A stretch of 64,000 nucleotides of DNA from Cupriavidus respiraculi (GTDB lineage: Bacteria > Pseudomonadota > Gammaproteobacteria > Burkholderiales > Burkholderiaceae), in NCBI RefSeq assembly GCF_914271545.1, contig NZ_CAJZAH010000002.1, positions 682,001 to 746,000 of the forward strand, given 5' to 3'. The translations under genes were made by a program, and so were the position numbers. Positions 1-64,000 of this stretch are shown piece after piece (the stretch's first letter is position 1; each line of letters starts with the position of its first letter). The notes below the pieces were generated by a model, which saw nothing but the letters and a program-made list of their open reading frames with translations, searched no databases and was not told the origin of the DNA.

Positions 1-40
1 TACCAACAAAAAAGCGGCCTCCGGGCCGCTTTTTTGTTGT
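1..40. terminator. Bidirectional rho-independent terminator
   Basis: A 6-bp perfect GC stem (14-19 with 24-29, 4-nt loop) is flanked by an A-run on the left (8-13) and a T-run on the right (30-35). It can therefore act on either strand. It probably ends a gene lying to the left of the window and insulates phaZ. Confidence 0.8.
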
Positions 41-74
41 ACTGCGGAAATACAGCCATTGTCCTACTGTTTTT

Positions 75-104
75 TTGCCGTTTGATTAGTAACGTAGGTC
101 TATA
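75..104 (+). promoter_or_regulatory. Weak candidate promoter for phaZ
   Basis: An AT-richer patch between the terminator and phaZ holds a TTGCCG hexamer (75-80) and a TCTATA-like hexamer (99-104) with an 18-nt spacer. The match is modest. A purine-rich ribosome binding site (AAGGCAGG, about 160-167) lies closer to the start codon. Confidence 0.25.
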
Positions 105-176
105 TGCTGCAAGCGCACGACCGTTCGATTGCGCGCATAATCCGTAACATCCTCGAATTGCAAGGCAGGTTTAGCG

Positions 177-1418
177 ATGCTCTATCAACTCCACGAATTT
201 CAGCGCACGATTCTCAATCCGCTGACGGCATGGGCCCAGGCGACCGCCAAGACCTTCGCAAACCCGCTGAGTCCGCTCTCTTTGGTGCCCGGCGCCACGC
301 GTCTGGCCGCGGGCTACGAACTGCTGTACCGGCTCGGCAAGGAATATGAAAAGCCGGCCTTCGACATCAAGTCGGTGCGCTCCAACGGACGCGATATCCC
401 GATCGTCGAACAGACCGTGGTCGAGAAGCCGTTCTGCAAGCTGGTGCGCTTCAAGCGCTATGCCGACGACTCCGAAACCATCAAGCTGCTCAAGGACGAA
501 CCGGTGGTGCTGGTCTGCGCGCCGCTGTCGGGCCACCATGCCACGCTGCTGCGCGACACCGTACGCACGCTGCTGCAGGACCACAAGGTCTATGTGACGG
601 ACTGGGTCGATGCCCGCATGGTGCCGGTCGAGGCCGGGCCCTTCCACCTGTCCGACTACATCCATTACATCCAGGAATTCATCCGCCATATCGGCGCGGA
701 CGAACTGCACGTGATCTCGGTCTGCCAGCCGACCGTGCCGGTTCTCGCGGCGATTTCGCTGATGGCGTCGGCTGGCGAGAAGACGCCCAAGACGATGATC
801 ATGATGGGCGGCCCGATCGACGCCCGCAAGAGCCCGACCGCGGTCAACTCGCTGGCGACCAACAAGTCGTACGAGTGGTTCGAGAACAATGTCATCTACA
901 CGGTGCCGGCCAACTATCCCGGCCATGGTCGCCGCGTCTATCCGGGCTTCCTGCAGCACGCCGGCTTCGTCGCGATGAATCCGGACCGCCATCTGACCTC
1001 GCACTACGACTACTACCTGAGTCTCGTGCAGGGCGATGCCGACGACGCCGAAGCCCACGTGCGCTTCTACGACGAATACAACGCGGTGCTCGACATGGCG
1101 GCCGAGTATTACCTCGACACGATCCGCGAAGTGTTCCAGGAATTCCGCCTCGCCAACGGCAACTGGACGGTGGACGGCGAACTGGTGCGACCGCAGGACA
1201 TCGCCCGCACGGCGCTGCTGACCATCGAAGGCGAACTGGACGATATCTCGGGCGCCGGCCAGACCGCCGCGGCGCACGACCTGTGCAGCGGCATCGCCAA
1301 GACGCGCAAGCACCATATCACCGCGGCCCGCTGCGGCCACTACGGCATCTTCTCGGGACGCCGCTGGCGCGAGGACATTTACCCGCAGCTGCGCGACTTC
1401 ATCCGCAAGTATCACTGA
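177..1418 (+). CDS. phaZ: Intracellular polyhydroxyalkanoate (PHB) depolymerase
   Basis: A 413-residue alpha/beta hydrolase of the intracellular PHB depolymerase family, which mobilises carbon from cytoplasmic PHB granules. There is no signal peptide, as expected for the intracellular class. The nucleophile is Cys183 in SVCQPTVP, instead of the usual Ser box, and Asp355 and His388 complete the triad. These three numbers equal the triad established for Cupriavidus necator PhaZa1, which strongly supports both the family and the start codon. An AAGGCAGG ribosome binding site precedes the ATG. The gene is monocistronic, between a terminator on the left and a convergent TetR gene on the right. Confidence 0.95.
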   Translation: MLYQLHEFQRTILNPLTAWAQATAKTFANPLSPLSLVPGATRLAAGYELLYRLGKEYEKPAFDIKSVRSNGRDIPIVEQTVVEKPFCKLVRFKRYADDSETIKLLKDEPVVLVCAPLSGHHATLLRDTVRTLLQDHKVYVTDWVDARMVPVEAGPFHLSDYIHYIQEFIRHIGADELHVISVCQPTVPVLAAISLMASAGEKTPKTMIMMGGPIDARKSPTAVNSLATNKSYEWFENNVIYTVPANYPGHGRRVYPGFLQHAGFVAMNPDRHLTSHYDYYLSLVQGDADDAEAHVRFYDEYNAVLDMAAEYYLDTIREVFQEFRLANGNWTVDGELVRPQDIARTALLTIEGELDDISGAGQTAAAHDLCSGIAKTRKHHITAARCGHYGIFSGRRWREDIYPQLRDFIRKYH

Positions 1419-1431
1419 GCCCGCGGGCCCG

Positions 1432-1450
1432 CCGCCGCGCGACGCGGCGG
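1432..1450. terminator. Hairpin without U-tract at phaZ/TetR junction
   Basis: A perfect 8-bp GC stem (1432-1439 with 443-450 of the same kilobase, that is 1443-1450) with a 3-nt loop sits between two convergent genes. There is no T-run, so it is not a canonical intrinsic terminator. It may still stop polymerase from both sides or protect 3' ends. Confidence 0.4.
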
Positions 1451-1465
1451 TCCTGCCAGCGTGGC

Positions 1466-2155
1466 TCAGCGCCGGGTGAGATAGGACAACAGCATGTCCG
1501 AATGCAGGCTGGCAAAGCGCGCGTGCTCGTCCTGCGAGGCCACGTCGCGGCCGATCACCGCGCTGATGGTGTAGCGGTTCGAGAGCACGTAGTACCCCAG
1601 CGCGGAAATGGTCAGGTAGAGCTGCGAGACATCGACGTCGTCGCGAAACACGCCCTGCCGCTGCCCCCGCCGCACGATATCCTCCAGCACCTTCACCACC
1701 GGATTGATCAGCTGGTGCAACTGCGTGGATTTCTTCAGGTGGCGCGCCTCGTGCAGATTCTCGCTGTTGACGAGGCGAATGAAGTCGGGATGCTCGTAGT
1801 ACCAGTCCCACACGAAGCGGGCCAGCGTACGTACCGCGTCCTCGGGGTTCTCGTCGACGATATGCAGTTGCTCCTCGGCGGCGCGAAAATCGGCGTACTG
1901 CCGCTCGAGCACCGCGAGAAACAGACCTTCCTTGCTGCCGTAGTAGTAATACAGCATCCGCTCGTTGGTCTCGGCGCGGCGAGCAATCTGATCGACGCGC
2001 GCGCCCGCGAGACCGCCGCGGGCGAATTCCTCGGTGGCGGCGGCGAGGATACGCCGGCGCGTGCCCTCCGGGTCGCGCCGTGCGCGCGGCTCCCTGGCGT
2101 CCCTGACCGCGTTGACCTCTTGGCTTTCTTTGGCGTCTTGGCTGTCGTTTGGCAT
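1466..2155 (-). CDS. TetR-family transcriptional regulator
   Basis: A 229-residue protein with an N-terminal TetR DNA-binding helix-turn-helix at about residues 30-75, including TRRRILAAATEEFARGG and the typical YYYYGSKEGLF recognition region. An all-helical ligand-binding domain fills the rest. I chose ATG at 2155 because the arginine-rich segment before the HTH then has a normal length; the open frame continues upstream only as shadow. The gene is divergent from rsxB (220-bp gap) and convergent with phaZ. The ligand and targets are unknown; rsxB or the gene itself are the default guesses. Confidence 0.85.
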   Translation of the reverse strand: MPNDSQDAKESQEVNAVRDAREPRARRDPEGTRRRILAAATEEFARGGLAGARVDQIARRAETNERMLYYYYGSKEGLFLAVLERQYADFRAAEEQLHIVDENPEDAVRTLARFVWDWYYEHPDFIRLVNSENLHEARHLKKSTQLHQLINPVVKVLEDIVRRGQRQGVFRDDVDVSQLYLTISALGYYVLSNRYTISAVIGRDVASQDEHARFASLHSDMLLSYLTRR

Positions 2156-2375
2156 GCGATACCGGCTCGAAGGTTGGCGGATTATGGCACAGGCGGTCGC
2201 GGGCCCCGCCGGTGCGCTGACCATTGGACAGGCGGTGCGCTGCCGGGCAAAGCGGGCATCATCGCCGTTACTGCCTGCCGTTGAAAATCGGGGATAATCC
2301 CTGCCGCGCGCCGCGTCGCCGCCCAGTCTGTCCAGGCCCGGCGCGCCTGATTGTCGCCATTCAAAACAAGTTGTC

Positions 2376-3215
2376 GTGATCCCCATCCCGCCGCCCACCG
2401 CCGGCCACACCGAACCGGCCCCGCTCGCCGATCGCCTCGAAGACCTGCTGCCGCAGACCCAATGCACCAAGTGCGGGTTCCAGGGCTGCCGGCCGTATGC
2501 CGAGGCCATGGCGCGCGGCGAGGCGGCCTGCAACCGTTGCCCGCCCGGGGGCGCCGCGGGGATCGAGCGCCTCGCACGCGTGCTGGGCGTCGCGCCGCTG
2601 CCGCTCGACACCAGCCACGGCACCGAGCAGCCGCGCGCGGTGGCGGTGATCGACGAGACGCTGTGCATCGGCTGCACGCTGTGCATCCAGGCCTGCCCGG
2701 TCGACGCCATCGTTGGGGCCCCCAAGCAGATGCACACGGTGCTGCCGGACTGGTGCACCGGCTGCGACCTGTGTGTGGCGCCCTGCCCGGTCGATTGCAT
2801 CTCGATGGTCAACGTGACGGGCGCGCGCACGGGCTGGGATGCCTGGTCGCAGGTGCAGGCCGATGCCGCCCGCGCGCGCCACGAGTCCCGCACCGCCCGA
2901 CTGCGGCGCGAACAGGCCGAGAACGAGGCGCGCCTTGCCGCCAAGGCGGCGGCCAAGCTCGAGGCGCTGCAGCAGGAGCCGGTGCTGTCGGACGCGGAGC
3001 GCGAGGCGCAGGCCCGCAAGAAGGCCATCATCCAGGCCGCCATCGAACGCGCCCGCCAGAAGCAGCAGTCCGTGCAGCCGCGCAACGTGGACAACGTCTC
3101 GCCAGCGGTGCAAGCCCAGATCGACGCGGCCGAGGCCCGGCGCGCCCGCATGCGGGCAGACCGCCAGGCCGATACGCAGGACGGCGCCCTCCCCGACTCC
3201 AAGCCCAAGCCATGA
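2376..3215 (+). CDS. rsxB: Stand-alone RsxB/RnfB-type iron-sulfur electron carrier
   Basis: A 279-residue ferredoxin-like protein. An N-terminal 4Fe-4S domain uses Cys30, 33, 38 and 55. Two ferredoxin-type clusters follow, [14 protein letters not shown] (from Cys97) and [15 protein letters not shown] charged Ala/Glu/Arg-rich helical tail follows, to the C-terminus. The membrane-anchoring N-terminal helix of RnfB in complete Rnf/Rsx complexes is missing, and no rnfA, C, D, G or E is present here. The start is GTG at 2376. The stop overlaps the nth start by 4 nt (ATGA), so the two are translationally coupled. RsxB-Nth pairing is common in beta-proteobacteria and suggests electron supply to Fe-S enzymes, which is an inference. 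Confidence 0.85.
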
Positions 3216-3859
3216 ACGCCGCCAAGAGACGCGCCCTGTTCGAAACGCTGCGAGAGAACAATCCCACGCCCACCAGCGATCTGGAATACAGCTCGCCTTT
3301 CGAGCTGCTGATCGCGGTCCTGCTGTCAGCGCAGGCCACCGATGCCGGCGTCAACAAGGCGACGCGCAGGCTCTTCCCGGTGGCCAACACGCCCGCCGCG
3401 ATGCTGGCACTGGGCGAGGACGGGCTGATCGAGTACATCAAGACCATCGGGCTCTATAAAACCAAGGCCAAGCATGTGCTGCAGACCTGCCGCATCCTGG
3501 TCGAGCAGCACGGCGGCAAGGTGCCGGCCGACCGACAAGCTCTGGAGGCGCTGCCCGGCGTTGGGCGCAAGACCGCCAACGTGGTGCTGAACATCGCGTT
3601 CGGCCACCCCACCATCGCGGTCGACACGCACATCTTCCGCGTTGGCAACCGTACCGGCCTCGCGCCCGGCAAGACGGTGCAGGCTGTCGAGATGAAGCTG
3701 CTGAAGGTGGTGCCGGAGGAGTTCCTGCAGGATGCGCACCACTGGCTGATCCTGCACGGCCGCTACGTCTGCAAGGCGCGCCGCCCGGAGTGCTGGCATT
3801 GCGTGATCGAGCCACTGTGCGAGTACCGCGACAAGGTGCTGACGCCGCCGGACGCATAG
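3212..3859 (+). CDS. nth: Endonuclease III, base-excision repair DNA glycosylase
   Basis: A 215-residue HhH-GPD glycosylase/AP-lyase that removes oxidised pyrimidines. The helix-hairpin-helix [12 protein letters not shown] carries the Schiff-base Lys120. Asp138 lies in VDTHIFR. The C-terminal 4Fe-4S loop has Cys187, 194, 197 and 203. All these numbers coincide with Escherichia coli Nth. The ATG overlaps the rsxB stop codon, and the pair forms one transcription unit. Confidence 0.97.
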
Positions 3860-3890
3860 GTCCGGCGGCGGAGCCGGGACGGGCGTCCCG
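3843..3890. terminator. Tandem perfect hairpins at nth/nitroreductase junction
   Basis: The first stem is 11 bp perfect (3843-3853 with 3860-3870, 6-nt loop) and includes the nth stop codon in its loop. The second is 6 bp (3875-3880 with 3885-3890). Neither has a T-tract. They separate convergent genes. Confidence 0.45.
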
Positions 3891-3892
3891 CG

Positions 3893-4480
3893 TCAGACGA
3901 TGCGGCAGGCCTCGTCGAACGACAGGCGCGGCCCCCGCGGATGGAGCTTGTCCGCTTCGCCATACCCCAGGTTGCACAGGAAGTTGACCGACCACTTGCC
4001 GTCGGGGAAAAACGCGGCGTTGACCTTGGCCGCGTCGAAGCCGCCCATCGGACCGCAGTCCAGCCCCAGCGCGCGCGCCGCCAGGATGAAATAGCCGCCC
4101 TGCAGCGAGCTGTTGACCAGCGCATCGCGGGCGATCTTCTCGGCATTGCCGGCGTACCAGGAGCGCGCGTCGGCGTGCGGGAACAGCTTGGGCAGCTGCT
4201 CGTGGAAGGCGTTGTCGAAGGCGATGATCGCGGTGATCGGCGCCGAACGGGTCTTGTCGACATTGCCGGGCGCCACGCACTCGACCAGCCGCGCCTTCTC
4301 GGCGGCGCTCTTGACGAAGACGATGCGGGCCGGCGAGCTGTTGGCGGCGGTCGGACCGAACTTCATGGCCTCGTAGAGCTGGTGCAGCAGGGCGTCGTCC
4401 ACCTTGCGGTCCTGCCAGACGCTGTGCGTGCGGGCTTCGGTAAAGAGCTGGGCCAGCGCGGCCGGGGCGATCTGCGTCAT
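3893..4480 (-). CDS. Nitroreductase-family protein, RutE/malonic semialdehyde reductase-like
   Basis: A 195-residue FMN-dependent nitroreductase-fold protein. The N-terminal half has the [17 protein letters not shown] motif typical of the RutE/HadB subgroup, and the middle has the [21 protein letters not shown] flavin-side helix. The family reduces malonic semialdehyde to 3-hydroxypropionate in pyrimidine degradation, but no other rut gene is in the window, so the physiological substrate is open. It is followed on the same strand by the DMT transporter gene lying 84 bp upstream. Confidence 0.85.
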
Positions 4481-4564
4481 GCGCTCGTTCCTGAATGGGA
4501 AAAGGAAAGCGCGAATTCTACCGATGCCGCAACGTCGTCCCCACAGCGCTTTTGACGGAGCCGT

Positions 4565-5497
4565 TCAATTCCATTGATCGTCTTCGGGTGCCGTGCCGCG
4601 CCGGGTCAGCCACAGCACGCCGGCCAGGATGAGCACCCCGCCGAGGGTCTGCGTCGGCCCGATGTGTTCCCCCAGCAGCAACGCCGCCAGCACCACCGTC
4701 ACCACCGGCTCCAGCGTCGAGAGCATGGAAGCCCGTGCGGCCCCCAGCCGCTGCAGTCCGGCGAAGAACGTCAGGATGGCCAGCACGGTCGAAAGCAGCG
4801 CGATCGCGACCAGCGCCAGCCAGCCCGGCGCGGTACCGGGAAACGACGGCGGCACGCCCGCGGCGGTGCGCAGCACCCCCACCGCCGCGTAGACCAGCGC
4901 CGCCGCGCCACAGACGATGGCGGTCGTCGCCACCGGATGCACGCCCGGGGTGAGCCGGGCGCCGACGATGATGTAGACCGAATAGATCAGCGCCGACGCC
5001 AGGCCAAGCGCGATGCCGAGGGCGCTGCCCTCGCCGCCGCCCACCGTCAGCCCGGCGCCCAGCGAGCACAGCACCAGCGCCGTGATGGCGGCGCCGGTCA
5101 GCCGCTCCTTCAGGAAGATCGCCGCCAGCACGGTGACGAACAGCGGATACAGATACAGCAGCAAGGCCACGAGGCTCGCCTGCGCATGGTTCAACGCCGA
5201 AAAGAAGCAGAACGACTGCCCCACGTAGCCGATGCCGCCCATCGCCGCCAGCGCCAGCACGCGCCGCCAGGGCGGCAGCCGTATGCCGCGTACCCGCATC
5301 ACCGCCGCCAGCGCGGCGGTGGCCAGCACGAAGCGCACCGCCAGCAGCCCGTAGACATCGGCCCCGGCCTCGTAGGTGAAGCGCGCGAAGATCGCCATCG
5401 CGCCGAAGGCGCTGGCCGAAATCGCGATCAGCAGCACGCCGAGCAGCTTGTCGCGGGCGTAGGCCTGTCGGGCGGTCGTGGCTTCGGGGACGGTCAT
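4565..5497 (-). CDS. DMT-superfamily (EamA) transporter
   Basis: A 310-residue inner-membrane protein made of two EamA repeats with about ten hydrophobic segments, such as LLGVLLIAISASAFGAMAIF near residue 20 and AALLLGEHIGPTQTLGGVL near the end. The family exports or imports small metabolites including amino acids and nucleosides. The substrate cannot be read from sequence. It is divergent from the DUF1841 gene. The short C-terminal tail is acidic (APEDDQWN). Confidence 0.85.
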   Translation of the reverse strand: MTVPEATTARQAYARDKLLGVLLIAISASAFGAMAIFARFTYEAGADVYGLLAVRFVLATAALAAVMRVRGIRLPPWRRVLALAAMGGIGYVGQSFCFFSALNHAQASLVALLLYLYPLFVTVLAAIFLKERLTGAAITALVLCSLGAGLTVGGGEGSALGIALGLASALIYSVYIIVGARLTPGVHPVATTAIVCGAAALVYAAVGVLRTAAGVPPSFPGTAPGWLALVAIALLSTVLAILTFFAGLQRLGAARASMLSTLEPVVTVVLAALLLGEHIGPTQTLGGVLILAGVLWLTRRGTAPEDDQWN

Positions 5498-5630
5498 CGT
5501 GATGGCGGCGCGGCGCGCATTGGAACGGAATCCGGCATTCTAGTGCGGGATGTGGTGCCGAAGGCGGGAGCGCCAGGGCTCGGCCGACCGACCGGCGCCG
5601 CGCCGGTCCCTGGCTTACAATACCGCCACC

Positions 5631-6065
5631 ATGATGTTCAATCCCTCCCGAGAAGAAGTCCGCCGGTTTTTCTGCGATGCCTGGCAGAAGCAACTGGCCG
5701 GCGGCGTGCTCACCCCGCTCGAAATCATCGCCACCGACTGGATCCGCGAGCATCCCGAGTACCACGAGCAGCTCACCGATACGGACTCGTCGCTGCAACA
5801 GGACTACACCCCGGAACGCGGCCAGACCAACCCCTTCCTGCATTTGTCGATGCACCTGTCCATTGCCGAACAGGTGTCGATCGACCAGCCGCCCGGAATT
5901 CGCGCGGCGTACGAAACGCTGGCCCGCAAGCTGGATTCCCCGCACGAGGCCCACCATCACATGATGGAATGCCTCGGCGAGATGCTGTGGCAGGCGCAGC
6001 GGACCGGCCAGCCGCCGGACGGCGAGCACTACATCGCCTGCGTCCAGCGCCGCGCACGCGGCTGA
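5631..6065 (+). CDS. DUF1841 family protein
   Basis: A 144-residue soluble protein beginning MMFNPSREEVRRFFCDAWQK, characteristic of the conserved beta/gamma-proteobacterial DUF1841 family. It is rich in His and acidic residues in the middle, for example SMHLSIAEQ and EAHHHMMECLGEMLWQAQ, a helical pattern. The function is unknown. The longer open frame upstream of 5631 crosses the divergent promoter region and is rejected. A TACAAT -10-like hexamer at 5616-5621 lies only about 10 bp before the ATG. Confidence 0.8.
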   Translation: MMFNPSREEVRRFFCDAWQKQLAGGVLTPLEIIATDWIREHPEYHEQLTDTDSSLQQDYTPERGQTNPFLHLSMHLSIAEQVSIDQPPGIRAAYETLARKLDSPHEAHHHMMECLGEMLWQAQRTGQPPDGEHYIACVQRRARG

Positions 6066-6184
6066 AAGCGGGCGCTTCAGGCGCCCAGGCCGTCACAATG
6101 CCGGCGTACAAATCGTCACAGTCCCCGTCCGAGCGGGCATGGTAGCCTTGCCCGCATCGCCAAATCCGGCCCCGCCTTTCCCTC

Positions 6185-7495
6185 ATGACCGATCCCAAGC
6201 CGTTTCCCGCCGGCGCGCCGAGCGCCCCTTTCCGTGCGCGCCACCTGGGCAGCCTCGTGCTCCTCGCCGGCGCCTGTGCGGCCACGATGCCCAATGCCGC
6301 CAACGCCGCCATCGCGCTGCTGCAGCCCGCACGCGTGGTGGACGGCACCAAACCCCTCGTGCTGAAGCTGCTGGTCAGCGCCGACACGGCGAACCGCAAC
6401 TATCTGGTACCGGACGACATTACCGTGACGGCGTCGGCCGGCATGCAGCCGCCGGTGCGTATCGTCATGCGACGAGTCGGCCCCGGCCCGGACACCATCC
6501 GGCTGCGGCAGGGACAGCATCGCACCATCGAGTACAGCGGCGAGATCCCGGCCACGCTGCGCGGCGAGGTCCGGCTCGATCCGGTGGATATCGACGCGGC
6601 TCCCGTGCTCGTCACGCTCAATCGCGCTCCGGAGGCACAGCCGGCCGACCGCGCCGTTGCACAGACGCGGGCCGCTGACAAGGCGGCCGAGGTCGCTGCG
6701 GCCACGGGCGAGGAAGCGGTGATTCCCGTGGTGCCCCCAAGCGCTGCGACGGCGCCGACGGTGGCCGAAACCGACCTGCGCGACCGCGACCGCCTGTCGT
6801 TCAACGAGCCGATGTACTTCCTCGTGGGCGCGCACGGCGGCGCCAATGCCAAGTTCCAGCTCAGTTTCAAGTACCGGGTCTTCCAGGGCGAAAACCCGGC
6901 ATCGAAGGGCCTGCTGGACAACCTGTACCTGGGCTACACCCAGTTCTCGCTGTGGGATCTGTCCAGCGAGTCCAAGCCCTTCCGCGACACCAATCTGCGG
7001 CCCAGCGTCTTCTATTACCTGTCGGACGTCGGCGTGCGCAACAGCGCCATCAGCCGGCTGTCGGTGGCGACCGGCCTGGAGCACGAATCGAACGGCCGCG
7101 ACGGCGAAGATTCGCGCAGCGTCAATACCGTCTTCGTCAAGCCGACCTTCTACCTGGGCGACCAGACCGACTGGCACTGGACGGTCACGCCGAAGGCCTA
7201 CTACTACCTGTCGAAGAACAATAACGCGGATATCGCCCACTATCGGGGCTACATGGACCTGAAGCTCGCCTACGGCAAGCCGGACTCCTGGGAGTTCGCG
7301 GCCACGCTGCGCAAGGGCACGCGCAAGTCCTACGGCAGCGTGGATGCCCAGGTCACCTACCCGCTCGCGCGGCTGTTGCCCGGCACGGCGGGCTACCTGA
7401 TGGCCGGCTATTTCGTCGGCTATGGCGAGAGCCTGCTGGACTACAACCGCAAGCTGCCGTGGCAATTCCGTCTCGGCTACGCCTTGAACCGCTGA
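6185..7495 (+). CDS. pldA: Outer membrane phospholipase A (OMPLA)
   Basis: A 436-residue precursor. An N-terminal hydrophobic signal sequence ends near ANAANA at about residue 40. A periplasmic/extension region to about residue 195 is Ala-rich and longer than in the enterobacterial enzyme. The C-terminal beta-barrel domain carries the OMPLA active-site motif EHESNGRDGEDSRSVN, giving the His-x-Ser dyad and the conserved Asn. The protein ends with alternating aromatic strands and GYALNR. It hydrolyses phospholipids in the outer leaflet when outer-membrane asymmetry is lost. It is convergent with the thioredoxin gene. Confidence 0.92.
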   Translation: MTDPKPFPAGAPSAPFRARHLGSLVLLAGACAATMPNAANAAIALLQPARVVDGTKPLVLKLLVSADTANRNYLVPDDITVTASAGMQPPVRIVMRRVGPGPDTIRLRQGQHRTIEYSGEIPATLRGEVRLDPVDIDAAPVLVTLNRAPEAQPADRAVAQTRAADKAAEVAAATGEEAVIPVVPPSAATAPTVAETDLRDRDRLSFNEPMYFLVGAHGGANAKFQLSFKYRVFQGENPASKGLLDNLYLGYTQFSLWDLSSESKPFRDTNLRPSVFYYLSDVGVRNSAISRLSVATGLEHESNGRDGEDSRSVNTVFVKPTFYLGDQTDWHWTVTPKAYYYLSKNNNADIAHYRGYMDLKLAYGKPDSWEFAATLRKGTRKSYGSVDAQVTYPLARLLPGTAGYLMAGYFVGYGESLLDYNRKLPWQFRLGYALNR

Positions 7496-7504
7496 CGAAT
7501 CGGG

Positions 7505-7522
7505 CCCCGGCGCCCTCCGGGG
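7505..7522. terminator. Hairpin without U-tract at pldA/thioredoxin junction
   Basis: CCCCGG at 7505-7510 pairs with CCGGGG at 7517-7522 across a 6-nt loop, between convergent genes. No T-run follows on either strand. Confidence 0.35.
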
Positions 7523-7532
7523 GGTTCGCAAC

Positions 7533-7949
7533 TCATCCGGCCAGCGGCTTGCCCTCGGCCTTCAGACGTGCGTTGGCGACCGCGGCGGCGAACTGGCCAT
7601 GGCCGTGCCAGCCCGTGGCCCGGCCAAGCTTCTTGCCCTTGTGGAAGAACATGAACACGGGGATGCCGTAGAGCCCATAGCGGCGACCCAGCGCGGGATA
7701 CGCGTAGACGTTGCCGTGCAGCCAGTGCAGATCCAGTTCGCGCAGCGGATCCGGGTTGAGCAACATGGCCTTCTTGGCCATCTCGCAGTTGTAGCAATCC
7801 TCGCCCCAGAAGAACACGCAGACCAGCTTGTCGCCCGCTTCGGCCAGGGCCTGCTCGATGCTCTCGTGCGTGACCTCCCGCATGTGGAAGGCCTCGAAAG
7901 CGCGGTAGTCCGTATGTGGCGCCGGGGCGGCGCCGAACGGGTAAGGCAT
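7533..7949 (-). CDS. Thioredoxin-fold protein
   Basis: A 138-residue protein with a thioredoxin-type redox centre, EDCYNCEMAKKAML, at about residues 50-63 and a cis-proline strand YGIPVFMFFHKGKKLG near residue 95. No signal peptide or transmembrane helix is seen, so it should be cytoplasmic. The spacing CYNC differs from the CGPC of general thioredoxins, so it probably acts on a dedicated client. It lies 82 bp downstream of grpE on the same strand but behind a terminator-like hairpin, so it may have reduced or separate expression. Confidence 0.85.
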   Translation of the reverse strand: MPYPFGAAPAPHTDYRAFEAFHMREVTHESIEQALAEAGDKLVCVFFWGEDCYNCEMAKKAMLLNPDPLRELDLHWLHGNVYAYPALGRRYGLYGIPVFMFFHKGKKLGRATGWHGHGQFAAAVANARLKAEGKPLAG

Positions 7950-7971
7950 GGCATCCCTCCAAAAATGAAGA

Positions 7972-7996
7972 CGCCCGGTCCTTGGGGAACCGGGCG
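7972..7996 (-). terminator. Terminator-like hairpin after grpE
   Basis: An 8-bp stem, CGCCCGGT (7972-7979) with ACCGGGCG (7989-7996), lies just after the grpE stop. On the minus strand a TTTTT run follows about 10 nt further on. It probably attenuates read-through into the thioredoxin gene. Confidence 0.55.
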
Positions 7997-8031
7997 TGGT
8001 TGCACTTGGCTACACCGCGATTGCGCCGTGC

Positions 8032-8589
8032 TTACTTCGGTGCCGCCACCGTCACCAGCGCCGGCCGCAACACGCGGTCCGCGATCAGATAGCCGCGCTG
8101 CAGCACGGTGACCACCGTATTGGCATCCTGGTCTGAAGGCACCATCGAAATGGCCTGGTGCCGGTGCGGGTCGAACTTCTCGCCGACAGGGTTCAGCTCG
8201 ACGATGCGTCCCTTGTCGAAGGCACTGGACAGTTGCCGGGCGGTCAGTTCCACCCCTTCGCGCAGCTTGTTGATGTCGCCCGAGCTGTCGGCCAGCGCGG
8301 CCTGCAGGCTGTCCATCACCGGCAGCAGGTATTCGGCAAAGCTCTCGATGGCGAACTTGTGGGCCTTGGCCACGTCTTCCTGGGCGCGGCGGCGGATGTT
8401 CTCGCCTTCGGCGGTGGCACGCAGGAACAGATCGTAGTTTTCGCGCGCCTTGGCTTCCAGGGCGGCAAGCTGGGCAGCGGCATCGTCCCGCGGGGCATTG
8501 CCGGCTTGCTCGACCGGCGCATTGGCGACCTCATCGACGACGGTATCCACCGGCGGCGTGTTGGATGGCTTCTGATTCTGTTCTTCCAT
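8032..8589 (-). CDS. grpE: GrpE, nucleotide exchange factor of DnaK
   Basis: A 185-residue GrpE. There is an acidic, flexible N-terminus, a long coiled-coil helix (about residues 38-80, [20 protein letters not shown]), then the four-helix and beta-wing domain ending [21 protein letters not shown] and [11 protein letters not shown]. It releases ADP from DnaK during heat-shock refolding. A heat-shock-type promoter lies 72-100 bp upstream. dnaK and dnaJ are not adjacent, unlike in many bacteria. Confidence 0.96.
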
Positions 8590-8660
8590 GTCGATCCGTA
8601 TCAGTACAAAATCGCGGCCCGCAAAGGGTCACGGTTGGTAAATCGGCAAAGCTAGCCCTG

Positions 8661-8689
8661 AATTGGGACCCGCGCTGCAGATTTTCAAG
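8661..8689 (-). promoter_or_regulatory. Sigma-32 (heat-shock) type promoter of grpE
   Basis: Read on the minus strand there is CTTGAAA (8689-8683), a 14-nt spacer, then TCCCAATT (8668-8661). This closely matches the RpoH consensus CTTGAAA-N13-15-CCCCATNT. Transcription would start near 8654, about 65 nt before the grpE ATG. No CIRCE inverted repeat for HrcA was found here. Confidence 0.75.
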
Positions 8690-8877
8690 AGTCTCTCTTC
8701 GTTCTCGTGACACACATGGTTACAAAGATCCCATGCGGGTTCCGGGAACCTGCATTGCTCTGCTGCAGTGCAGCTTCTAAGATGAAACCTAAAACTTCCA
8801 CAATAACAACAACGTAGCGCTGTCCGGTGCCCTAGGCGACCGTGCGCCGCGCTTCGCTCTTTCCGCCGGGGCTCGCC

Positions 8878-9042
8878 ATGCCAAAGCTGCCTGTTTTGAC
8901 GTTCCTGACGTTCGTCCTGCTGGCCGCGCTGGCCATGATGACCGTCTTCATCTGCCTGTCCGGGGTGCTCACCCCGCGCGACACCGAGTATGGCAGCGGC
9001 AAGGCGGTCTTCAAACACTATCTCGTCCAGTACGTGCGCTGA
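8878..9042 (+). CDS. Putative small single-pass membrane protein
   Basis: A 54-codon frame beginning MPKLPVLTFLTF, with one strong hydrophobic stretch of about 25 residues (positions 5-33) followed by a polar tail, TPRDTEYGSGKAVFKHYL. It lies between the grpE promoter region and hslR. A slightly longer in-frame ATG at 8842 exists. No strong ribosome binding site is seen, and I recognise no family. Membrane-segment composition and a stop just before the hslR end argue for a real gene, but only moderately. Confidence 0.4.
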   Translation: MPKLPVLTFLTFVLLAALAMMTVFICLSGVLTPRDTEYGSGKAVFKHYLVQYVR

Positions 9043-9063
9043 GCCGGGGCCCCTCGGGCGCCG

Positions 9064-9459
9064 CTACTCCTTCACGCCGTCGATGCGGCGCCGGTCCCGC
9101 TTGGTCGGACGCCCCTGCAGCTGGGCTGTCGGCTCCACATGCAGACGCCGGCGCTCAGCCTCCGCGCGGCGCCCCTGCTGGCTGGCCTCGGTTTCCTCAT
9201 AGAGCGTCTGAGCGACCGACGCCGGGCCGCGGGCCTGCGCGATCCCCTTGACCACCACTTCCCAACGCTGCTGGTGCGCCTCGAGCACGACCGTGTCTCC
9301 GGGCTTCACTTCGCGCGAATTCTTGCATGGTTGCCCGTTGATCTCCACCCGTCCGCGATCGACCGCTTCGGCGGCCAGCGAACGGGTCTTGAAGAAGCGC
9401 GCGCACCACAGCCATTTGTCGATCCGCAGCCGGGCATCGGGCTCGAACGATACGTTCAT
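9064..9459 (-). CDS. hslR: S4-domain RNA-binding heat-shock protein (Hsp15-like)
   Basis: A 131-residue protein. An N-terminal S4 RNA-binding domain (about residues 9-70, RIDKWLWCARFFKTRSLAAE and RVEINGQPCKNSREVKPGD) is followed by a basic, Arg/Lys-rich tail. Hsp15 binds 50S subunits carrying stalled nascent chains and helps to recycle them after heat shock. The gene lies 19 bp downstream of hemH on the same strand and near grpE and hrcA, consistent with a stress cluster. Confidence 0.9.
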   Translation of the reverse strand: MNVSFEPDARLRIDKWLWCARFFKTRSLAAEAVDRGRVEINGQPCKNSREVKPGDTVVLEAHQQRWEVVVKGIAQARGPASVAQTLYEETEASQQGRRAEAERRRLHVEPTAQLQGRPTKRDRRRIDGVKE

Positions 9460-9478
9460 CTGTTCTCCTGCTTGCCGC

Positions 9479-10594
9479 TCAGGCGGCGGCGCCCCGGGTT
9501 TGCGCCAGCGTGCGCCGCGCCTCCAGCTCGTGCGGATGGGGCAGCCGCAGCGGCCAGCCCTGCAGATGCTGCAGGCAGATCTCGGAAAGCGCCGTAATCC
9601 AGAACGGCTTGTCGTTCAGGCACGGGATGTAGTGGAACTCCTTGCCGCCCGCCATCTTGAATTCGGCCTGCCCTTCCATCGCGATTTCCTCCAGCGTCTC
9701 CAGGCAATCGGCCGGAAAGCCGGGGCAGAACACATCGACCCGGCCCGTGCCGACCTTGCCCAGTTCCTGCAACGTCGGGGCCGTGTAGGGCTGCAGCCAT
9801 TCGGCCTTGCCGAAGCGCGACTGGAACGTGACCTGGTACTGCCCCGGTTGCAGGCCGAGCGCCTCGCCCAGCAGCCTGCCGGTCTTGACGCACTCGCAGT
9901 GGTAGGGATCGCCCAGCTCCAGCGTGCGCCGGGGCACGCCGTGGAACGACAGGATCAGCTTGTCGCCGCGCGCGAAGTCCGGGGCGCCATGCTGCGCCCA
10001 GTACGCGCCGACCTGCTGGTGCAGCGCGCCGAGATACGCCGGATGGTCGTGGAAATGCTTGACCAGCCGGAACTCCGGCTGGTTGCGCCATTGGCCGAGC
10101 ACCCGGAACACCTCGTCCGACGCGGTCGCCGTCGTGGTGCCGGAGTACTGCGGATACAGCGGAACCATCAGCAGGCGCTCGGTGCCCTGGCGCCGCAGCG
10201 CCTCCAGCACCGACCCGATCGACGGGTTGCCGTAGCGCATCGCGCAGGCGACCGTGACCTCGTGGCCCTCCTGGTTCAGCAATTGCTGCAGCGCATGGGC
10301 CTGGCGCTCGGTATAGACGAGCAGCGGCGAGCCCGTCATGTGCGCCTCGCGCAGCCAGATCGACTCGTACTTGACTGCCGACGCCCGCGAGCGCAACGGC
10401 AGGATGACGCCATGCAGCAGTGGCAGCCAGGCGGCACGGGGAATCTCGACCACGCGCGGATCGGAAAGGAATTGCTTCAGGTACTGCCCCACCGCCTTGG
10501 GCGTCGGGGCGTCGGGCGTGCCGAGGTTGACCAGCAGGATCGCGGTCCGCGGCGCCTGGCCGTGGTGGTAAGCCGGTTCTTGGCTGAACGTCAT
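9479..10594 (-). CDS. hemH: Ferrochelatase
   Basis: A 371-residue ferrochelatase that inserts Fe2+ into protoporphyrin IX in the last step of haem synthesis. The N-terminus has [19 protein letters not shown]. The active-site motif [20 protein letters not shown] places the metal-binding His at about residue 218. Further motifs are [14 protein letters not shown] and [14 protein letters not shown] with the catalytic Glu. The longer open frame upstream reads through the hrcA region in the wrong frame, so ATG 10594 is taken. It sits between hrcA (134 bp upstream) and hslR. Confidence 0.96.
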
Positions 10595-10728
10595 GTAGTT
10601 TCCGGTAAGGCGATGCGGCGGGCGGCGCGCGGGGGGACGGCGCATGTGCCGGCCTTGCGGGCCCGCGCCGTGCCAGTGGGACGATCCCCGGGCGAGCGTG
10701 CCGTCGTTGTGACCCTGGCCACCGCCGC

Positions 10729-11757
10729 CTAGTTCTGGCTCAGCGCGCTGGACAGCAGCCGCGCGGTGATGTCCACGATGGGAATGACGCGATCGTAAGC
10801 CATCCGCGTGGGCCCGATCACGCCGAGCGTGCCGACGATCTTGCCGTCGACCTCGTAGGGCGCCGTGATGACGGCCATGTCCTCCAGCGGCACCAGCTGG
10901 CTCTCGCCGCCGATGAAGATCTGCACGCCCTCGGCATGGCTGGACACGTCCAGCAGCTGCAGCAGGCTGGTCTTCTGTTCGAATACGTCGAACAGGCGCC
11001 GCAGCTTGTCCATGCTCGACGCCAGGTCCTCGACCTCCAGCAGCTTGCGCTCGCCCGAGATCAGCACATGGTCGTCGTCCTCGTCCATCACCGTGCTGCC
11101 CGCCTCCACGGCCGCCTGCATCAGCTGCGACATGTCGATGCGCAGCGCCTGCAGTTCGCCGCGCAGATGCTCGCGCACCTTGTCGAAGCGCATGCCGGCA
11201 TAGTGGGTGTTGATGAAATTGGCGGCCTCGACCAGCTGCGAGGGCGTATAGGGCAGTTCGGTCTGGATGATGCGATTCTGCACATCGCCCTCGGGGGTGA
11301 CGATGATCAGCAGGATGCGCTTCTCGGACAGCCGCATGAATTCGATCTGCCGGAACGACTGCGCGCGGCGCGGGGTCATCACCACGCCGGCGAACTGCGA
11401 CATGTTGGACAGCGTTCGCGCGGCGGCCGAGATCATGCGCTGGGGCCCCTGCTGCTGGCCGCCCAGTTCGCCCTGGATGCGGCCGGCCAGCGCCGTGCGG
11501 TCGCCATCCAGCGGCTGCGCCGTCAGCATGCTGTCGACGAACAGCCGATAGCCGCGGGGCGTGGGAATGCGGCCCGCCGACGTATGCGGACTGGCGATAA
11601 AGCCCATTTCCTCGAGGTCGGACATGACGTTGCGGATCGTCGCCGGCGACAGGTCCAGGCCGGAATACTTCGACAGGGTCCGCGACCCGACGGGCTGCCC
11701 TTCGGCGATGTAGCGCTCGATGAGGGTCTTCAGAAGGGTTTTCGCGCGTTCGTCCAT
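10729..11757 (-). CDS. hrcA: Heat-inducible transcription repressor HrcA
   Basis: A 342-residue HrcA. The N-terminal winged-helix ([20 protein letters not shown], then [19 protein letters not shown] to about residue 60) binds CIRCE operators. A GAF-like dimerisation domain follows, ending [18 protein letters not shown]. HrcA needs GroEL for activity and represses groE-class genes. No CIRCE element was seen in this window, so its targets lie elsewhere. It is divergent from nadK. Confidence 0.96.
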
Positions 11758-11868
11758 GGTGCCCCGATTTTACGCAAGTTTTGCGCCCTCCGGCTGTCGG
11801 TGCGCCGCTGGCAAGGGCCGCCGCCCGGCTTGCTGACAATGGTCATGGCGGTATGGTCTAATCCCGGC

Positions 11869-12786
11869 ATGTCCGCCCCTCCCAAGTCCAGCGCCCCGGG
11901 CGCGCCCTTTCGCACGGTCGCCCTGATCGGCAGGTACTCGACCGCCGGTATCGAAGGACCGCTGGAAAACCTTGCCTCGTGCATTCTGAAGAACGGGCAG
12001 GACGTGGTCTTCGAGCGCGAGACGGCGCTGGCCACCGGGCTGACCGACTACCCGGCGCTGTCCGCCGAGGAAATCGGCCGGCAGGCCGACGTGGCCGTGG
12101 TGCTCGGCGGCGACGGCACGCTGCTCGGGCTGGCGCGCCAACTGGCGGGCTTCGACGTGCCGCTGATCGGCGTCAATCACGGCAGGCTCGGCTTCATGAC
12201 GGACATCCCGCTGGAAGACGTCCACAACGTGTTGCCCGAAATGCTGCAGGGCCGCTACGAGTGCGAGACGCGCATGCTGCTGGAGTCCCGCGTGGTGCGC
12301 GACGGCGCCGACATCTTCTCGGCGCTGGCCTTCAACGACGTGGTGGTCAACCGCTCGGGCATTTCCGGGATGGTCGAACTGGCCGTGTCGGTCGATGGCT
12401 ACTTCATGTACAACCAGCGCTCGGACGGTCTGATCGTGTCGACGCCGACCGGTTCGACGGCCTACGCGCTGTCCGCCGGCGGTCCGATCCTGCATCCCAC
12501 GCTGTCGGGCCTGGTGCTGGTGCCCATCGCCCCGCACGCGCTGTCCAACCGGCCCATCGTGCTGCCGCACGACGCCGAGGTATCGATCGAGGTTGCCACA
12601 GCGCGCGACGCCAGCGTGAACTTCGACATGCAGTCGCTGACCTCGCTGCTGCCCGGCGACCGCATCGTGGTACGCCGCGCCGCCAAGACCATCAACCTGC
12701 TTCACCCGGTCGGGTACAACTACTACGCCACGCTGCGCAAGAAACTGCACTGGCACGAGTATCCGACCGAGGACAACCGTCTCTAG
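11869..12786 (+). CDS. nadK: NAD kinase
   Basis: A 305-residue ATP-dependent NAD kinase producing NADP. The diagnostic GGDGT motif is at about residues 79-83 ([15 protein letters not shown]). [12 protein letters not shown] and the substrate loop [21 protein letters not shown] follow. ATG 11869 is chosen because the upstream frame overlaps hrcA. Only about 110 bp separate it from divergent hrcA. Weak promoter-like hexamers (TTGCTG 11830, TATGGT 11852) lie almost on the start, so the leader would be very short. Confidence 0.96.
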
Positions 12787-12881
12787 GTACGCCCCGCCGG
12801 CGATGCGTCAGCTTCCACGCCGCACGCCAGGCGCCGCCTCGCCACCGCCCGAAACCGCTTACCGCCAATCCGTCGCCCAAG

Positions 12882-14612
12882 ATGCTGCGCAGTCTGTCCA
12901 TCCGCGATTTCGTCATCGTCGATAGCCTCGACCTGGATTTCTCGTCCGGCTTCACCGTGTTCACCGGCGAGACCGGCGCGGGCAAGTCGATCCTGATCGA
13001 CGCTCTGGCCCTGGTCCTCGGCGAGCGGGCCGACGCCGGCGTGGTGCGCGAAGGCGCGGCGCGGGCAAGCGTCAGCGCCACCTTCTCCACCCACCCGGCG
13101 CTGGACGCCTGGCTCACCGAGCATGCACTGAACGGCGACGACGACACGGTGCTGCTGCGCCGCGCGGTCGACGCCAACGGCCGCAGCAAGGCCTTCATCA
13201 ACGGCACCGCCGCCACGCTCACGCAGCTGCGCGAGGTCGGCGACCAGCTCGTCGACATCCACGGCCAGCACGCGCACCAGCTGCTGCTGCGCCCGGACGC
13301 GCAGCGCCTGCTGCTCGATGCGCATGCCGGCCTGACGGCGCAGGCCGCCGCGGTGGCGGAGGCCTGGCGCTCGTGGCGCGAGTGCGTGCGCCAGCGGGAG
13401 ATGGTCGAGCGCCAGTCGCGCGAGATGCAGCTAGAGCGCGAACGGCTGGAATGGCAGGTGGGCGAGCTGGACAAGCTCGCGCCCCAGCCGGGCGAATGGG
13501 AAGAGATCCAGGCCGAGTACAACCGCCTGTCGCATGCCGCCGGCCTGATCGACGGCAGCCGCGCCGCGCTGGACGCGCTGTCCGAGGCCGACGGCTCGCT
13601 GCTGTCCGCCCTTGGCGGCATCATCCACAAGGTCCGCCAGCTGGCCGAAGTCGATCCCGCGCTGCAGGACGTGCTGGCCGCGCTCGAGCCCGCCCAGGTG
13701 CAGGCCGAGGAAGCGGCGCACAGCCTGAGCCGCTACGTGGACCGGCTCGAGCTCGATCCGGAGCGCCTGCAGGAGGTCGAGGCTCGCATGCAGGCGCTGC
13801 ACACCGCGGCGCGCAAGTACCGGCTGCCGCCCGAGCAGCTGCCCGATGAACTGCTGGACCGGCGCCGCCAACTCGACGAACTGCAGTCGGCGCAGGACAT
13901 CAACAAGATCGCCGCGCGCGAAGCGGCGGCCCGCGCCGCCTACCTGACACTGGCGCAGCATCTGAGCGGGGCCCGCAAGGAAGCGGCCGACGCGCTGGGC
14001 GTGGCGGTGACCGAGGCGATGCAGGGCCTGTCCATGGCCGGCGGCAGCTTCTCGGTGGCGCTGCATCCGCTGGAGGAAGGCCAGAGCCACGGGCTGGAAC
14101 AGGTCGAATTCCTGGTCGCCGGCCATGCCGGCGTCAGCGCGCGACCGCTGGCCAAGGTCGCCTCCGGCGGCGAATTGGCGCGTATCAGCCTGGCCATCTC
14201 GGTCATCACTAGCGAAGCCGCGCCCACGCCGACGCTGATCTTCGACGAGGTCGATACCGGCATTGGCGGGGCGGTGGCCGAAGTGGTGGGGCGCCGCCTG
14301 CAGGAACTGGGCAATGCGCGCCAGGTCCTGTGCGTGACGCACCTGCCGCAGGTCGCGGCGCAGGCCGGCAGCCATCTGCTGGTCAGCAAGGAGACCACCG
14401 GCGACGGCAAGGACTCCGTCACCCGGTCGCGCATCAAGCTGCTCGACGCCGCTGGCCGCGTGGTCGAAACCGCGCGCATGCTCGGCGGCGCCACGGTCAC
14501 CGCGACGACGCTGCAACACGCCGAGGAAATGCTGGCGCAGGGCCTGGCCCAGGGGGCACGCCGCAGCGGCGCCGCCAAGGAGCCGCGCCGCTCGCGCCGC
14601 GCGGCCAGCTAG
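12882..14612 (+). CDS. recN: DNA repair protein RecN (SMC-like ATPase)
   Basis: A 576-residue SMC-family protein for double-strand-break repair. Walker A is GETGAGKS near residues 29-36. The central part is a long coiled coil (about 160-370, rich in Glu, Arg, Gln and Leu). The ABC signature is ASGGELARISLAI, and Walker B is TLIFDEVDTGIGG, followed by CVTHLPQVAAQA. A basic C-terminal tail (EPRRSRRAAS) follows. No LexA-type CTGT-N8-ACAG box was seen in the 95 bp after nadK, so SOS control is not evident. Confidence 0.95.
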   Translation: MLRSLSIRDFVIVDSLDLDFSSGFTVFTGETGAGKSILIDALALVLGERADAGVVREGAARASVSATFSTHPALDAWLTEHALNGDDDTVLLRRAVDANGRSKAFINGTAATLTQLREVGDQLVDIHGQHAHQLLLRPDAQRLLLDAHAGLTAQAAAVAEAWRSWRECVRQREMVERQSREMQLERERLEWQVGELDKLAPQPGEWEEIQAEYNRLSHAAGLIDGSRAALDALSEADGSLLSALGGIIHKVRQLAEVDPALQDVLAALEPAQVQAEEAAHSLSRYVDRLELDPERLQEVEARMQALHTAARKYRLPPEQLPDELLDRRRQLDELQSAQDINKIAAREAAARAAYLTLAQHLSGARKEAADALGVAVTEAMQGLSMAGGSFSVALHPLEEGQSHGLEQVEFLVAGHAGVSARPLAKVASGGELARISLAISVITSEAAPTPTLIFDEVDTGIGGAVAEVVGRRLQELGNARQVLCVTHLPQVAAQAGSHLLVSKETTGDGKDSVTRSRIKLLDAAGRVVETARMLGGATVTATTLQHAEEMLAQGLAQGARRSGAAKEPRRSRRAAS

Positions 14613-14680
14613 CCGGCGCGCCGCCCGCCTCACCGATACCCAAGCGGCCGCCGCCGGCCGTCACTGACACGGAGCCTTTC

Positions 14681-15148
14681 ATGTTTACCGCCAACCCTTC
14701 GCCGGACATGCCGCGCGCCGTTCGCCGCGCCGCGCGGCATGGCAACAGGAACGCGGCGCGGCTGCTGCTGGCCGGCGCCGTCCTCGGCGCCCTCGCCCTC
14801 GCCGGCTGCCAGTCGCAACGCAAGCCGCTGGCGCCGCCGGCGGGCAGCATCACGGACGACCGTTCCATTGGCGACATCATGGTGCGCTTCGAACCGCCCG
14901 AGGTGACCACGTCGCTGGAGGCGGGGCGCCTGCTGGAGGCGGCCACCGGGCCGATCCGCTACGTGGTCAAGCGCCCGCTGTCCGGCGGCGTGTGGCTGGT
15001 CACCGCGATCTCGCCGGCGCCGGACGCCGACATGGCGCAGGCGGTGGCCACGCTGCGCACCGTGCCGCGCGTGGCAATGGCCGAGCCGGACGACCTGCGG
15101 GCGCCGAGCCGGCAGTTTCCCATCGGCCGCGACATGCCAGCCAAGTGA
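14681..15148 (+). CDS. Lipoprotein resembling a free S8-protease propeptide
   Basis: A 155-residue lipoprotein. A basic N-terminus and hydrophobic segment are followed by the lipobox ALAGC with the acylated Cys at 43. The mature part reads like the inhibitor-I9-type propeptide of the next gene: DIMVRFEPP against NFIVRWREPG, VVKRPLSGGVWLV against AVRRRMGGDFQLL, and LRTVPRVAMAEPDD against LRQDPRVADVVPD. It therefore may be a membrane-tethered inhibitor or folding chaperone of the S8 protease encoded 175 bp downstream. The similarity is from my own reading, and no family name is claimed. Confidence 0.65.
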   Translation: MFTANPSPDMPRAVRRAARHGNRNAARLLLAGAVLGALALAGCQSQRKPLAPPAGSITDDRSIGDIMVRFEPPEVTTSLEAGRLLEAATGPIRYVVKRPLSGGVWLVTAISPAPDADMAQAVATLRTVPRVAMAEPDDLRAPSRQFPIGRDMPAK

Positions 15149-15323
15149 TCGCGGGCCTTCGGCCGGTCAGCGGATGAGTCCCGGCGGCACGCACGAATGC
15201 AATGGCGCGTGCCCGCCAATAGGTCCGGCGAGGTATCGGGCAAGCAATATTCCGGTGTATCGTGAGCGCTCCGAACGATGATCGCGCCGGGCGCCGCCCC
15301 GGCACGCCAGAGGAAGCCCGCCC

Positions 15324-17039
15324 ATGCCACGCCCGATCTTGCCGGCCGCATCGTCCCGCCTTTCCCGCACCACCCCCGCCCCGCTGATCTGCACATTGAT
15401 GGCCGCGCTGGCCGCCACCGCCTGTCTGGCGGTGGCGCCGGTGGCCCTGGCCGCGCCCGCACCGGACGCGCGTCCGGCGCCGGTCTACACCGGCAACTTC
15501 ATCGTGCGGTGGCGCGAGCCGGGCTCGACCACGGCGGCTACCACGGGCCCGATCACGGCCGAGGCCGAGCGCATGCGGCAGGTGCGCGACACCACCGGCG
15601 TGGACCTGGCCGTCAGGCGGCGGATGGGCGGCGACTTCCAGTTGCTGGGTTTGGCCAAGGGCGTGGGCACGGCTGGCCGCGCCGAGATCGAAGCGACCGC
15701 GGCACGCCTGCGCCAGGATCCGCGCGTGGCGGACGTGGTGCCGGACCGCTGGCTGCGCCTGCACGATACCGTGCCCAACGATCCCGAGTTCGCGAAGGCG
15801 CAGCCCTACCTGGGCTCGCCGGGCCAGCTGCGCGGCGCGGCCAATCTGCCGCCCGCCTGGGACCGCACGCAAGGCAGCGGCGGCGTGGTGGTGGCGGTGG
15901 TCGATACCGGCTACCTGCCCCATCCCGATCTCGCCCCACGGTTCGTGCCGGGCTACGACTTCATCGCCGACGTGAACATTTCGCTCGACGGCGACGGACG
16001 CGACGCGGACCCGACGGATGCCGGCGACTTTGCGCCGGCGGGCCACGTCTGCCCGGGATCCAGCACGCCGATCGCCCAGGCCACCGTCAACAGCTGGCAC
16101 GGCACACGCGTGGCCAGCGTGCTGGGCGCACTGACCAATAACGGCCAGGGCATCGCCGGCGTGGACTGGAACGCGCGCATCCAGCCGGTACGCGTCTCGG
16201 GCCGTTGCGGCGCGCTGCTGTCGGACACCGTCGACGGCATGCGCTGGGCCGCGGGCCTGCCGGTGCCGGACGTGCCGGCGAACGCCACGCCCGCCCGCGT
16301 CGTCAATGTCAGCCTCGGCGGCGGTACTTGCACGTCGGTGGAACAGCAGGCCGTCAACGACCTGGCGGCGCGCGGCGTGGTGGTGGTGGCCGCGGCGGGC
16401 AACAATGCCGGCGCGCCCGAGGCACCGGCTGACTGCAGCGGCGTGGTGGCCGTCACGGCCCATGCCAACGATGGCGACAACGCCAGCTATGCCAGCGTCG
16501 GGCGGCAGATCACGCTCAGTGCTCCCGGTGGCGGCTGCGGCAACAGCAGCGTCCAGCCCGACGGCACCTGCCGCGGACCGGTGTCCCTGATTCGCACGCT
16601 GTCCAACACCGGCACCACGAGCCTCGGCGACTACACCATCACCAACTCGGCGGGAACCAGCTTCGCCGCGCCGATGGTCTCCGGCGTGGTGTCGCTGATG
16701 CTGGCCGCCCGCAGCGAGCTGACCACGCCGCAGGTCATCAACGCGCTCGCATCGACGGCCCGGCCGCATCCGTCGGGCACGTATTGCACGCAGGCTAGCA
16801 ACCCCGGCGTTTGCGGCACGGGCATGCTCGACGCCAACGGCGCGGTAACCCTCGCGGCTACCGGCAGTCCACCGGCCGGCGGCAGTAACGGTGGTAGTGG
16901 TGGTAGCGGCGGCGCACCGGTGGTGGACGACGGCGGCGGCGGCGGCGCGGCGGCGCCATGGCTCGCGGCGCTGCTGGCGCTGGCCGGCTTGCTGGCCGGG
17001 CTCCCCGGGCTGGCCTACCGGCGCTCGCGCGCGAACTGA
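15324..17039 (+). CDS. Secreted S8 (subtilisin-like) serine protease with GlyGly-CTERM tail
   Basis: A 571-residue precursor. The signal peptide spans about 1-45 (VALA|AP). An I9-like propeptide covers about 53-145. The catalytic domain has Asp194 (VVAVVDTGYLPH), His259 (SWHGTRVASVLG) and Ser446 (NSAGTSFAAPMVSG). The C-terminus has a Gly-rich linker (about 520-545), a hydrophobic helix and a basic end (YRRSRAN). This three-part tail is the GlyGly-CTERM sorting signal described as the target of rhombosortase. The matching protease gene lies immediately downstream on the opposite strand. The mature enzyme is probably released to, or anchored at, the cell surface. Confidence 0.9.
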   Translation: MPRPILPAASSRLSRTTPAPLICTLMAALAATACLAVAPVALAAPAPDARPAPVYTGNFIVRWREPGSTTAATTGPITAEAERMRQVRDTTGVDLAVRRRMGGDFQLLGLAKGVGTAGRAEIEATAARLRQDPRVADVVPDRWLRLHDTVPNDPEFAKAQPYLGSPGQLRGAANLPPAWDRTQGSGGVVVAVVDTGYLPHPDLAPRFVPGYDFIADVNISLDGDGRDADPTDAGDFAPAGHVCPGSSTPIAQATVNSWHGTRVASVLGALTNNGQGIAGVDWNARIQPVRVSGRCGALLSDTVDGMRWAAGLPVPDVPANATPARVVNVSLGGGTCTSVEQQAVNDLAARGVVVVAAAGNNAGAPEAPADCSGVVAVTAHANDGDNASYASVGRQITLSAPGGGCGNSSVQPDGTCRGPVSLIRTLSNTGTTSLGDYTITNSAGTSFAAPMVSGVVSLMLAARSELTTPQVINALASTARPHPSGTYCTQASNPGVCGTGMLDANGAVTLAATGSPPAGGSNGGSGGSGGAPVVDDGGGGGAAAPWLAALLALAGLLAGLPGLAYRRSRAN

Positions 17040-17045
17040 CGCGTC

Positions 17046-17066
17046 CCCCGGCTCAGGCGGCCGGGG
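17046..17066. terminator. Hairpin without U-tract at protease/rhombosortase junction
   Basis: CCCCGG (17046-17051) pairs with CCGGGG (17061-17066) across a 9-nt loop that contains the rhombosortase stop codon. The two flanking genes converge here with only 13 bp between their stops. Confidence 0.35.
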
Positions 17067-17694
17067 CGGGCCGGCGCCGGGCCCACCATTGCTGCAGCAG
17101 CCACAGTGCAAAGCCGGCGATCGCGCCGGCGGCATGGGCGCCGCGCACCACGCCGAATCCCCAGTCCGGATCGAACACCACCGGCGCAAGCCAGGACTGT
17201 TCCAGCCACACCTTGACCAGTCCGCCAATGGTCAGCACCACGCCGATCGGGCGCGAACCGGCATCGCCATGCATCAGGCGCAAGCCGCCCCATAGCGCCA
17301 GGCCGTGCAGCGCGCCCGACAGTCCGCCATACCAGTGCACCGAGGGAACGAACAGCAGGCAAACCTGTACCGCGACGCCCAGCACCACCATCGCCGCGAC
17401 CATGGCGGCCGGCCGTGTCTCGCGACCGACCAGCAGCAGCAGGCCCGCGGCGGCCAGCACATCGGCCAGCCAGTGGGCGGCATTGACGTGCACCCACATG
17501 GCCGTCAGCAAGCGCCACCATTGGCCGCTGCCGCCGTGGCCCGTGACCGCATCGCGCAGGTACAGGCCGTGGGCGTGCAGCCACGGCACGAAGGTAAAGA
17601 GCGACGACAGCAGGACGACGGCGCCGATCGCGGCGAACGTGCCGACCACCCGCCGACGGTAAGCCCCGGGCGCCGGCGTCGCGTCAGGCGTCAC
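17053..17694 (-). CDS. rrtA: Rhombosortase (rhomboid-family intramembrane serine protease)
   Basis: About 213 residues with five to six hydrophobic helices. The rhomboid motif WRLLTAMWVHVNAAHWLADV (about 60-79) is followed by the nucleophile Ser126 in GGLSGALHG and the partner His187 in VRGAHAAGAIAG. Rhombosortases cleave GlyGly-CTERM tails of exported proteins, and the neighbouring S8 protease carries such a tail. I chose GTG 17694, which overlaps the glnE stop by 11 bp; the longer frame to 17850 lies inside glnE, and GTG 17649 is an alternative. The gene probably follows glnE transcriptionally. Confidence 0.85.
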   Translation of the reverse strand: MTPDATPAPGAYRRRVVGTFAAIGAVVLLSSLFTFVPWLHAHGLYLRDAVTGHGGSGQWWRLLTAMWVHVNAAHWLADVLAAAGLLLLVGRETRPAAMVAAMVVLGVAVQVCLLFVPSVHWYGGLSGALHGLALWGGLRLMHGDAGSRPIGVVLTIGGLVKVWLEQSWLAPVVFDPDWGFGVVRGAHAAGAIAGFALWLLQQWWARRRPAPAA

Positions 17695-20578
17695 CGAAGA
17701 CCGCGCGCCACAGGGCGCGCACCTGTTCCGCCTGTACGGCCACGGTATCCACCGGCACCCGCGCCTGCGCCTGCCCGTCAAGGCGCAGCTGGTGCTGGCG
17801 GGCGCGGAAGGTGCGATAGGCGTCGCCCACCGCGGCCGCCAGCCCCGCATCGATCAGATCCAGCGTCGCGGCCATGCGCAAGAGCGCGATATTGCCCGCG
17901 TTGCGGGTCAACTCCGGATGGGCGCGGCTGTGCAGCAGCACGAGGTATTGCACGGTGAACTCGATGTCCACCATGCCCCCGCGGTCGTGCTTCAGGTCGA
18001 ACAGCGTGCCGTGGTTCGGATGCCCCTCGGCCACCTTGCGCCGCATGGCGACGATCTCGTCGCGCAGGGCCGCGGCATCGCGCTCCTGGCACAAGACCTC
18101 GTTGCGCAGTGCCTCGAAGCGCGCGCCCAGTTCCGTGTCGCCGGCGCCGAACCGCGCGCGCGTCAGCGCCTGGTGCTCCCAGACCCAGGCCGTGTTGTCG
18201 CCCTGCCGCCGCTGGTAGCGCTGGAACGAAGCGAAGCTGGTGACCATCATGCCCGCCGCGCCGTTGGGCCGCAGCCGCGTGTCCACGTCGAACAGCATGC
18301 CCGCCGCCGTATGCGTGGTCAGCCAGGTGATCAGCCTGCGCGCGAAGGCGGCGTAGATCTCCGGCGCGCCGTCGTGGTCGTCGTCGTACAGGAAGATGAT
18401 GTCCAGGTCGGAGGCGTAGCCGAGCTCCTTGCCGCCCAGCCGACCGTACGCGATGACGGCAAAGCGCGGCACCTCGCGGTGCCGGTTCGGCAGCTGCTGC
18501 CAGACGGCGGCCAGCGTGATGTCCAGCACGGCGTCGGCGAGGTCCGACAGGCGGTCGGCGATCTGTTCGACGGTCAGCATGCCTTGCAGGTCCTGCAGCA
18601 GGATGCGGAAGGTCTCGGCATGGTGCTCGCGGCGCAGGATATCCATCTGCGTCTCGACCTGGCCGTGGGCGGCGGCCATGCGTTCGGACAGGCGCTGGCG
18701 GAACGCCGGCCAGTCCGGCGCGCCGGCCAGTGCCTCGCTGTCGAGCAGCTCGTCGAGCAGCTGCGGATGGCGCGTCAGGTAGGCGGCCGCCCAGCGCGAC
18801 GCATGCAGCGTGTGGGCGACGCGCTCCATCGCCTGCGGGTATTCGGAGAGCAGCGACAGATAGGAGGCCCGCCGGCTGATCGCGTCGAAGAAATCGAGAA
18901 AGCGCGTGATCGTGCGGTCGGCGTCGCCCTGCCGCGCCGCCAGCTCCAGCGCGCGATTGACCAGCAGATCGAAGCGCGCGCGGTTCTGCTCGGTCAGGGC
19001 CCGGTAGCGGACCGAGCCGGCGGTGGCGCGCAGGCGATCGAGCAGGCCGGCGCAGTCGTGGTAGCCGGCGTTCTCCAGCCGCTCGCAGGCGGGCTCGTCC
19101 TCGTCCTCCTCGACCAGCGAGGGCCACAGCGCCTCGGCCGGCGCGTGGCCCTCCTCCGGATCGGAGAAGGTGGCCTCGAACTGCTGCGCGACGGGGTCCT
19201 GCAACGCGGCCAGCCGCGCGAGCAACGCGTCCCAGTCGGGACAGCCCATCAGCAGCGCCACGGCCTGCTGCTCCTCCGGCGTGGTCGGCAGGTGATGGGT
19301 CTGGGCATCGTCGCGATATTGCAGGCGGTGCTCCAGCTGGCGCAGGAAGCGGTAAGCGTCGGCCAGCTGCTCGGCCTGCCCCGCCGGCAGCAGCCCGCGT
19401 TCGACGGCGACCGACAGCACCTCCAGCGTGGGGCGCACCCGCAGCGCGGGGTCCTGGCCGCCGCGGATCAGCTGGAATACCTGCGCCATGAACTCGATTT
19501 CGCGGATGCCGCCACGGCCCAGCTTGATGTTGAAGGAGCGCTGGTTGACGCCGTGCGCGGCCAGCCCGCCGCTGCGCTTGGCCGCCTCGGCGCGGATCTG
19601 CGCATGCAGCGAGCGGATCGCCGCGATCACGCCGTAGTCCAGATAGCGGCGGAACACGAAAGGGGTGGTCAGGCGCTCCAGCATCTTCGCGGTGCGCTGC
19701 GCATGGGGTGTGTCCAGCGCCGACACCACGCGGCCCTTGATCCAGGCATAGCGCTCCCACTCGCGCCCCTGCACCACCAGATATTCCTCCAGCATGCCGA
19801 AGCTGCATGCGAGCGGCCCGGCATCGCCATTGGGACGCAGGCGCATGTCGACGCGGAACACGTAGCCGTCCGCGGTCACGTCGGCCAGCACGTTGTTCAG
19901 GCGCCGGCCCAGGCGGATGAAGTACTCGTGGTTCGACAGGCTGCGCCGTCCGCCGGCGGTCTCGCCGTCCTCGTCGTAGAGGAAGATCAGGTCGATGTCG
20001 GACGACACATTCAGTTCGCGGCCACCGAGCTTGCCCATGCCCACCACCACCAGCTCCTGCGTCTCGCCGCTGTGCTCGCCGACCGGACGGCCATAGCCGG
20101 GCGCCATGTCCTCCGTCAGCACGGCGATGGCGTGCTGGATGGCGAGCTCCGCAAGATCGGTCATGGCGCCCGTGACCTCGGCCAGCGTCGCATCGCCGCG
20201 CAGGTCGCGCTCGATCACCACGCACAGGACCTCGGCGCGCAGCCGGCGCAGCGCCTGCTTGAGCGCGTCTTCCACATCGGCCGACGGCGCGCGCAGCGCA
20301 GCCAGCCGTTCGTCCATCCACGCGCGCGTCAGCGGCTGGCCGCTGGCCGCCGCCACCACGGCGGCCATTTCTGGCCTGGCCTGGAGCATGCGCCTGACGT
20401 AGTTGGAGCCGGCGGGCGAGTACAATGCCCCGCTTTCGCCCGCCACCGGGACGAGCCCCATAGCCGCCGTCGTGGCATGGGGGCCGCTGCGCATATCGAA
20501 GACCGTCGGCGCGACGTCTTCACGGTCCGACATATTGCTTGCGGGGGCGGGGGAACTCGCCGAATCTGAAGAAGTCAT
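17684..20578 (-). CDS. glnE: Bifunctional glutamine synthetase adenylyltransferase/deadenylase
   Basis: About 964 residues with two nucleotidyltransferase domains. The first has GMGKLGGRELNVSSDIDLIF, and the second has AYGRLGGKELGYASDLDIIF. Each is followed by a helical GlnD/PII-responsive region. It adenylylates or deadenylylates glutamine synthetase according to nitrogen status. ATG 20578 is chosen; an in-frame ATG further upstream would run into the divergent yhdP region, and an internal Met (MSDRED) is also possible. The Ser/Ala-rich first 40 residues are likely disordered. Confidence 0.95.
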   Translation of the reverse strand: MTSSDSASSPAPASNMSDREDVAPTVFDMRSGPHATTAAMGLVPVAGESGALYSPAGSNYVRRMLQARPEMAAVVAAASGQPLTRAWMDERLAALRAPSADVEDALKQALRRLRAEVLCVVIERDLRGDATLAEVTGAMTDLAELAIQHAIAVLTEDMAPGYGRPVGEHSGETQELVVVGMGKLGGRELNVSSDIDLIFLYDEDGETAGGRRSLSNHEYFIRLGRRLNNVLADVTADGYVFRVDMRLRPNGDAGPLACSFGMLEEYLVVQGREWERYAWIKGRVVSALDTPHAQRTAKMLERLTTPFVFRRYLDYGVIAAIRSLHAQIRAEAAKRSGGLAAHGVNQRSFNIKLGRGGIREIEFMAQVFQLIRGGQDPALRVRPTLEVLSVAVERGLLPAGQAEQLADAYRFLRQLEHRLQYRDDAQTHHLPTTPEEQQAVALLMGCPDWDALLARLAALQDPVAQQFEATFSDPEEGHAPAEALWPSLVEEDEDEPACERLENAGYHDCAGLLDRLRATAGSVRYRALTEQNRARFDLLVNRALELAARQGDADRTITRFLDFFDAISRRASYLSLLSEYPQAMERVAHTLHASRWAAAYLTRHPQLLDELLDSEALAGAPDWPAFRQRLSERMAAAHGQVETQMDILRREHHAETFRILLQDLQGMLTVEQIADRLSDLADAVLDITLAAVWQQLPNRHREVPRFAVIAYGRLGGKELGYASDLDIIFLYDDDHDGAPEIYAAFARRLITWLTTHTAAGMLFDVDTRLRPNGAAGMMVTSFASFQRYQRRQGDNTAWVWEHQALTRARFGAGDTELGARFEALRNEVLCQERDAAALRDEIVAMRRKVAEGHPNHGTLFDLKHDRGGMVDIEFTVQYLVLLHSRAHPELTRNAGNIALLRMAATLDLIDAGLAAAVGDAYRTFRARQHQLRLDGQAQARVPVDTVAVQAEQVRALWRAVFGDA

Positions 20579-20663
20579 TCCTGTCACTTGAAGCGCGGAT
20601 CGCCGGCTCTGCCCGCACCGCTTGATAGCCGTGGCGCCGGCCGCGCACGGCCCACGCACCAAA

Positions 20664-20692
20664 TTGGAGAGCGGCTAGTATTGTCGGATAAT
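20664..20692 (+). promoter_or_regulatory. Candidate sigma-70 promoter of yhdP
   Basis: TTGGAG (20664-20669), a 17-nt spacer and GATAAT (20687-20692) form a fair sigma-70 promoter. The predicted start point is about 20699, which is the A of the chosen ATG. Either the transcript is leaderless or translation starts at a later in-frame codon. Confidence 0.5.
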
Positions 20693-20698
20693 CTGCGC

Positions 20699-23600
20699 AT
20701 GTCCAGCCGCGCCCTCCCGCCCTCCGACGGCCCCGTCGACGCGCCCGCCGCGTCCACTCCGGGCACCGGCCGGAAGGAGGCGAACGACGGCTCCCCCCAG
20801 GCTGCTTCCGCTGCCGACGGCACGGGCACGTCCGCGCGCCATGGCGGCATGGCCGCGGCGCGGGGCATCTACCACCGACTGATCCGCAAGACCGTTTCCT
20901 GCGCCCGCCATCCCGGGTGGCGTGCGTTCGCCCGCGCGCTCGTGCGCGTGGCGCTCGCGCTGCTCGGCCTGATCGTCGTCGCGCTGCTGCTCGTGCGCTT
21001 CGTCTTCTGGCCGCAGGCATCCACCGCGAAGGCATGGCTGGAAGAGCGCGGCTCCGCGGCGCTGTCGGCCAGCTTCACCATCGGCACGCTCGCGACCTCG
21101 TGGGACGGCTGGCATCCCGCCTTCCGTGCCGGCGATGTCAAGGTGGTGGACGCAGACCGGCGCGTGCTGCTCGCGGCCGACCACATCGAGGGGCAGCTGT
21201 CCTGGCGCTCCCTGCTGACGCTGGACCTGCAGTTCGCCGCGCTGTCGGCCGACCGGGCCGACCTGCTGATCCGCCGTACCGCGCAAGGCAGGATGCTGGT
21301 GGCCGGGATGCCGCTCGATCCGGTCGGCGCGGCGCCGCGCGACAATCGCTTTCTGGACTGGCTGCTCGCGCAGGGCAAGGTCGACCTCGTCAACGGCAAG
21401 GTACGCTGGCTCGACGAAAAGCACAGCCTGCCGCTGCTCGAAGTCGGCGACATCCATCTCCTCTCCCGCCGCGAAGGCGCGCGCCACACGGTCAAGCTCG
21501 AGGCGCGCTCGCCGACCCTGTCCCCGCAGCCGCTCGTCATGCAGGCCGATTTCCGCAATGCCTACCTGACCAGCGCCGGCAACTGGCGCAACTGGAACGG
21601 CATGGCAAGCTGGAACTTCGGGCAGCTCCGGCTTGCCGCCGCGCAGCGCTATCTGGCCATCTTCGACAAGGTGGATAGCGGCGTCCTGAGCACGGACGGC
21701 ACCATCGCCTTCAGCGATGGCAACGTGGCGCGCAGCCAGCTGCGCCTGCGCGGCAGCGGCATCGACCTGCGGCTCGACGGCGCCAGCGAGGCGCTGCAGC
21801 TCGCCAACGTGCAGGCGCTGCTGCTGCACAACGCCAACAGCGCGGGCGACAACGTGCTGACCATCGACACGCTGCTATGGGAGCCGGGCACGCGCGACGG
21901 TGCGGCCGGCAACGCGCCTGCCAGCGAGGCGGCCTGGCGCGAGGGCATGCGCAAGGTCACGATCGGTTGGGCCCTGGACGGGCGCGGCGAGCTGCGCAAG
22001 TTCTCCCTGAAGGCGCCGTCGTTCGACCTGAACACCGCGCGGGCGGTCGCCGCGACCCTGCCCGTCGAGATGTCCATCGCCCGGCAGCTACGCGCGCTGC
22101 AGCCGTCCGGCCATATCGACAATCTCGACATGCGCTGGGCCCGCGCCCGCGGCGGGCTGCTGAACCGGCAGGACGGCAGGCAGGACTACAGCGTGCAGGG
22201 GACGCTGCGCAACGTCTCCGTGCGCGAACAGCCGGCCGAGGCGCGCAACGATGGCCGCCCGCACGCCGGCGTGCCCGGCTTCAGCGGGCTGTCGGGGAGC
22301 TTTCGCTTCGACGACCGCCAGGGCACGGCGCGCTTCGAGGGCAACGGCGCCACGCTGGTGTTCCCGGGCGTATTCGAGGAGCCGCGGCTGTCGTTCGACG
22401 AACTGGGCGGCGAGCTGACATGGCGCCATGACAAGGACCAGTGGATCGTGTCCACCGACGGCGTGCGCTTTGCCAATGCCGACACCGCCGGCACGTTCCG
22501 CGGCACCTGGCGCAGCGGCGGCGACGGCGCCGCCGGGCTGGCCGACCTCAAGGGCGAACTGTCCCGCGCGCAGGCCAGCCGCGTGCCGCGCTACCTGCCG
22601 CTGCACATTCCGGGCGGCACCCGGCGCTACCTGCACGGCGCGCTGGTCGGCGGCGAAGCACGCGACGTGACTTTCCTGGTCAAGGGCGACCTCCAGCATT
22701 TCCCCTTTCACGGCGACTACGCCAAGGCGGGAGACTTCCGCGTCGACGTACCGGTGCACCAGGTCAGCTACCAGATCGCGCCCCATGAAACCACGTCGGC
22801 CGGCCAGCCCGCGTGGCCGGTGTTCGAAGGCATCGACGGCAAGCTGCTGTTCGAGCGCTCCGCCATGTCGTTCGTCGCGAACCGCGCCACGGTGCGAGGC
22901 ATTGCCGGCGTGACGCTGCATGAGGTCAACGGCCGCATCTCGGAACTCGACAGCCACGGCCGCCTGCTGCTCGACGGCATGGCCGAAGGCGCGATGCATG
23001 GCTTCCTGCGCTATGCCGCCACCAGCCCGGTGCGGGAATGGGTCGGCCACCCCAGCCCCGACGCGCGCGCCCAAGGCAATGCCGAACTGAAGCTGAAGCT
23101 GGACATGCCGATCTCGGACGCGCACGCGACCCGGGTCAGCGGGCAGTTCCGGCTGGCCGGCGCAGACCTGATGCTGGCGCCCGGCGCGCCCGCCATCGGC
23201 GGTGCGAGCGGCACCATCGCCTTCGACGAACGCACCTTCCGCCTGGAGAACGTGCGGGCGCGCTTCCTCGGCGGGGACGTGCGCCTGAGCGGCGGCACCC
23301 AGCCGGACGGCACGGTGCGCGTCACCGCCGGCGGCACGGTCACGGGCCAGGGCATCGGCGAGGCGCTGGCCGCCTCCCCCCTCGGCCAGATCGGCAAGCA
23401 GTTCGAGGGCGGCACCGCCTACAGCGCGGTGGTGACCGTGCACGACCGCCAGCCGCAGATCTCGATCAGCTCCGAACTGAACGGCATGGCTATCCATCTG
23501 CCGCAGCCGCTCGCCAAGCCGGCGGCGCAGGCCGTGCCGCTGCGGCTGGACCTGCGCCCGGTGCCGGGCCGCGCCGGCAACAGCGAACTGGCGATGCAAT

Positions 23601-25018
23601 ATGGCGGCCTGCTCAACGCGCGCTATCTGCTCAGGCGCGGCGCCGACGGGGTCGAAGTCCTGTCCGGCGCCATCGGCATGCAGCAGACCGCCTCGATGCC
23701 GGCCAGCGGCGTGAGCGCCGCGCTGACGATGGACCGCTTCGACCTGGACGCGTGGCGCGCCGTGGTGGCCGGCATCGGCACACCGGGCGCCGGCAGCGCC
23801 AGCGCGGCCCGCGGCGGCAGCACGGGCAACGACCATGGCCGCGGAGACAACCCGGCGATGGCGTTCGTGCCGGACCGCATCACCGCCCGCTCGCGCACCC
23901 TGCGCGCCTTCGGCCGCGATCTGGACGAGGTCACGCTGGAGGCCAACCGCGGCTCGTCGCCAGAGAGCGGCAGCTGGCAGTTCCGCCTCGATTCGCGTCA
24001 GATCGCCGGCGCGATGCAGTGGCGCGAGGACGCGGCCAACCCGGCCGGCGCGATGACGATGCGCCTGTCGCGGCTGAATATTCCGGACAGCCAGGACGAA
24101 AGCAATGTCGTGGACGCGCTCGCGCAGAACATCGACCAGTTGCCGACCATGGATCTCGTCGCCGACCACTTCCAGCTGCGCGGCCACGATCTGGGCCGGC
24201 TGGAGGTCAAGGCCCGCAGCGCCCAGGACGGCGGCGAGCCGGTATGGACGCTGGAAAAGCTGGTCATCGACCAGCCCGGCGCCACCCTGACGGGCTCCGG
24301 CAGCTGGCGCGTGCCGCGCCGCGTGCGCGAAGGGGCGGTGGCGCAGCGGCGCACGCTGCTCAGCTTCCAGCTCGCCATCCGCAACGCCGGGGACGTGCTC
24401 GACCGCATGGGCATGACCCATACGCTGCGCGACGGCAAGGGCAAGCTCGAAGGACGCGTGGCGTGGATCGGCTCGCCGCTGTCCATCGACTACGCCACGC
24501 TGAACGGCAGGCTGGTGATGAACCTGGAAAACGGCCAGATCCTGACCGTGGAGCCGGGCGCCGCCAAGCTGCTGGGCGTGCTCAGCCTGCAGGGCCTGAT
24601 GCGCATCGCCACGCTGGACTTCCGCGGCATCGCGGGCGAAGGGCTGGTGTTCGACGAGGTCAGCGCCACCAGCACGATCGAGAACGGCATCGCCAGCACG
24701 CAGGATTTCCGGCTCAAGAGCCCGCAGGTGAGCGCCACCATGACCGGCTCGGCCAATATTCCGCGCGAGACGCAGGACCTCGAGGTGGCGCTGGTGCCAC
24801 GCATCAATGCCACCTCGGCGTCGGTGGCGGCGGCCTTCGTCAATCCGGTGCTGGGCATCGGCACGCTGGCCGCGCAGCTGCTGTTCGCCGACGAATTCTC
24901 CAAGGCCTTCACCCAGCACTATCGCGTGAGCGGCGGCTGGGCGAATCCGCGCGTCACCAAAGTGGGCGACAATAAGCCCAGGATCCGCGAACCGGGCGAG
25001 CGATCGCTGGTGCAGTAG
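20699..25018 (+). CDS. yhdP: YhdP-family AsmA-like envelope protein
   Basis: 1439 residues. A disordered Pro/Ala-rich N-terminus (about 1-70) is followed by one transmembrane helix (about 80-105, LALLGLIVVALLLVRFVFW). A very long periplasmic beta-rich region follows, with the AsmA-like C-terminal block GAAKLLGVLSLQGLMRIATL and GSANIPRETQDLEVALVPRI. YhdP belongs to the repeating beta-groove (AsmA/TamB-like) family, which moves phospholipids from inner to outer membrane and affects outer-membrane permeability. It is divergent from glnE, as in several beta-proteobacteria. Confidence 0.93.
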   Translation: MSSRALPPSDGPVDAPAASTPGTGRKEANDGSPQAASAADGTGTSARHGGMAAARGIYHRLIRKTVSCARHPGWRAFARALVRVALALLGLIVVALLLVRFVFWPQASTAKAWLEERGSAALSASFTIGTLATSWDGWHPAFRAGDVKVVDADRRVLLAADHIEGQLSWRSLLTLDLQFAALSADRADLLIRRTAQGRMLVAGMPLDPVGAAPRDNRFLDWLLAQGKVDLVNGKVRWLDEKHSLPLLEVGDIHLLSRREGARHTVKLEARSPTLSPQPLVMQADFRNAYLTSAGNWRNWNGMASWNFGQLRLAAAQRYLAIFDKVDSGVLSTDGTIAFSDGNVARSQLRLRGSGIDLRLDGASEALQLANVQALLLHNANSAGDNVLTIDTLLWEPGTRDGAAGNAPASEAAWREGMRKVTIGWALDGRGELRKFSLKAPSFDLNTARAVAATLPVEMSIARQLRALQPSGHIDNLDMRWARARGGLLNRQDGRQDYSVQGTLRNVSVREQPAEARNDGRPHAGVPGFSGLSGSFRFDDRQGTARFEGNGATLVFPGVFEEPRLSFDELGGELTWRHDKDQWIVSTDGVRFANADTAGTFRGTWRSGGDGAAGLADLKGELSRAQASRVPRYLPLHIPGGTRRYLHGALVGGEARDVTFLVKGDLQHFPFHGDYAKAGDFRVDVPVHQVSYQIAPHETTSAGQPAWPVFEGIDGKLLFERSAMSFVANRATVRGIAGVTLHEVNGRISELDSHGRLLLDGMAEGAMHGFLRYAATSPVREWVGHPSPDARAQGNAELKLKLDMPISDAHATRVSGQFRLAGADLMLAPGAPAIGGASGTIAFDERTFRLENVRARFLGGDVRLSGGTQPDGTVRVTAGGTVTGQGIGEALAASPLGQIGKQFEGGTAYSAVVTVHDRQPQISISSELNGMAIHLPQPLAKPAAQAVPLRLDLRPVPGRAGNSELAMQYGGLLNARYLLRRGADGVEVLSGAIGMQQTASMPASGVSAALTMDRFDLDAWRAVVAGIGTPGAGSASAARGGSTGNDHGRGDNPAMAFVPDRITARSRTLRAFGRDLDEVTLEANRGSSPESGSWQFRLDSRQIAGAMQWREDAANPAGAMTMRLSRLNIPDSQDESNVVDALAQNIDQLPTMDLVADHFQLRGHDLGRLEVKARSAQDGGEPVWTLEKLVIDQPGATLTGSGSWRVPRRVREGAVAQRRTLLSFQLAIRNAGDVLDRMGMTHTLRDGKGKLEGRVAWIGSPLSIDYATLNGRLVMNLENGQILTVEPGAAKLLGVLSLQGLMRIATLDFRGIAGEGLVFDEVSATSTIENGIASTQDFRLKSPQVSATMTGSANIPRETQDLEVALVPRINATSASVAAAFVNPVLGIGTLAAQLLFADEFSKAFTQHYRVSGGWANPRVTKVGDNKPRIREPGERSLVQ

Positions 25019-25050
25019 GGATAGCACCCCGACCGCCGGCCCGACCGCTG

Positions 25051-25090
25051 CCCCCTTCGCCCCTTTCCGCCCCGTTCCGCCCCTTTCCGC
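25051..25090 (+). repeat. Tandem 10-nt repeat, four copies
   Basis: Four contiguous pyrimidine-rich decamers fit the pattern CCCYTTCCGC, starting at 25051, 25061, 25071 and 25081; the third reads cccGttccgc. The array sits between yhdP and the ribosome binding site (GAGGAA) of the next gene, so copy-number change would alter the spacing or leader without touching a coding region. Confidence 0.8.
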
Positions 25091-25104
25091 CACCGAGGAA
25101 TGCC

Positions 25105-25947
25105 ATGACCGCTCCCTCTCCTTCCGGCCCCGCCCCGGGACAGTTCCGCGTCGCCGCCATCCAGACCGTGACCGGGGTCTCCCTGGACGCCAACCTGGAG
25201 CGCGCCGGGGCGCTGATCGACGAAGCCGCGCGCGATGGTGCCGAACTGGTGCTGCTGCCCGAGTACTTCTGCATGATGGGCATGAAGGAGTCAGACAAGG
25301 TCGCCATCCGCGAGCGCGACGGCGACGGGCCGATCCAGCGCTTCCTCGCCGACACGGCCCGGCGGCACCGGATATGGCTGGTGGGCGGCACGCTGCCGAT
25401 GTGGTGCGACGACGACGCCCGGGTCTACAACACCTCGCTTGCCTTCGACCCGCGCGGCGAACGGGTGGCGCGCTATGACAAGATCCATCTGTTCGGCTTC
25501 ACCCGCGGCACCGAGCAATACGACGAATCGCGCACCATCCTGGCCGGCCGCACGCCGGTCACCTTCGAGGCGCCGTGCGGCAAGGTGGCCATGTCGGTCT
25601 GCTACGACCTGCGCTTCCCCGAGCTGTACCGCAACCTGGGCGGCCCCGAGGGCGCGAGCTTGATTCTGATGCCCGCCGCCTTCACCTACACCACGGGACA
25701 GGCGCATTGGGAAATCCTGCTGCGCGCCCGCGCCATCGAGAACCAGTGCTATGTGCTGGCCGCGGCCCAGGGTGGCAAGCACGAAAACGGCCGCCGCACC
25801 TGGGGACATTCCATGCTGGTCGATCCCTGGGGCGAGGTGCTGGCCGTGCTGCCCGAGGGCGAAGGCGTGGTGGCGGGCGTGCTCGACACCGCCCGGCTCG
25901 CCGATGTCAGGCAGAACCTTCCGGCACTGCGCCATCGTGTGTTGTAG
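25105..25947 (+). CDS. Nitrilase-superfamily amidohydrolase (Nit1/omega-amidase type)
   Basis: A 280-residue C-N hydrolase with the complete catalytic triad Glu53 (LLPEYFCMMG), Lys126 (YDKIHLFGF) and Cys166 (SVCYDLRFPELY). Later motifs are ARAIENQCYVLAAAQGG and GHSMLVDPWGE. The group contains deaminated-glutathione amidase (Nit1), a metabolite-repair enzyme, and this is the most likely role. A GAGGAA ribosome binding site lies 8 bp before the ATG. It probably forms a transcription unit with tldD. Confidence 0.9.
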   Translation: MTAPSPSGPAPGQFRVAAIQTVTGVSLDANLERAGALIDEAARDGAELVLLPEYFCMMGMKESDKVAIRERDGDGPIQRFLADTARRHRIWLVGGTLPMWCDDDARVYNTSLAFDPRGERVARYDKIHLFGFTRGTEQYDESRTILAGRTPVTFEAPCGKVAMSVCYDLRFPELYRNLGGPEGASLILMPAAFTYTTGQAHWEILLRARAIENQCYVLAAAQGGKHENGRRTWGHSMLVDPWGEVLAVLPEGEGVVAGVLDTARLADVRQNLPALRHRVL

Positions 25948-26028
25948 CATGTGCCCTCAATACCCCAGGCGTCGCCGCACCGGTCGCTGACCCGCGACGG
26001 CGCCGCCGATTCGATACAAAGGACCTCC

Positions 26029-27489
26029 ATGAACGCCGGCGAACTCGGAATTCGCAATCTCGCCACCGCACAGCAGCTGCTGCTCACGCCCTATGGGCTC
26101 GATGAAGCGAAGCTGCAGCACGTGCTGGCGGACATCTTCACGCATCGGGTCGACTACGCCGACCTGTACTTCCAGTACACCCGCAGCGAGGCCTGGAGCC
26201 TCGAGGAAGGCATCGTCAAGTCGGGCAGCTTCAATATCGACCAGGGCGTCGGCGTGCGCGCCGTCTCCGGCGACAAGACCGCCTTCGCCTATTCCGACGA
26301 CATCAGCCTCGAGGCCCTGCTCGAAGCCGGCGCCGCCACCCGCACCATCGGCCGCATCGGCAGCGGCCGCACCAAGGTGGCCGGGGCGATGGCCTCGCAG
26401 ACCGGGCGCAACCTGTACACGCCCAACGACCCGCTCGAATCGATGCCTGCGGCGGAAAAGGTGGCCCTGCTCGAGCGCGTGGAAAAGATGGCGCGCGCCA
26501 AGGACCCCCGCATCGTGCAGGTGATGGCGGGACTGGCTGGCGAATACGACGTAGTGCTCGTCGCGCGCAGCGACGGCGTGATGGCCGCCGACGTGCGCCC
26601 GCTGGTGCGCGTCTCCGTCACCGTGATCGCCGAGCAGAACGGCCGCCGGGAGATCGGCACCTCGGGCGGCGGCGGACGCTACGCCTACGGCTACTTCAGC
26701 GACGAACTGCTGCGCCAGTATGTGGACGAGGCCGTCGCCTCCGCGCTGGTCAACCTCGAGGCGCGCCCCGCCCCGGCCGGCGCGATGACCGTGGTGCTCG
26801 GCCCGGGCTGGCCCGGCGTGCTGCTGCACGAGGCGATCGGCCACGGCCTGGAAGGCGACTTCAACCGCAAGGGCTCGTCGGCCTTCGCCGGCCGGCTGGG
26901 CGAGCGCGTGGCGGCCAAGGGCGTCACCGTGGTCGACGACGGCACGCTGGCCGACCGCCGGGGCTCGCTGAACCTGGACGACGAGGGCAATCCCACCCAG
27001 TGCACCACGCTGATCGAGGACGGCATCCTGCGCGGCTATATGCAGGACACGCTCAATGCCCGCCTGATGAAGATGCCGGTCACGGGCAATGCGCGCCGCG
27101 AGAGCTACGCCGCGCTGCCGATGCCCCGCATGACCAACACTTACATGCTCAACGGCGACCGCGATCCGCAGGAGATCATTGCCAGCGTCAAGCGCGGCCT
27201 CTATGCGGTCAATTTCGGCGGCGGCCAGGTCGATATCACCAACGGCAAGTTCGTGTTCTCGGCCAGCGAGGCGTATCTGATCGAAGACGGCAAGATCACC
27301 GCGCCGGTCAAGGGCGCGACGCTGGTCGGCAACGGGCCCGAATCGCTGAAGGACGTCACCATGATCGGCAACGACATGCGCCTGGATTCCGGCGTGGGCG
27401 TGTGCGGCAAGGAAGGCCAGAGCGTGCCGGTGGGCGTCGGCCAGCCGACGCTGCGGATCGAGAACATGACGGTCGGCGGCACCGCCTGA
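26029..27489 (+). CDS. tldD: Metalloprotease TldD
   Basis: A 486-residue TldD/PmbA-family protein. The zinc-binding signature HEAIGH is at residues 267-272 ([18 protein letters not shown]). Other family motifs are [18 protein letters not shown] and the C-terminal [16 protein letters not shown]. TldD acts with PmbA (TldE) as a heterodimeric peptidase on unfolded peptides, for example microcin B17 maturation and CcdA turnover. PmbA is not in the window. ATG 26029 follows an AAAGGACC ribosome binding site; the frame upstream of this is rejected. Confidence 0.95.
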
Positions 27490-27514
27490 TGTCGCAAATG
27501 CGGGAAGCCGGCGC

Positions 27515-27543
27515 TTGCCAAGGCCGGCAAAACCCGCTATAAA
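27515..27543 (+). promoter_or_regulatory. Sigma-70 promoter of the aroG leader
   Basis: TTGCCA (27515-27520), an exact 17-nt spacer and TATAAA (27538-27543) lie just after tldD. The transcript would start near 27550 and have a leader of about 325 nt before aroG. Confidence 0.7.
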
Positions 27544-27545
27544 GT

Positions 27546-27585
27546 GGCTTCGCCAGGCGCCACCGCGTCGGCGAAGCCGGTTTTC
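27546..27585 (+). terminator. tldD terminator hairpin / 5' hairpin of aroG leader
   Basis: GGCTTCGCC (27546-27554) pairs perfectly with GGCGAAGCC (27570-27578), followed by GGTTTTCTC. It can serve as a weak intrinsic terminator for tldD. Because it begins at the predicted aroG transcription start, it could instead be a 5' stem of the aroG leader RNA. Confidence 0.55.
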
Positions 27586-27665
27586 TCCCGGTTCGGCGGC
27601 AGATTCCACTGCTGCTGTCCATGGAACACCTAGCGCAACAACGAACTTCGTACCCGCCTCGATTC

Positions 27666-27737
27666 ATGTCCGCCAAGTTTTACTTTTACTTTTTTAGCGA
27701 TCTCACACCGCTGGCGGATGGAGAGGGGCGATCGTAA
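27666..27737 (+). CDS. Phe/Tyr-rich leader peptide of aroG attenuator
   Basis: A 23-codon ORF beginning MSAK, followed by six consecutive aromatic codons (FYFYFF, 27678-27695) and ending at TAA 27735-27737. The track of aromatic codons is the hallmark of a regulatory leader peptide, as in pheL. No strong ribosome binding site is visible. Its second to fourth codons and a later GC-rich part form two of the pairing segments of the attenuator. It lies 136 bp before aroG, on the same predicted transcript. Confidence 0.75.
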   Translation: MSAKFYFYFFSDLTPLADGEGRS

Positions 27738-27787
27738 GCGCCCCCAAGATTGCAAAAAAGCCGCCAGCGACCCTGGCGGCTTTTTTT
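27670..27787 (+). promoter_or_regulatory. Four-segment transcription attenuator controlling aroG
   Basis: Segment 1 is CCGCCA (27670-27675), inside the leader ORF. Segment 2 is CGCTGGCGG (27709-27717), segment 3 CCGCCAGCG (27761-27769) and segment 4 CTGGCGGC (27773-27780). Segment 1 pairs with 2 (6 bp), 2 with 3 (9 bp perfect, antiterminator), and 3 with 4 (terminator). The Phe/Tyr codons lie in the 1:2 loop. A ribosome stalled there would free segment 2 to pair with 3 and allow aroG transcription; fluent translation through segment 2 would let the terminator form. An extra hairpin (27725-27730 with 27739-27744) covers the leader stop codon. The logic matches trp/phe-type attenuators and is inferred from sequence. 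Confidence 0.8.
27754..27787 (+). terminator. Intrinsic terminator within aroG leader
   Basis: GCCGCCAG (27760-27767) pairs with CTGGCGGC (27773-27780) across a 5-nt loop. The stem is flanked by six As and followed by seven Ts. It is a strong rho-independent terminator that would end transcription before aroG unless the antiterminator forms. Confidence 0.9.
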
Positions 27788-27801
27788 ATCGCCGTGCCCT
27801 G

Positions 27802-27833
27802 AATACCCGAACACCCGAATACCCGAATACCCG
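27802..27833 (+). repeat. Tandem 8-nt repeat, four copies
   Basis: Four contiguous octamers AAYACCCG (27802, 27810, 27818, 27826) lie between the attenuator terminator and the aroG ribosome binding site. The second copy has C for T. Slippage here would change the leader length by 8 nt. Confidence 0.85.
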
Positions 27834-27873
27834 AACCGAACAACTCAAGACCTCACAAGACCCTGGAGCCATC

Positions 27874-28953
27874 ATGCTGAAGAACACCGACGACCTGCGC
27901 ATTCGCGAACTGAAGGAATTGTTGCCGCCGGCGCACCTGATTCGCGAATTCTCCTGCTCGGAGAAAGCGTCCGACGTGATCTACGGCGCGCGCCAGGCGA
28001 TGCACCGGATCCTGCACGGCATGGACGACAGGCTGATCGTCATCATCGGCCCCTGCTCCATCCACGACACCCGCGCCGCGCTCGAGTACGCCAAGCTGCT
28101 CAAGGTGCAGCGCGACCGCTTCGCCAATGAACTGGAAGTCGTGATGCGCGTGTACTTCGAAAAGCCGCGCACCACCGTGGGCTGGAAGGGGCTGATCAAC
28201 GATCCCCATATGGACGGCAGCTTCAAGATCAACGACGGCCTGCGCACCGCCCGCGAACTGCTGCTCAACATCAGCGAAATGGGACTGCCGGCCGGCACCG
28301 AATACCTCGACATGATCAGCCCGCAGTACATCGCCGACCTGGTGAGCTGGGGCGCGATCGGCGCCCGCACGACGGAATCGCAGGTGCACCGCGAACTGGC
28401 CTCGGGTCTGTCGTGTCCGGTGGGATTCAAGAACGGCACCGACGGGAACGTCAAGATCGCGGTGGACGCCATCAAGGCCGCCTCGCAGCCCCACCACTTC
28501 CTGTCGGTGACAAAGGGCGGCCATTCGGCCATCGTCTCGACCTCCGGCAATGAAGACTGCCACCTGATCCTGCGCGGCGGCAAGGCGCCCAACTACGACG
28601 CGGCCAGCGTGCAGGAAGCCTGCGACGCGATCGCCAAGGCCGGCCTGGCCGCGAAACTGATGATCGACGCCTCGCACGCCAACAGCAGCAAGAAACACGA
28701 GAACCAGATCGGCGTCTGCGAGGACATCGGCCGGCAGCTGGCCGCAGGCGACGACCGCATCATCGGCGTGATGGTCGAATCCCACCTCGTCGCGGGCCGC
28801 CAGGACCACGTGCAGGGCATGCCCGTGGAAGACCTGACCTACGGGCAATCGGTGACGGACGCCTGCATCGGCTGGGACGACTCCGCCAAGGTGCTGGAGA
28901 CGCTGGCCAACGCGGTGAAGGCTCGCCGGATTGCCAAGGGCAGCGGGAACTGA
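27874..28953 (+). CDS. aroG: 3-deoxy-7-phosphoheptulonate (DAHP) synthase, class I
   Basis: A 359-residue AroF/G/H-type DAHP synthase that condenses phosphoenolpyruvate and erythrose-4-phosphate, the first step of the shikimate pathway. IIGPCSIHD places Cys61 exactly as in E. coli AroG. FEKPRTTVGWKGLINDPHMD, GARTTESQVHRELASGLSCP and DASHANSSKKHENQ are family blocks with the metal and substrate ligands. ATG 27874 has a GGAG ribosome binding site; the in-frame extension back to about 27718 runs through the terminator and is not plausible. Expression is probably controlled by the attenuator upstream. Whether Phe, Tyr or Trp inhibits the enzyme cannot be read reliably. Confidence 0.96.
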   Translation: MLKNTDDLRIRELKELLPPAHLIREFSCSEKASDVIYGARQAMHRILHGMDDRLIVIIGPCSIHDTRAALEYAKLLKVQRDRFANELEVVMRVYFEKPRTTVGWKGLINDPHMDGSFKINDGLRTARELLLNISEMGLPAGTEYLDMISPQYIADLVSWGAIGARTTESQVHRELASGLSCPVGFKNGTDGNVKIAVDAIKAASQPHHFLSVTKGGHSAIVSTSGNEDCHLILRGGKAPNYDAASVQEACDAIAKAGLAAKLMIDASHANSSKKHENQIGVCEDIGRQLAAGDDRIIGVMVESHLVAGRQDHVQGMPVEDLTYGQSVTDACIGWDDSAKVLETLANAVKARRIAKGSGN

Positions 28954-28959
28954 TCGGGC

Positions 28960-29256
28960 TTAGCGCCACATTGCGGTCGATGGACCGCTGTCTTGGCGCC
29001 GCGCCGCCCCGTTCGCCTGTCCGGCCGCGACCTCCTGGTAGATGGCGTCAGACGCAATGTCGGCGCCGTTCGGCCACACGACAACGCCATCACGAAGCGT
29101 AGCCAGCGCGAAGTAGGCTTCATCCGCCAGCGGCGCAAATACGCCGCTGAAGTCATCGTGGGACATATCGACCGTCCCATGCAGACCATCGGCAAAGGTC
29201 ACTTGCAGGCGGTGCCCCGGCAAGACTTTCAGTTTGGCTACGTGCCACGGGATCAT
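28960..29256 (-). CDS. DUF2442 domain protein
   Basis: A 98-residue protein with the DUF2442 pattern: a strand LQVTFADGLHGTVDM, then FAPLADEAYFALATL and VVWPNGADIASDAIYQEV. A 20-residue polar tail (GAARRQDSG) follows. It is encoded 3 bp downstream of the DUF4160 gene, on the same strand. DUF2442 and DUF4160 genes often occur together and the pair has the size and layout of a toxin-antitoxin module, but no activity is established here. It converges on aroG with only 6 bp between stops. Confidence 0.8.
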   Translation of the reverse strand: MIPWHVAKLKVLPGHRLQVTFADGLHGTVDMSHDDFSGVFAPLADEAYFALATLRDGVVVWPNGADIASDAIYQEVAAGQANGAARRQDSGPSTAMWR

Positions 29257-29259
29257 GTC

Positions 29260-29520
29260 TCACTCCAGCGGAGGAATCGGTTCAGGGTGGGCATGCTGCA
29301 GGCAAAGCCGCCAGTTTTCCTTGAGCTTCGCCCGGTGAATGGATGCCCATTCCACTACCAGGGCGAGCGCATGCGGTGGCAGGGAGCCGGCCAGGACCTT
29401 CAGCGTATCGATTCGGATGATCGCTTCGCGATCGCCATAGCGCGCATGGAAATGGGCCGGATCATGGTCGCGCCAGTACATGCTCACGAAGATACCAAAG
29501 AACACGCTAATAGTTGGCAC
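29260..29520 (-). CDS. DUF4160 domain protein
   Basis: An 86-residue protein. The start is GTG at 29520, preceded by a strong GGAGG ribosome binding site, so the longer ATG frame to 29649 is rejected. The family pattern is PTISVFFGIFVSMYWRDHDP, then AHFHARYGDREAIIRID and LPPHALALVVEWASIH, a compact alpha/beta fold with conserved His and Arg residues. It is the first gene of a two-gene unit with DUF2442. The function is unknown. Confidence 0.8.
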   Translation of the reverse strand: MPTISVFFGIFVSMYWRDHDPAHFHARYGDREAIIRIDTLKVLAGSLPPHALALVVEWASIHRAKLKENWRLCLQHAHPEPIPPLE

Positions 29521-29645
29521 AACCGCCTCCGAATCTGCCTGAAGACGGCATCGTATTCGCGCACGCCCAGCACGTCGAAGCAGCGCGGTACGTTCGCGAC
29601 AAGGCGGCGACGATATCGAAAGGGCTACGAGCGCCCCGCTTCCGG

Positions 29646-29680
29646 TCAAACAAAAAAGCCGCTTCTCACGAAGCGGCTTT
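29646..29680 (-). terminator. Rho-independent terminator of the cytochrome c pair
   Basis: GCCGCTTC (29658-29665) pairs with GAAGCGGC (29670-29677), 4-nt loop. On the minus strand it is followed by a TTTTTTG run, which ends the cytochrome transcript just past its stop at 29707. Confidence 0.85.
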
Positions 29681-29706
29681 CTCGTTTTCGACGGACTGCA
29701 GCCAGC

Positions 29707-30105
29707 TTACTTCTTGATCACCAGATCGCCAGGCAGCGAATGGATGTAGGCGGCCATGTCCTTCAGTTCCTGACGGGTGAAAGGACGGGGCTTGCCGTTC
29801 TTGTCCGTCACGCCCGGGTTGGCGTTGACCTGCCCCTGCATGATCGCGTTGGCGCGGCCGACCTGGGGGTTGCCCGAGATCTGGTACGCGACCAGCGCGT
29901 GGTACAGGTAGTCCGCGTGCTGGCCGGCCAGCTTCGGGTAGTCCGGCGTGATCGGCGTGTTCATGTTGGCGCCGTGGCAGGCCACACAGTTGCCCTTCTC
30001 GACCAGTGCCTTGCCGGCGGCGATGTCGGCGGCGAAGGCCGGCATCGCGGAGGCACCCAGCACGAGTGCGCCGAGCGCGGACGAAAGCGTCTTGAGCGTC
30101 TTCAT
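29707..30105 (-). CDS. Periplasmic cytochrome c (class I, c4/c5-like)
   Basis: A 132-residue precursor. The signal peptide spans about 1-25 (SAMPAFA|AD). One haem-binding CVACH motif lies near residue 41, and candidate Met ligands lie in MNTPITP and NAIMQGQ. The C-terminal helix is FTRQELKDMAAYIHSLPG. It is a periplasmic electron carrier, probably between the bc1 complex and an oxidase. It lies 14 bp downstream of a second cytochrome c gene, the two forming one operon ended by the terminator at 29646-29680. Confidence 0.92.
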   Translation of the reverse strand: MKTLKTLSSALGALVLGASAMPAFAADIAAGKALVEKGNCVACHGANMNTPITPDYPKLAGQHADYLYHALVAYQISGNPQVGRANAIMQGQVNANPGVTDKNGKPRPFTRQELKDMAAYIHSLPGDLVIKK

Positions 30106-30119
30106 GTCAGGGAATCCTC

Positions 30120-30467
30120 TTACTTCTGCTTATTGTCGGGGGTGCCGGACTTCTGCTGCGCGTAGTAGGCGGCCACGTCGGCGATGTCCTGATCGTTCAG
30201 GGTCGCGGCGATGCTGCGCATGGTCGGGTGCTTGCGGTTGCCCTTCTGGTAGTCCTTCAGCGCGTTTTCGATGTACTTCGCGGATTGGCCACCCAGCATC
30301 GGGACTTCGTACACTTCCGGGAACGACGCACGGTAGCCGGGGATGCCGTGACAACCGATACACATGGCGACCTTACCCTTGGCGGCGTCTACATTGCCCT
30401 TGACTTCCTGGCCCTGGGCGGCCATCGCGGTCGCGCCCAGCACCACCATCGTGAGGAGCTTTTTCAT
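30120..30467 (-). CDS. Periplasmic cytochrome c (class I)
   Basis: A 115-residue precursor. The signal peptide spans about 1-19 (AMAAQG). The haem motif CIGCH lies near residue 36, with a likely axial Met in VPMLGGQSAKYIENALKDY and a C-terminal helix NDQDIADVAAYYAQQ. It is the first gene of a two-cytochrome operon. Both proteins have a single haem, so together they resemble a split di-haem cytochrome c4, which is only an analogy. Confidence 0.92.
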   Translation of the reverse strand: MKKLLTMVVLGATAMAAQGQEVKGNVDAAKGKVAMCIGCHGIPGYRASFPEVYEVPMLGGQSAKYIENALKDYQKGNRKHPTMRSIAATLNDQDIADVAAYYAQQKSGTPDNKQK

Positions 30468-30783
30468 TTTCGTAGCTGATTGGAAGTATTAAACGCTGCG
30501 TGACCTGCCCATCCAACCAGACATGGATCTCACGGCGAGACACCGCGTCTCCGGGCGGAGCCTTCGGCCTCTGCAGGAAGCATCTCTCGTGATCGCCGGC
30601 CTCCGGAACGGCGCCGAGTGGGAACCGGGCGGCCGGGAGGAAGGCTAGACGTGGGGGCGCGTCAAACCGCCGCATTGTACAGCAGCCGGCACGTGGCAGT
30701 CCAGCGGACCGCCTCCCGCGCCCGCGAACGGAAAAGCTCTTTTATACTGGCCCATTCCCGACTCGCAAACCTCCAGGCTGCCC
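30468..30783. other. Divergent intergenic region, cytochrome c / MoxR
   Basis: This 316-bp region holds the promoters of two divergent units. Near the plus-strand gene is a TATACT hexamer (30743-30748) without a convincing -35. On the minus strand a TTAATACTT patch lies just before the cytochrome start. The rest is GC-rich with no credible ORF. Confidence 0.5.
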
Positions 30784-31659
30784 ATGTCCAATCAAGCCAA
30801 CGCCACAGCGCCCGCCGCACGTTTCGAGGGCACCGACCAGTATGTCGCCACCGACGACCTGAAGCTGGCCGTCAACGCCGCACGCACGCTGCAGCGCCCG
30901 CTGCTGATCAAGGGCGAGCCGGGCACCGGCAAGACCATGCTGGCCGAGGAAGTGGCGGCCGCCCTGGGCATGCCGCTTCTGCAGTGGCACATCAAGTCCA
31001 CCACCAAGGCGCAGCAGGGCCTGTACGAGTACGACGCGGTCTCCCGGCTGCGCGATTCGCAACTGGGCGACGACCGCGTCCACGATATCGCCAACTACAT
31101 CGTCAAGGGCGTGCTGTGGCAGGCGTTCGAGGCCGATCAGCCGGTGGTGCTGCTGATCGACGAGATCGACAAGGCCGACATTGAATTCCCGAACGATCTG
31201 CTGCGCGAGATCGACCGCATGGAGTTCTACGTGTACGAGACCCGGGAGCTGATCCGCGCGAAGCACCGTCCGCTGGTCATCATCACGTCGAACAACGAGA
31301 AGGAGCTGCCCGACGCCTTCCTGCGCCGCTGCTTCTTCCACTACATCAAGTTCCCCGACGCCGAGACGATGCAGCGCATCGTCGACGTGCACTACCCGGG
31401 CATCAAGCGCGAACTGGTGTCCGCGGCGCTGGAGTCGTTCTACGAGATGCGCAACCTGCCCGGCCTGAAGAAGAAGCCCTCGACGTCGGAGCTGATCGAC
31501 TGGCTCAAGCTGCTGATGGCCGAGGACATTCCCGCCGAGGCGCTGCGCAGCCCGGACAAGAAGGCCGCCATTCCGCCGCTGCACGGGGCGCTGCTGAAGA
31601 ACGAGCAGGACGTGCATCTGTTCGAGCGCCTGGTCTTCATGAACCGCGCCAACCGCTGA
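30784..31659 (+). CDS. MoxR-family AAA+ ATPase
   Basis: A 291-residue AAA+ protein. Walker A is GEPGTGKT (about 44-51), Walker B VVLLIDEIDKADIEFPNDLL, sensor 1 IITSNNEKELPDAF, and the arginine finger region LRRCFFHYIKFPD. MoxR ATPases act as chaperones that load metal or cofactors into, or remodel, enzyme complexes, usually with a VWA-domain partner. That partner is encoded two genes downstream (32335). The GNAT gene between them probably belongs to the same operon (25- and 44-bp gaps). Confidence 0.92.
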   Translation: MSNQANATAPAARFEGTDQYVATDDLKLAVNAARTLQRPLLIKGEPGTGKTMLAEEVAAALGMPLLQWHIKSTTKAQQGLYEYDAVSRLRDSQLGDDRVHDIANYIVKGVLWQAFEADQPVVLLIDEIDKADIEFPNDLLREIDRMEFYVYETRELIRAKHRPLVIITSNNEKELPDAFLRRCFFHYIKFPDAETMQRIVDVHYPGIKRELVSAALESFYEMRNLPGLKKKPSTSELIDWLKLLMAEDIPAEALRSPDKKAAIPPLHGALLKNEQDVHLFERLVFMNRANR

Positions 31660-31684
31660 TCGGACCCCGACCCGGAGCCATTGC

Positions 31685-32290
31685 ATGACCCGCCTGATCG
31701 AACCCGTCGTGCTGGAAGGCCGGCACGCGATGCTGGAGCCGCTGACCGCCGCGCATGAAGACGAGTTGCGCGCCGCGGCGGCCGACGGCGAGCTGTGGAA
31801 GCTGTGGTACACGTCCGTCCCGTCCCCCGACCAGACCCGAGCCTGGATCGAGACGGCCCTGGACCAGCGCGACCGCCTGGGTGCCATGCCGTTCGTGGTG
31901 CGGCGCGTGCGCGATGGCGTGGCCGGCCCGGTGGTGGGCGCCACGCGCATGTTCAATGTCGACGAGACCCATCGCCGGCTGGAGATCGGGCATACGTGGT
32001 ATGCGGCCAGCGCGCAGCGCTCGGCCGTGAACACCGAGTGCAAGCTGCTGCTGCTCGCCCACGCCTTCGAGCAGCTGCGGTGCATCGCGGTGGAATTCCG
32101 CACGCACTGGATGAACCACCAGAGCCGCGCCGCCATCGCCCGCCTGGGCGCCAAGCAGGATGGCGTGCTGCGCAGCCATCAGGTGATGCCGGACGGCACG
32201 CTGCGCGACACCGTGGTGTTCTCCATCATCGCGTGCGAGTGGCTGGCCGTGAAGCGTCACCTGCACCACCGGCTGGAAACGCCGCGCTAG
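31685..32290 (+). CDS. GNAT-family N-acetyltransferase (RimJ/RimL-like)
   Basis: A 201-residue protein of the ribosomal-alanine-acetyltransferase type. The N-terminus has VLEGRHAMLEPLTAAHEDEL. The acetyl-CoA core is RRLEIGHTWYAASAQRSAVN, with LLLAHAFEQLRCIAVEFRTH and NHQSRAAIARLGAKQDGVLR following. The family acetylates N-terminal amines or small amines, and the substrate is unknown. It lies between MoxR and its presumed VWA partner, which hints at post-translational modification linked to that complex, but the placement may be incidental. Confidence 0.88.
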   Translation: MTRLIEPVVLEGRHAMLEPLTAAHEDELRAAAADGELWKLWYTSVPSPDQTRAWIETALDQRDRLGAMPFVVRRVRDGVAGPVVGATRMFNVDETHRRLEIGHTWYAASAQRSAVNTECKLLLLAHAFEQLRCIAVEFRTHWMNHQSRAAIARLGAKQDGVLRSHQVMPDGTLRDTVVFSIIACEWLAVKRHLHHRLETPR

Positions 32291-32334
32291 GGTCGGCCCG
32301 CCGCGCCCTCTCCCAGCTTCCCTGAGAACGGACC

Positions 32335-33510
32335 ATGCTGATCGATTTCTTTTTCTCGCTGCGCCACGCCAAGCTGCCGGTCTCGGTCAAGGAATACCTG
32401 ACCATGCTGGAAGCGCTGAAGGCACAGGTCATCTCGCCGTCGATCGACGAGTTCTACTACCTGTCGCGCATGACGCTGGTCAAGGACGAGAAGCACTTCG
32501 ACAAGTTCGACCAGACCTTCGCCGCGTATTTCAAGGGCGTGGAAAACCTGGTCGACTGGAAGTCCGATATCCCGCTGGACTGGCTGCAGAAGACGCTCGA
32601 GCGCGAGCTGTCCGCCGAGGAAAAGGCCAAGATCGAGGCCATGGGCGGGCTCGACAAGCTGATGGAGCGACTCAAGCAGCTGCTGGAGGAGCAGAAGGAA
32701 AAGCACGAGGGAGGCAACAAGTGGATCGGCACGGGCGGCACCTCGCCCTTCGGCCATGGCGGCTACAACCCCGAGGGCATCCGCATCGGCGGCCCGTCCA
32801 AGGGCAACCGCACCGCGATCAAGGTGTGGGAGACGCGGGCCTACAAGGACTACGACGACCAGGTCGAACTGGGCACGCGCAATATCAAGGTGGCGCTGCG
32901 CCGGCTGCGCCGTTTCGCGCGGGAGGGTGCGGACACCGAACTGGACCTGGACGACACCATTCACTCCACCGCGGCCAATGCCGGTCTGCTCGACATCAAG
33001 CTGCGGCCCGAGCGCCATAACAAGGTCAAGGTGCTGATGCTGATGGATGTGGGCGGCTCGATGGACGACCACATCAAGCGCGTGGAGGAACTGTTCTCGG
33101 CGACCAAGACCGAGTTCAAGCACCTGGAGTACTACTACTTCCACAACTGCGTCTACGACTACGTGTGGAAAAACAACCGCCGCCGCCACGCCGAGAAGAT
33201 TGCCACCTGGGACCTGATCCACAAGTACACGCCCGACTACAAGGTGATCTTCGTCGGCGATGCCACGATGAGTCCCTACGAAATCCTGCAGCCGGGCGGC
33301 TCGGTTGAATACAACAATCCGGAAGCCGGCGCGGTCTGGCTGAACCGGCTGATCGAGCAGTTTCCGAAGTTCGTCTGGCTGAACCCCGAGCCGGAGGGCC
33401 TGTGGCAGTACCGGCAATCGATCACCGTGATCAACCAGATCATGAAGTCGCGGATGTATCCGGTGACCATCGCGGGGCTGGAGCAGACGATGAAGGTGCT
33501 GTCGAAATAG
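32335..33510 (+). CDS. VWA-domain (CoxE-like) protein, partner of MoxR
   Basis: A 391-residue cytoplasmic protein. The N-terminal half is charged and helical (MLIDFFFSLRHAKLPVSVKE). The C-terminal half is a von Willebrand A domain starting KVLMLMDVGGSMDDHIKRVE near residue 235. The MIDAS motif reads D-V-G-G-S, with Gly for the first Ser of the canonical DxSxS. VYDYVWKNNRRR and VIFVGDATMSPYEI follow. CoxE-type proteins work with MoxR ATPases to mature metalloenzymes such as CO dehydrogenase; no such enzyme is encoded nearby, so the client is unknown. Confidence 0.9.
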   Translation: MLIDFFFSLRHAKLPVSVKEYLTMLEALKAQVISPSIDEFYYLSRMTLVKDEKHFDKFDQTFAAYFKGVENLVDWKSDIPLDWLQKTLERELSAEEKAKIEAMGGLDKLMERLKQLLEEQKEKHEGGNKWIGTGGTSPFGHGGYNPEGIRIGGPSKGNRTAIKVWETRAYKDYDDQVELGTRNIKVALRRLRRFAREGADTELDLDDTIHSTAANAGLLDIKLRPERHNKVKVLMLMDVGGSMDDHIKRVEELFSATKTEFKHLEYYYFHNCVYDYVWKNNRRRHAEKIATWDLIHKYTPDYKVIFVGDATMSPYEILQPGGSVEYNNPEAGAVWLNRLIEQFPKFVWLNPEPEGLWQYRQSITVINQIMKSRMYPVTIAGLEQTMKVLSK

Positions 33511-33573
33511 GTGTGCCGCGTCTTTCGACGTTGCGAATCGGGATAGCGGGCGGGCCGATGCGGAGTCGGGTGG

Positions 33574-33628
33574 GATAATGCCGCTTCGTATTGCCGCGGT
33601 CGGCGCCATTGCGCGCCGGCGCGGCAAT
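33574..33628 (+). promoter_or_regulatory. Candidate -10 and 5' stem-loop of BCCT transporter mRNA
   Basis: A GATAAT hexamer (33574-33579) without a clear -35 would start RNA near 33586. Immediately there, ATTGCCGCG (33590-33598) pairs perfectly with CGCGGCAAT (33620-33628), and the loop can fold further. It could be a 5' stability element or an operator. Confidence 0.35.
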
Positions 33629-33671
33629 GTCGCTCGGCCTGGCCGGGCTGGCCAACATGAGGATTCCGATC

Positions 33672-35807
<2,136 letters not shown>

Positions 35808-35826
35808 GCCGAACCTGCCGCGGGCC

Positions 35827-36729
35827 TCACACCACTACGTCCACACCCTCCATGACCCAGGCCCGGAATGTCTGCAGCGCTGGCAGGTGCTGCTTTTGCT
35901 CCGGGTAGCACAGGTAGTAGCCCTTGCGGCTGAGCACACGGGCGGGGTGGGCGACGACCAGCGCGCCAGTGGTCAACTCCTCCTCGATCAGGCAGCGCGG
36001 AATCAGGGCGATGCCCAGGCCCGAGACCGCCGCCTGCGTCAGCAGCGAGAACTGGTCGAAGCGGGCGCCGCTCCACGCCTCGCGCGTGGACACGCCGAGC
36101 TGGCCGAGCCAGTCGGACCAGGCCTCGGGCACGGTGGTGTGATGCAGCAGCGGATAGCGCAGCAGGTCGGCGGGGTCCTTCGCCATGCCGCCCGGTTCCG
36201 CGCCCAGCAGCCCGGGCCGGCACACCGGCAGCACTTCGCGGCCCGTCATGTAGTCCGCGAGACTGCCGGGCCAGACGCCGTCGCCGAAGCGGATGGCGGC
36301 ATCGAGGTCCGGTTCCGAGAAGTCGTAGCTCTGCGCGTGGGGCACGAATTCCAGCGTGACTTCCGGATGCCGCTGGAAGAACTGGGGCAGCCGCGGAATC
36401 AGCCATTTGGCCCCGAGCGTGGGCAGGCTGGCGATATGCAAGGTGCCGCCCCGGCCCTGGGTGGAGATCAGCTCGACCGTCGCGGCCTCGATCTCGTTCA
36501 GGCTGGGACGGATGCGCTCCAGGTAGCGCAGGCCCGCGTCGGTCAGCATCAGGCGCTGGCGCACGCGTTCGAACAGGTCCACGCCAAGGAATGCCTCCAG
36601 GCTGCGCACCTGTTTGCTGACGGCGCCCTGGGTCACGTGAAGCTCGCGGGCGGCCAGCGTAAAACTGTTATGACGGGCGGCGGCCTCGAAGGCCTGCAGT
36701 TCCGTCAGCGACGGACATAGGCGTCGCAT
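35827..36729 (-). CDS. LysR-type regulator, GcvA-like
   Basis: A 300-residue LTTR. The winged HTH (about 5-65) includes LQAFEAAARHNSFTLAARE and TQGAVSKQVRSLEAFLGVDL. The C-terminal periplasmic-binding-like effector domain resembles GcvA (LHIASLPTLGAKWLIPRLP). ATG 36729 is the standard LTTR start; the longer frame crosses the divergent promoter. It is divergent from the Bug receptor and N-formylglutamate amidohydrolase genes, which are its likely targets. It is convergent with the BCCT gene. Confidence 0.9.
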   Translation of the reverse strand: MRRLCPSLTELQAFEAAARHNSFTLAARELHVTQGAVSKQVRSLEAFLGVDLFERVRQRLMLTDAGLRYLERIRPSLNEIEAATVELISTQGRGGTLHIASLPTLGAKWLIPRLPQFFQRHPEVTLEFVPHAQSYDFSEPDLDAAIRFGDGVWPGSLADYMTGREVLPVCRPGLLGAEPGGMAKDPADLLRYPLLHHTTVPEAWSDWLGQLGVSTREAWSGARFDQFSLLTQAAVSGLGIALIPRCLIEEELTTGALVVAHPARVLSRKGYYLCYPEQKQHLPALQTFRAWVMEGVDVVV

Positions 36730-36932
36730 AGATGACTCCGGGTTCACGACCAATTGGAATGACCCCGGGATTTTATTTCGTTTGCTATCCGGCTGCACGA
36801 TTGAGCAGAATCGCGGAAGCGCTGTTATTTCTCCGTTGCCGCTCTTTCCCCCTTTTTGCCGGTCCTTTTTCCGGCCCTGGCCGCCAGGCCAGTTCCATTG
36901 TCCCCAGCCGTATCCAATACTCAGGAACCACC

Positions 36933-37919
36933 ATGCAACGCCGCAACATGCTTCGCCTAATCGCCGCCGGTACCGCCACCCTGGCCGCGGGCCTGTCGTT
37001 CCAGGCCGCCGCGCAAGGCGCGTACCCGACCAAGCCGATCACGCTCGTCGTGCCCTTCCCCGCCGGCGGCACCACCGACATCGTGGCGCGCATCGTGGCG
37101 GACAAGCTCGGCCAGCAGCTGGGCCAGGCCGTGGTGGTGGATAACCGTGGCGGCGCCGGCGGCAGCATCGGCACCGGCTTCCTGGCCAAGGCCGCCCCGG
37201 ACGGCTACACCATCGGCGTGGCCACCGCCTCGACGCACGGCATCAACCCGGCCGTGTATCCGCGCCTGCAGTACGACGCCACCAAGGACTTCACCACCAT
37301 CACGAACCTGGCTTCGGTGCCCAACGTGATGAGCGTCAATCCGTCGGTCAAGGCCAACGACATGAAGGCCTTCATCGCACTGGCGCAATCGCAGCCGAAC
37401 AAGCTGGCCTATGGCTCGGCGGGCAACGGCAGCGTGTCGCACATGATGGGCGAGCTGTTCAAGATGAGCAGCAAGACCGAACTGCTGCACGTCCCGTACA
37501 AGGGCGTGGGCCCGGCGCTGAACGACACGCTCGCCAACCAGGTCCAGATCCTGTTCGACAACCTGCCGTCGTCGCTGCCGTTCATCGAAGGCGGCAAGCT
37601 GCGGGCGCTGGCCGTTGCGGCGCCCAAGCGCGTGGCCGCGCTGCCGAACGTGCCGACCTTCGCCGAGCTGGGCCTGGGCGAAGTCAACGATGCCTCGTGG
37701 TTCGGCCTGATCGCGCCGGCCAACCTGCCCGCCGACATCCAGACCAAGCTGCACGACGCCACCGTCAAGGTGCTTGCGCAGCCGGACGTCAAGGCGCGTT
37801 TCGAAAAGCTGGGCGCCACGCCGGTCGGCAATACGCCGGCGCAGTTCGCCAACCAGATCAAGGCCGAAGTGGCGAAGAACAAGCGCATCGCCGCCGCCGC
37901 CAAGATCTCCCTGGACTAA
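36933..37919 (+). CDS. Bug-type (tripartite tricarboxylate) solute-binding protein
   Basis: A 328-residue periplasmic receptor. The N-terminus MQRRNMLRLIAAGTATLAAG is a signal sequence with a twin-arginine-like start, cleaved near AAA|QG. The Bug fold follows with YPTKPITLVVPFPAGGTTDI, HVPYKGVGPALNDTLANQV and VPTFAELGLG. These receptors bind carboxylates or amides for TTT transporters or for sensing; no tctAB membrane genes are adjacent. It lies 13 bp upstream of the N-formylglutamate amidohydrolase gene, so an N-formyl or N-acyl amino acid ligand is a reasonable guess. Confidence 0.9.
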   Translation: MQRRNMLRLIAAGTATLAAGLSFQAAAQGAYPTKPITLVVPFPAGGTTDIVARIVADKLGQQLGQAVVVDNRGGAGGSIGTGFLAKAAPDGYTIGVATASTHGINPAVYPRLQYDATKDFTTITNLASVPNVMSVNPSVKANDMKAFIALAQSQPNKLAYGSAGNGSVSHMMGELFKMSSKTELLHVPYKGVGPALNDTLANQVQILFDNLPSSLPFIEGGKLRALAVAAPKRVAALPNVPTFAELGLGEVNDASWFGLIAPANLPADIQTKLHDATVKVLAQPDVKARFEKLGATPVGNTPAQFANQIKAEVAKNKRIAAAAKISLD

Positions 37920-37932
37920 CCAACGCCGTACC

Positions 37933-38808
37933 ATGACCGAAGCAGACCGAAAGACCGCGGAAAGCCCCTACTTCCTGCACCTGCCGGAAGGGGCGGGCAG
38001 CCCGCTCTTTCTCGACTCTCCCCATAGCGCCACCCGCTACCCGGCCGACTTCCGGCCGGCCGCGGGGCTGCCGCTGAACCTGCTGCGGCAGGCCGAAGAC
38101 ACCTTCGTCGACGAGCTGTATGCCGACGCGCCTGCAAAGGGCATCGCGCTGTTGTGCGCGAATTTCCCGCGCAGCTATCTCGATGCCAACCGCGGCATCG
38201 AGGAGATCGACCAGGCGTTGCTCGACGCGCCGTGGCCGGGTCCGCAGCAGGAAACGTCCAAGACGCGCCTGGGCAAGGGGTTGGTCTGGCGCGTGCTCGA
38301 TACCGGCGAGCCGATCTACGACCGCAAGCTGAGCGTGGCCGAAGTGCAGGCCCGCATCGAGCGCTGCTACCTGCCCTACTACGCCCAGCTGCAGAAGCTG
38401 GCCGAGCGCGCCCAGGCGGCGCATGGCAGCGCATGGCACATCAACTGCCATTCGATGCCGAGCGAGGCCGCGCAGTACGCGACCGAGCATCCCGGCCTGC
38501 AGCATCCCGACTTCGTGGTCGGCGACCGCGACGGCACGACCTGCGACACGCGCTTCACCGACCGGGTCGAAGGCGTGCTCAAGGAGATGGGCTACGACGT
38601 GTGGCGCAATCATCCGTACAAGGGCGTGGAGATCGTGCGCGTGGTCGGCCAGCCGCAGGCCGGCCGCCACAGCCTGCAGCTGGAGATCAACCGCAAGCTG
38701 TACATGGACGAGGCAGGCCTGGCCCACAACGCCGGCTTCTCTCGCCTGAAGGCGAACCTGAACGCCCTGCTGGACGATCTCGATCGCTTCGTGCGGTCGG
38801 TGCGCTAG
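37933..38808 (+). CDS. hutG: N-formylglutamate amidohydrolase family protein
   Basis: A 291-residue FGase-family hydrolase. LFLDSPHSATRYPADF near residue 25, FPRSYLDANRGIEEIDQALL, and the metal-site segment AWHINCHSMPSEAAQY are typical, as is the C-terminal HSLQLEINRKLYMDE. HutG hydrolyses N-formylglutamate to formate and glutamate in histidine degradation. No other hut gene is in the window and the operon partner is a Bug receptor, so the enzyme may act on a different N-formyl amino acid. Confidence 0.85.
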   Translation: MTEADRKTAESPYFLHLPEGAGSPLFLDSPHSATRYPADFRPAAGLPLNLLRQAEDTFVDELYADAPAKGIALLCANFPRSYLDANRGIEEIDQALLDAPWPGPQQETSKTRLGKGLVWRVLDTGEPIYDRKLSVAEVQARIERCYLPYYAQLQKLAERAQAAHGSAWHINCHSMPSEAAQYATEHPGLQHPDFVVGDRDGTTCDTRFTDRVEGVLKEMGYDVWRNHPYKGVEIVRVVGQPQAGRHSLQLEINRKLYMDEAGLAHNAGFSRLKANLNALLDDLDRFVRSVR

Positions 38809-39050
38809 GTCGCGCGCGCCCGCGCGCGTCGTCTGCTCGACCGCGGCGTGGTGGCCCCGCCCACCGCGCCGCGTGCCACGGGCCGGACCTTTCCGGACCG
38901 GGCCCCGTATCCCTCACACCGCGTCGATTCATCGCCGCGCGACATCCGTGCAGACCCTGAGGCGCCCGCCTCCAGGAACTTTGCGCGCCGGCTTTCCTCT
39001 ATCATGGCAATCTTTTGCCACCCATCCTGCCCTCGAGGCACGACGATCCC

Positions 39051-39857
39051 GTGATCCGACGAATTTCAGACCTGATCGGCAGCCGGTTCTGCGCACTGGC
39101 CTCCGCCGTCGCAGGAGCGATCGCCCTGTCGGCCTGCGCGAATCTTCCGGCCGACGACAGCGGCGCCGCCGCACCGTCCGCCACGCCCGCCGCGGTCCCG
39201 ACACCGACTCCCGCGCAGCCCGCCACCACCACGCCGGCTCCCGCCCTTCCCGCGGTTTCCCAAACCCCGCCCACCAATACCGTCACCCTGCCTCCGCGCG
39301 GCAAGGTGAGCCTGTCCGAATATCGCGCCCGCATGCGCGAGCAGCTGATGCGCAGCGAGAACACGACCGCCGACATCGCCGACTGCGCCGCGCATGCGAG
39401 CTGGGTGGTGCCGCGCTCGGCCACCTACGACGCGCTGCGCATTCCCACCGGCGCGCTTGGCGCCGGCCAGGCCACGGTCGAGCGTTGGGATGGCCGCTTC
39501 TCGCAGGTCAAGCAGGCCGTGCCGGTCAATTCGGTGGTGACGTTCCCCGCCGCCGCGCACAAGCGCAAGGGCGAGGGCAACTGGGAAGCGGTGAAGGTGC
39601 GCTGCGGCTATGACGACGGCATGATGCTCGCCTACGAGCTGCTGGACGCCAGCGGCGCGGTGATCGCCGAACCCGCCGCCGCGCCGGCCGTGCCGCTGCC
39701 CCAGCAGCGTGCCACCGGCAAGAGCCGCAAGGGCGCGAAGGCGACGAGCAAGTCGTCGGCCAAGAGCACGAAGTCGACGGCATCGAAATCGGGCGCCAAG
39801 TCGACCAAGTCCGGCAGCGGCAAGGCCAGCACCTCCACCAAGAAGAAGACCCGCTAG
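39051..39857 (+). CDS. Lipoprotein with Pro/Thr-rich linker and Lys/Ser-rich basic tail
   Basis: About 268 residues from GTG 39051; an upstream ATG at 39015 is in frame and possible. The lipobox IALSAC precedes a low-complexity Ala/Pro/Thr linker (about 35-80). A folded part of about 130 residues follows with RGKVSLSEYRARMREQLMRS and two Cys. The last 50 residues are a histone-H1-like Lys/Ser/Thr/Ala tail (KSTKSTASKSGAKSTKS). The core resembles conserved Burkholderiaceae hypothetical proteins. A basic tail on an outer-membrane lipoprotein could bind LPS, DNA or peptidoglycan, which is speculative. Confidence 0.75.
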   Translation: MIRRISDLIGSRFCALASAVAGAIALSACANLPADDSGAAAPSATPAAVPTPTPAQPATTTPAPALPAVSQTPPTNTVTLPPRGKVSLSEYRARMREQLMRSENTTADIADCAAHASWVVPRSATYDALRIPTGALGAGQATVERWDGRFSQVKQAVPVNSVVTFPAAAHKRKGEGNWEAVKVRCGYDDGMMLAYELLDASGAVIAEPAAAPAVPLPQQRATGKSRKGAKATSKSSAKSTKSTASKSGAKSTKSGSGKASTSTKKKTR

Positions 39858-39893
39858 GCCGGCCGCGCCGCGACCGGCGTGCCCGCGCCCGCC

Positions 39894-41039
39894 TCAGTCG
39901 AGCTGGGCGAGGATGGCTTGCAGCATGGCCGCGCCCAGCAGCGCGCTGCGCTGGCCGTTCCAGCCGACCGCGGGCTGCGGCAGGTCGGCATTGTCCTTGA
40001 ACGGCATCTCCAGCGTCAGCGACAGGCAGCCAAAGGCGTTACCGATGTACTTGGAGGCGAGCTTGAGCGCATCCGCGTTGTACTTGCTCGCGGCATAGCC
40101 ATGCACGTCCTGGAAGTCCGGCGTGGCGCGCTTGAACGCTTCGACGAAGCGCTGCTGCGCCACGCGCTGCGCTTCGGTGAAGCCGGGCAGCATCTCGCTG
40201 CCGGCGACGAAGTTGTAGGGCAGCCCTTCGTCGCCATGGATATCGAAGAACATGTCGCAGCCCGTCGCTTCGATGGCCCGCCGGACGTGAAAGACCTCGG
40301 GGCTGGTCCGCTCGCTGGGCTCCATCCATTCCCGGTTCAGGTTGGCGCCGGCCGCGTTGGTGCGCAGATTGCCGCGCGCCGAGCCGTCCGGGTTCATGTT
40401 CGGCACGATATGGAACACCGCGCGCTCCAGCAGGCGGTGCGCGACCGGATCGCCGGCCCACATCCCCGTGCCCGTCAGCCGCTGCAGCACGCCCTCGCAG
40501 AACCACTCGGCCATGGTCTCGCCCGGATGCTGGCGCGCGATCATCCAGATCGTCTTCTTGCCAGCACCGCCCTCGCCCACCGTCACGAGGGTCATGTCCC
40601 GGCCCTCGACCGTGCTGCCCAGATGCGACAGCCGCGCCAGCGGCGAGCGCTGGCACGTGGCCAGCAGCGACAGGTGGCGCTCGTCCGGATAGGGCTCGAA
40701 GTAGGCGAACCAGACGCTGTCGTGCTCCGGCGTGAAATCGACCGTCATCACGCGGCCATCGAAGGTCGTCGACACGCGGAACCAATGCGCGCGGTCGTAG
40801 GACGCCACGGCCTGGTAGTCCCGCCAGCCGTCGGGATAGGTGCAGTCGCCGGCGTTGAGGAATTGCAGGCGGCACGCCAGGCCCGCCGCGCCCTGCAGGC
40901 GGAAGTGGAACCACTGCCGGAAGTCGGCGTGGGAATCGGCGCGGATGCGCAGGCGGATATCGTCGGCGCGGTCCAGCGCCTCGACTTCGATGGCGCCGGA
41001 ATCGAACTGGCTGGAGATATGAAGGGCGGAGGCGGTCAT
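39894..41039 (-). CDS. M14-family zinc carboxypeptidase (cytosolic carboxypeptidase-like)
   Basis: A 381-residue protein of the bacterial AGBL/CCP-like M14 subgroup. An N-terminal beta-sandwich domain (about 1-125, LHISSQFDSGAIEVEALDRA) precedes the peptidase. Zinc ligands are His and Glu in ARQHPGETMAEW and His in FFDIHGDEG, with a catalytic Glu in SLTLEMPFKDN. Substrate-binding NPDG and NLNRE motifs are present (NMNPDGSARGNLRTN, NLNREW). No signal peptide is seen, so it is cytoplasmic. Its physiological substrate is unknown. It is 40 bp downstream of yaaA on the same strand. Confidence 0.9.
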   Translation of the reverse strand: MTASALHISSQFDSGAIEVEALDRADDIRLRIRADSHADFRQWFHFRLQGAAGLACRLQFLNAGDCTYPDGWRDYQAVASYDRAHWFRVSTTFDGRVMTVDFTPEHDSVWFAYFEPYPDERHLSLLATCQRSPLARLSHLGSTVEGRDMTLVTVGEGGAGKKTIWMIARQHPGETMAEWFCEGVLQRLTGTGMWAGDPVAHRLLERAVFHIVPNMNPDGSARGNLRTNAAGANLNREWMEPSERTSPEVFHVRRAIEATGCDMFFDIHGDEGLPYNFVAGSEMLPGFTEAQRVAQQRFVEAFKRATPDFQDVHGYAASKYNADALKLASKYIGNAFGCLSLTLEMPFKDNADLPQPAVGWNGQRSALLGAAMLQAILAQLD

Positions 41040-41079
41040 CGGCGTGCTTGGGTAGGGGGCCGCGCGGCGGCCAGTGGCA

Positions 41080-41865
41080 TCAGTCTTCCAGGCGGCGGCG
41101 GAAGACCCAGCGGGTCGGGTCCGAGGCGGCCGCGTCGTAGGCATAACCGTCTTCCCGGAAGCGCTTGAGCTTGCCGGCGTCGGTGATGCGGTGGGTCACG
41201 GCGTAGCGCGCCATCGTGCCGCGGGCGCGCTTGGCGTGGAACGAAATGATCTTGTAGCGGCCGCCCTTCCAGTCCTCGAACACCGGCGTGATCACGCGCG
41301 CGGCCAGGATTTTCGGGCGCACCACCTTGAAGTACTCCTCCGAGGCAAGGTTGACCAGTGTCGCCGGCCCCTCGGCCTTCAGCGCGGCCATGTCCTCGTT
41401 GAGCAGGCGCGTCACGTCGTCGCCCCAGAACGCGTACAGGTCGCGGCCATGCTCGGTATCGAGCCGGGTGCCCATCTCCAACCGGTAGGGTTGCATCCAG
41501 TCCAGCGGGCGCAGCACGCCATAGAGTCCCGACAGGATGCGCACGTGCTTTTGGGCGAAGGTCAGGTCGGCGGCGGGCAGGCTGGGCGCGTCGAAGCCGT
41601 CGTAGACGTCGCCGTTGAAAGCGAGCGCCGCCTGCTTGCTGTTGGCCGCCGTGAACTCCGGCGACCAGTCCGCGTAGCGGGTGGCGTTGAGCACCGCGAG
41701 CTTGTCCGAGATGTCCATCAGCGCGCCGATATCCTGCGGCGCCAGCTTGCGCAGCCGCTCGATCAGCACCGCCGAGCGGTCGATGAAACGCGGCAGCGTA
41801 TGGGTCTTTACACGCGCCGGAGTCTCGTAGTCGAGCGACTTGGCGGGGGACAAAACGATGAGCAT
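41080..41865 (-). CDS. yaaA: YaaA, peroxide stress protein
   Basis: A 261-residue YaaA/DUF328 protein beginning [16 protein letters not shown]. Conserved blocks are [33 protein letters not shown] and [17 protein letters not shown]. In E. coli YaaA lowers intracellular free iron during H2O2 stress and binds DNA. ATG 41865 is used instead of the longer frame that overlaps the divergent PIN gene. Confidence 0.93.
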
Positions 41866-41903
41866 GGCAGAATTGCGCGAAACCAAAGCCACGATTGTAG
41901 CGA

Positions 41904-42479
41904 ATGCCAACTGGAATGCCCCTCGATCCCGCCGCGCCACCGGCCCTCTTTCCGCCCGCATCCAGGGGGGCCGCGCGCGCGCCGTTGCTCCGCATCGGTA
42001 CGGCGAGAGGCGATGCGCCGCGCGTGGTGCTGGACTCCAATATCTGGATCGACCTGCTGGTGTTCCAGGATCCGCACGTGCAGCCGATCCGCGCCGCGCT
42101 GGAGTCGGGCGCCATCGCCGCGCTGATCCGCGCGGACTGCCGGGAGGAGTTGCGCCGCGTGCTGGCCTATCCGCAGTTCGCCCGCTTCGCCGTGGATATC
42201 GACACCGCGCTCGACACCGTCGACGGCCTGACCGCGCGCATCGAGCCGCCTTCCCCGGCCGAGTTCGACGCCATCCGCCTGCCCCGCTGCCGGGACACGG
42301 ACGACCAGAAGTTCATCGAGCTGGCCCATTTCGCGCAGGCCGCCTGCCTGGTCTCCAAGGACCGGGCGGTGCTCAAGCTGCGCGGCCGCCTGCGCCGCTC
42401 CAGCGGCGTGGAAGTGCTGGCGCCGCCGGCCTTCGCGCCCTGGCTCGCCGCCTACGAGGCGCAGTCCGCGGCGCGTTAG
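41904..42479 (+). CDS. PIN-domain protein (putative toxin/RNase, PIN_3 type)
   Basis: A 191-residue protein. A Pro/Ala-rich N-terminus (about 1-38) is followed by a PIN nuclease fold with the acidic residues Asp44 ([12 protein letters not shown]), an Asp pair in [14 protein letters not shown], and Asp in [11 protein letters not shown]. The COG1569-type PIN group is annotated as toxin-like, but no small antitoxin gene is adjacent. It lies 38 bp from divergent yaaA and 59 bp upstream of the aminotransferase gene. Confidence 0.85.
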
Positions 42480-42538
42480 AATCGCCCTGCCGCGGACAGC
42501 CCGCGGCTTCCGAATCCCGTCAATCCCAACCGTCCGAC

Positions 42539-43711
42539 ATGTCCGCCGACTCCACCCTGCCCCCGCTGACGCCCCCGCTGTCCCGCCTGCCCAAGGTCGG
42601 CACCACCATCTTCACCGTGATGTCGGCGCTGGCCGCCGAGAAGAACGCGGTGAACCTGGGCCAGGGCTTTCCGGATTTCGACTGCGATCCGCGCATCGTC
42701 GATGCCGTGACCGAAGCCATGCGGGCAGGCCTGAACCAGTATCCGCCGATGGCCGGCGTGCCGCGCCTGCGCCAGGCCATCGCCGGCAAGATCGCCGCGC
42801 TGTACGGGCACGACTACGACTGGGACAGCGAGATCACCGTGACCGCGGGCGCCACCCAGGGCATTCTCACGGCCATTCTGTGCGCGGTGCATCCCGGCGA
42901 CGAGGTCATCGTGCTGGAGCCCTGCTACGACAGCTACCTGCCCGCGATCGAGCTGGCCGGCGGCAAGGCCGTGCCGGTCACGCTGGAGGCGCCGGACTTC
43001 CGCATTCCGTTCGACCGGCTCGCCGCCGCGGTCACGCCCCGTACGCGCATGATCCTGATCAACACGCCGCACAACCCCACCGGCACGATCTGGCGCGCCG
43101 ACGACATGCAGCAGCTGGCCGCGCTGGTGACGGGCACCGACATCCTGCTGCTGTCGGACGAGGTCTACGAACACATGGTCTACGATGGCCAGCAGCACCA
43201 GTCGGTGTCGCGCCATCCCGAGCTCGCGCGCCGCAGTTTCGTGGTGTCCAGCTTCGGCAAGACCTATCACGTGACGGGGTGGAAGGTGGGTTACGTGGCC
43301 GCACCCGCGGCGCTGACCGCGGAATTCCGCAAGGTCCACCAGTTCAATGTGTTCACGGTCAATACGCCGGTGCAGCACGGGCTCGCCACCTACATGGCCG
43401 ACCCCGCTCCCTATCTCGAGCTGCCGGCCTATTACCAGGCCAAGCGGGATTTCTTCCGCACCGGGCTGGCCACCACGCGCTTCAAGCTGCTGCCCTCGGA
43501 CGGCACCTATTTCCAGTGCGTCGACTATTCGGCCATCTCGGACATGAGCGAGGCGGACTTCTCGATGTGGCTCACGCGGGAAATTGGCGTGGCGGCGATT
43601 CCGGTATCGGCCTTCTACTCGCAGCCGAAGGAATCGGGGGTGGTGCGGTTCTGCTTCGCGAAGAAGGAGGACACGCTGGCGCTCGCGCTGGAGCGCCTGA
43701 AGCGCATCTGA
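42539..43711 (+). CDS. PLP-dependent aminotransferase (methionine/kynurenine type, YbdL-like)
   Basis: A 390-residue class I/II aminotransferase. VNLGQGFPDFDCDPRIVDA begins the fold, with TAGATQGILTAILC, INTPHNPTG and the PLP lysine Lys241 in SSFGKTYHVTGWKVGY. The motif set matches the YbdL/kynurenine-oxoglutarate transaminase group, which transaminates methionine and aromatic amino acids. A TAGAAT -10-like hexamer (42477-42482) overlaps the PIN stop codon, so it may have its own promoter. It is convergent with the GST gene. Confidence 0.9.
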   Translation: MSADSTLPPLTPPLSRLPKVGTTIFTVMSALAAEKNAVNLGQGFPDFDCDPRIVDAVTEAMRAGLNQYPPMAGVPRLRQAIAGKIAALYGHDYDWDSEITVTAGATQGILTAILCAVHPGDEVIVLEPCYDSYLPAIELAGGKAVPVTLEAPDFRIPFDRLAAAVTPRTRMILINTPHNPTGTIWRADDMQQLAALVTGTDILLLSDEVYEHMVYDGQQHQSVSRHPELARRSFVVSSFGKTYHVTGWKVGYVAAPAALTAEFRKVHQFNVFTVNTPVQHGLATYMADPAPYLELPAYYQAKRDFFRTGLATTRFKLLPSDGTYFQCVDYSAISDMSEADFSMWLTREIGVAAIPVSAFYSQPKESGVVRFCFAKKEDTLALALERLKRI

Positions 43712-43715
43712 AGCG

Positions 43716-43737
43716 CGCGGCGGGCCAGCCCGCCGCG
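43716..43737. terminator. Hairpin without U-tract at aminotransferase/GST junction
   Basis: CGCGGCGGG (43716-43724) pairs perfectly with CCCGCCGCG (43729-43737) across a 4-nt loop, between convergent stops. No T-run is present. Confidence 0.4.
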
Positions 43738-43744
43738 GGCCGGC

Positions 43745-44386
43745 TTACTTGCGCCGGCTCAGCATCACTTCGGTATTGGCCTTGCGGTCGGCGTTGACCT
43801 TCTGCACCGTCGGGCGCTCGGCCATCCGCTTCAGATAGTCCTTGACCGGCAGGTCCGCCAGCATGTCCGCGCCGTAGATGATCTTGGTGCACGAGGACAC
43901 CAGCGGCAGGTGGACCACCGCCGAGCAGTCCGCCAGCGTGAAGCTGTCCCCGCCGATATACGGCGAGAACTTCGCCAGCTTCGCGAACGCCGGGATATAG
44001 CGCGTCAGCAGCTTGTGCTGCCGCTCCTTGACGCCATCGCTCACCTTGCCGCCGAAAAACGCTTCCGCATACAGCTCGCGCGCGGTCAGCTCCAGGTACA
44101 GTTCGAGAAAGGTCACGAGTTCGCGCACCTTGCCGGCGGCGAGCGGATCGGCCGGGATCAGCGGATTCTGCGGGTATTTGGACTCGATGTACTCGGCGAT
44201 CACCTGCGACTCGCACAGCGCGCCCTCATCGGTCAACAGATACGGCACCTTGCCGAGCGGCGAGGCCTCCAGGTCGGTCTCGCCGATCCAGGCCAGCACT
44301 TCCTCGAACGGTACATTCTTTTCCAGCAGGGCCAGCTTGGCCTTGTTGTAGTAGTTGCTGGCGGCAAAGCCGCAGAGTTTCAGCAT
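43745..44386 (-). CDS. Glutathione S-transferase family protein
   Basis: A 213-residue protein. The N-terminal thioredoxin-like domain (about 1-78) has MLKLCGFAASNYYNKAKLAL and the glutathione-binding GALCESQVIAEYI; the C-terminal all-helical domain ends RMAERPTVQKVNADRKANTE. The sequence CGFAASNYYNK differs from the classical catalytic Ser or Cys positions, so activity is uncertain. ATG 44386 is chosen, since the longer frame covers the divergent regulatory region. It is divergent from the 3-hydroxyacyl-CoA dehydrogenase gene. Confidence 0.85.
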   Translation of the reverse strand: MLKLCGFAASNYYNKAKLALLEKNVPFEEVLAWIGETDLEASPLGKVPYLLTDEGALCESQVIAEYIESKYPQNPLIPADPLAAGKVRELVTFLELYLELTARELYAEAFFGGKVSDGVKERQHKLLTRYIPAFAKLAKFSPYIGGDSFTLADCSAVVHLPLVSSCTKIIYGADMLADLPVKDYLKRMAERPTVQKVNADRKANTEVMLSRRK

Positions 44387-44439
44387 ATTGTCTCGCTCCG
44401 TTGTGTAGTTTGATGAGGCAGTCGATTGTGCGCCTTCCC

Positions 44440-44455
44440 GGTGTCCCGGGACACC
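44440..44455. promoter_or_regulatory. 16-bp perfect palindrome, candidate operator
   Basis: GGTGTCCCGGGACACC at 44440-44455 is a perfect 16-bp palindrome in the 182-bp divergent region between the GST and 3-hydroxyacyl-CoA dehydrogenase genes. It has the size and symmetry of a dimeric repressor site. No regulator is encoded next to it. Confidence 0.5.
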
Positions 44456-44568
44456 TCTCCCGGCACCTGCTGGCCGATCAGCGCACGCAGCTTGCACGGC
44501 GCCGGTCACGCAGTTGATGCAAGAAGCGTACGAGCGTGCTAATTTAACCACAACTTTTTGGAAGCACT

Positions 44569-46116
44569 ATGAGCACATCGACCTCCCCGTCCTCCCCGGT
44601 TCAGACCATCAACACCCTGGGCATCGTCGGCACCGGCGCCATGGGCCGCGGCATCGCGCAGATCGCCGCGCAGGCCGGTCTGACCGTCAGCCTCTACGAT
44701 GCCAATCCGCAGGCCGTCGACGCCGCGCGCCAGTACCTGCAGGACACTTTCGCCAAGCTCGCCGACAAGGGCAAGATGAGCCAGGACGACGCCAAGGCGG
44801 CGCTCGCCCGCGTGGTGCCGTGCAGTGCGCTGGAAGACCTGAAGGCGGCCGACATGGTGCTCGAAGCCATCGTCGAGCGGCTGGACGTCAAGCGCGAACT
44901 GATCGCCAAGCTCGAGGCCATCGTGCGGCCGGAGGCGATCATCGCGTCGAACACGTCTTCGCTGTCCATCACGGCCATCGCCGTGGGATCGAAGCATCCG
45001 GGCCGCATCGCCGGCTACCATTTCTTCAACCCGGTGCCGCTGATGAAGGTGGTCGAGGTCATCGACGGCCTGTCGGGCGACCCGGCGGTGGGCGATGCGC
45101 TGATGGCGCTGTCGCGCCGCATGGGCCATACGCCGGTGCGCTGCAAGGACATGCCGGGCTTTATCGTCAACCACGCCGGCCGCGGCATGAACATCGAGGG
45201 CCTGAAGGTCGCCCAGGAAGGCGTGGCCGAGTTCGCCGACATCGACGCCATCATGCGCGAACAGGCGGGCTTCCGCATGGGTCCGTTCGAGCTGATGGAC
45301 CTGACCGGCCTGGATGTGTCGCACCCGGTGATGGAGTCCATCTACAACCAGTTCTACCAGGAACCGCGCTACCGTCCGTCGCCGATCACGGCGATCCGCT
45401 CGGTGGGCGGCCTGATCGGGCGCAAGGCCGGCGCCGGCTTCTACCGCTACGCCGATGGCCAGAAGCAGTTGCCCGCCGCGGCCACCGTGCCGGCGGCGCG
45501 CCCGGCAAGCGTCTGGGTCAGCCCCGCCCACGAGCGAGGCCACGCCATGGTGCTCAAGCTGCTGGCCGCGCTGGGTGTCACGCCCGAAGGCGGCAATACC
45601 CCTTCGGCCCAGGCGCTGATCGTGGTGACGCCGCTGGGGCTGGATGCCACCACCTGCGCCGTGCAGCAGGGGCTGGACGCGAGCCGCGTGGTCGCCATCG
45701 ATACGCTGCTGCCGTTCGAAGCCACCAAGCGCCGCACGCTGATGACCACCCCCGCCACCACCCCGGAAATGCGCGACGCCGCGCACGGCCTGTTCGCCGG
45801 CGACGGCGTGCCTGTCACCGTGATCCGCGATTCCGCCGGCTTTGTCGCGCAACGGATCGTGTCCTGCATCGTCAATATCGCCAGCGATATCGCGCAGCAG
45901 CGCATCGCCACGCCGTCGGACATCGACCTTGCCGTCAATCTGGGCCTGGGCTATCCCAAGGGACCGCTGGCGCTGGGCGATGCCATCGGCCCGCAACTGG
46001 TCCTCGAGGTACTGCGCAACCTGGAACGCCTGTCCGGCGACATGCGCTACCGCCCGAGCCCGTGGCTGTGGCGCCGCGCCAGCCTCGGCATGTCGCTGCT
46101 GGCCGAAGAAAGCTGA
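44569..46116 (+). CDS. 3-hydroxyacyl-CoA dehydrogenase (PaaH-like)
   Basis: A 515-residue NAD-dependent enzyme. The Rossmann GxGxMG motif is GIVGTGAMGRGIAQIAAQAG (about 18-37). The catalytic region is IAGYHFFNPVPLMKVVEV. Two C-terminal 3HCDH domains follow (MPGFIVNHAGRGMNIEGLKV and SAGFVAQRIVSCIVNIASDI), giving the long two-lobed form seen in PaaH/PhaB-type enzymes. It oxidises 3-hydroxyacyl-CoA to 3-oxoacyl-CoA in fatty-acid or phenylacetate degradation. A GGAAG ribosome binding site precedes the ATG. It is probably co-transcribed with the next two genes. Confidence 0.93.
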   Translation: MSTSTSPSSPVQTINTLGIVGTGAMGRGIAQIAAQAGLTVSLYDANPQAVDAARQYLQDTFAKLADKGKMSQDDAKAALARVVPCSALEDLKAADMVLEAIVERLDVKRELIAKLEAIVRPEAIIASNTSSLSITAIAVGSKHPGRIAGYHFFNPVPLMKVVEVIDGLSGDPAVGDALMALSRRMGHTPVRCKDMPGFIVNHAGRGMNIEGLKVAQEGVAEFADIDAIMREQAGFRMGPFELMDLTGLDVSHPVMESIYNQFYQEPRYRPSPITAIRSVGGLIGRKAGAGFYRYADGQKQLPAAATVPAARPASVWVSPAHERGHAMVLKLLAALGVTPEGGNTPSAQALIVVTPLGLDATTCAVQQGLDASRVVAIDTLLPFEATKRRTLMTTPATTPEMRDAAHGLFAGDGVPVTVIRDSAGFVAQRIVSCIVNIASDIAQQRIATPSDIDLAVNLGLGYPKGPLALGDAIGPQLVLEVLRNLERLSGDMRYRPSPWLWRRASLGMSLLAEES

Positions 46117-46163
46117 AGCTTCCCTCCTCCTTTCACGTTCCACCGCGCTCCAACGAGGCCGCC

Positions 46164-46943
46164 ATGACCGCACAGCTGTTGTCCGAACGCGTCGATGCGA
46201 CGCTGGTACTGACCATCTCGAATCCGGAGGCGCGCAACGCGCTGCACCCGGACATCTACGCGGCCTCGCTGGAAGCGCTGAACAACGCGGCCACCGATGA
46301 CGGCATCCGCTCCGTCATCATCACCGGCGCGGACCGCGTGTTCTGCGCCGGCGGCAACCTGAACCGGCTGCTGGGCAACCGCGCCAAACCCGCCGAGGTG
46401 CAGGCGCAGAGCATCGAGACGCTGAACCACTGGATCGAGACGCTGCACGCCTTTCCCAAGCCGATCATCGCGGCGGTGGAGGGACCGGCGGCGGGCGCGG
46501 GGTTCTCGCTGGTGCTCGCCTGCGACTTCGTGGTGGCCGCGGCCGACGCCAAGTTCGTGATGGCCTATGTGAAGGTGGGGCTGACGCCGGACGGCGGCGG
46601 CTCCTACGAACTGGCACGCGCCCTGCCCCGGGCCCTCGCTTCCGAACTGATGATCGAGGGCAAGGCCGTGGACCCGGCGCGCCTCGCGCAGTTCGGCCTG
46701 GTCAACCGCGTGGTGCCGCCGGGACAGGCGCTGGACGAAGCGCTGCGCCTGGCCGAATCGTTGGCAGCACAGTCCTCCCATGCGATGGGCCGCATCAAGG
46801 GCCTGATCAACCATGCCGCCACGGCGTCGCTGACCGAGCATCTCGCCCGCGAGCGCGACAACTTCGTGGCCGCCCTGCACCACCGCGATGGCGGCGAAGG
46901 CATCAGCGCCTTCCTGGAGAAGCGCAAGCCCAGCTATCGCTAG
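46164..46943 (+). CDS. Enoyl-CoA hydratase/isomerase family protein
   Basis: A 259-residue crotonase-fold protein. The oxyanion-hole segments are DRVFCAGGNLNRLLG and AAVEGPAAGAGFSLVLACD. The position corresponding to the second catalytic Glu lies in KVGLTPDGGGSYELARALPR, where Asp (PDGG) replaces the hydratase Glu. That pattern suits isomerase-type or non-classical members as well as hydratases. It lies 47 bp after the 3-hydroxyacyl-CoA dehydrogenase gene and has an ACGAGG ribosome binding site. Confidence 0.88.
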   Translation: MTAQLLSERVDATLVLTISNPEARNALHPDIYAASLEALNNAATDDGIRSVIITGADRVFCAGGNLNRLLGNRAKPAEVQAQSIETLNHWIETLHAFPKPIIAAVEGPAAGAGFSLVLACDFVVAAADAKFVMAYVKVGLTPDGGGSYELARALPRALASELMIEGKAVDPARLAQFGLVNRVVPPGQALDEALRLAESLAAQSSHAMGRIKGLINHAATASLTEHLARERDNFVAALHHRDGGEGISAFLEKRKPSYR

Positions 46944-47003
46944 CGCGGCGCCGCGGCACCGCGCGACCAATAGACAGACAACGAAAAAACAGACGGAGAC
47001 AGC

Positions 47004-48080
47004 ATGAGCAACGTTTCACATTTCGAGGGCACGCGCCCGGTGGCGGAGCAGCAGCGCTTCGACACCGCCGCGCTCGAAGCCTGGATGCGCGAGCATGTCG
47101 AAGGCTTCGCCGGCCCGCTGACCATCGAGCAGTTCAAGGGCGGCCAGTCCAATCCCACCTTCAAGCTGATCACGCCGGGCCAGACCTACGTGATGCGCGC
47201 CAAGCCGGGACCGAAAGCGAAACTGCTGCCGTCTGCCCATGCCATCGAACGGGAGTACCGGGTGATGGCCGCCCTGGCGAAGACCGACGTTCCCGTGGCG
47301 CGCATGTACGCGCTGTGCGAGGACGAGAGCGTGATCGGCCGCGCCTTCTACATCATGGAGTTCGTCAGCGGCCGCGTGCTGTGGGACCAGTCGCTGCCCG
47401 GCATGACGCCGGCCGAGCGCGGCGCCATCTACGACGAGATGAACCGCGTGATCGCGGCCCTGCACAGCGTCGACTACCAGGCCATCGGCCTGGGCGATTA
47501 CGGCAAGCCGGGCAACTACTTCGCCCGCCAGATCGAGCGCTGGACCAAGCAGTACAAGTTGTCGGAGACGGAAACGATCGAGGCGATGGACTCGCTGATC
47601 GAATGGCTGCCCCGGCATATCCCGGAGGAAGCGGCGGACCTCACGTCGATCGTCCACGGCGACTACCGGCTGGACAACCTGATGTTCCACCCCACCGAGC
47701 CGCGCGTGCTGGCCGTCCTGGACTGGGAGCTGTCCACGCTGGGCCACCCGATGGCCGACTTCGGCTACCACTGCATGAGCTGGCACATCGCTCCCGGCCA
47801 GTTCCGCGGCATCGCCGGGCTCGACTATGCGCAGTTGGGCATTCCCGACGAGGCCAGCTACCGGCGCCTGTACGAACAGCGCACCGGCCGCCCGATCACG
47901 GGCGACTGGAATTTCTATCTGGCCTTCAGCATGTTCCGGATCGCCGGCATCCTGCAGGGCATCATGAAGCGCGCCGTGGATGGCACCGCCTCGTCGGCAC
48001 AGGCCATCGACGCCGGCAAGCGTGCGCGTCCCATGGCGGAGATGGGCTGGCAGTACGCGCAGAAGGCCCGCCAGCGCTGA
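47004..48080 (+). CDS. Aminoglycoside-phosphotransferase-fold kinase (ACAD10-N-like)
   Basis: A 358-residue APH-fold kinase. The N-lobe has FKGGQSNPTFKLITPGQTYV and MRAKPGPKAKLLPSAHAIER. The catalytic loop is SIVHGDYRLDNLMFHP, and the metal-binding loop is VLDWELSTLGHPMADFG. Such kinases are fused or linked to acyl-CoA dehydrogenases in the ACAD10/11 system, which degrades 4-hydroxy fatty acids through phosphorylation of the 4-hydroxyl. The matching dehydrogenase here is 5.5 kb away (53594). It ends the three-gene unit starting at 44569 and is followed by a terminator. Confidence 0.88.
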   Translation: MSNVSHFEGTRPVAEQQRFDTAALEAWMREHVEGFAGPLTIEQFKGGQSNPTFKLITPGQTYVMRAKPGPKAKLLPSAHAIEREYRVMAALAKTDVPVARMYALCEDESVIGRAFYIMEFVSGRVLWDQSLPGMTPAERGAIYDEMNRVIAALHSVDYQAIGLGDYGKPGNYFARQIERWTKQYKLSETETIEAMDSLIEWLPRHIPEEAADLTSIVHGDYRLDNLMFHPTEPRVLAVLDWELSTLGHPMADFGYHCMSWHIAPGQFRGIAGLDYAQLGIPDEASYRRLYEQRTGRPITGDWNFYLAFSMFRIAGILQGIMKRAVDGTASSAQAIDAGKRARPMAEMGWQYAQKARQR

Positions 48081-48107
48081 TCTGGCGCGCCCGCGACAGC
48101 CGTCCGG

Positions 48108-48139
48108 AAAAGCCAAGGGCAAACCCCTCGGCTTTTTTT
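48108..48139 (+). terminator. Rho-independent terminator after the beta-oxidation unit
   Basis: AGCC-AGGG (48111-48119) pairs with CCCT-GGCT (48125-48133) with one A/C mismatch, flanked by As and followed by seven Ts. Confidence 0.8.
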
Positions 48140-48319
48140 GTGCGGCGAATCATCGTATGACAGGATGACCGGCGTGTCCCGAGAAACCCGCCGACCTAGG
48201 TTATTCCCTTATTTCCGCGCGGTTTTCCTCTGTGGCTCTGGACCACCGCGCGACAGTCGATCTATCATCCGGCATCGTTGTATGACGACTGACAAATAAG
48301 ACCCTTCTCGGAGACTTGC

Positions 48320-49306
48320 ATGACTGCACGCCGCGACTTCCTCAAGCTGGCTTCCTCCATGGCCGTGACCGCCGCCGCGGGCACCGTGGCTGGACGCGCC
48401 TTCGCCGCCGCCGAAAAATGGCCGACTCGCCCGATCCGGCTGGTGGTGCCCTACCCCGCCGGCGGCTCGTCCGACATCATCGCGCGCCTGATCAGCAAGC
48501 AGCTGGGCGAGGCGCTGGGGCAGCCGGTCGTCGTGGACAACAAGCCGGGCGCCAATGGCAACGTGGGCGCCGCACTGGTGGCGCAGGCCAACGACAACCA
48601 CACCGTGCTGCTGTGCGACGTGGGCGCGCTGGCGATCAGCCCGTCGGTCTATACCAAGCTGACGTTCGATCCCGCCAAGGACCTGAAGGGCGTCTCGATG
48701 CTGGCCTACTCGCCGCACATGCTGGTGGTCCACCCGTCGGTGCAGGCCAACACGCTGAAGGAACTGGTCGAGATGTCCAAGCGCGGCCAGATGAACTTCG
48801 CCGTGACGGCCATCGGCAGCGCGCCGCACCTGGCTGGCGTGGCCGTCGAGCAAGCCACCGGCGCGAAATGGCAGTACGTGCCCTACAAGGGCGGCGCCCA
48901 AGCCATCGCCGACACCGTGGGCGGCACCGCGCAGATCCTGATGAACGGCATGCTGGCCACGCTGCCGCACGTGCAGTCGGGCAAGCTCAAGGCCATCGCG
49001 ATTTCCAAGCGCACGCGCATGCCGCTGGTCGGCCAGCTTCCCACCATCGCCGAACAGGGCGTGGCGAACTTCGAATCGGGCACGTGGCAGGGCGTGATGG
49101 CCCCGGCCAGCATGCCCGACGCCATGGTCACCCGCCTGAACGCGGAACTGATCCGCGTCATCCGCTCGCCGGAAGTGCGCTCGCAGCTCATCGGCCAGGG
49201 CGCCGAGGTGGCGACGATGACGCCGGCCGAGACCGCGCGCTTCTTCAACACCGAGAAAACGCGCTGGGCCGGCGTGGTCAAGCAGGCCGGCATCAAGCTG
49301 GAATAA
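48320..49306 (+). CDS. Bug-type solute-binding protein with Tat signal
   Basis: A 328-residue periplasmic receptor. The N-terminus MTARRDFLKLASSMAVTAAA is a clear twin-arginine export signal (RRDFLK), cleaved near FAA|AE. The Bug fold shows WPTRPIRLVVPYPAGGSSDI, VPYKGGAQAIADTVGG and LPTIAEQGVANFESG. The ligand is probably a carboxylate or amide. No membrane transport genes are adjacent. It stands alone, 239 bp after the previous gene, with GGAGA before the ATG. Confidence 0.9.
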   Translation: MTARRDFLKLASSMAVTAAAGTVAGRAFAAAEKWPTRPIRLVVPYPAGGSSDIIARLISKQLGEALGQPVVVDNKPGANGNVGAALVAQANDNHTVLLCDVGALAISPSVYTKLTFDPAKDLKGVSMLAYSPHMLVVHPSVQANTLKELVEMSKRGQMNFAVTAIGSAPHLAGVAVEQATGAKWQYVPYKGGAQAIADTVGGTAQILMNGMLATLPHVQSGKLKAIAISKRTRMPLVGQLPTIAEQGVANFESGTWQGVMAPASMPDAMVTRLNAELIRVIRSPEVRSQLIGQGAEVATMTPAETARFFNTEKTRWAGVVKQAGIKLE

Positions 49307-49425
49307 GCGGCACGGCAAGCGTTGCGCGGCCGGCTTCCCGCCGGCCTGCGGTCTTCGAGGCGCGGACAACGCCCCCGCGCCCCGGGCGTATACTGGCTGC
49401 CTCAGCGTTACGAGCCACACCCGCC

Positions 49426-49608
49426 GTGCCCCCAGCTTCCCCCGACGACCCGCGCCCCCTGCCGCCCAACCGCCCCGACGACGAGGATTGCTGCGGGGGC
49501 GGCTGCAATCCCTGCATCTTCGACTACTACTACGAAGAGATGGAGCGCTACCGGGACGAACTGCGGGCGTGGCAGGCCCGGCATCCCGAACAGGCCGCAT
49601 CGGCCTGA
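49426..49608 (+). CDS. Small oxidoreductase-like (PF09791-type) protein
   Basis: About 60 residues from GTG 49426. The Pro-rich start (ASPDDPRPLPPNRPDD) is followed by the Cys cluster EDCCGGGCNPCIFDYYYEEM and a short helix. This matches the small oxidoreductase-like domain found near the N-terminus of some electron-transfer proteins. The four clustered Cys could bind a metal or Fe-S centre. It ends 17 bp before the sirtuin start, so the two are probably co-transcribed. No ATG start is available in this frame. Confidence 0.7.
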   Translation: MPPASPDDPRPLPPNRPDDEDCCGGGCNPCIFDYYYEEMERYRDELRAWQARHPEQAASA

Positions 49609-49625
49609 AGGCGGCGGCATCCACC

Positions 49626-50468
49626 ATGGTCCTGTCCACCCCGCCTGACACCCTCCGCCTCGATGCCTCGCTGGAGCACCTGCAAGCGCTGGTGCGCCAG
49701 CACCCCCGCCTCCTCGTGCTGACCGGCGCCGGCATCAGCACCGACTCCGGCATACCCGGCTATCGCGACGCCGATGGCCAATGGCGCGGCAACAAGCCGA
49801 TCCAGTACAAGGACTTCGTGTCATCGCATGCCACGCGCCAGCGTTATTGGGCGCGCAGCATGGCCGGCTGGCCGCTGATGTCGCGGGCCCAGCCCAATGC
49901 CGCGCATCTGGCGGTGGCGGGGCTGCAGCGCGCAGGCCAGGTCGAGGGCCTGGTCACGCAGAACGTCGACGGGCTGCACCAGCGCGCCGGCAGTACCGAC
50001 GTGATCGAACTGCACGGCAGCATCGGTTCGGTGGTATGCCTGGAATGCAGACGACGGTATCCGCGTGCCGACATCCAGGCTCGGCTCGAGCGCGACAACC
50101 CCGGTTTCATCGGGGGCACGGCAGCACCGGCCGCCGATGGCGACGCGCATGTCGAACGCGAAGACTTCCATACGCTTCGCGTACCCCTCTGCACGGACTG
50201 CGCCGGAATGCTGAAGCCGGACGTGGTCTTCTTCGGCGAGTCGGTCCCAAGGGAACGGGTCGATGCCGTACGCCAGGCGCTGGATCACGCCGATATGCTG
50301 CTCGTGGTCGGCTCATCGCTGATGGTGTATTCCGGCTACCGCTTCTGTCTCCATGCCGCGCAGCTTGGCAAGCCTGTCGTCGCCATCAACCTCGGCCGCA
50401 CGCGCGCGGACGACCTGCTGACGTTGAAGGTGGCCGCGCCTTGCGCGTCGGTCCTCGCCGCGCTGTAA
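49626..50468 (+). CDS. Sir2-family NAD-dependent protein deacylase, class II
   Basis: A 280-residue sirtuin. The Rossmann motif is TGAGISTDSGIPGYRD (SIRT4/class II type). TQNVDGLHQRAGS and the catalytic His in ELHGSIGSVVC follow. Zinc is held by CLEC and CTDC pairs; the insert between them is longer than in CobB. NAD contacts are VVGSSLMVYSGYRF. It removes acyl groups from lysines, possibly on metabolic enzymes such as acyl-CoA-handling proteins. Confidence 0.92.
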   Translation: MVLSTPPDTLRLDASLEHLQALVRQHPRLLVLTGAGISTDSGIPGYRDADGQWRGNKPIQYKDFVSSHATRQRYWARSMAGWPLMSRAQPNAAHLAVAGLQRAGQVEGLVTQNVDGLHQRAGSTDVIELHGSIGSVVCLECRRRYPRADIQARLERDNPGFIGGTAAPAADGDAHVEREDFHTLRVPLCTDCAGMLKPDVVFFGESVPRERVDAVRQALDHADMLLVVGSSLMVYSGYRFCLHAAQLGKPVVAINLGRTRADDLLTLKVAAPCASVLAAL

Positions 50469-50851
50469 AGACCGGCAGGTGCCCGCGGCACGCGGGCACA
50501 GACCGACCACGTCTCGGGATTGCCGCGCCGGCCGGCAACCCGCACCCATCCCACTTTCACGACGCAGGTCACCACACAATCGCGCCGCCAAGGTCGCGGC
50601 AAATTCGATACGAATAAGTCGCAAATCGGAAACGAATGTATGGCGCCGACAATTGCGGCACCGGTTCAGTAGCAGCATGCGACCCGTCGTCGGTTGTGCC
50701 GCCAGCGTCGCCAATAGTCGCTGACCACGGGCGCTGACTCCAGTTGCTTGTCGCGTCAGTGCGAGCCGACCGCGACGTACGAATCGTCCATTGCGCCTCT
50801 GGATGCCATGCCGGCCATGGACGTCGGATCCATCCCCCTGAGAGAAACACC
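50469..50851. other. Intergenic region upstream of the effector-like gene
   Basis: A 383-bp region. It starts with a perfect 9-bp hairpin (50479-50487 with 50491-50499, 3-nt loop) that lacks a T-run and may end the sirtuin transcript. A relatively AT-rich patch (about 50595-50640) follows. No convincing ORF, sigma-70 promoter or hrp/PIP-type box (TTCG-N16-TTCG) was found. Confidence 0.5.
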
Positions 50852-52420
50852 ATGCCAGTCTCTTACCTGAGTTCAATCGCGACCAGTCAGAGCTATGCCG
50901 CCAAGGCCCTGTTCGACTCGGAGTTGCATTTCCCCGAACTGACCGCCGAGCAGCTGCCCGTCTTTCTCGACAATGCCGAAAGGCTGCTTCTGCTCGATCA
51001 GAAGATCAAACTCTCGGTCGATGGCTCGCGGCTTGACCTGTTGGAGATGGCGCGCCATGGCATTGACCGGGAGGGCGCGGTCATCCTGACAGGCATCGCC
51101 GACGCCCTGCCTCGCGCATTCCAGGACCGGCCCGATGTGGAAGTGCGCGATATGGCGTTCTACGAAGTCGCGGGGTTGATCTGCAGTCCAGACTTCTGGC
51201 AGGCGGCGGAACAGGCGTTGAAGGAGACGGTGAACCGCGGTACCACCGGGGGCGACAGACGGCTCTCGGACGCGTCCCAGCTGGGCATGAATGTCACGCT
51301 CGCCAAGGACGGAAACAGCCTGGAGTGCCATCTGAGCGCCACGTGGAAGGAATTCACCGCCGGCGGAAAATGGCACGCCATGACCGATCTGGCCCCGGTC
51401 GTGAAAGCCAACGTCAGAATGCAGATCCCGTTGAAGCGCAAGGGAGACAGCGAAGAACTGCAGCCTCGCTTCGTGTCTCTGCATACCACCAGTCCCGTAC
51501 CGGAAATCGCGGCCAAGCTCAGGGAACAGAAGGCCACGCTTGGCCAGAGCCTTCTCAATGCCTTGGCCCGGATTCCGCTGCTTGGCCGCCTGTTCCGCGG
51601 CGTGCAGATCAAGGTGCGTGTCGGCGCGGACTTCCGCGGCCATGGGATTGCCTGCATGCCGGCCGATCTGAGCGACATGGCATGGCTCGGCGCAGCACAT
51701 GAACGAAAAAAGGAAGATTGTCTGGCGGCGTGCACGCACATCACGATGAAGCGGCTGACGCGCCAGCCAAACGGCATCCGACAGCTGACCGGCGCGATGG
51801 CCGTGCAGCAGGCGGCCGACGCGGGACCGCTGCCGCTGAAAGTGTTGTTGAACAACCGGCCGGCCGAAGCCAGAGTCAAGGCGCACCTGCTCGGTGCCGC
51901 GTACCAGGGCGGCTTGAATCCCCCCGCCGGGAACCCGGACCGCTTGCGGCCGCAGCAGGACGCACCATTCCCCCCGGACGACATTCCCCCGCCGCCGATC
52001 GAGATTCCTCCGCCGATCGATGCCGTACCCAATGCACTCGAGTCCCAGTTGCAGGCATTGCAGCGATCGTTGGAGATGGAACAACAAGCGCGGCAGCAGG
52101 CCGATACCGACCGCGAGGCGCTCCGTACGACGGCGGAGGAACTGCGGCAGCAACTTAGCGCTCTGCAGCAGGAACGACTGAAGCTGCAACAGGACTTCGA
52201 GGCGGAGCAGTCGAAATTTACGAAGGCGCATACCGCGCTGATCGCGTCGCAAACTTCGCTGGTCGACATGCCCCCGGGTACCCTCGGCAAGATCTCCGGG
52301 ACCGGTGTCAGGGAGCGCGCACAATCTTTCTCCGCTTCCCGTCATACCAAAACCATCCCGCCGGCGTCGAATACGACCACCACGACAACGTCCACTGCCG
52401 ACGCTACGCCGAACACCTAG
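50852..52420 (+). CDS. Unrecognised effector-like protein with coiled coil
   Basis: A 522-residue protein that I cannot assign to a family. It has no signal peptide or transmembrane helix. The Ser-rich N-terminus is VSYLSSIATSQSYAAK. An alpha/beta region follows to about 360. A Pro-rich linker (about 366-392, PPPPIEIPPPIDAVP) leads to a strong coiled coil (about 395-470, Gln/Glu/Leu/Arg heptads). A Ser/Thr-rich tail with six consecutive Thr ends the protein. Base composition is lower in GC than its neighbours. Such architecture is seen in type III effectors and phage or polymorphic-toxin proteins, but no secretion gene is nearby. It is preceded by GAGAGAAA as ribosome binding site. Confidence 0.6.
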   Translation: MPVSYLSSIATSQSYAAKALFDSELHFPELTAEQLPVFLDNAERLLLLDQKIKLSVDGSRLDLLEMARHGIDREGAVILTGIADALPRAFQDRPDVEVRDMAFYEVAGLICSPDFWQAAEQALKETVNRGTTGGDRRLSDASQLGMNVTLAKDGNSLECHLSATWKEFTAGGKWHAMTDLAPVVKANVRMQIPLKRKGDSEELQPRFVSLHTTSPVPEIAAKLREQKATLGQSLLNALARIPLLGRLFRGVQIKVRVGADFRGHGIACMPADLSDMAWLGAAHERKKEDCLAACTHITMKRLTRQPNGIRQLTGAMAVQQAADAGPLPLKVLLNNRPAEARVKAHLLGAAYQGGLNPPAGNPDRLRPQQDAPFPPDDIPPPPIEIPPPIDAVPNALESQLQALQRSLEMEQQARQQADTDREALRTTAEELRQQLSALQQERLKLQQDFEAEQSKFTKAHTALIASQTSLVDMPPGTLGKISGTGVRERAQSFSASRHTKTIPPASNTTTTTTSTADATPNT

Positions 52421-52436
52421 ACGGTTCCCATCGCGC

Positions 52437-52480
52437 CCTGAACAAGGCCGCGGCTGCCGCAACGGCCGCCGCCTTGTCAG
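52437..52480. terminator. Hairpin without U-tract at effector-like/LysR junction
   Basis: ACAAGGC (52442-52448) pairs with GCCTTGT (52471-52477), extended by CTG/CAG with one bulged A. The loop is GC-rich. The two genes converge here. Confidence 0.35.
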
Positions 52481-53409
52481 GCAGTAGTCTCGGCCGCGCC
52501 GCGACCCAGTCCCCCGATCACCTCCCCCAACTGCTCCCGCAACCACCGGTTCGCCCCGTCGTTCTCCCCGCCCGCATGCCAGTACAGATGCAATTCGAGC
52601 GTCGGGACCTTGAACGGCAGTGACAGCAGGCGATTCCCATAGGCCTCGTTGGCGATGCGCGCATAGCGCAGCGGCAGTGTGGCCAGCAGATCCGTACAGC
52701 TGACGACGCGACAGGCCGCCGCATAATGCTGGCAGCGCAGCCGCACCCGGCGCGTCAGGCCCATGCGGTGCAGGGCCTGGTCTTCCAGCCCCGCGCCGCG
52801 CCGGCGCGACGACACATGCACATGCTCGGCCGCCAGATAGCGGTCCAGCGTCAGTTCCTTTCTGATCAGCGGATGATCCTTGCGCGCCAGCACGACCATG
52901 GGATCGGCCATGAACGGCGCGTGGTGGATGGCCGGCGATACCGGCAGCAGGATGTCGATGGCGGTATCGAGCGTGCCGGCCAGCAACTCGGACTCCATCT
53001 CGCGCCGGTCGAAGCGCACCGCTGCGATATCGACCTGCGGCGCGACCGCCGCGACGCGGGACATCAAGGGCGGCAACAGCGTCGATTCGAGCGCGTCGCG
53101 CATGCCGATGGTGAAGCGTCGCACCGTGGCCCCGGGCTCGAAGTGCGGCGTATCCTGCAAGGTGCGCGCGAACGACTGCAGCGCGGTGCGCACTTCGCCG
53201 GCCAGCGAGCGGGCCAGCGGCGTCGGGGCCATGCCCTGCCCCCGCCGCTCGAACAGCGGATCGTCGAACAGCGTGCGCAGCCGGCCCAGCGCGTGGCTGA
53301 CCGCGGGCTGCGTCAGGTTGAGCTGGCGGGCGGCCGCGGTGATGCTGCCTTCGGTATAGATGGCGTCGAAGACGACGAAGAGATTGAGGTCGATGCGGGC
53401 GAGCTGCAT
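52477..53409 (-). CDS. LysR-type transcriptional regulator
   Basis: A 310-residue LTTR of the NodD/NahR-like group. The N-terminus LNLFVVFDAIYTEGSITAA begins the HTH (about 5-65), with TQPAVSHALGRLRTLFDDPL as recognition region. The effector domain has FTIGMRDALESTLLPPLMSR. It is divergent from the acyl-CoA dehydrogenase gene (184-bp gap), which is its likely target. Confidence 0.9.
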   Translation of the reverse strand: MQLARIDLNLFVVFDAIYTEGSITAAARQLNLTQPAVSHALGRLRTLFDDPLFERRGQGMAPTPLARSLAGEVRTALQSFARTLQDTPHFEPGATVRRFTIGMRDALESTLLPPLMSRVAAVAPQVDIAAVRFDRREMESELLAGTLDTAIDILLPVSPAIHHAPFMADPMVVLARKDHPLIRKELTLDRYLAAEHVHVSSRRRGAGLEDQALHRMGLTRRVRLRCQHYAAACRVVSCTDLLATLPLRYARIANEAYGNRLLSLPFKVPTLELHLYWHAGGENDGANRWLREQLGEVIGGLGRGAAETTA

Positions 53410-53438
53410 GGCGGCATTCTGGCATGAAAATGCAGGAC

Positions 53439-53454
53439 ATTGATACCAGCCAAT
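53439..53454. promoter_or_regulatory. Candidate LysR-binding site
   Basis: ATTG-N8-CAAT (53439-53454), which includes a T-N11-A core, is an interrupted dyad in the divergent LysR/acyl-CoA dehydrogenase region. It fits the general LTTR box. Confidence 0.4.
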
Positions 53455-53593
53455 CCAGAGAATTCATTTTTCTTATTACCTGAGTTCGGCTACAGTGCTT
53501 GCAGTCGGCGCGTCCCGCGCCAGCCGAACCGCGTCCCGAAGTTCCGCCGCGGCCAGGCATCGAAGCCAATCCACGGGGTTGTGAGGAGACACC

Positions 53594-54856
53594 ATGCAAT
53601 TCGAATACTCGCCCAAGGTCAAGGACATGCAAGCCAGGCTGCTGGCCTTCTTTGACGAACACATCTATCCGAACGAGAAGCGCTTCTACGAAGAGATCCA
53701 GGCCAACCGGCAGGCCGGCAACGCCTGGGTGCCGAGCCACCTGATCGAGGAACTGAAGCCCAAGGCGCGCGAAGCTGGCCTGTGGAACCTCTTCCTGCCC
53801 CGCTCCAAGCGGGCGCCCGAAGGGCTGTCCAATCTGGAATACGCCCCGCTGTGCGAGATCATGGGCCGGGTGCCCTGGTCGCCGGAAGTCTTCAACTGCG
53901 CCGCGCCCGACACCGGCAACATGGAGACGCTGGAGCGCTACGCCTCCGAAGAGCTGAAGGACAAGTGGCTGGAGCCCCTGCTGCGCGGCGAGATCCGTTC
54001 GGCCTTCCTGATGACGGAGCCGGCCGTGGCCTCGTCGGACGCCACCAATATCTCGTGCAGCATCGTGCGCGAGGGCGACGAGTACGTGATCAACGGCACC
54101 AAGTGGTGGTCCTCCGGCGCCGGCGATCCGCGCTGCAAGATCTATATCGTGATGGGCAAGACCAATCCCGATGCGGGCCGCCACGAACAGCAATCGATGA
54201 TCCTGGTGCCGGCCGAGACGCCGGGCATCACCATCAAGCGCTTCCTGCCGGTGTTCGGCTACGACGACGCGCCGCACGGCCACATGGAGATCGAACTGAA
54301 GAACGTGCGCGTGCCGGCGGCCAACATGCTGCTGGGCGAAGGGCGCGGCTTCGAGATCGCGCAGGGCCGCCTCGGCCCGGGCCGCATCCACCACTGCATG
54401 CGCAGCATCGGTGTGGCCGAGCGCGCGCTGGAGCTGATGTGCAAGCGCAGCCTGGAACGCGTCGCCTTCGGCAAGCAGATCGCCCGCCAGGGCGTGACGC
54501 AGGAGCGCATCGCCGAGGCACGCTGCGAGATCGAGATGGCGCGCCTGCTGACGCTGAAGGCGGCGTACATGATGGACACCGTGGGCAACAAGGTGGCCAA
54601 GGCCGAGATCGCGATGATCAAGGTGGTGGCGCCGAACGTGGCGCTGAAGGTCATCGACTGGGCGATCCAGATCCATGGCGCCGCCGGTGTGTCGAACGAC
54701 TTCCCGCTCGCCAACTGGTGGGCGCACCAGCGCACGCTGCGTCTGGCCGACGGTCCGGACGAGGTGCACCGCAACGCCATCGCCAAGCTGGAACTGGCCA
54801 AGCACATGAGCCTGAATCCGGACGACGTCCGCATGCCGGTGACCCGCGGCTCCTGA
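53594..54856 (+). CDS. Acyl-CoA dehydrogenase (ACAD10/11-like)
   Basis: A 420-residue flavoprotein. The N-terminal helical domain begins [20 protein letters not shown]. The beta-domain has [20 protein letters not shown] and [20 protein letters not shown]. The C-terminal FAD/dimer region has [20 protein letters not shown]. The [11 protein letters not shown] form is typical of the group linked with APH-fold kinases, so it may work with the kinase at 47004. It is divergent from a LysR gene and followed by a terminator. Confidence 0.92.
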
Positions 54857-54906
54857 GCCGTGGCTCGACGCGGGGCCCCCGCCGGGTGGCCTTGCCGCCG
54901 AGAGGG

Positions 54907-54937
54907 AAAACGCGCAGCCCGTCTGCGCGTTTTTTTC
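54907..54937 (+). terminator. Rho-independent terminator after acyl-CoA dehydrogenase
   Basis: AACGCGCAG (54909-54917) pairs with CTGCGCGTT (54923-54931), 5-nt loop, followed by a T-run. Confidence 0.88.
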
Positions 54938-55005
54938 TTCTGTGCTTAAATTCGCCGGTCCTTATCAGTCCGGTTCGTTACGCAAATCGCAGGAGCCCTA
55001 CCCCG

Positions 55006-55698
55006 ATGATCGACGTCTATAGCTGGGCCACGCCCAATGGCCACAAGGTCCACATCATGCTCGAGGAGTGCGGCCTGGAGTACAGGGTCCACCCCATCAA
55101 TATCGGCGCCGGCGACCAGTTCGGCGACGACTTCCTGAAGATCAGCCCCAACAACAAGATTCCCGCCATCGTCGACAGCGACGGCCCCGATGGCGAGCCG
55201 ATCTCGCTGTTCGAGTCCGGCGCCATCCTGCTGTACCTGGCCGGCAAGACCGGCCGGTTCCTGCCCGACGATGTGCGCGGCAAGTACGAAGCGCTGCAAT
55301 GGCTGATGTTCCAGATGGGCGGCGTCGGGCCCATGCTCGGGCAGGCCCATCATTTCCGCATCTACGCGCCGGAGAAGATCGAGTACGCGGTAAATCGCTA
55401 CACCAACGAGGCGAAGCGGCTGTACGGCGTCATCGACAAGCGGCTCGGCGAAACGCCGTGGCTTGCCGGCGATCAATACACCATCGCCGACATCGCTACC
55501 TTCCCGTGGCTGCGCAGCTGGCAGAACCAGGGCGTCGATCTGGACGACTACCCGAACTTGAAGCGCTGGTTCGACACGATCGCCGAACGGCCCGCGGTGA
55601 AACGTGGGGTCGAGGTGCTGGCCAAGGAACGCAAGCCGATACACGACGACAAGGCGCGGGAGATGCTGTTCGGCGCCTCGCAATACATGCGCCGCTGA
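55006..55698 (+). CDS. Glutathione S-transferase, YfcG/Nu-class-like
   Basis: A 230-residue GST. The N-terminus IDVYSWATPNGHKVHIMLEE carries the Thr-Pro-Asn motif of the YfcG/YghU/Ure2p-type (Nu) class, which binds glutathione or glutathione disulfide and has disulfide-bond reductase activity. ISPNNKIPAIVD and SLFESGAILLYLAGK complete the glutathione site. The C-terminal domain includes GDQYTIADIATFPWLRSW. An AGGAG ribosome binding site lies before the ATG. Its last 151 bp overlap, antisense, the open frame of the cupin gene. Confidence 0.92.
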   Translation: MIDVYSWATPNGHKVHIMLEECGLEYRVHPINIGAGDQFGDDFLKISPNNKIPAIVDSDGPDGEPISLFESGAILLYLAGKTGRFLPDDVRGKYEALQWLMFQMGGVGPMLGQAHHFRIYAPEKIEYAVNRYTNEAKRLYGVIDKRLGETPWLAGDQYTIADIATFPWLRSWQNQGVDLDDYPNLKRWFDTIAERPAVKRGVEVLAKERKPIHDDKAREMLFGASQYMRR

Positions 55699-56459
55699 GC
55701 CGCGCTGCGCGGCTGCATGAAGCAGAGCATGCCGGTGGTGGGATCGAGCGGCTCGATCGTGTAGGCCTGCCGCGCCCCTGGCGCGAAAGCCATGCCGGGC
55801 TGCAGGCACGCCACGCGCCTGCGGCCCTTCGCCCGGCCGCCCCACTGCAGCCGCGCGGCGCCCGTGCAGCAGACCGCCCAGCGCATGCCGTGCGCGCGTA
55901 GCCGCGCCGGCCAGGCATCGTCGCCGGGGGCCAGCTTCGCAAACGCCGCCCCTGCCGGCGCACCGCGTTCGATACCCTCCTTCTGCGCCGGCCCTTGCCG
56001 CGCACCGGCCGCCGCGTTCGGCGCGCCCTCGACCAGCGTCATCCTCACCAGCACCGTCTCCTCGACGGCCGTCACCCCGAAACGCTCGCCGCGGCGGGCG
56101 GCAAACGTATAGCCCTGTCCGATGCGGCTCGGCGGCTCTCCTTCCTGGACGATCTCGAGCAGTCCCCGCAGGCATGTCCACCATTGCGCGTGGCCTGCGA
56201 CTATCAAAGGCTGTGTCTCGCCCGCCTTCAGATGGATATAGTCCCCGGTGCTGCCGAGTCCCGCCGAAGCCGGCACCAGCCGATGCCGGATGCCGATATC
56301 GAGTTGTTCCTCCGGGGGCTCGCCGCTGTCCTGGGTGAAACGCGCACCGATGCGCGCGACGTTGGGTTCGATCCGAGCGAGAGTCTCGCCCGAGCTGCCG
56401 GAGGGGTGAACCGGCACCTCGATCCGCGTGAAAATCTGCATGACGTCGTGTGTCTCCAT
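55548..56459 (-). CDS. Cupin-fold hypothetical protein
   Basis: About 303 residues from ATG 56459 (ATG 56513 also in frame). Two RmlC-like cupin halves can be seen. The first is around YIHLKAGETQPLIVAGHAQW and GQGYTFAARRGERFGVTAVE; the second around HGMRWAVCCTGAARLQWGG. No metal-binding cupin motif (GX5HXH) is intact, so a sensing or carbohydrate role is open. The natural end is probably near PTTGMLCFMQPRSAAQRR (about 55700), but there is no stop there, so the frame runs 151 bp into the GST gene in antisense. It is divergent from an XRE regulator gene, which may control it. Confidence 0.55.
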   Translation of the reverse strand: METHDVMQIFTRIEVPVHPSGSSGETLARIEPNVARIGARFTQDSGEPPEEQLDIGIRHRLVPASAGLGSTGDYIHLKAGETQPLIVAGHAQWWTCLRGLLEIVQEGEPPSRIGQGYTFAARRGERFGVTAVEETVLVRMTLVEGAPNAAAGARQGPAQKEGIERGAPAGAAFAKLAPGDDAWPARLRAHGMRWAVCCTGAARLQWGGRAKGRRRVACLQPGMAFAPGARQAYTIEPLDPTTGMLCFMQPRSAAQRRMYCEAPNSISRALSSCIGLRSLASTSTPRFTAGRSAIVSNQRFKFG

Positions 56460-56636
56460 GTTGGAAAAATAGAAGCAAATTTCCCGTTTGTCGGAGCGCC
56501 CCTGCGGTTTCAACGCTATGGTTCCTACCTTCGTTTCATCTGGACTGGCACCGATGGTGCGACGGACTATAGGTTGTCGTTCGGGTGCAGGTCAATCACT
56601 TAACTTCCGTCGAACTCTCACTCCACCCCCTCTCCC

Positions 56637-57080
56637 ATGGACGGCGACCCACTCAAGCAATTCGGACAGCGACTTACCTCACTGCGCAAACAGCGCGGCT
56701 GGTCCCAGGAAAAACTGGCCCTGGAGAGCGGTATGGCGCGTTCCTACCTAAGCGGCATCGAGCGTGGCCTGCGCAATGTCGCGTTGATCAACATCTGCAC
56801 GCTGGCCGATACACTCGGGCTTCCTCCGTGCGAAATGCTGAAGTTTGAAGACGAAAACGGTGTATTGATGGTCGAGGACGGACGTGCGCCGTTCAATGTG
56901 CAGGAGAGCGTTGCCCTGCGCAGCGCACGCCGATACATGTCCCGGCTGGACGATGACGATCAGAACGTCGTCGCGTCCGTGGCGCGTGCCCTGGCCAGGA
57001 AGCGCACACAGGGCAACGGCAAGGACGACAAGGATGGGAAGGAACTGAGGCAGCGGAGCGCCAGCGCCGCGGCTTCGTAG
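56637..57080 (+). CDS. XRE-family helix-turn-helix regulator
   Basis: A 147-residue protein. The Cro/CI-type HTH (about 7-62) contains GQRLTSLRKQRGWSQEKLAL and SYLSGIERGLRNVALINICT. The C-terminal part is charged and probably disordered (KRTQGNGKDDKDGKEL). It is divergent from the cupin gene and convergent with ureG, so the cupin gene is the likely target. Confidence 0.88.
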   Translation: MDGDPLKQFGQRLTSLRKQRGWSQEKLALESGMARSYLSGIERGLRNVALINICTLADTLGLPPCEMLKFEDENGVLMVEDGRAPFNVQESVALRSARRYMSRLDDDDQNVVASVARALARKRTQGNGKDDKDGKELRQRSASAAAS

Positions 57081-57138
57081 GCGACCCAGTTGGTCGTCGC
57101 CTGGCGCGGTCGCCCGGACCTGCCGTCGCGACCGCGCC
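57080..57138. terminator. Double hairpin at XRE/ureG junction
   Basis: GGCGAC (57080-57085) pairs with GTCGCC (57096-57101). Then GGCGCGGTCGC (57103-57113) pairs perfectly over 11 bp with GCGACCGCGCC (57128-57138), 14-nt loop. No T-run. It lies between convergent genes and probably ends the urease operon. Confidence 0.45.
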
Positions 57139-57177
57139 GAACATCTGCATGACGTCCGCCAGACGTCCGCACGATGC

Positions 57178-57804
57178 CTAAAGGGCCAGCATGCCCTGCT
57201 TCTCGATGAAGCGAATGACTTCCTCCAGGCCCTTGCCGGATTTCACGCTGCCCATCACGAATGGGCGCGCGCCGCGCATCTTGCGGGCATCGCTTTCCAT
57301 CACGTCCAGGTTCGCACCCACATACGGCGCAAGGTCGGTCTTGTTGACGACCAGCAGGTCCGACTTGGTGATGCCCGGCCCGCCCTTGCGGGGGATCTTC
57401 TCCCCGCCGGCGACATCGATCACGTAGATCGTCAGGTCCGACAGTTCGGGGCTGAAGGTGGCCGCCAGATTGTCGCCGCCGGATTCGATGAAGACCACGT
57501 CGGCATCCGGAAACTTCGCCAGCATGCGGTCGACCGCCTCCAGGTTGATCGAGGCGTCTTCCCGGATCGCCGTATGCGGGCACCCCCCCGTCTCCACGCC
57601 CATGATGCGCTCCGCGGGCAATGCACCCGACACCGTCAACAGGCGCTGGTCCTCCTTGGTGTAGATGTCGTTGGTGATCGCCACCAGGTCGTAGCGATCG
57701 CGCATCGCCTTGCACAGCATTTCGAGCAGGGTCGTCTTGCCGGAGCCGACGGGGCCGCCAACGCCAACGCGCAGCGGAGGGTTCTTTTTGGTACGGGTCA
57801 TCAT
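57178..57804 (-). CDS. ureG: Urease accessory GTPase UreG
   Basis: A 208-residue SIMIBI GTPase. The P-loop GPVGSGKT is at residues 17-24. The metal-binding CPH is in [37 protein letters not shown] and [13 protein letters not shown] follow. It supplies GTP hydrolysis and nickel for urease activation with UreD, UreF and UreE. It is the last gene of the operon, 10 bp after ureF. Confidence 0.97.
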
Positions 57805-57814
57805 CGATACTCGC

Positions 57815-58507
57815 TCAGGATCGGAACAGGCGGGAATACTGGGTTTCGTGCCGGGCCGACAGCAGGCCCAGCATCGGTGAAAAGGTGGACAGCTCGGGCG
57901 GCTGCGCCTGCGCGCGCCGCACGGCTTCCTCGACGGTGGCCAGCACCGGCTCGTGCATGGCGCGCAGGATATGCTGGCCGGCCACCTGCCCCAGCGGCAC
58001 CGCCTTCAGCGCGGCCGCGACCTGGTTCTCCACCCAGTTGAAACAGTAGGCGGCCAAGCCGTCGCGCTCGTCGATGCCGAGCGCCACGCAGGCCGCCGCG
58101 AACGCCGTTGGCAGGCATGCCGGCGACAGGCCTTCGAGCTGCGCGCGCAGCGCCACATCGCCCCATGACATCTGGCCGATCAGCCTGGCCAGCGACCATC
58201 CCATCTGCTCCGTCTCCAGCCGCAGCTCGGCCGTTTCGCGCGTGGCGTGGAACCACCCGTTCCAGTGCTGCACGCCCTGCCAGTCCTGCGCGCTCCAGCA
58301 GCGATGCAACAGCAGCCACAGCGGCGCTTCGGCGTGCGCCTGGACGTGGCTCAGGTTGTCCCCGATCCAGCGTTGCGCATCGTCCGCGTTGCGAACGAGC
58401 CCGTTGTCGATGGCGGCCTCGAGTCCCTGCGAGTAGCTGAAGCCGCCGATCGGCAGGGCCGGCGATGCGAGATGGAGCAGCGAGATCAGTTGACGGAGCT
58501 GGCTCAT
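57815..58507 (-). CDS. ureF: Urease accessory protein UreF
   Basis: A 230-residue all-helical UreF. The N-terminus [20 protein letters not shown] is the family signature, followed by [20 protein letters not shown]; the C-terminus has the conserved [20 protein letters not shown]. It bridges UreD-bound apo-urease and UreG. A 357-bp non-coding stretch separates it from ureE. Confidence 0.96.
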
Positions 58508-58864
58508 GGAAGCGTTGAATGTCGCATTGCGGTGACCGGGGCCGGTCTGAACGTTAGCATTTCGGTAAAGGCTTGTGTTCTTGGTCCGGCCTGAGCGCTG
58601 GAGAGCGTGGGCAACGGGCGAGAAATCAGGATTTTTTCGGCGGAAATTTTTTGATTGTCTGCCGGGGCGTTAGGTTTGTTGGTGGCGTGCGAGGCACGAA
58701 TACGGGTCTCGCGTTGGGATCGTGAGTTCAGGATTTTTGCCGCGGTTTTTGGATTCGCAGTTTCGGTTGGTTGGGGGTATGCGGGGATTCGGGTGACGGG
58801 TGTTTTGATGGTTTGGGCTCCTGGATGCGGTCACCCTCACCCCCGCCCCTCTCGCCACCCCCGT
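58508..58864. other. Non-coding GT-rich spacer between ureE and ureF
   Basis: A 357-bp stretch interrupts an otherwise tight operon. The plus strand is strikingly G/T-rich (the coding strand is A/C-rich) and the local GC content is lower than its neighbours. It includes T-runs such as TTTTTTC and TTTTTTGATT. A 62-codon minus-strand frame has no ribosome binding site and odd composition. I found no promoter, terminator or RNA with confidence. Confidence 0.55.
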
Positions 58865-59449
58865 TCAATGCTCGTGATCGCACCCCGGCCCATGATGATG
58901 GTGGTGGGAATGCCCATGCCCATGGTCATGCCCATGATGCTCCCGGAACACCGTCTGGGCCGCCGCATAGTCCTCCGCGAAGGTGGCGTCGTGTCCGTGC
59001 TTGTGGCCGCCGCCATAGGCGCCCGCTTCGGGCTCGAACGGCAGCTGCGCACGTTCGGCGCGCACGCCCAGCCGGCCCAGCATATCGGCCAGCACCGGAT
59101 CGTATTCCAGCCGCAGATAGTCCCGCCCCACCTCCACCGGCGTATGCCGGTTGCCGAGGTGATACGCGGCCCGCATCAACGCATGCGCATCGTCGGCGCG
59201 CACTTCCAGCACCGACTCGGGTGCCGCTACCACTTCAACGAAGATGCCGCCGTCGGTGACCAGCAGGTCGCCGCCGCGCAGCACCGTGCCGCGCGGCAGG
59301 AACAGCGCCATTTCCTCGCCGGTATCGAGCACCGCGCGCAGGCGGCTCTTGCTGCGGTCGGTGAAAGGCAGCACCAGCTTGGGCGCCCGCCGCACCAGCA
59401 CCGGCGCGATGCCGTGCGGGGCGGGCAAATGCTTGTCGATCTTCTGCAT
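58865..59449 (-). CDS. ureE: Urease nickel metallochaperone UreE
   Basis: A 194-residue UreE. The N-terminal peptide-binding domain has [20 protein letters not shown] and [20 protein letters not shown]; the metal-binding domain ends [20 protein letters not shown]. The C-terminal tail is His-rich (residues about 165-194, [14 protein letters not shown]) and ends CDHEH, which stores nickel for urease. It lies 34 bp downstream of ureC. Confidence 0.97.
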
Positions 59450-59483
59450 GCAGGTATTGATTTGGAGGCGCGGGCGGCGCGCC

Positions 59484-61205
59484 TCAGAACAGGAAGTAGC
59501 GCTGCGCCATCGGGAGCGATGTGGCAGGCGCGCACGTGAGCAGTTGCCCGTCGGCCACGACCTGATAGGTCTCCGGGTCCACCGTCACGGTCGGCTGCCA
59601 GTCATTGTGGACCATGTCGCGCTTGCTGACCGTGCGCGTACCCTGCACCGCGGCCAAGGTCTTGTGCAAGCCATAGCGCTCGCCCACGCCGGCGGCAAGC
59701 GCGGCCTGCGAGACGAAGCTGAGCGAGCTCCTGTGCAGCGCGCCGCCGGCCGAGGCGAACATGGGGCGGTAATGCACTGGCTGCGGGGTGGGAATGGAGG
59801 CGTTGGGGTCGCCCATCGCCGCCGCGGCGATCATGCCGCCCTTCAGGATGAGGCTGGGCTTGACGCCGAAGAACGCCGGCTTCCACAGCACCAGGTCCGC
59901 CCACTTGCCCACTTCGACCGACCCCACCTCGTGTGCGATGCCGTGCGTCAGCGCCGGGTTGATGGTGTACTTGGCGACATAGCGCCGGACGCGGAAGTTG
60001 TCGTGCCCGCCGCGCGCGTCGTGCGGATCGCCGGGCAGCTTGCCGCGCTGCGCGGCCATCTTGTGCGCCGTCTGCCAGGTGCGGATGATGACCTCGCCCA
60101 CGCGCCCCATGGCCTGCGAATCGCTGGAGATCATCGAGAACGCGCCCAGGTCGTGCAGGATGTCCTCGGCGGCAATGGTCTCGCGCCGGATGCGGCTCTC
60201 GGCGAAGGCGATGTCCTCGGCGATCGACGGGTCCAGGTGGTGGCACACCATCAGCATGTCCAGATGCTCGTCGATGGTGTTGACGGTGTAGGGCCGCGTG
60301 GGATTGGTGGACGAAGGCAGCACGTTGGACTCGCCGCACACCTTGATGATGTCCGGCGCATGTCCGCCGCCGGCGCCCTCGGTATGGTACGTATGGATCG
60401 TGCGGCCCTTGAAGGCGGCGATGGTGGTCTCGACGAAGCCTGCCTCGTTCAGCGTATCGGTATGGATCGCGACCTGGGTATCGGTGGCGTCCGCCACCGA
60501 CAGGCATGCGTCGATCGCCGCCGGCGTGGTGCCCCAGTCCTCGTGCAGCTTCAGCCCGATGGCGCCGGCCTCGACCTGTTCCAGCAGCGGCGCCTGCTGG
60601 CTGGCGTTGCCCTTGCCGAGAAAGCCGATATTCATGGGATAGGCATCGGCCGCCTGCAGCATCCTCTCCATGAACCAGGGCCCCGGCGTGACCGTGGTCG
60701 CATAGGTGCCGGTGGCCGGACCGGTGCCGCCGCCGATCATCGTGGTGACGCCGCTCATCAGCGCCTCTTCGATCTGCTGCGGGCAGATGAAGTGGATATG
60801 GCTGTCGATGCCGCCGGCGGTGACGATCATGCCCTCGCCCGCGATGACCTCCGTACCGGGTCCGACCACGATGGTCACGCCCGGCTGGATATCCGGATTG
60901 CCGGCCTTGCCGATGCCCGCGATGCGCCCGTCCTTCAGTCCGATGTCGGCCTTCACGATGCCCCAGTGGTCGACGATCAGCGCATTGGTGATCACGGTGT
61001 CCACGCAATCGCGCGCCATCCGCTGGCTCTGGCCCATGCCGTCGCGGATGACCTTGCCGCCGCCGAACTTGACCTCCTCGCCGTAGATGGTGAAGTCCTT
61101 CTCGACTTCGATGACGAGTCCGGTATCGGCCAGCCGCAGGCGGTCGCCCGTGGTGGGGCCGAACATCTCGGCATACGCCTGCCGCGAGATTCGCAATGTC
61201 ATCAC
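59484..61205 (-). CDS. ureC: Urease alpha subunit (catalytic)
   Basis: A 573-residue nickel amidohydrolase that splits urea to ammonia and carbamate. Nickel ligands His136 and His138 are in [12 protein letters not shown]. The carbamylated Lys219 is in [14 protein letters not shown]. The flap and active-site His are in [14 protein letters not shown]. Its start overlaps the ureB stop by 4 bp (ATGA). All signatures of an active enzyme are present. Confidence 0.98.
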
Positions 61206-61507
61206 AGCGCTCCCATGATCTTGCCGTTGAAGCCGTAGACGATGCGGTCCCCGGCCAGCGCCACCAGCTCGACGGTGCGCGATTGCCCGGGCTCGAAGCG
61301 CACCGCGGTGCCCGCGGCGATGTTCAGGCGGAAGCCGCGCGCCGCCTCGCGGTCGAACGACAGCGCGGCATTGGTCTCGTGGAAGTGGAAATGCGAGCCC
61401 ACCTGGATGGGCCGGTCGCCGGTATTGGCCACCGTCACCGAGACGGTGGCGCGTCCCACGTTCAGTTCGATCTCGCCGTCGGCGGGCATCAGTTCACCGG
61501 GAATCAT
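61202..61507 (-). CDS. ureB: Urease beta subunit
   Basis: A 101-residue UreB beginning [20 protein letters not shown], with the family block [19 protein letters not shown]. It is a structural subunit of the (UreABC)3 complex. It is coupled to ureC by a 4-bp overlap and lies 80 bp after ureJ. Confidence 0.97.
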
Positions 61508-61587
61508 CTGGCCTCCTTGCCGCGCGCGCGGGCGCGGTCGAGCGTTTCAACAGTGCAGGCATCGTCTGGTGGCAGCCGCACGGCAGG

Positions 61588-62208
61588 TCAACCGATCAGC
61601 AGCGCGGCGCCGTACAGGGCCACGCCCGCGCCGGCGCCACGCGCCAGCCAGCCCTCGCGCTCGCGCAGCGCGGCGCCGATGCCGATGCCCGCCAGGTGCA
61701 GCGCGAACGTCGCCAGCACGAAGCCGCCGGCATACGCGAGCACGCCGGGCAGCGCGTCGGCGCTGGCGGGCAGCTCGGCGCCATGCGCGAAGCCGTGGAA
61801 GATGGCGAACGCGCCGACCAGCGCCATGCCCGCGCCGGCGGGCAGGCGCGCCCGTACCGCGAGCAGCAGGCCGACCACCAGCAGCGAAGCCGCGATCATC
61901 GGCTCGACCGCCGGCATCGCGACGCCGCCGAAGCCCAGCGCCGCGCCGACCAGCATCAGCGCCACGAAGGCGAGCGGCGGGCGCAGGGCGTCGGCCACGC
62001 TGCGCGCGCCCAGCGCGCTCCACACGCCCACGCCCAGCATCGCCAGCAGGTGGTCCATGCCGGCGACCGGATGCGTCAGCCCCGACCACAGGCTGGCGCT
62101 GACCGAGGCGATATCGTGCCCGGGGTGCGCGAGCACCGGACCCGATGCGGCGATGGCCAGGGGAAGCGCCGCGCGGCGCAGCGTGCGTGACAGGACAGTG
62201 CGATTCAT
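61588..62208 (-). CDS. ureJ: HupE/UreJ-family nickel permease
   Basis: A 206-residue membrane protein. A signal-like N-terminus ends near LAHPGHD, the conserved HPG(H/L)D metal motif at the mature start. Six helices follow, with HPVAGMDHLLAMLGVGVWSA and IFHGFAHGAELP carrying conserved His. HupE/UreJ proteins take up nickel across the inner membrane. Its position between ureA and ureB is typical for Cupriavidus-type urease operons. ATG 62208 is chosen as MNRTVLSR gives a proper signal peptide. Confidence 0.93.
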   Translation of the reverse strand: MNRTVLSRTLRRAALPLAIAASGPVLAHPGHDIASVSASLWSGLTHPVAGMDHLLAMLGVGVWSALGARSVADALRPPLAFVALMLVGAALGFGGVAMPAVEPMIAASLLVVGLLLAVRARLPAGAGMALVGAFAIFHGFAHGAELPASADALPGVLAYAGGFVLATFALHLAGIGIGAALREREGWLARGAGAGVALYGAALLIG

Positions 62209-62280
62209 CTTGGATCTCTCTTTGTCGTTCTCGGATGCGGAAAAGCGGTGGGATGCGGTATTGGCCAACGCGCTCAAGGC

Positions 62281-62583
62281 TCAGACGATGGGATGATGGA
62301 CGGTCACCAGCTTGGTGCCGTCGGGAAAGGTGGCCTCGACCTGGATCTCGGGGATCATCTCCGCGACGCCGTCCATCACGTCGTCGCGGCCCAGGACCGT
62401 GGTGCCCTCGTGCATCAGCTCGGCCACGGTACGGCCATCGCGCGCGCCCTCCATGATCGCGGCGGTGATCAGCGCGACCGCCTCCGGATAGTTCAGCTTC
62501 AGCCCGCGCGCGCGCCGCCTCTCGGCCAGCAGCGCGGCGGTAAAGATCAGCAGCTTCTCCTTCTCGCGCGGCGTCAGTTCCAT
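62281..62583 (-). CDS. ureA: Urease gamma subunit
   Basis: A 100-residue UreA beginning [20 protein letters not shown], with [20 protein letters not shown] and the C-terminal [17 protein letters not shown], all family signatures, and exact standard length. It lies 46 bp after ureD. Confidence 0.98.
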
Positions 62584-62629
62584 TTCGCTTTCCTCATTGT
62601 CCTTTCCGGTGCTCCGGTGATCGTTCGTC

Positions 62630-63553
62630 TCACGTCGCCCACAGCCGCAGCGGCCGCGCCGGCACACCGTGGATCGGCTCGCGCAGCGCCGTCCATGCCG
62701 CCACCATCAGCGCGCGCACCGGCTCGATGCCATCGCCCAGCACCCGCAGCAGCAGCATCGGGGTGCCGCCGTGCTGACCGCCGTGGGCCAGGCAGGTCAC
62801 GCCTGCACGCAGCTTTGCCTCATACGGCAGCTGCGCCGCCAGTTGTTCGGCCAGTTCCTGCGTGGCGCCCGCGCCGACGGCCCACAGCGTCGCCATCACC
62901 GGCAAGCCGTCGAGTCCCGCGCGCGCGTGGCGCAGCGGCGAGTCGGCCTCCAGCAGGGACTGTTCGACCCACAGCGGCCGCCCTGCCGCGAGCACGCGCG
63001 TATCGAGGCGCACCGCCCCGCGCGACCATTGCTCGCCGGACGCCTGCCGGCCCAGCACCACCGCATCCCAGCCAATGGCGCTGCCGCCCGGCATGACGGC
63101 GACCGTGGTGTCGAGATGCGCGCGCGCATCGTCGAAGACGATATTCTCCTGCGGCAGCCAGTCCAGCTTCGCGCCCTCGGCCACGGTGATGCGAACGGTC
63201 TGCGCCGCGTCGCGGCCCAGCGACTTGTACCACTTGGTAGCGCCCGGCGTGGCCAGCACCGCGTGCGCGCCTTCCTCGACGGCCACGTCGATGTCGAGCG
63301 TATCGCCACCGGCGATGCCCGCGGGCGGATGCAGCATCACGGCATGACAGATGCCGCCCTCGGGATACAGCGCCTTCTGCACCGACAGCGGCCCGCAGTG
63401 GCGGCGCTCGACCAGCGTGCTGCGCGCTGCGCGCTGCGCAAAGCGCAGGCGCAGGCTGGCCGGCCACGGCGGCGGCGCGACGGGTGGCACTGCGGATGGC
63501 GCGACGGCGCCCGCCGGAAACTCGGGATGACGCATGGATTCCGCAGCGCTCAC
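62630..63553 (-). CDS. ureD: Urease accessory protein UreD (UreH)
   Basis: A 307-residue protein of the UreD scaffold family, with [36 protein letters not shown] and [16 protein letters not shown]. It binds apo-urease and recruits UreF and UreG. GTG 63553 overlaps the urtE TGA by 4 bp (GTGA), so it is translationally coupled; ATG 63535 is an alternative that removes six residues. Confidence 0.95.
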
Positions 63554-64000
63554 ACAGCGATCAGCTCGCGCACGCCATCGTCCTCCATCCGCGCGCCCTC
63601 GCCCCGCGCCACCACCTCGCCGCGGCTCATCACGACATAGTGGTCCGACAGATGGCGGGCAAACTCGTAGTACTGCTCCACCAGCAGCACGGTCATGCCG
63701 AACTCGTCGACCAGCAGGCGCAGCGCGCGGCCGATGTCCTGGATGATCGACGGCTGGATGCCTTCGGTGGGCTCGTCCAGGATCAGCAGCCGGGGATCGC
63801 TCATCAGCGCGCGGCCGATCGCCAGTTGCTGCTGCTGTCCGCCGGAGAGATCGCCCCCGCGGCGCTGGCGCATGGTGCGCAACACCGGGAAGAGCTGGTA
63901 GATGCGGTCGGGCACGCCATCGGGCTTCTTGCGGCTGGCTGCACCGATCAGCAGGTTTTCCTCGACCGTCAGGCGCGGAAAGATCTCGCGGCCTTGCGGC
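63550..64000 (-). CDS. urtE: Urea ABC transporter ATP-binding protein UrtE (5' end outside window)
   Basis: The C-terminal 149 residues are inside the window. The ABC signature is DLSGGQQQQLAIGRALM, Walker B LLILDEPTEGIQPSI, and the H-loop region LLVEQYYEFA. The segment before it (REIFPRLTVEENLLIG) matches the Q-loop to helical domain. It energises urea uptake and feeds the urease encoded by the overlapping genes downstream. The rest of urtABCD is expected to lie beyond 64000. Confidence 0.93.
   Translation of the reverse strand, partial: PQGREIFPRLTVEENLLIGAASRKKPDGVPDRIYQLFPVLRTMRQRRGGDLSGGQQQQLAIGRALMSDPRLLILDEPTEGIQPSIIQDIGRALRLLVDEFGMTVLLVEQYYEFARHLSDHYVVMSRGEVVARGEGARMEDDGVRELIAV

Follow-up and report, generated by a model that had tools for sequence, protein, structure and literature searches.

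A putative aromatic amino acid attenuator upstream of the DAHP synthase gene aroG in Cupriavidus respiraculi and its relatives

Ribosome-mediated attenuators can read several amino acids through a single leader, as in Escherichia coli, where the thr leader reads Thr and Ile and the ilv leader reads Ile, Val and Leu. The leader upstream of aroG that we describe here would likewise read several amino acids, but these belong to the aromatic family and are sensed at the first step of their common pathway. The E. coli pheL-pheA attenuator (Rfam RF01859, Phe_leader) has a Phe-rich leader peptide and a terminator, as the aroG leader does, but its target is pheA, whereas the aroG leader mixes in Tyr and often Trp codons. 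In the accessible text of PMC5343134, TyrR and TrpR take part in the control of the E. coli DAHP synthases, and a sequence-only reading of the present locus had offered attenuation of this enzyme as a different solution from that of E. coli.

A precedent for such a solution exists. The accessible text of PMC11802643, describing Neshat et al. 2014, has the aroR leader (Phe-Tyr-Phe) of Corynebacterium glutamicum attenuating the operon of the DAHP synthase gene aroF, with Phe mattering and Tyr not, and the accessible text of PMC4046766 contains the prediction of this attenuator. Compared by description alone, the two systems share a Phe-Tyr-Phe leader before a DAHP synthase gene and a rise in transcription upon stalling; the C. 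glutamicum system differs in its phylum, in answering to the supply of Phe and not Tyr, and in that three aromatic codons are named for it. Table 7 in the accessible part of PMC1173090 takes from Merino's website putative attenuators that stand, in two Vibrio species, ahead of an operon joining a DAHP synthase gene to tyrA. They too are predictions upstream of a proteobacterial DAHP synthase gene, but with tyrA in the operon and in gammaproteobacteria. Finally, the attenuator RNA of trpL-trpE(G) in Sinorhizobium meliloti starts at the leader ATG (accessible text of PMC7298713), as would be the case for part of the aroG leader family, but this alphaproteobacterial system reads Trp alone and its target is trpE(G).

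Here, we analyze the aroG leader region of Cupriavidus respiraculi within a 64-kb window (the whole stretch of DNA examined, 64,000 nucleotides of contig NZ_CAJZAH010000002.1) and trace it through related genomes. We hold with high confidence that a ribosome-mediated transcription attenuator controls the DAHP synthase gene aroG by sensing charged tRNA-Phe and tRNA-Tyr, and tRNA-Trp is probably sensed as well where the run of control codons holds Trp codons.

Anatomy of the aroG leader region

The target gene, aroG (27874..28953, on the plus strand, as are all features below), encodes a class I DAHP synthase of 359 residues (PF00793). Its top NCBIfam model is NF006723 AroG (597.1 bits against a cut-off of 568), and the protein also scores above the cut-off of the AroH subfamily NF009396. 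It is the sole match of its kind in its own genome, and a type II DAHP synthase (PF01474) was found in none of 60 genomes of the genus. The 5' neighbor of the leader region, at 25951–27489, is a gene that, judging from its sequence, is probably tldD.

Three elements ahead of aroG had been named in the sequence-only reading, and all three stand. The sigma-70 type promoter (27515..27543) reads TTGCCA at 27515–27520, a 17-nt spacer and TATAAA at 27538–27543. This architecture recurs at 61 of 62 loci (60 genus genomes and two named Cupriavidus loci already represented among them), the single miss being a contig end, and 59 of the 62 carry the exact TTGCCA. Reading and translation confirm a leader ORF of 23 codons (MSAKFYFYFFSDLTPLADGEGRS plus stop, 27666..27737) with six consecutive Phe/Tyr control codons, TTT TAC TTT TAC TTT TTT, at 27678..27695. 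The U-tailed intrinsic terminator before aroG has a 14-bp stem (27754–27767 with 27773–27786) and Ts at 27781–27787.

Four segments of this region could pair in alternative ways. Segment 1 (27668..27675) can pair with 27712–27719, and segment 2 (27709..27717), within the leader ORF, is perfectly complementary over 9 nt to segment 3 (27761–27769), with which it would form the antiterminator. Segment 3 overlaps the 5' arm of the terminator at 27754–27767 (together 27754..27769), and segment 4, the 3' arm, occupies 27773..27787 together with the U-tail. The fold of 27660–27795 has a z-score of −3.85, and none of 200 shuffles folds equally well.

Dinucleotide shuffles of 27490–27873 yielded an ORF of 8–60 residues with at least six aromatic residues in eight in 0 of 5000 cases, and one reaching five in eight in 14 of 5000; a complement of at least 9 nt to the terminator arm appeared in 4 of 5000 shuffles of the leader. 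No second ORF with a comparable aromatic run was found on either strand of the window. A generic consensus scan of the region returned 0 promoters and 0 terminators because its rules demand a T at position 6 of the −10 hexamer and five Ts after the stem; the leader region falls outside them because its −10 box is TATAAA and its stem takes up Ts.

Right behind the promoter, at 27546–27578, lies a strong hairpin, GGCTTCGCC/GGCGAAGCC. When 14 genus loci were folded, GCTTCG near the RNA start was kept in most, and the folds differed from the hairpin of the window. The terminated leader, 27550–27787, is a predicted small RNA of ~240 nt.

Distribution among relatives

Each of the 60 genomes drawn from Cupriavidus has an aroG orthologue, and each orthologue is preceded by a leader reading M(S/T)AKFYFYFF or a near variant; no preselection on aromatic residues was needed for this sample. 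None of the 30 second, paralogous aroG copies in the genus (62–64% identical) has such a leader. Among the best 80 of 592 named loci, 62 have leader and terminator, and these include Burkholderia, Paraburkholderia, Caballeronia, Trinickia, Collimonas, Massilia, Janthinobacterium, Bordetella, Achromobacter and Advenella. The other 18, without leader and terminator, include Thauera, Azoarcus, Rhodocyclus and Sulfuritalea (six are of Rhodocyclaceae type), one Noviherbaspirillum, one Undibacterium and one locus with only ~50 nt of upstream sequence (L059).

We searched a covariance model of the leader region, R1, in 300 genomes of the order, some of which (L208 and L023, for example) match by construction because R1 was built from the same organisms. 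At least 77 of the 300 genomes have a match before aroG. The aromatic codon run, whose conservation in relatives the sequence-only reading had named as support, is conserved. Among the 87 full-length matches listed, each of which was examined, 77 stand ahead of aroG and the other 10 elsewhere, and 72 of the best 73 are aroG-linked; 73 of the 77 aroG-linked matches carry at least five aromatic residues in eight and four are without a clear run. An AroG-type protein occurs in 223 of the 300 genomes. At 40 aroG loci from order genomes without a strong R1 match, chosen for family diversity and including one truncated locus, we found no 6-of-8 run and one TTG-start ORF that reaches five, suggesting presence or absence of the leader more than drift below detection, despite the four runless matches.

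At the level of the class, 11 of 274 genomes match R1 at E ≤1e-4, five of them before aroG (the own genome, G521, G369, G108 and G152) and six elsewhere. Of 29 other best-scoring aroG loci in the class, 27 have no leader and the two that do are G108, from the same order, and G369; G369 and G521 are two leader-bearing genomes from one further family.

The placement of these matches bears on a reading in which what is encoded between tldD and aroG is a self-terminated small RNA, the peptide being incidental and aroG being read from run-off. A terminated RNA of ~240 nt is indeed predicted, and attenuator RNAs can act in trans, for example rnTrpL of S. meliloti (accessible text of PMC7298713), but a free-standing small RNA does not account for a location before aroG in 72 of the best 73 matches and the lack of a leader before any of 30 paralogues, for aromatic residues that are kept while their codons vary synonymously, or for a segment 2 that lies inside the ORF at 85 of 85 loci, and we judge it highly improbable.

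In its own genome, R1 gives 19 matches at E up to 10, of which that in the window is the only strong one (105.2 bits). We rejected G000:C5:135391–135538 as a second copy, as this full-model match is weak (20.2 bits, E 0.1) and has no aroG and no run above four in eight; the remaining matches, which fit the 3' half or the terminator alone, were likewise rejected as copies. No ORF with six aromatic residues in eight was found at the own-genome loci of two PF00425 chorismate-binding genes and the PDT gene, where the best ORF reaches five in eight and apparently lies inside the PDT gene. In three genomes from other families of the order (loci L266; L272 with L280:7754–8260; L259 with L281), a Phe/Tyr/Trp-rich leader of the YFYWYR/H type and a terminator precede a protein of ~157–168 residues that has no worthwhile Pfam or NCBIfam match. 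These loci are perhaps a second aromatic attenuator, with an uncharacterized target.

The aroG leader was rejected as a member of Rfam RF01859 Phe_leader (27.5 bits, E 0.023, against a gathering score of 55). No Rfam family matched at gathering scores in 20 loci, and no NCBIfam or Pfam leader family matched four leaders. We found no attenuator described before aroG in Betaproteobacteria in the literature searched, which excluded most subscription papers and may thus have missed an earlier prediction. We conclude that the aroG leader is a new attenuator family of a known type of mechanism, outside the families of Rfam, NCBIfam and Pfam.

Constraint on the leader peptide and the RNA helices

A non-redundant set of 97 leaders was obtained by requiring at least five aromatic residues in eight and removing 96 of 193 loci at a threshold of ≥90% identity. 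Six loci with no 5-of-8 run or no T-run terminator (L243, L253, L263, L268, L271 and L277) and the 18 named loci without leader and terminator were left out.

Sequence comparison places the aromatic residues of the leader under constraint. Among 80 AKF-type leaders, which were picked by the letters AKF from loci preselected for at least five aromatic residues in eight, 50 sequence-by-codon cells (sequences, not events) hold a synonymous codon different from the commonest codon of the run, and the non-synonymous changes in the run amount to a single Tyr-to-His and two Phe-to-Tyr replacements. The choice of codon is also skewed: TTT and TTC stand at 310:132 in the 97 leaders, whereas the ratio is 56:242 in the aroG genes at 46 of the loci and 4:80 in five genes of the window. 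This excess of the rarer codon, TTT, is consistent with slow decoding; alternatively, it could reflect a U-richness that holds the region unpaired.

Phe and Tyr had been read as the signal, and this fits the run in the window. As a signal for the whole family it falls short, because many relatives have Trp codons in the run: within the 97 leaders, selected as above, every run contains Phe, 92 contain Tyr and 40 contain Trp. In 12 of the 60 genus genomes, Trp is the codon directly after the run (L097, L100, L102, L103, L105, L108, L112, L118, L119, L120, L123 and L170). Ten of these 12 also carry a second aroG copy, as do 30 of the 60 overall, a count in which kinship and function are not separated.

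A run that is near-invariant in 80 leaders, though these were picked by the letters AKF, might also be expected of an arrest peptide that responds within the ribosome tunnel to a free aromatic metabolite and not to tRNA charging, as TnaC does to Trp. Arrest peptides require specific residues, however, and here the order of aromatic residues and the remaining peptide sequence differ widely among the 97 loci, while the enrichment of TTT fits slow decoding. We give an arrest peptide very little chance beside sensing of charged tRNA.

Translation of the leader would start without a Shine-Dalgarno site. None precedes the leader ATG in the stretch from the −10 box (27544..27665), and GGAG stands immediately 5' of the aroG ATG at 27874. 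The anti-SD duplex energies in the window are +0.3 kcal/mol for the leader and −5.6 for aroG, and values below −5 occur in 7 of 97 leaders, 43 of 51 aroG starts and 28% of random 20-mers. At 25 of 96 loci (the 97 less one with too little upstream sequence; 0.4 expected), among them L034, L057, L204, L223, L236 and L262, an extended −10 box ends 6–9 nt 5' of the leader ATG, so RNA there should start at the ATG or a few bases from it. This suggests that the leader mRNA is leaderless at these 25 loci. A TTGCCA-type promoter lies further upstream of the leader in Cupriavidus and at many loci of Burkholderia or Massilia type.

The four segments had been proposed to pair as 1:2, 2:3 or 3:4, with compensatory changes expected in relatives. 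All three pairings are possible in the window; across the family, covariation indicates a clear and strong constraint on 3:4 and a moderate one on 2:3, and gives helix 1:2 no support beyond composition. Alignment A1 covers 48 representatives less L008. For the terminator helix 3:4, we counted 22 cells changed on both sides, a number reached by 0 of 500 shuffles and compared with at most 12 in slid controls. For the antiterminator helix 2:3, the covariation score was matched by 1 of 500 shuffles and the 12 doubly changed cells by 4 of 500, while the count of doubly changed pairs was matched by 294 of 500; sliding one strand of the helix by one column gave 15 doubly changed cells but a lower score. 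The changes in 2:3 sit in pairs outside a near-invariant GGCGG/CCGCC core. The covariation score of helix 1:2 was matched by 59 of 500 shuffles, though 82.9% of its cells in alignment A2 are paired.

We further observed that segments 2 and 3 of the same locus pair more stably than swapped ones, at −16.45 kcal/mol compared with −15.39 (z −4.8, 0 of 20000 permutations as good), a result that, like the covariation tests, is inflated by the relatedness of the loci. Random synonymous recoding reached or exceeded the native 2:3 energy in 152 of 1000 cases in the window and in 164, 172, 193, 106, 508 (L040) and 956 (L223) of 1000 at other loci. As recoding often equals the native energy, the complementarity of 2:3 is partly a product of the peptide and its codon usage.

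The position of segment 2 was measured at 85 loci (the 97 less 12 with fewer than four segment-2 bases). It lies within the leader ORF in all 85, starting 33–38 nt (quartiles) past the first aromatic codon and ending 11–21 nt (quartiles; range 5–89) ahead of the stop, which places it immediately in front of a ribosome stalled on the run and, at many loci, beneath or directly behind one at the stop. Pairing of segment 2 with the first codons at these loci was no better than with shuffled codons (0.43 and 0.41, p = 0.71); in the window, by contrast, the values were 0.74 and 0.43.

In a folding model of the RNA before segment 4 exists, the median predicted probability of the 2:3 antiterminator over the 97 loci is 0.72 when a ribosome occupies the aromatic codons (everything 5' of the ribosome front excluded; 0.66 if the footprint alone is masked), 0.53 without a ribosome and 0.39 with a ribosome on the stop codon. 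The stalled value exceeds that without a ribosome by more than 0.2 at 48 loci and that with a ribosome on the stop at 53, and falls more than 0.2 below at none. For the window, the model gives 0.80 stalled (0.77 with the footprint mask), 0.60 without a ribosome and 0.79 with a ribosome on the stop. Given this last value, the fed state in the window can only come about if helix 1:2 forms first, or through kinetics or steric effects absent from the model.

Proposed mechanism and its meaning

Together, the anatomy of the locus, the conserved aromatic run, the constraint on 3:4 and the weaker one on 2:3, and the association with aroG bear out the attenuator first read upstream of this gene. From them we infer the transcription start, translation, stalling, termination and amino acid response as follows. 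RNA polymerase would start at ~27550 and transcribe the leader, and a ribosome would translate the 23-codon ORF. With too little charged tRNA-Phe or tRNA-Tyr, the ribosome would stall on 27678–27695 and cover segment 1. Segment 2, ~33 nt past the first aromatic codon, would then be free to pair with segment 3, no terminator would form and aroG would be transcribed.

When charged tRNAs are plentiful, the ribosome would reach the stop codon just past segment 2. Either the ribosome itself or refolding on upstream sequence would withhold segment 2 from segment 3, the terminator would form from segments 3 and 4, and transcription would stop near 27787. Because of the position of segment 2 in the ORF, we favor its occlusion by the ribosome as the shared device of the fed state and regard helix 1:2 as a lineage-specific aid; the device, helix or occlusion, may differ between lineages.

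As judged from the sequence, the locus has the features of a trp/phe/his-type attenuator: a short leader ORF in which codons for products of the pathway form a run, an antiterminator (2:3, moderate constraint) and an intrinsic terminator (3:4, strong constraint) that are mutually exclusive, and a downstream gene, aroG, in the pathway of the sensed amino acids. The aroG leader would work like the trp and phe attenuators; the helix 1:2 of that type is possible in the window but does not rise above composition across the family. That a TyrR/TrpR-kind repressor is the main control and the leader a relic would be in keeping with E. coli, whose DAHP synthases are controlled in that way (accessible text of PMC5343134), but it has next to no likelihood here: allowing three mismatches to the box consensus, we found no site resembling a TyrR box near aroG, the one match in the 64 kb lies at 30729 (1.15 expected under the same limits), and a relic would not retain residues and helices across families.

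It is very probable, reading from sequence to physiology, that C. respiraculi and many of its relatives make DAHP synthase mainly when Phe or Tyr is short. We put at about even the broader proposition that Betaproteobacteria hold a widespread and previously undescribed attenuator family acting as a pan-aromatic OR gate (Phe, Tyr and, in many lineages, Trp) at the entry to the shikimate pathway, built on one leader peptide that has no Shine-Dalgarno site, is often leaderless and has had its Trp input gained and lost among lineages.

Amino acid attenuators have been suggested to have originated in gammaproteobacteria, with few transfers (accessible text of PMC3766115), and the widespread aroG leader sits uneasily with that suggestion. 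The attenuator offers a testable account of how soil, plant-associated and industrial bacteria may control entry to aromatic synthesis. Cupriavidus serves as a production host, and removal or use of the attenuator could matter for aromatic products made there. The natural series of leaders, with differing sets of aromatic codons on one gene, would also allow the contribution of each codon to be measured.
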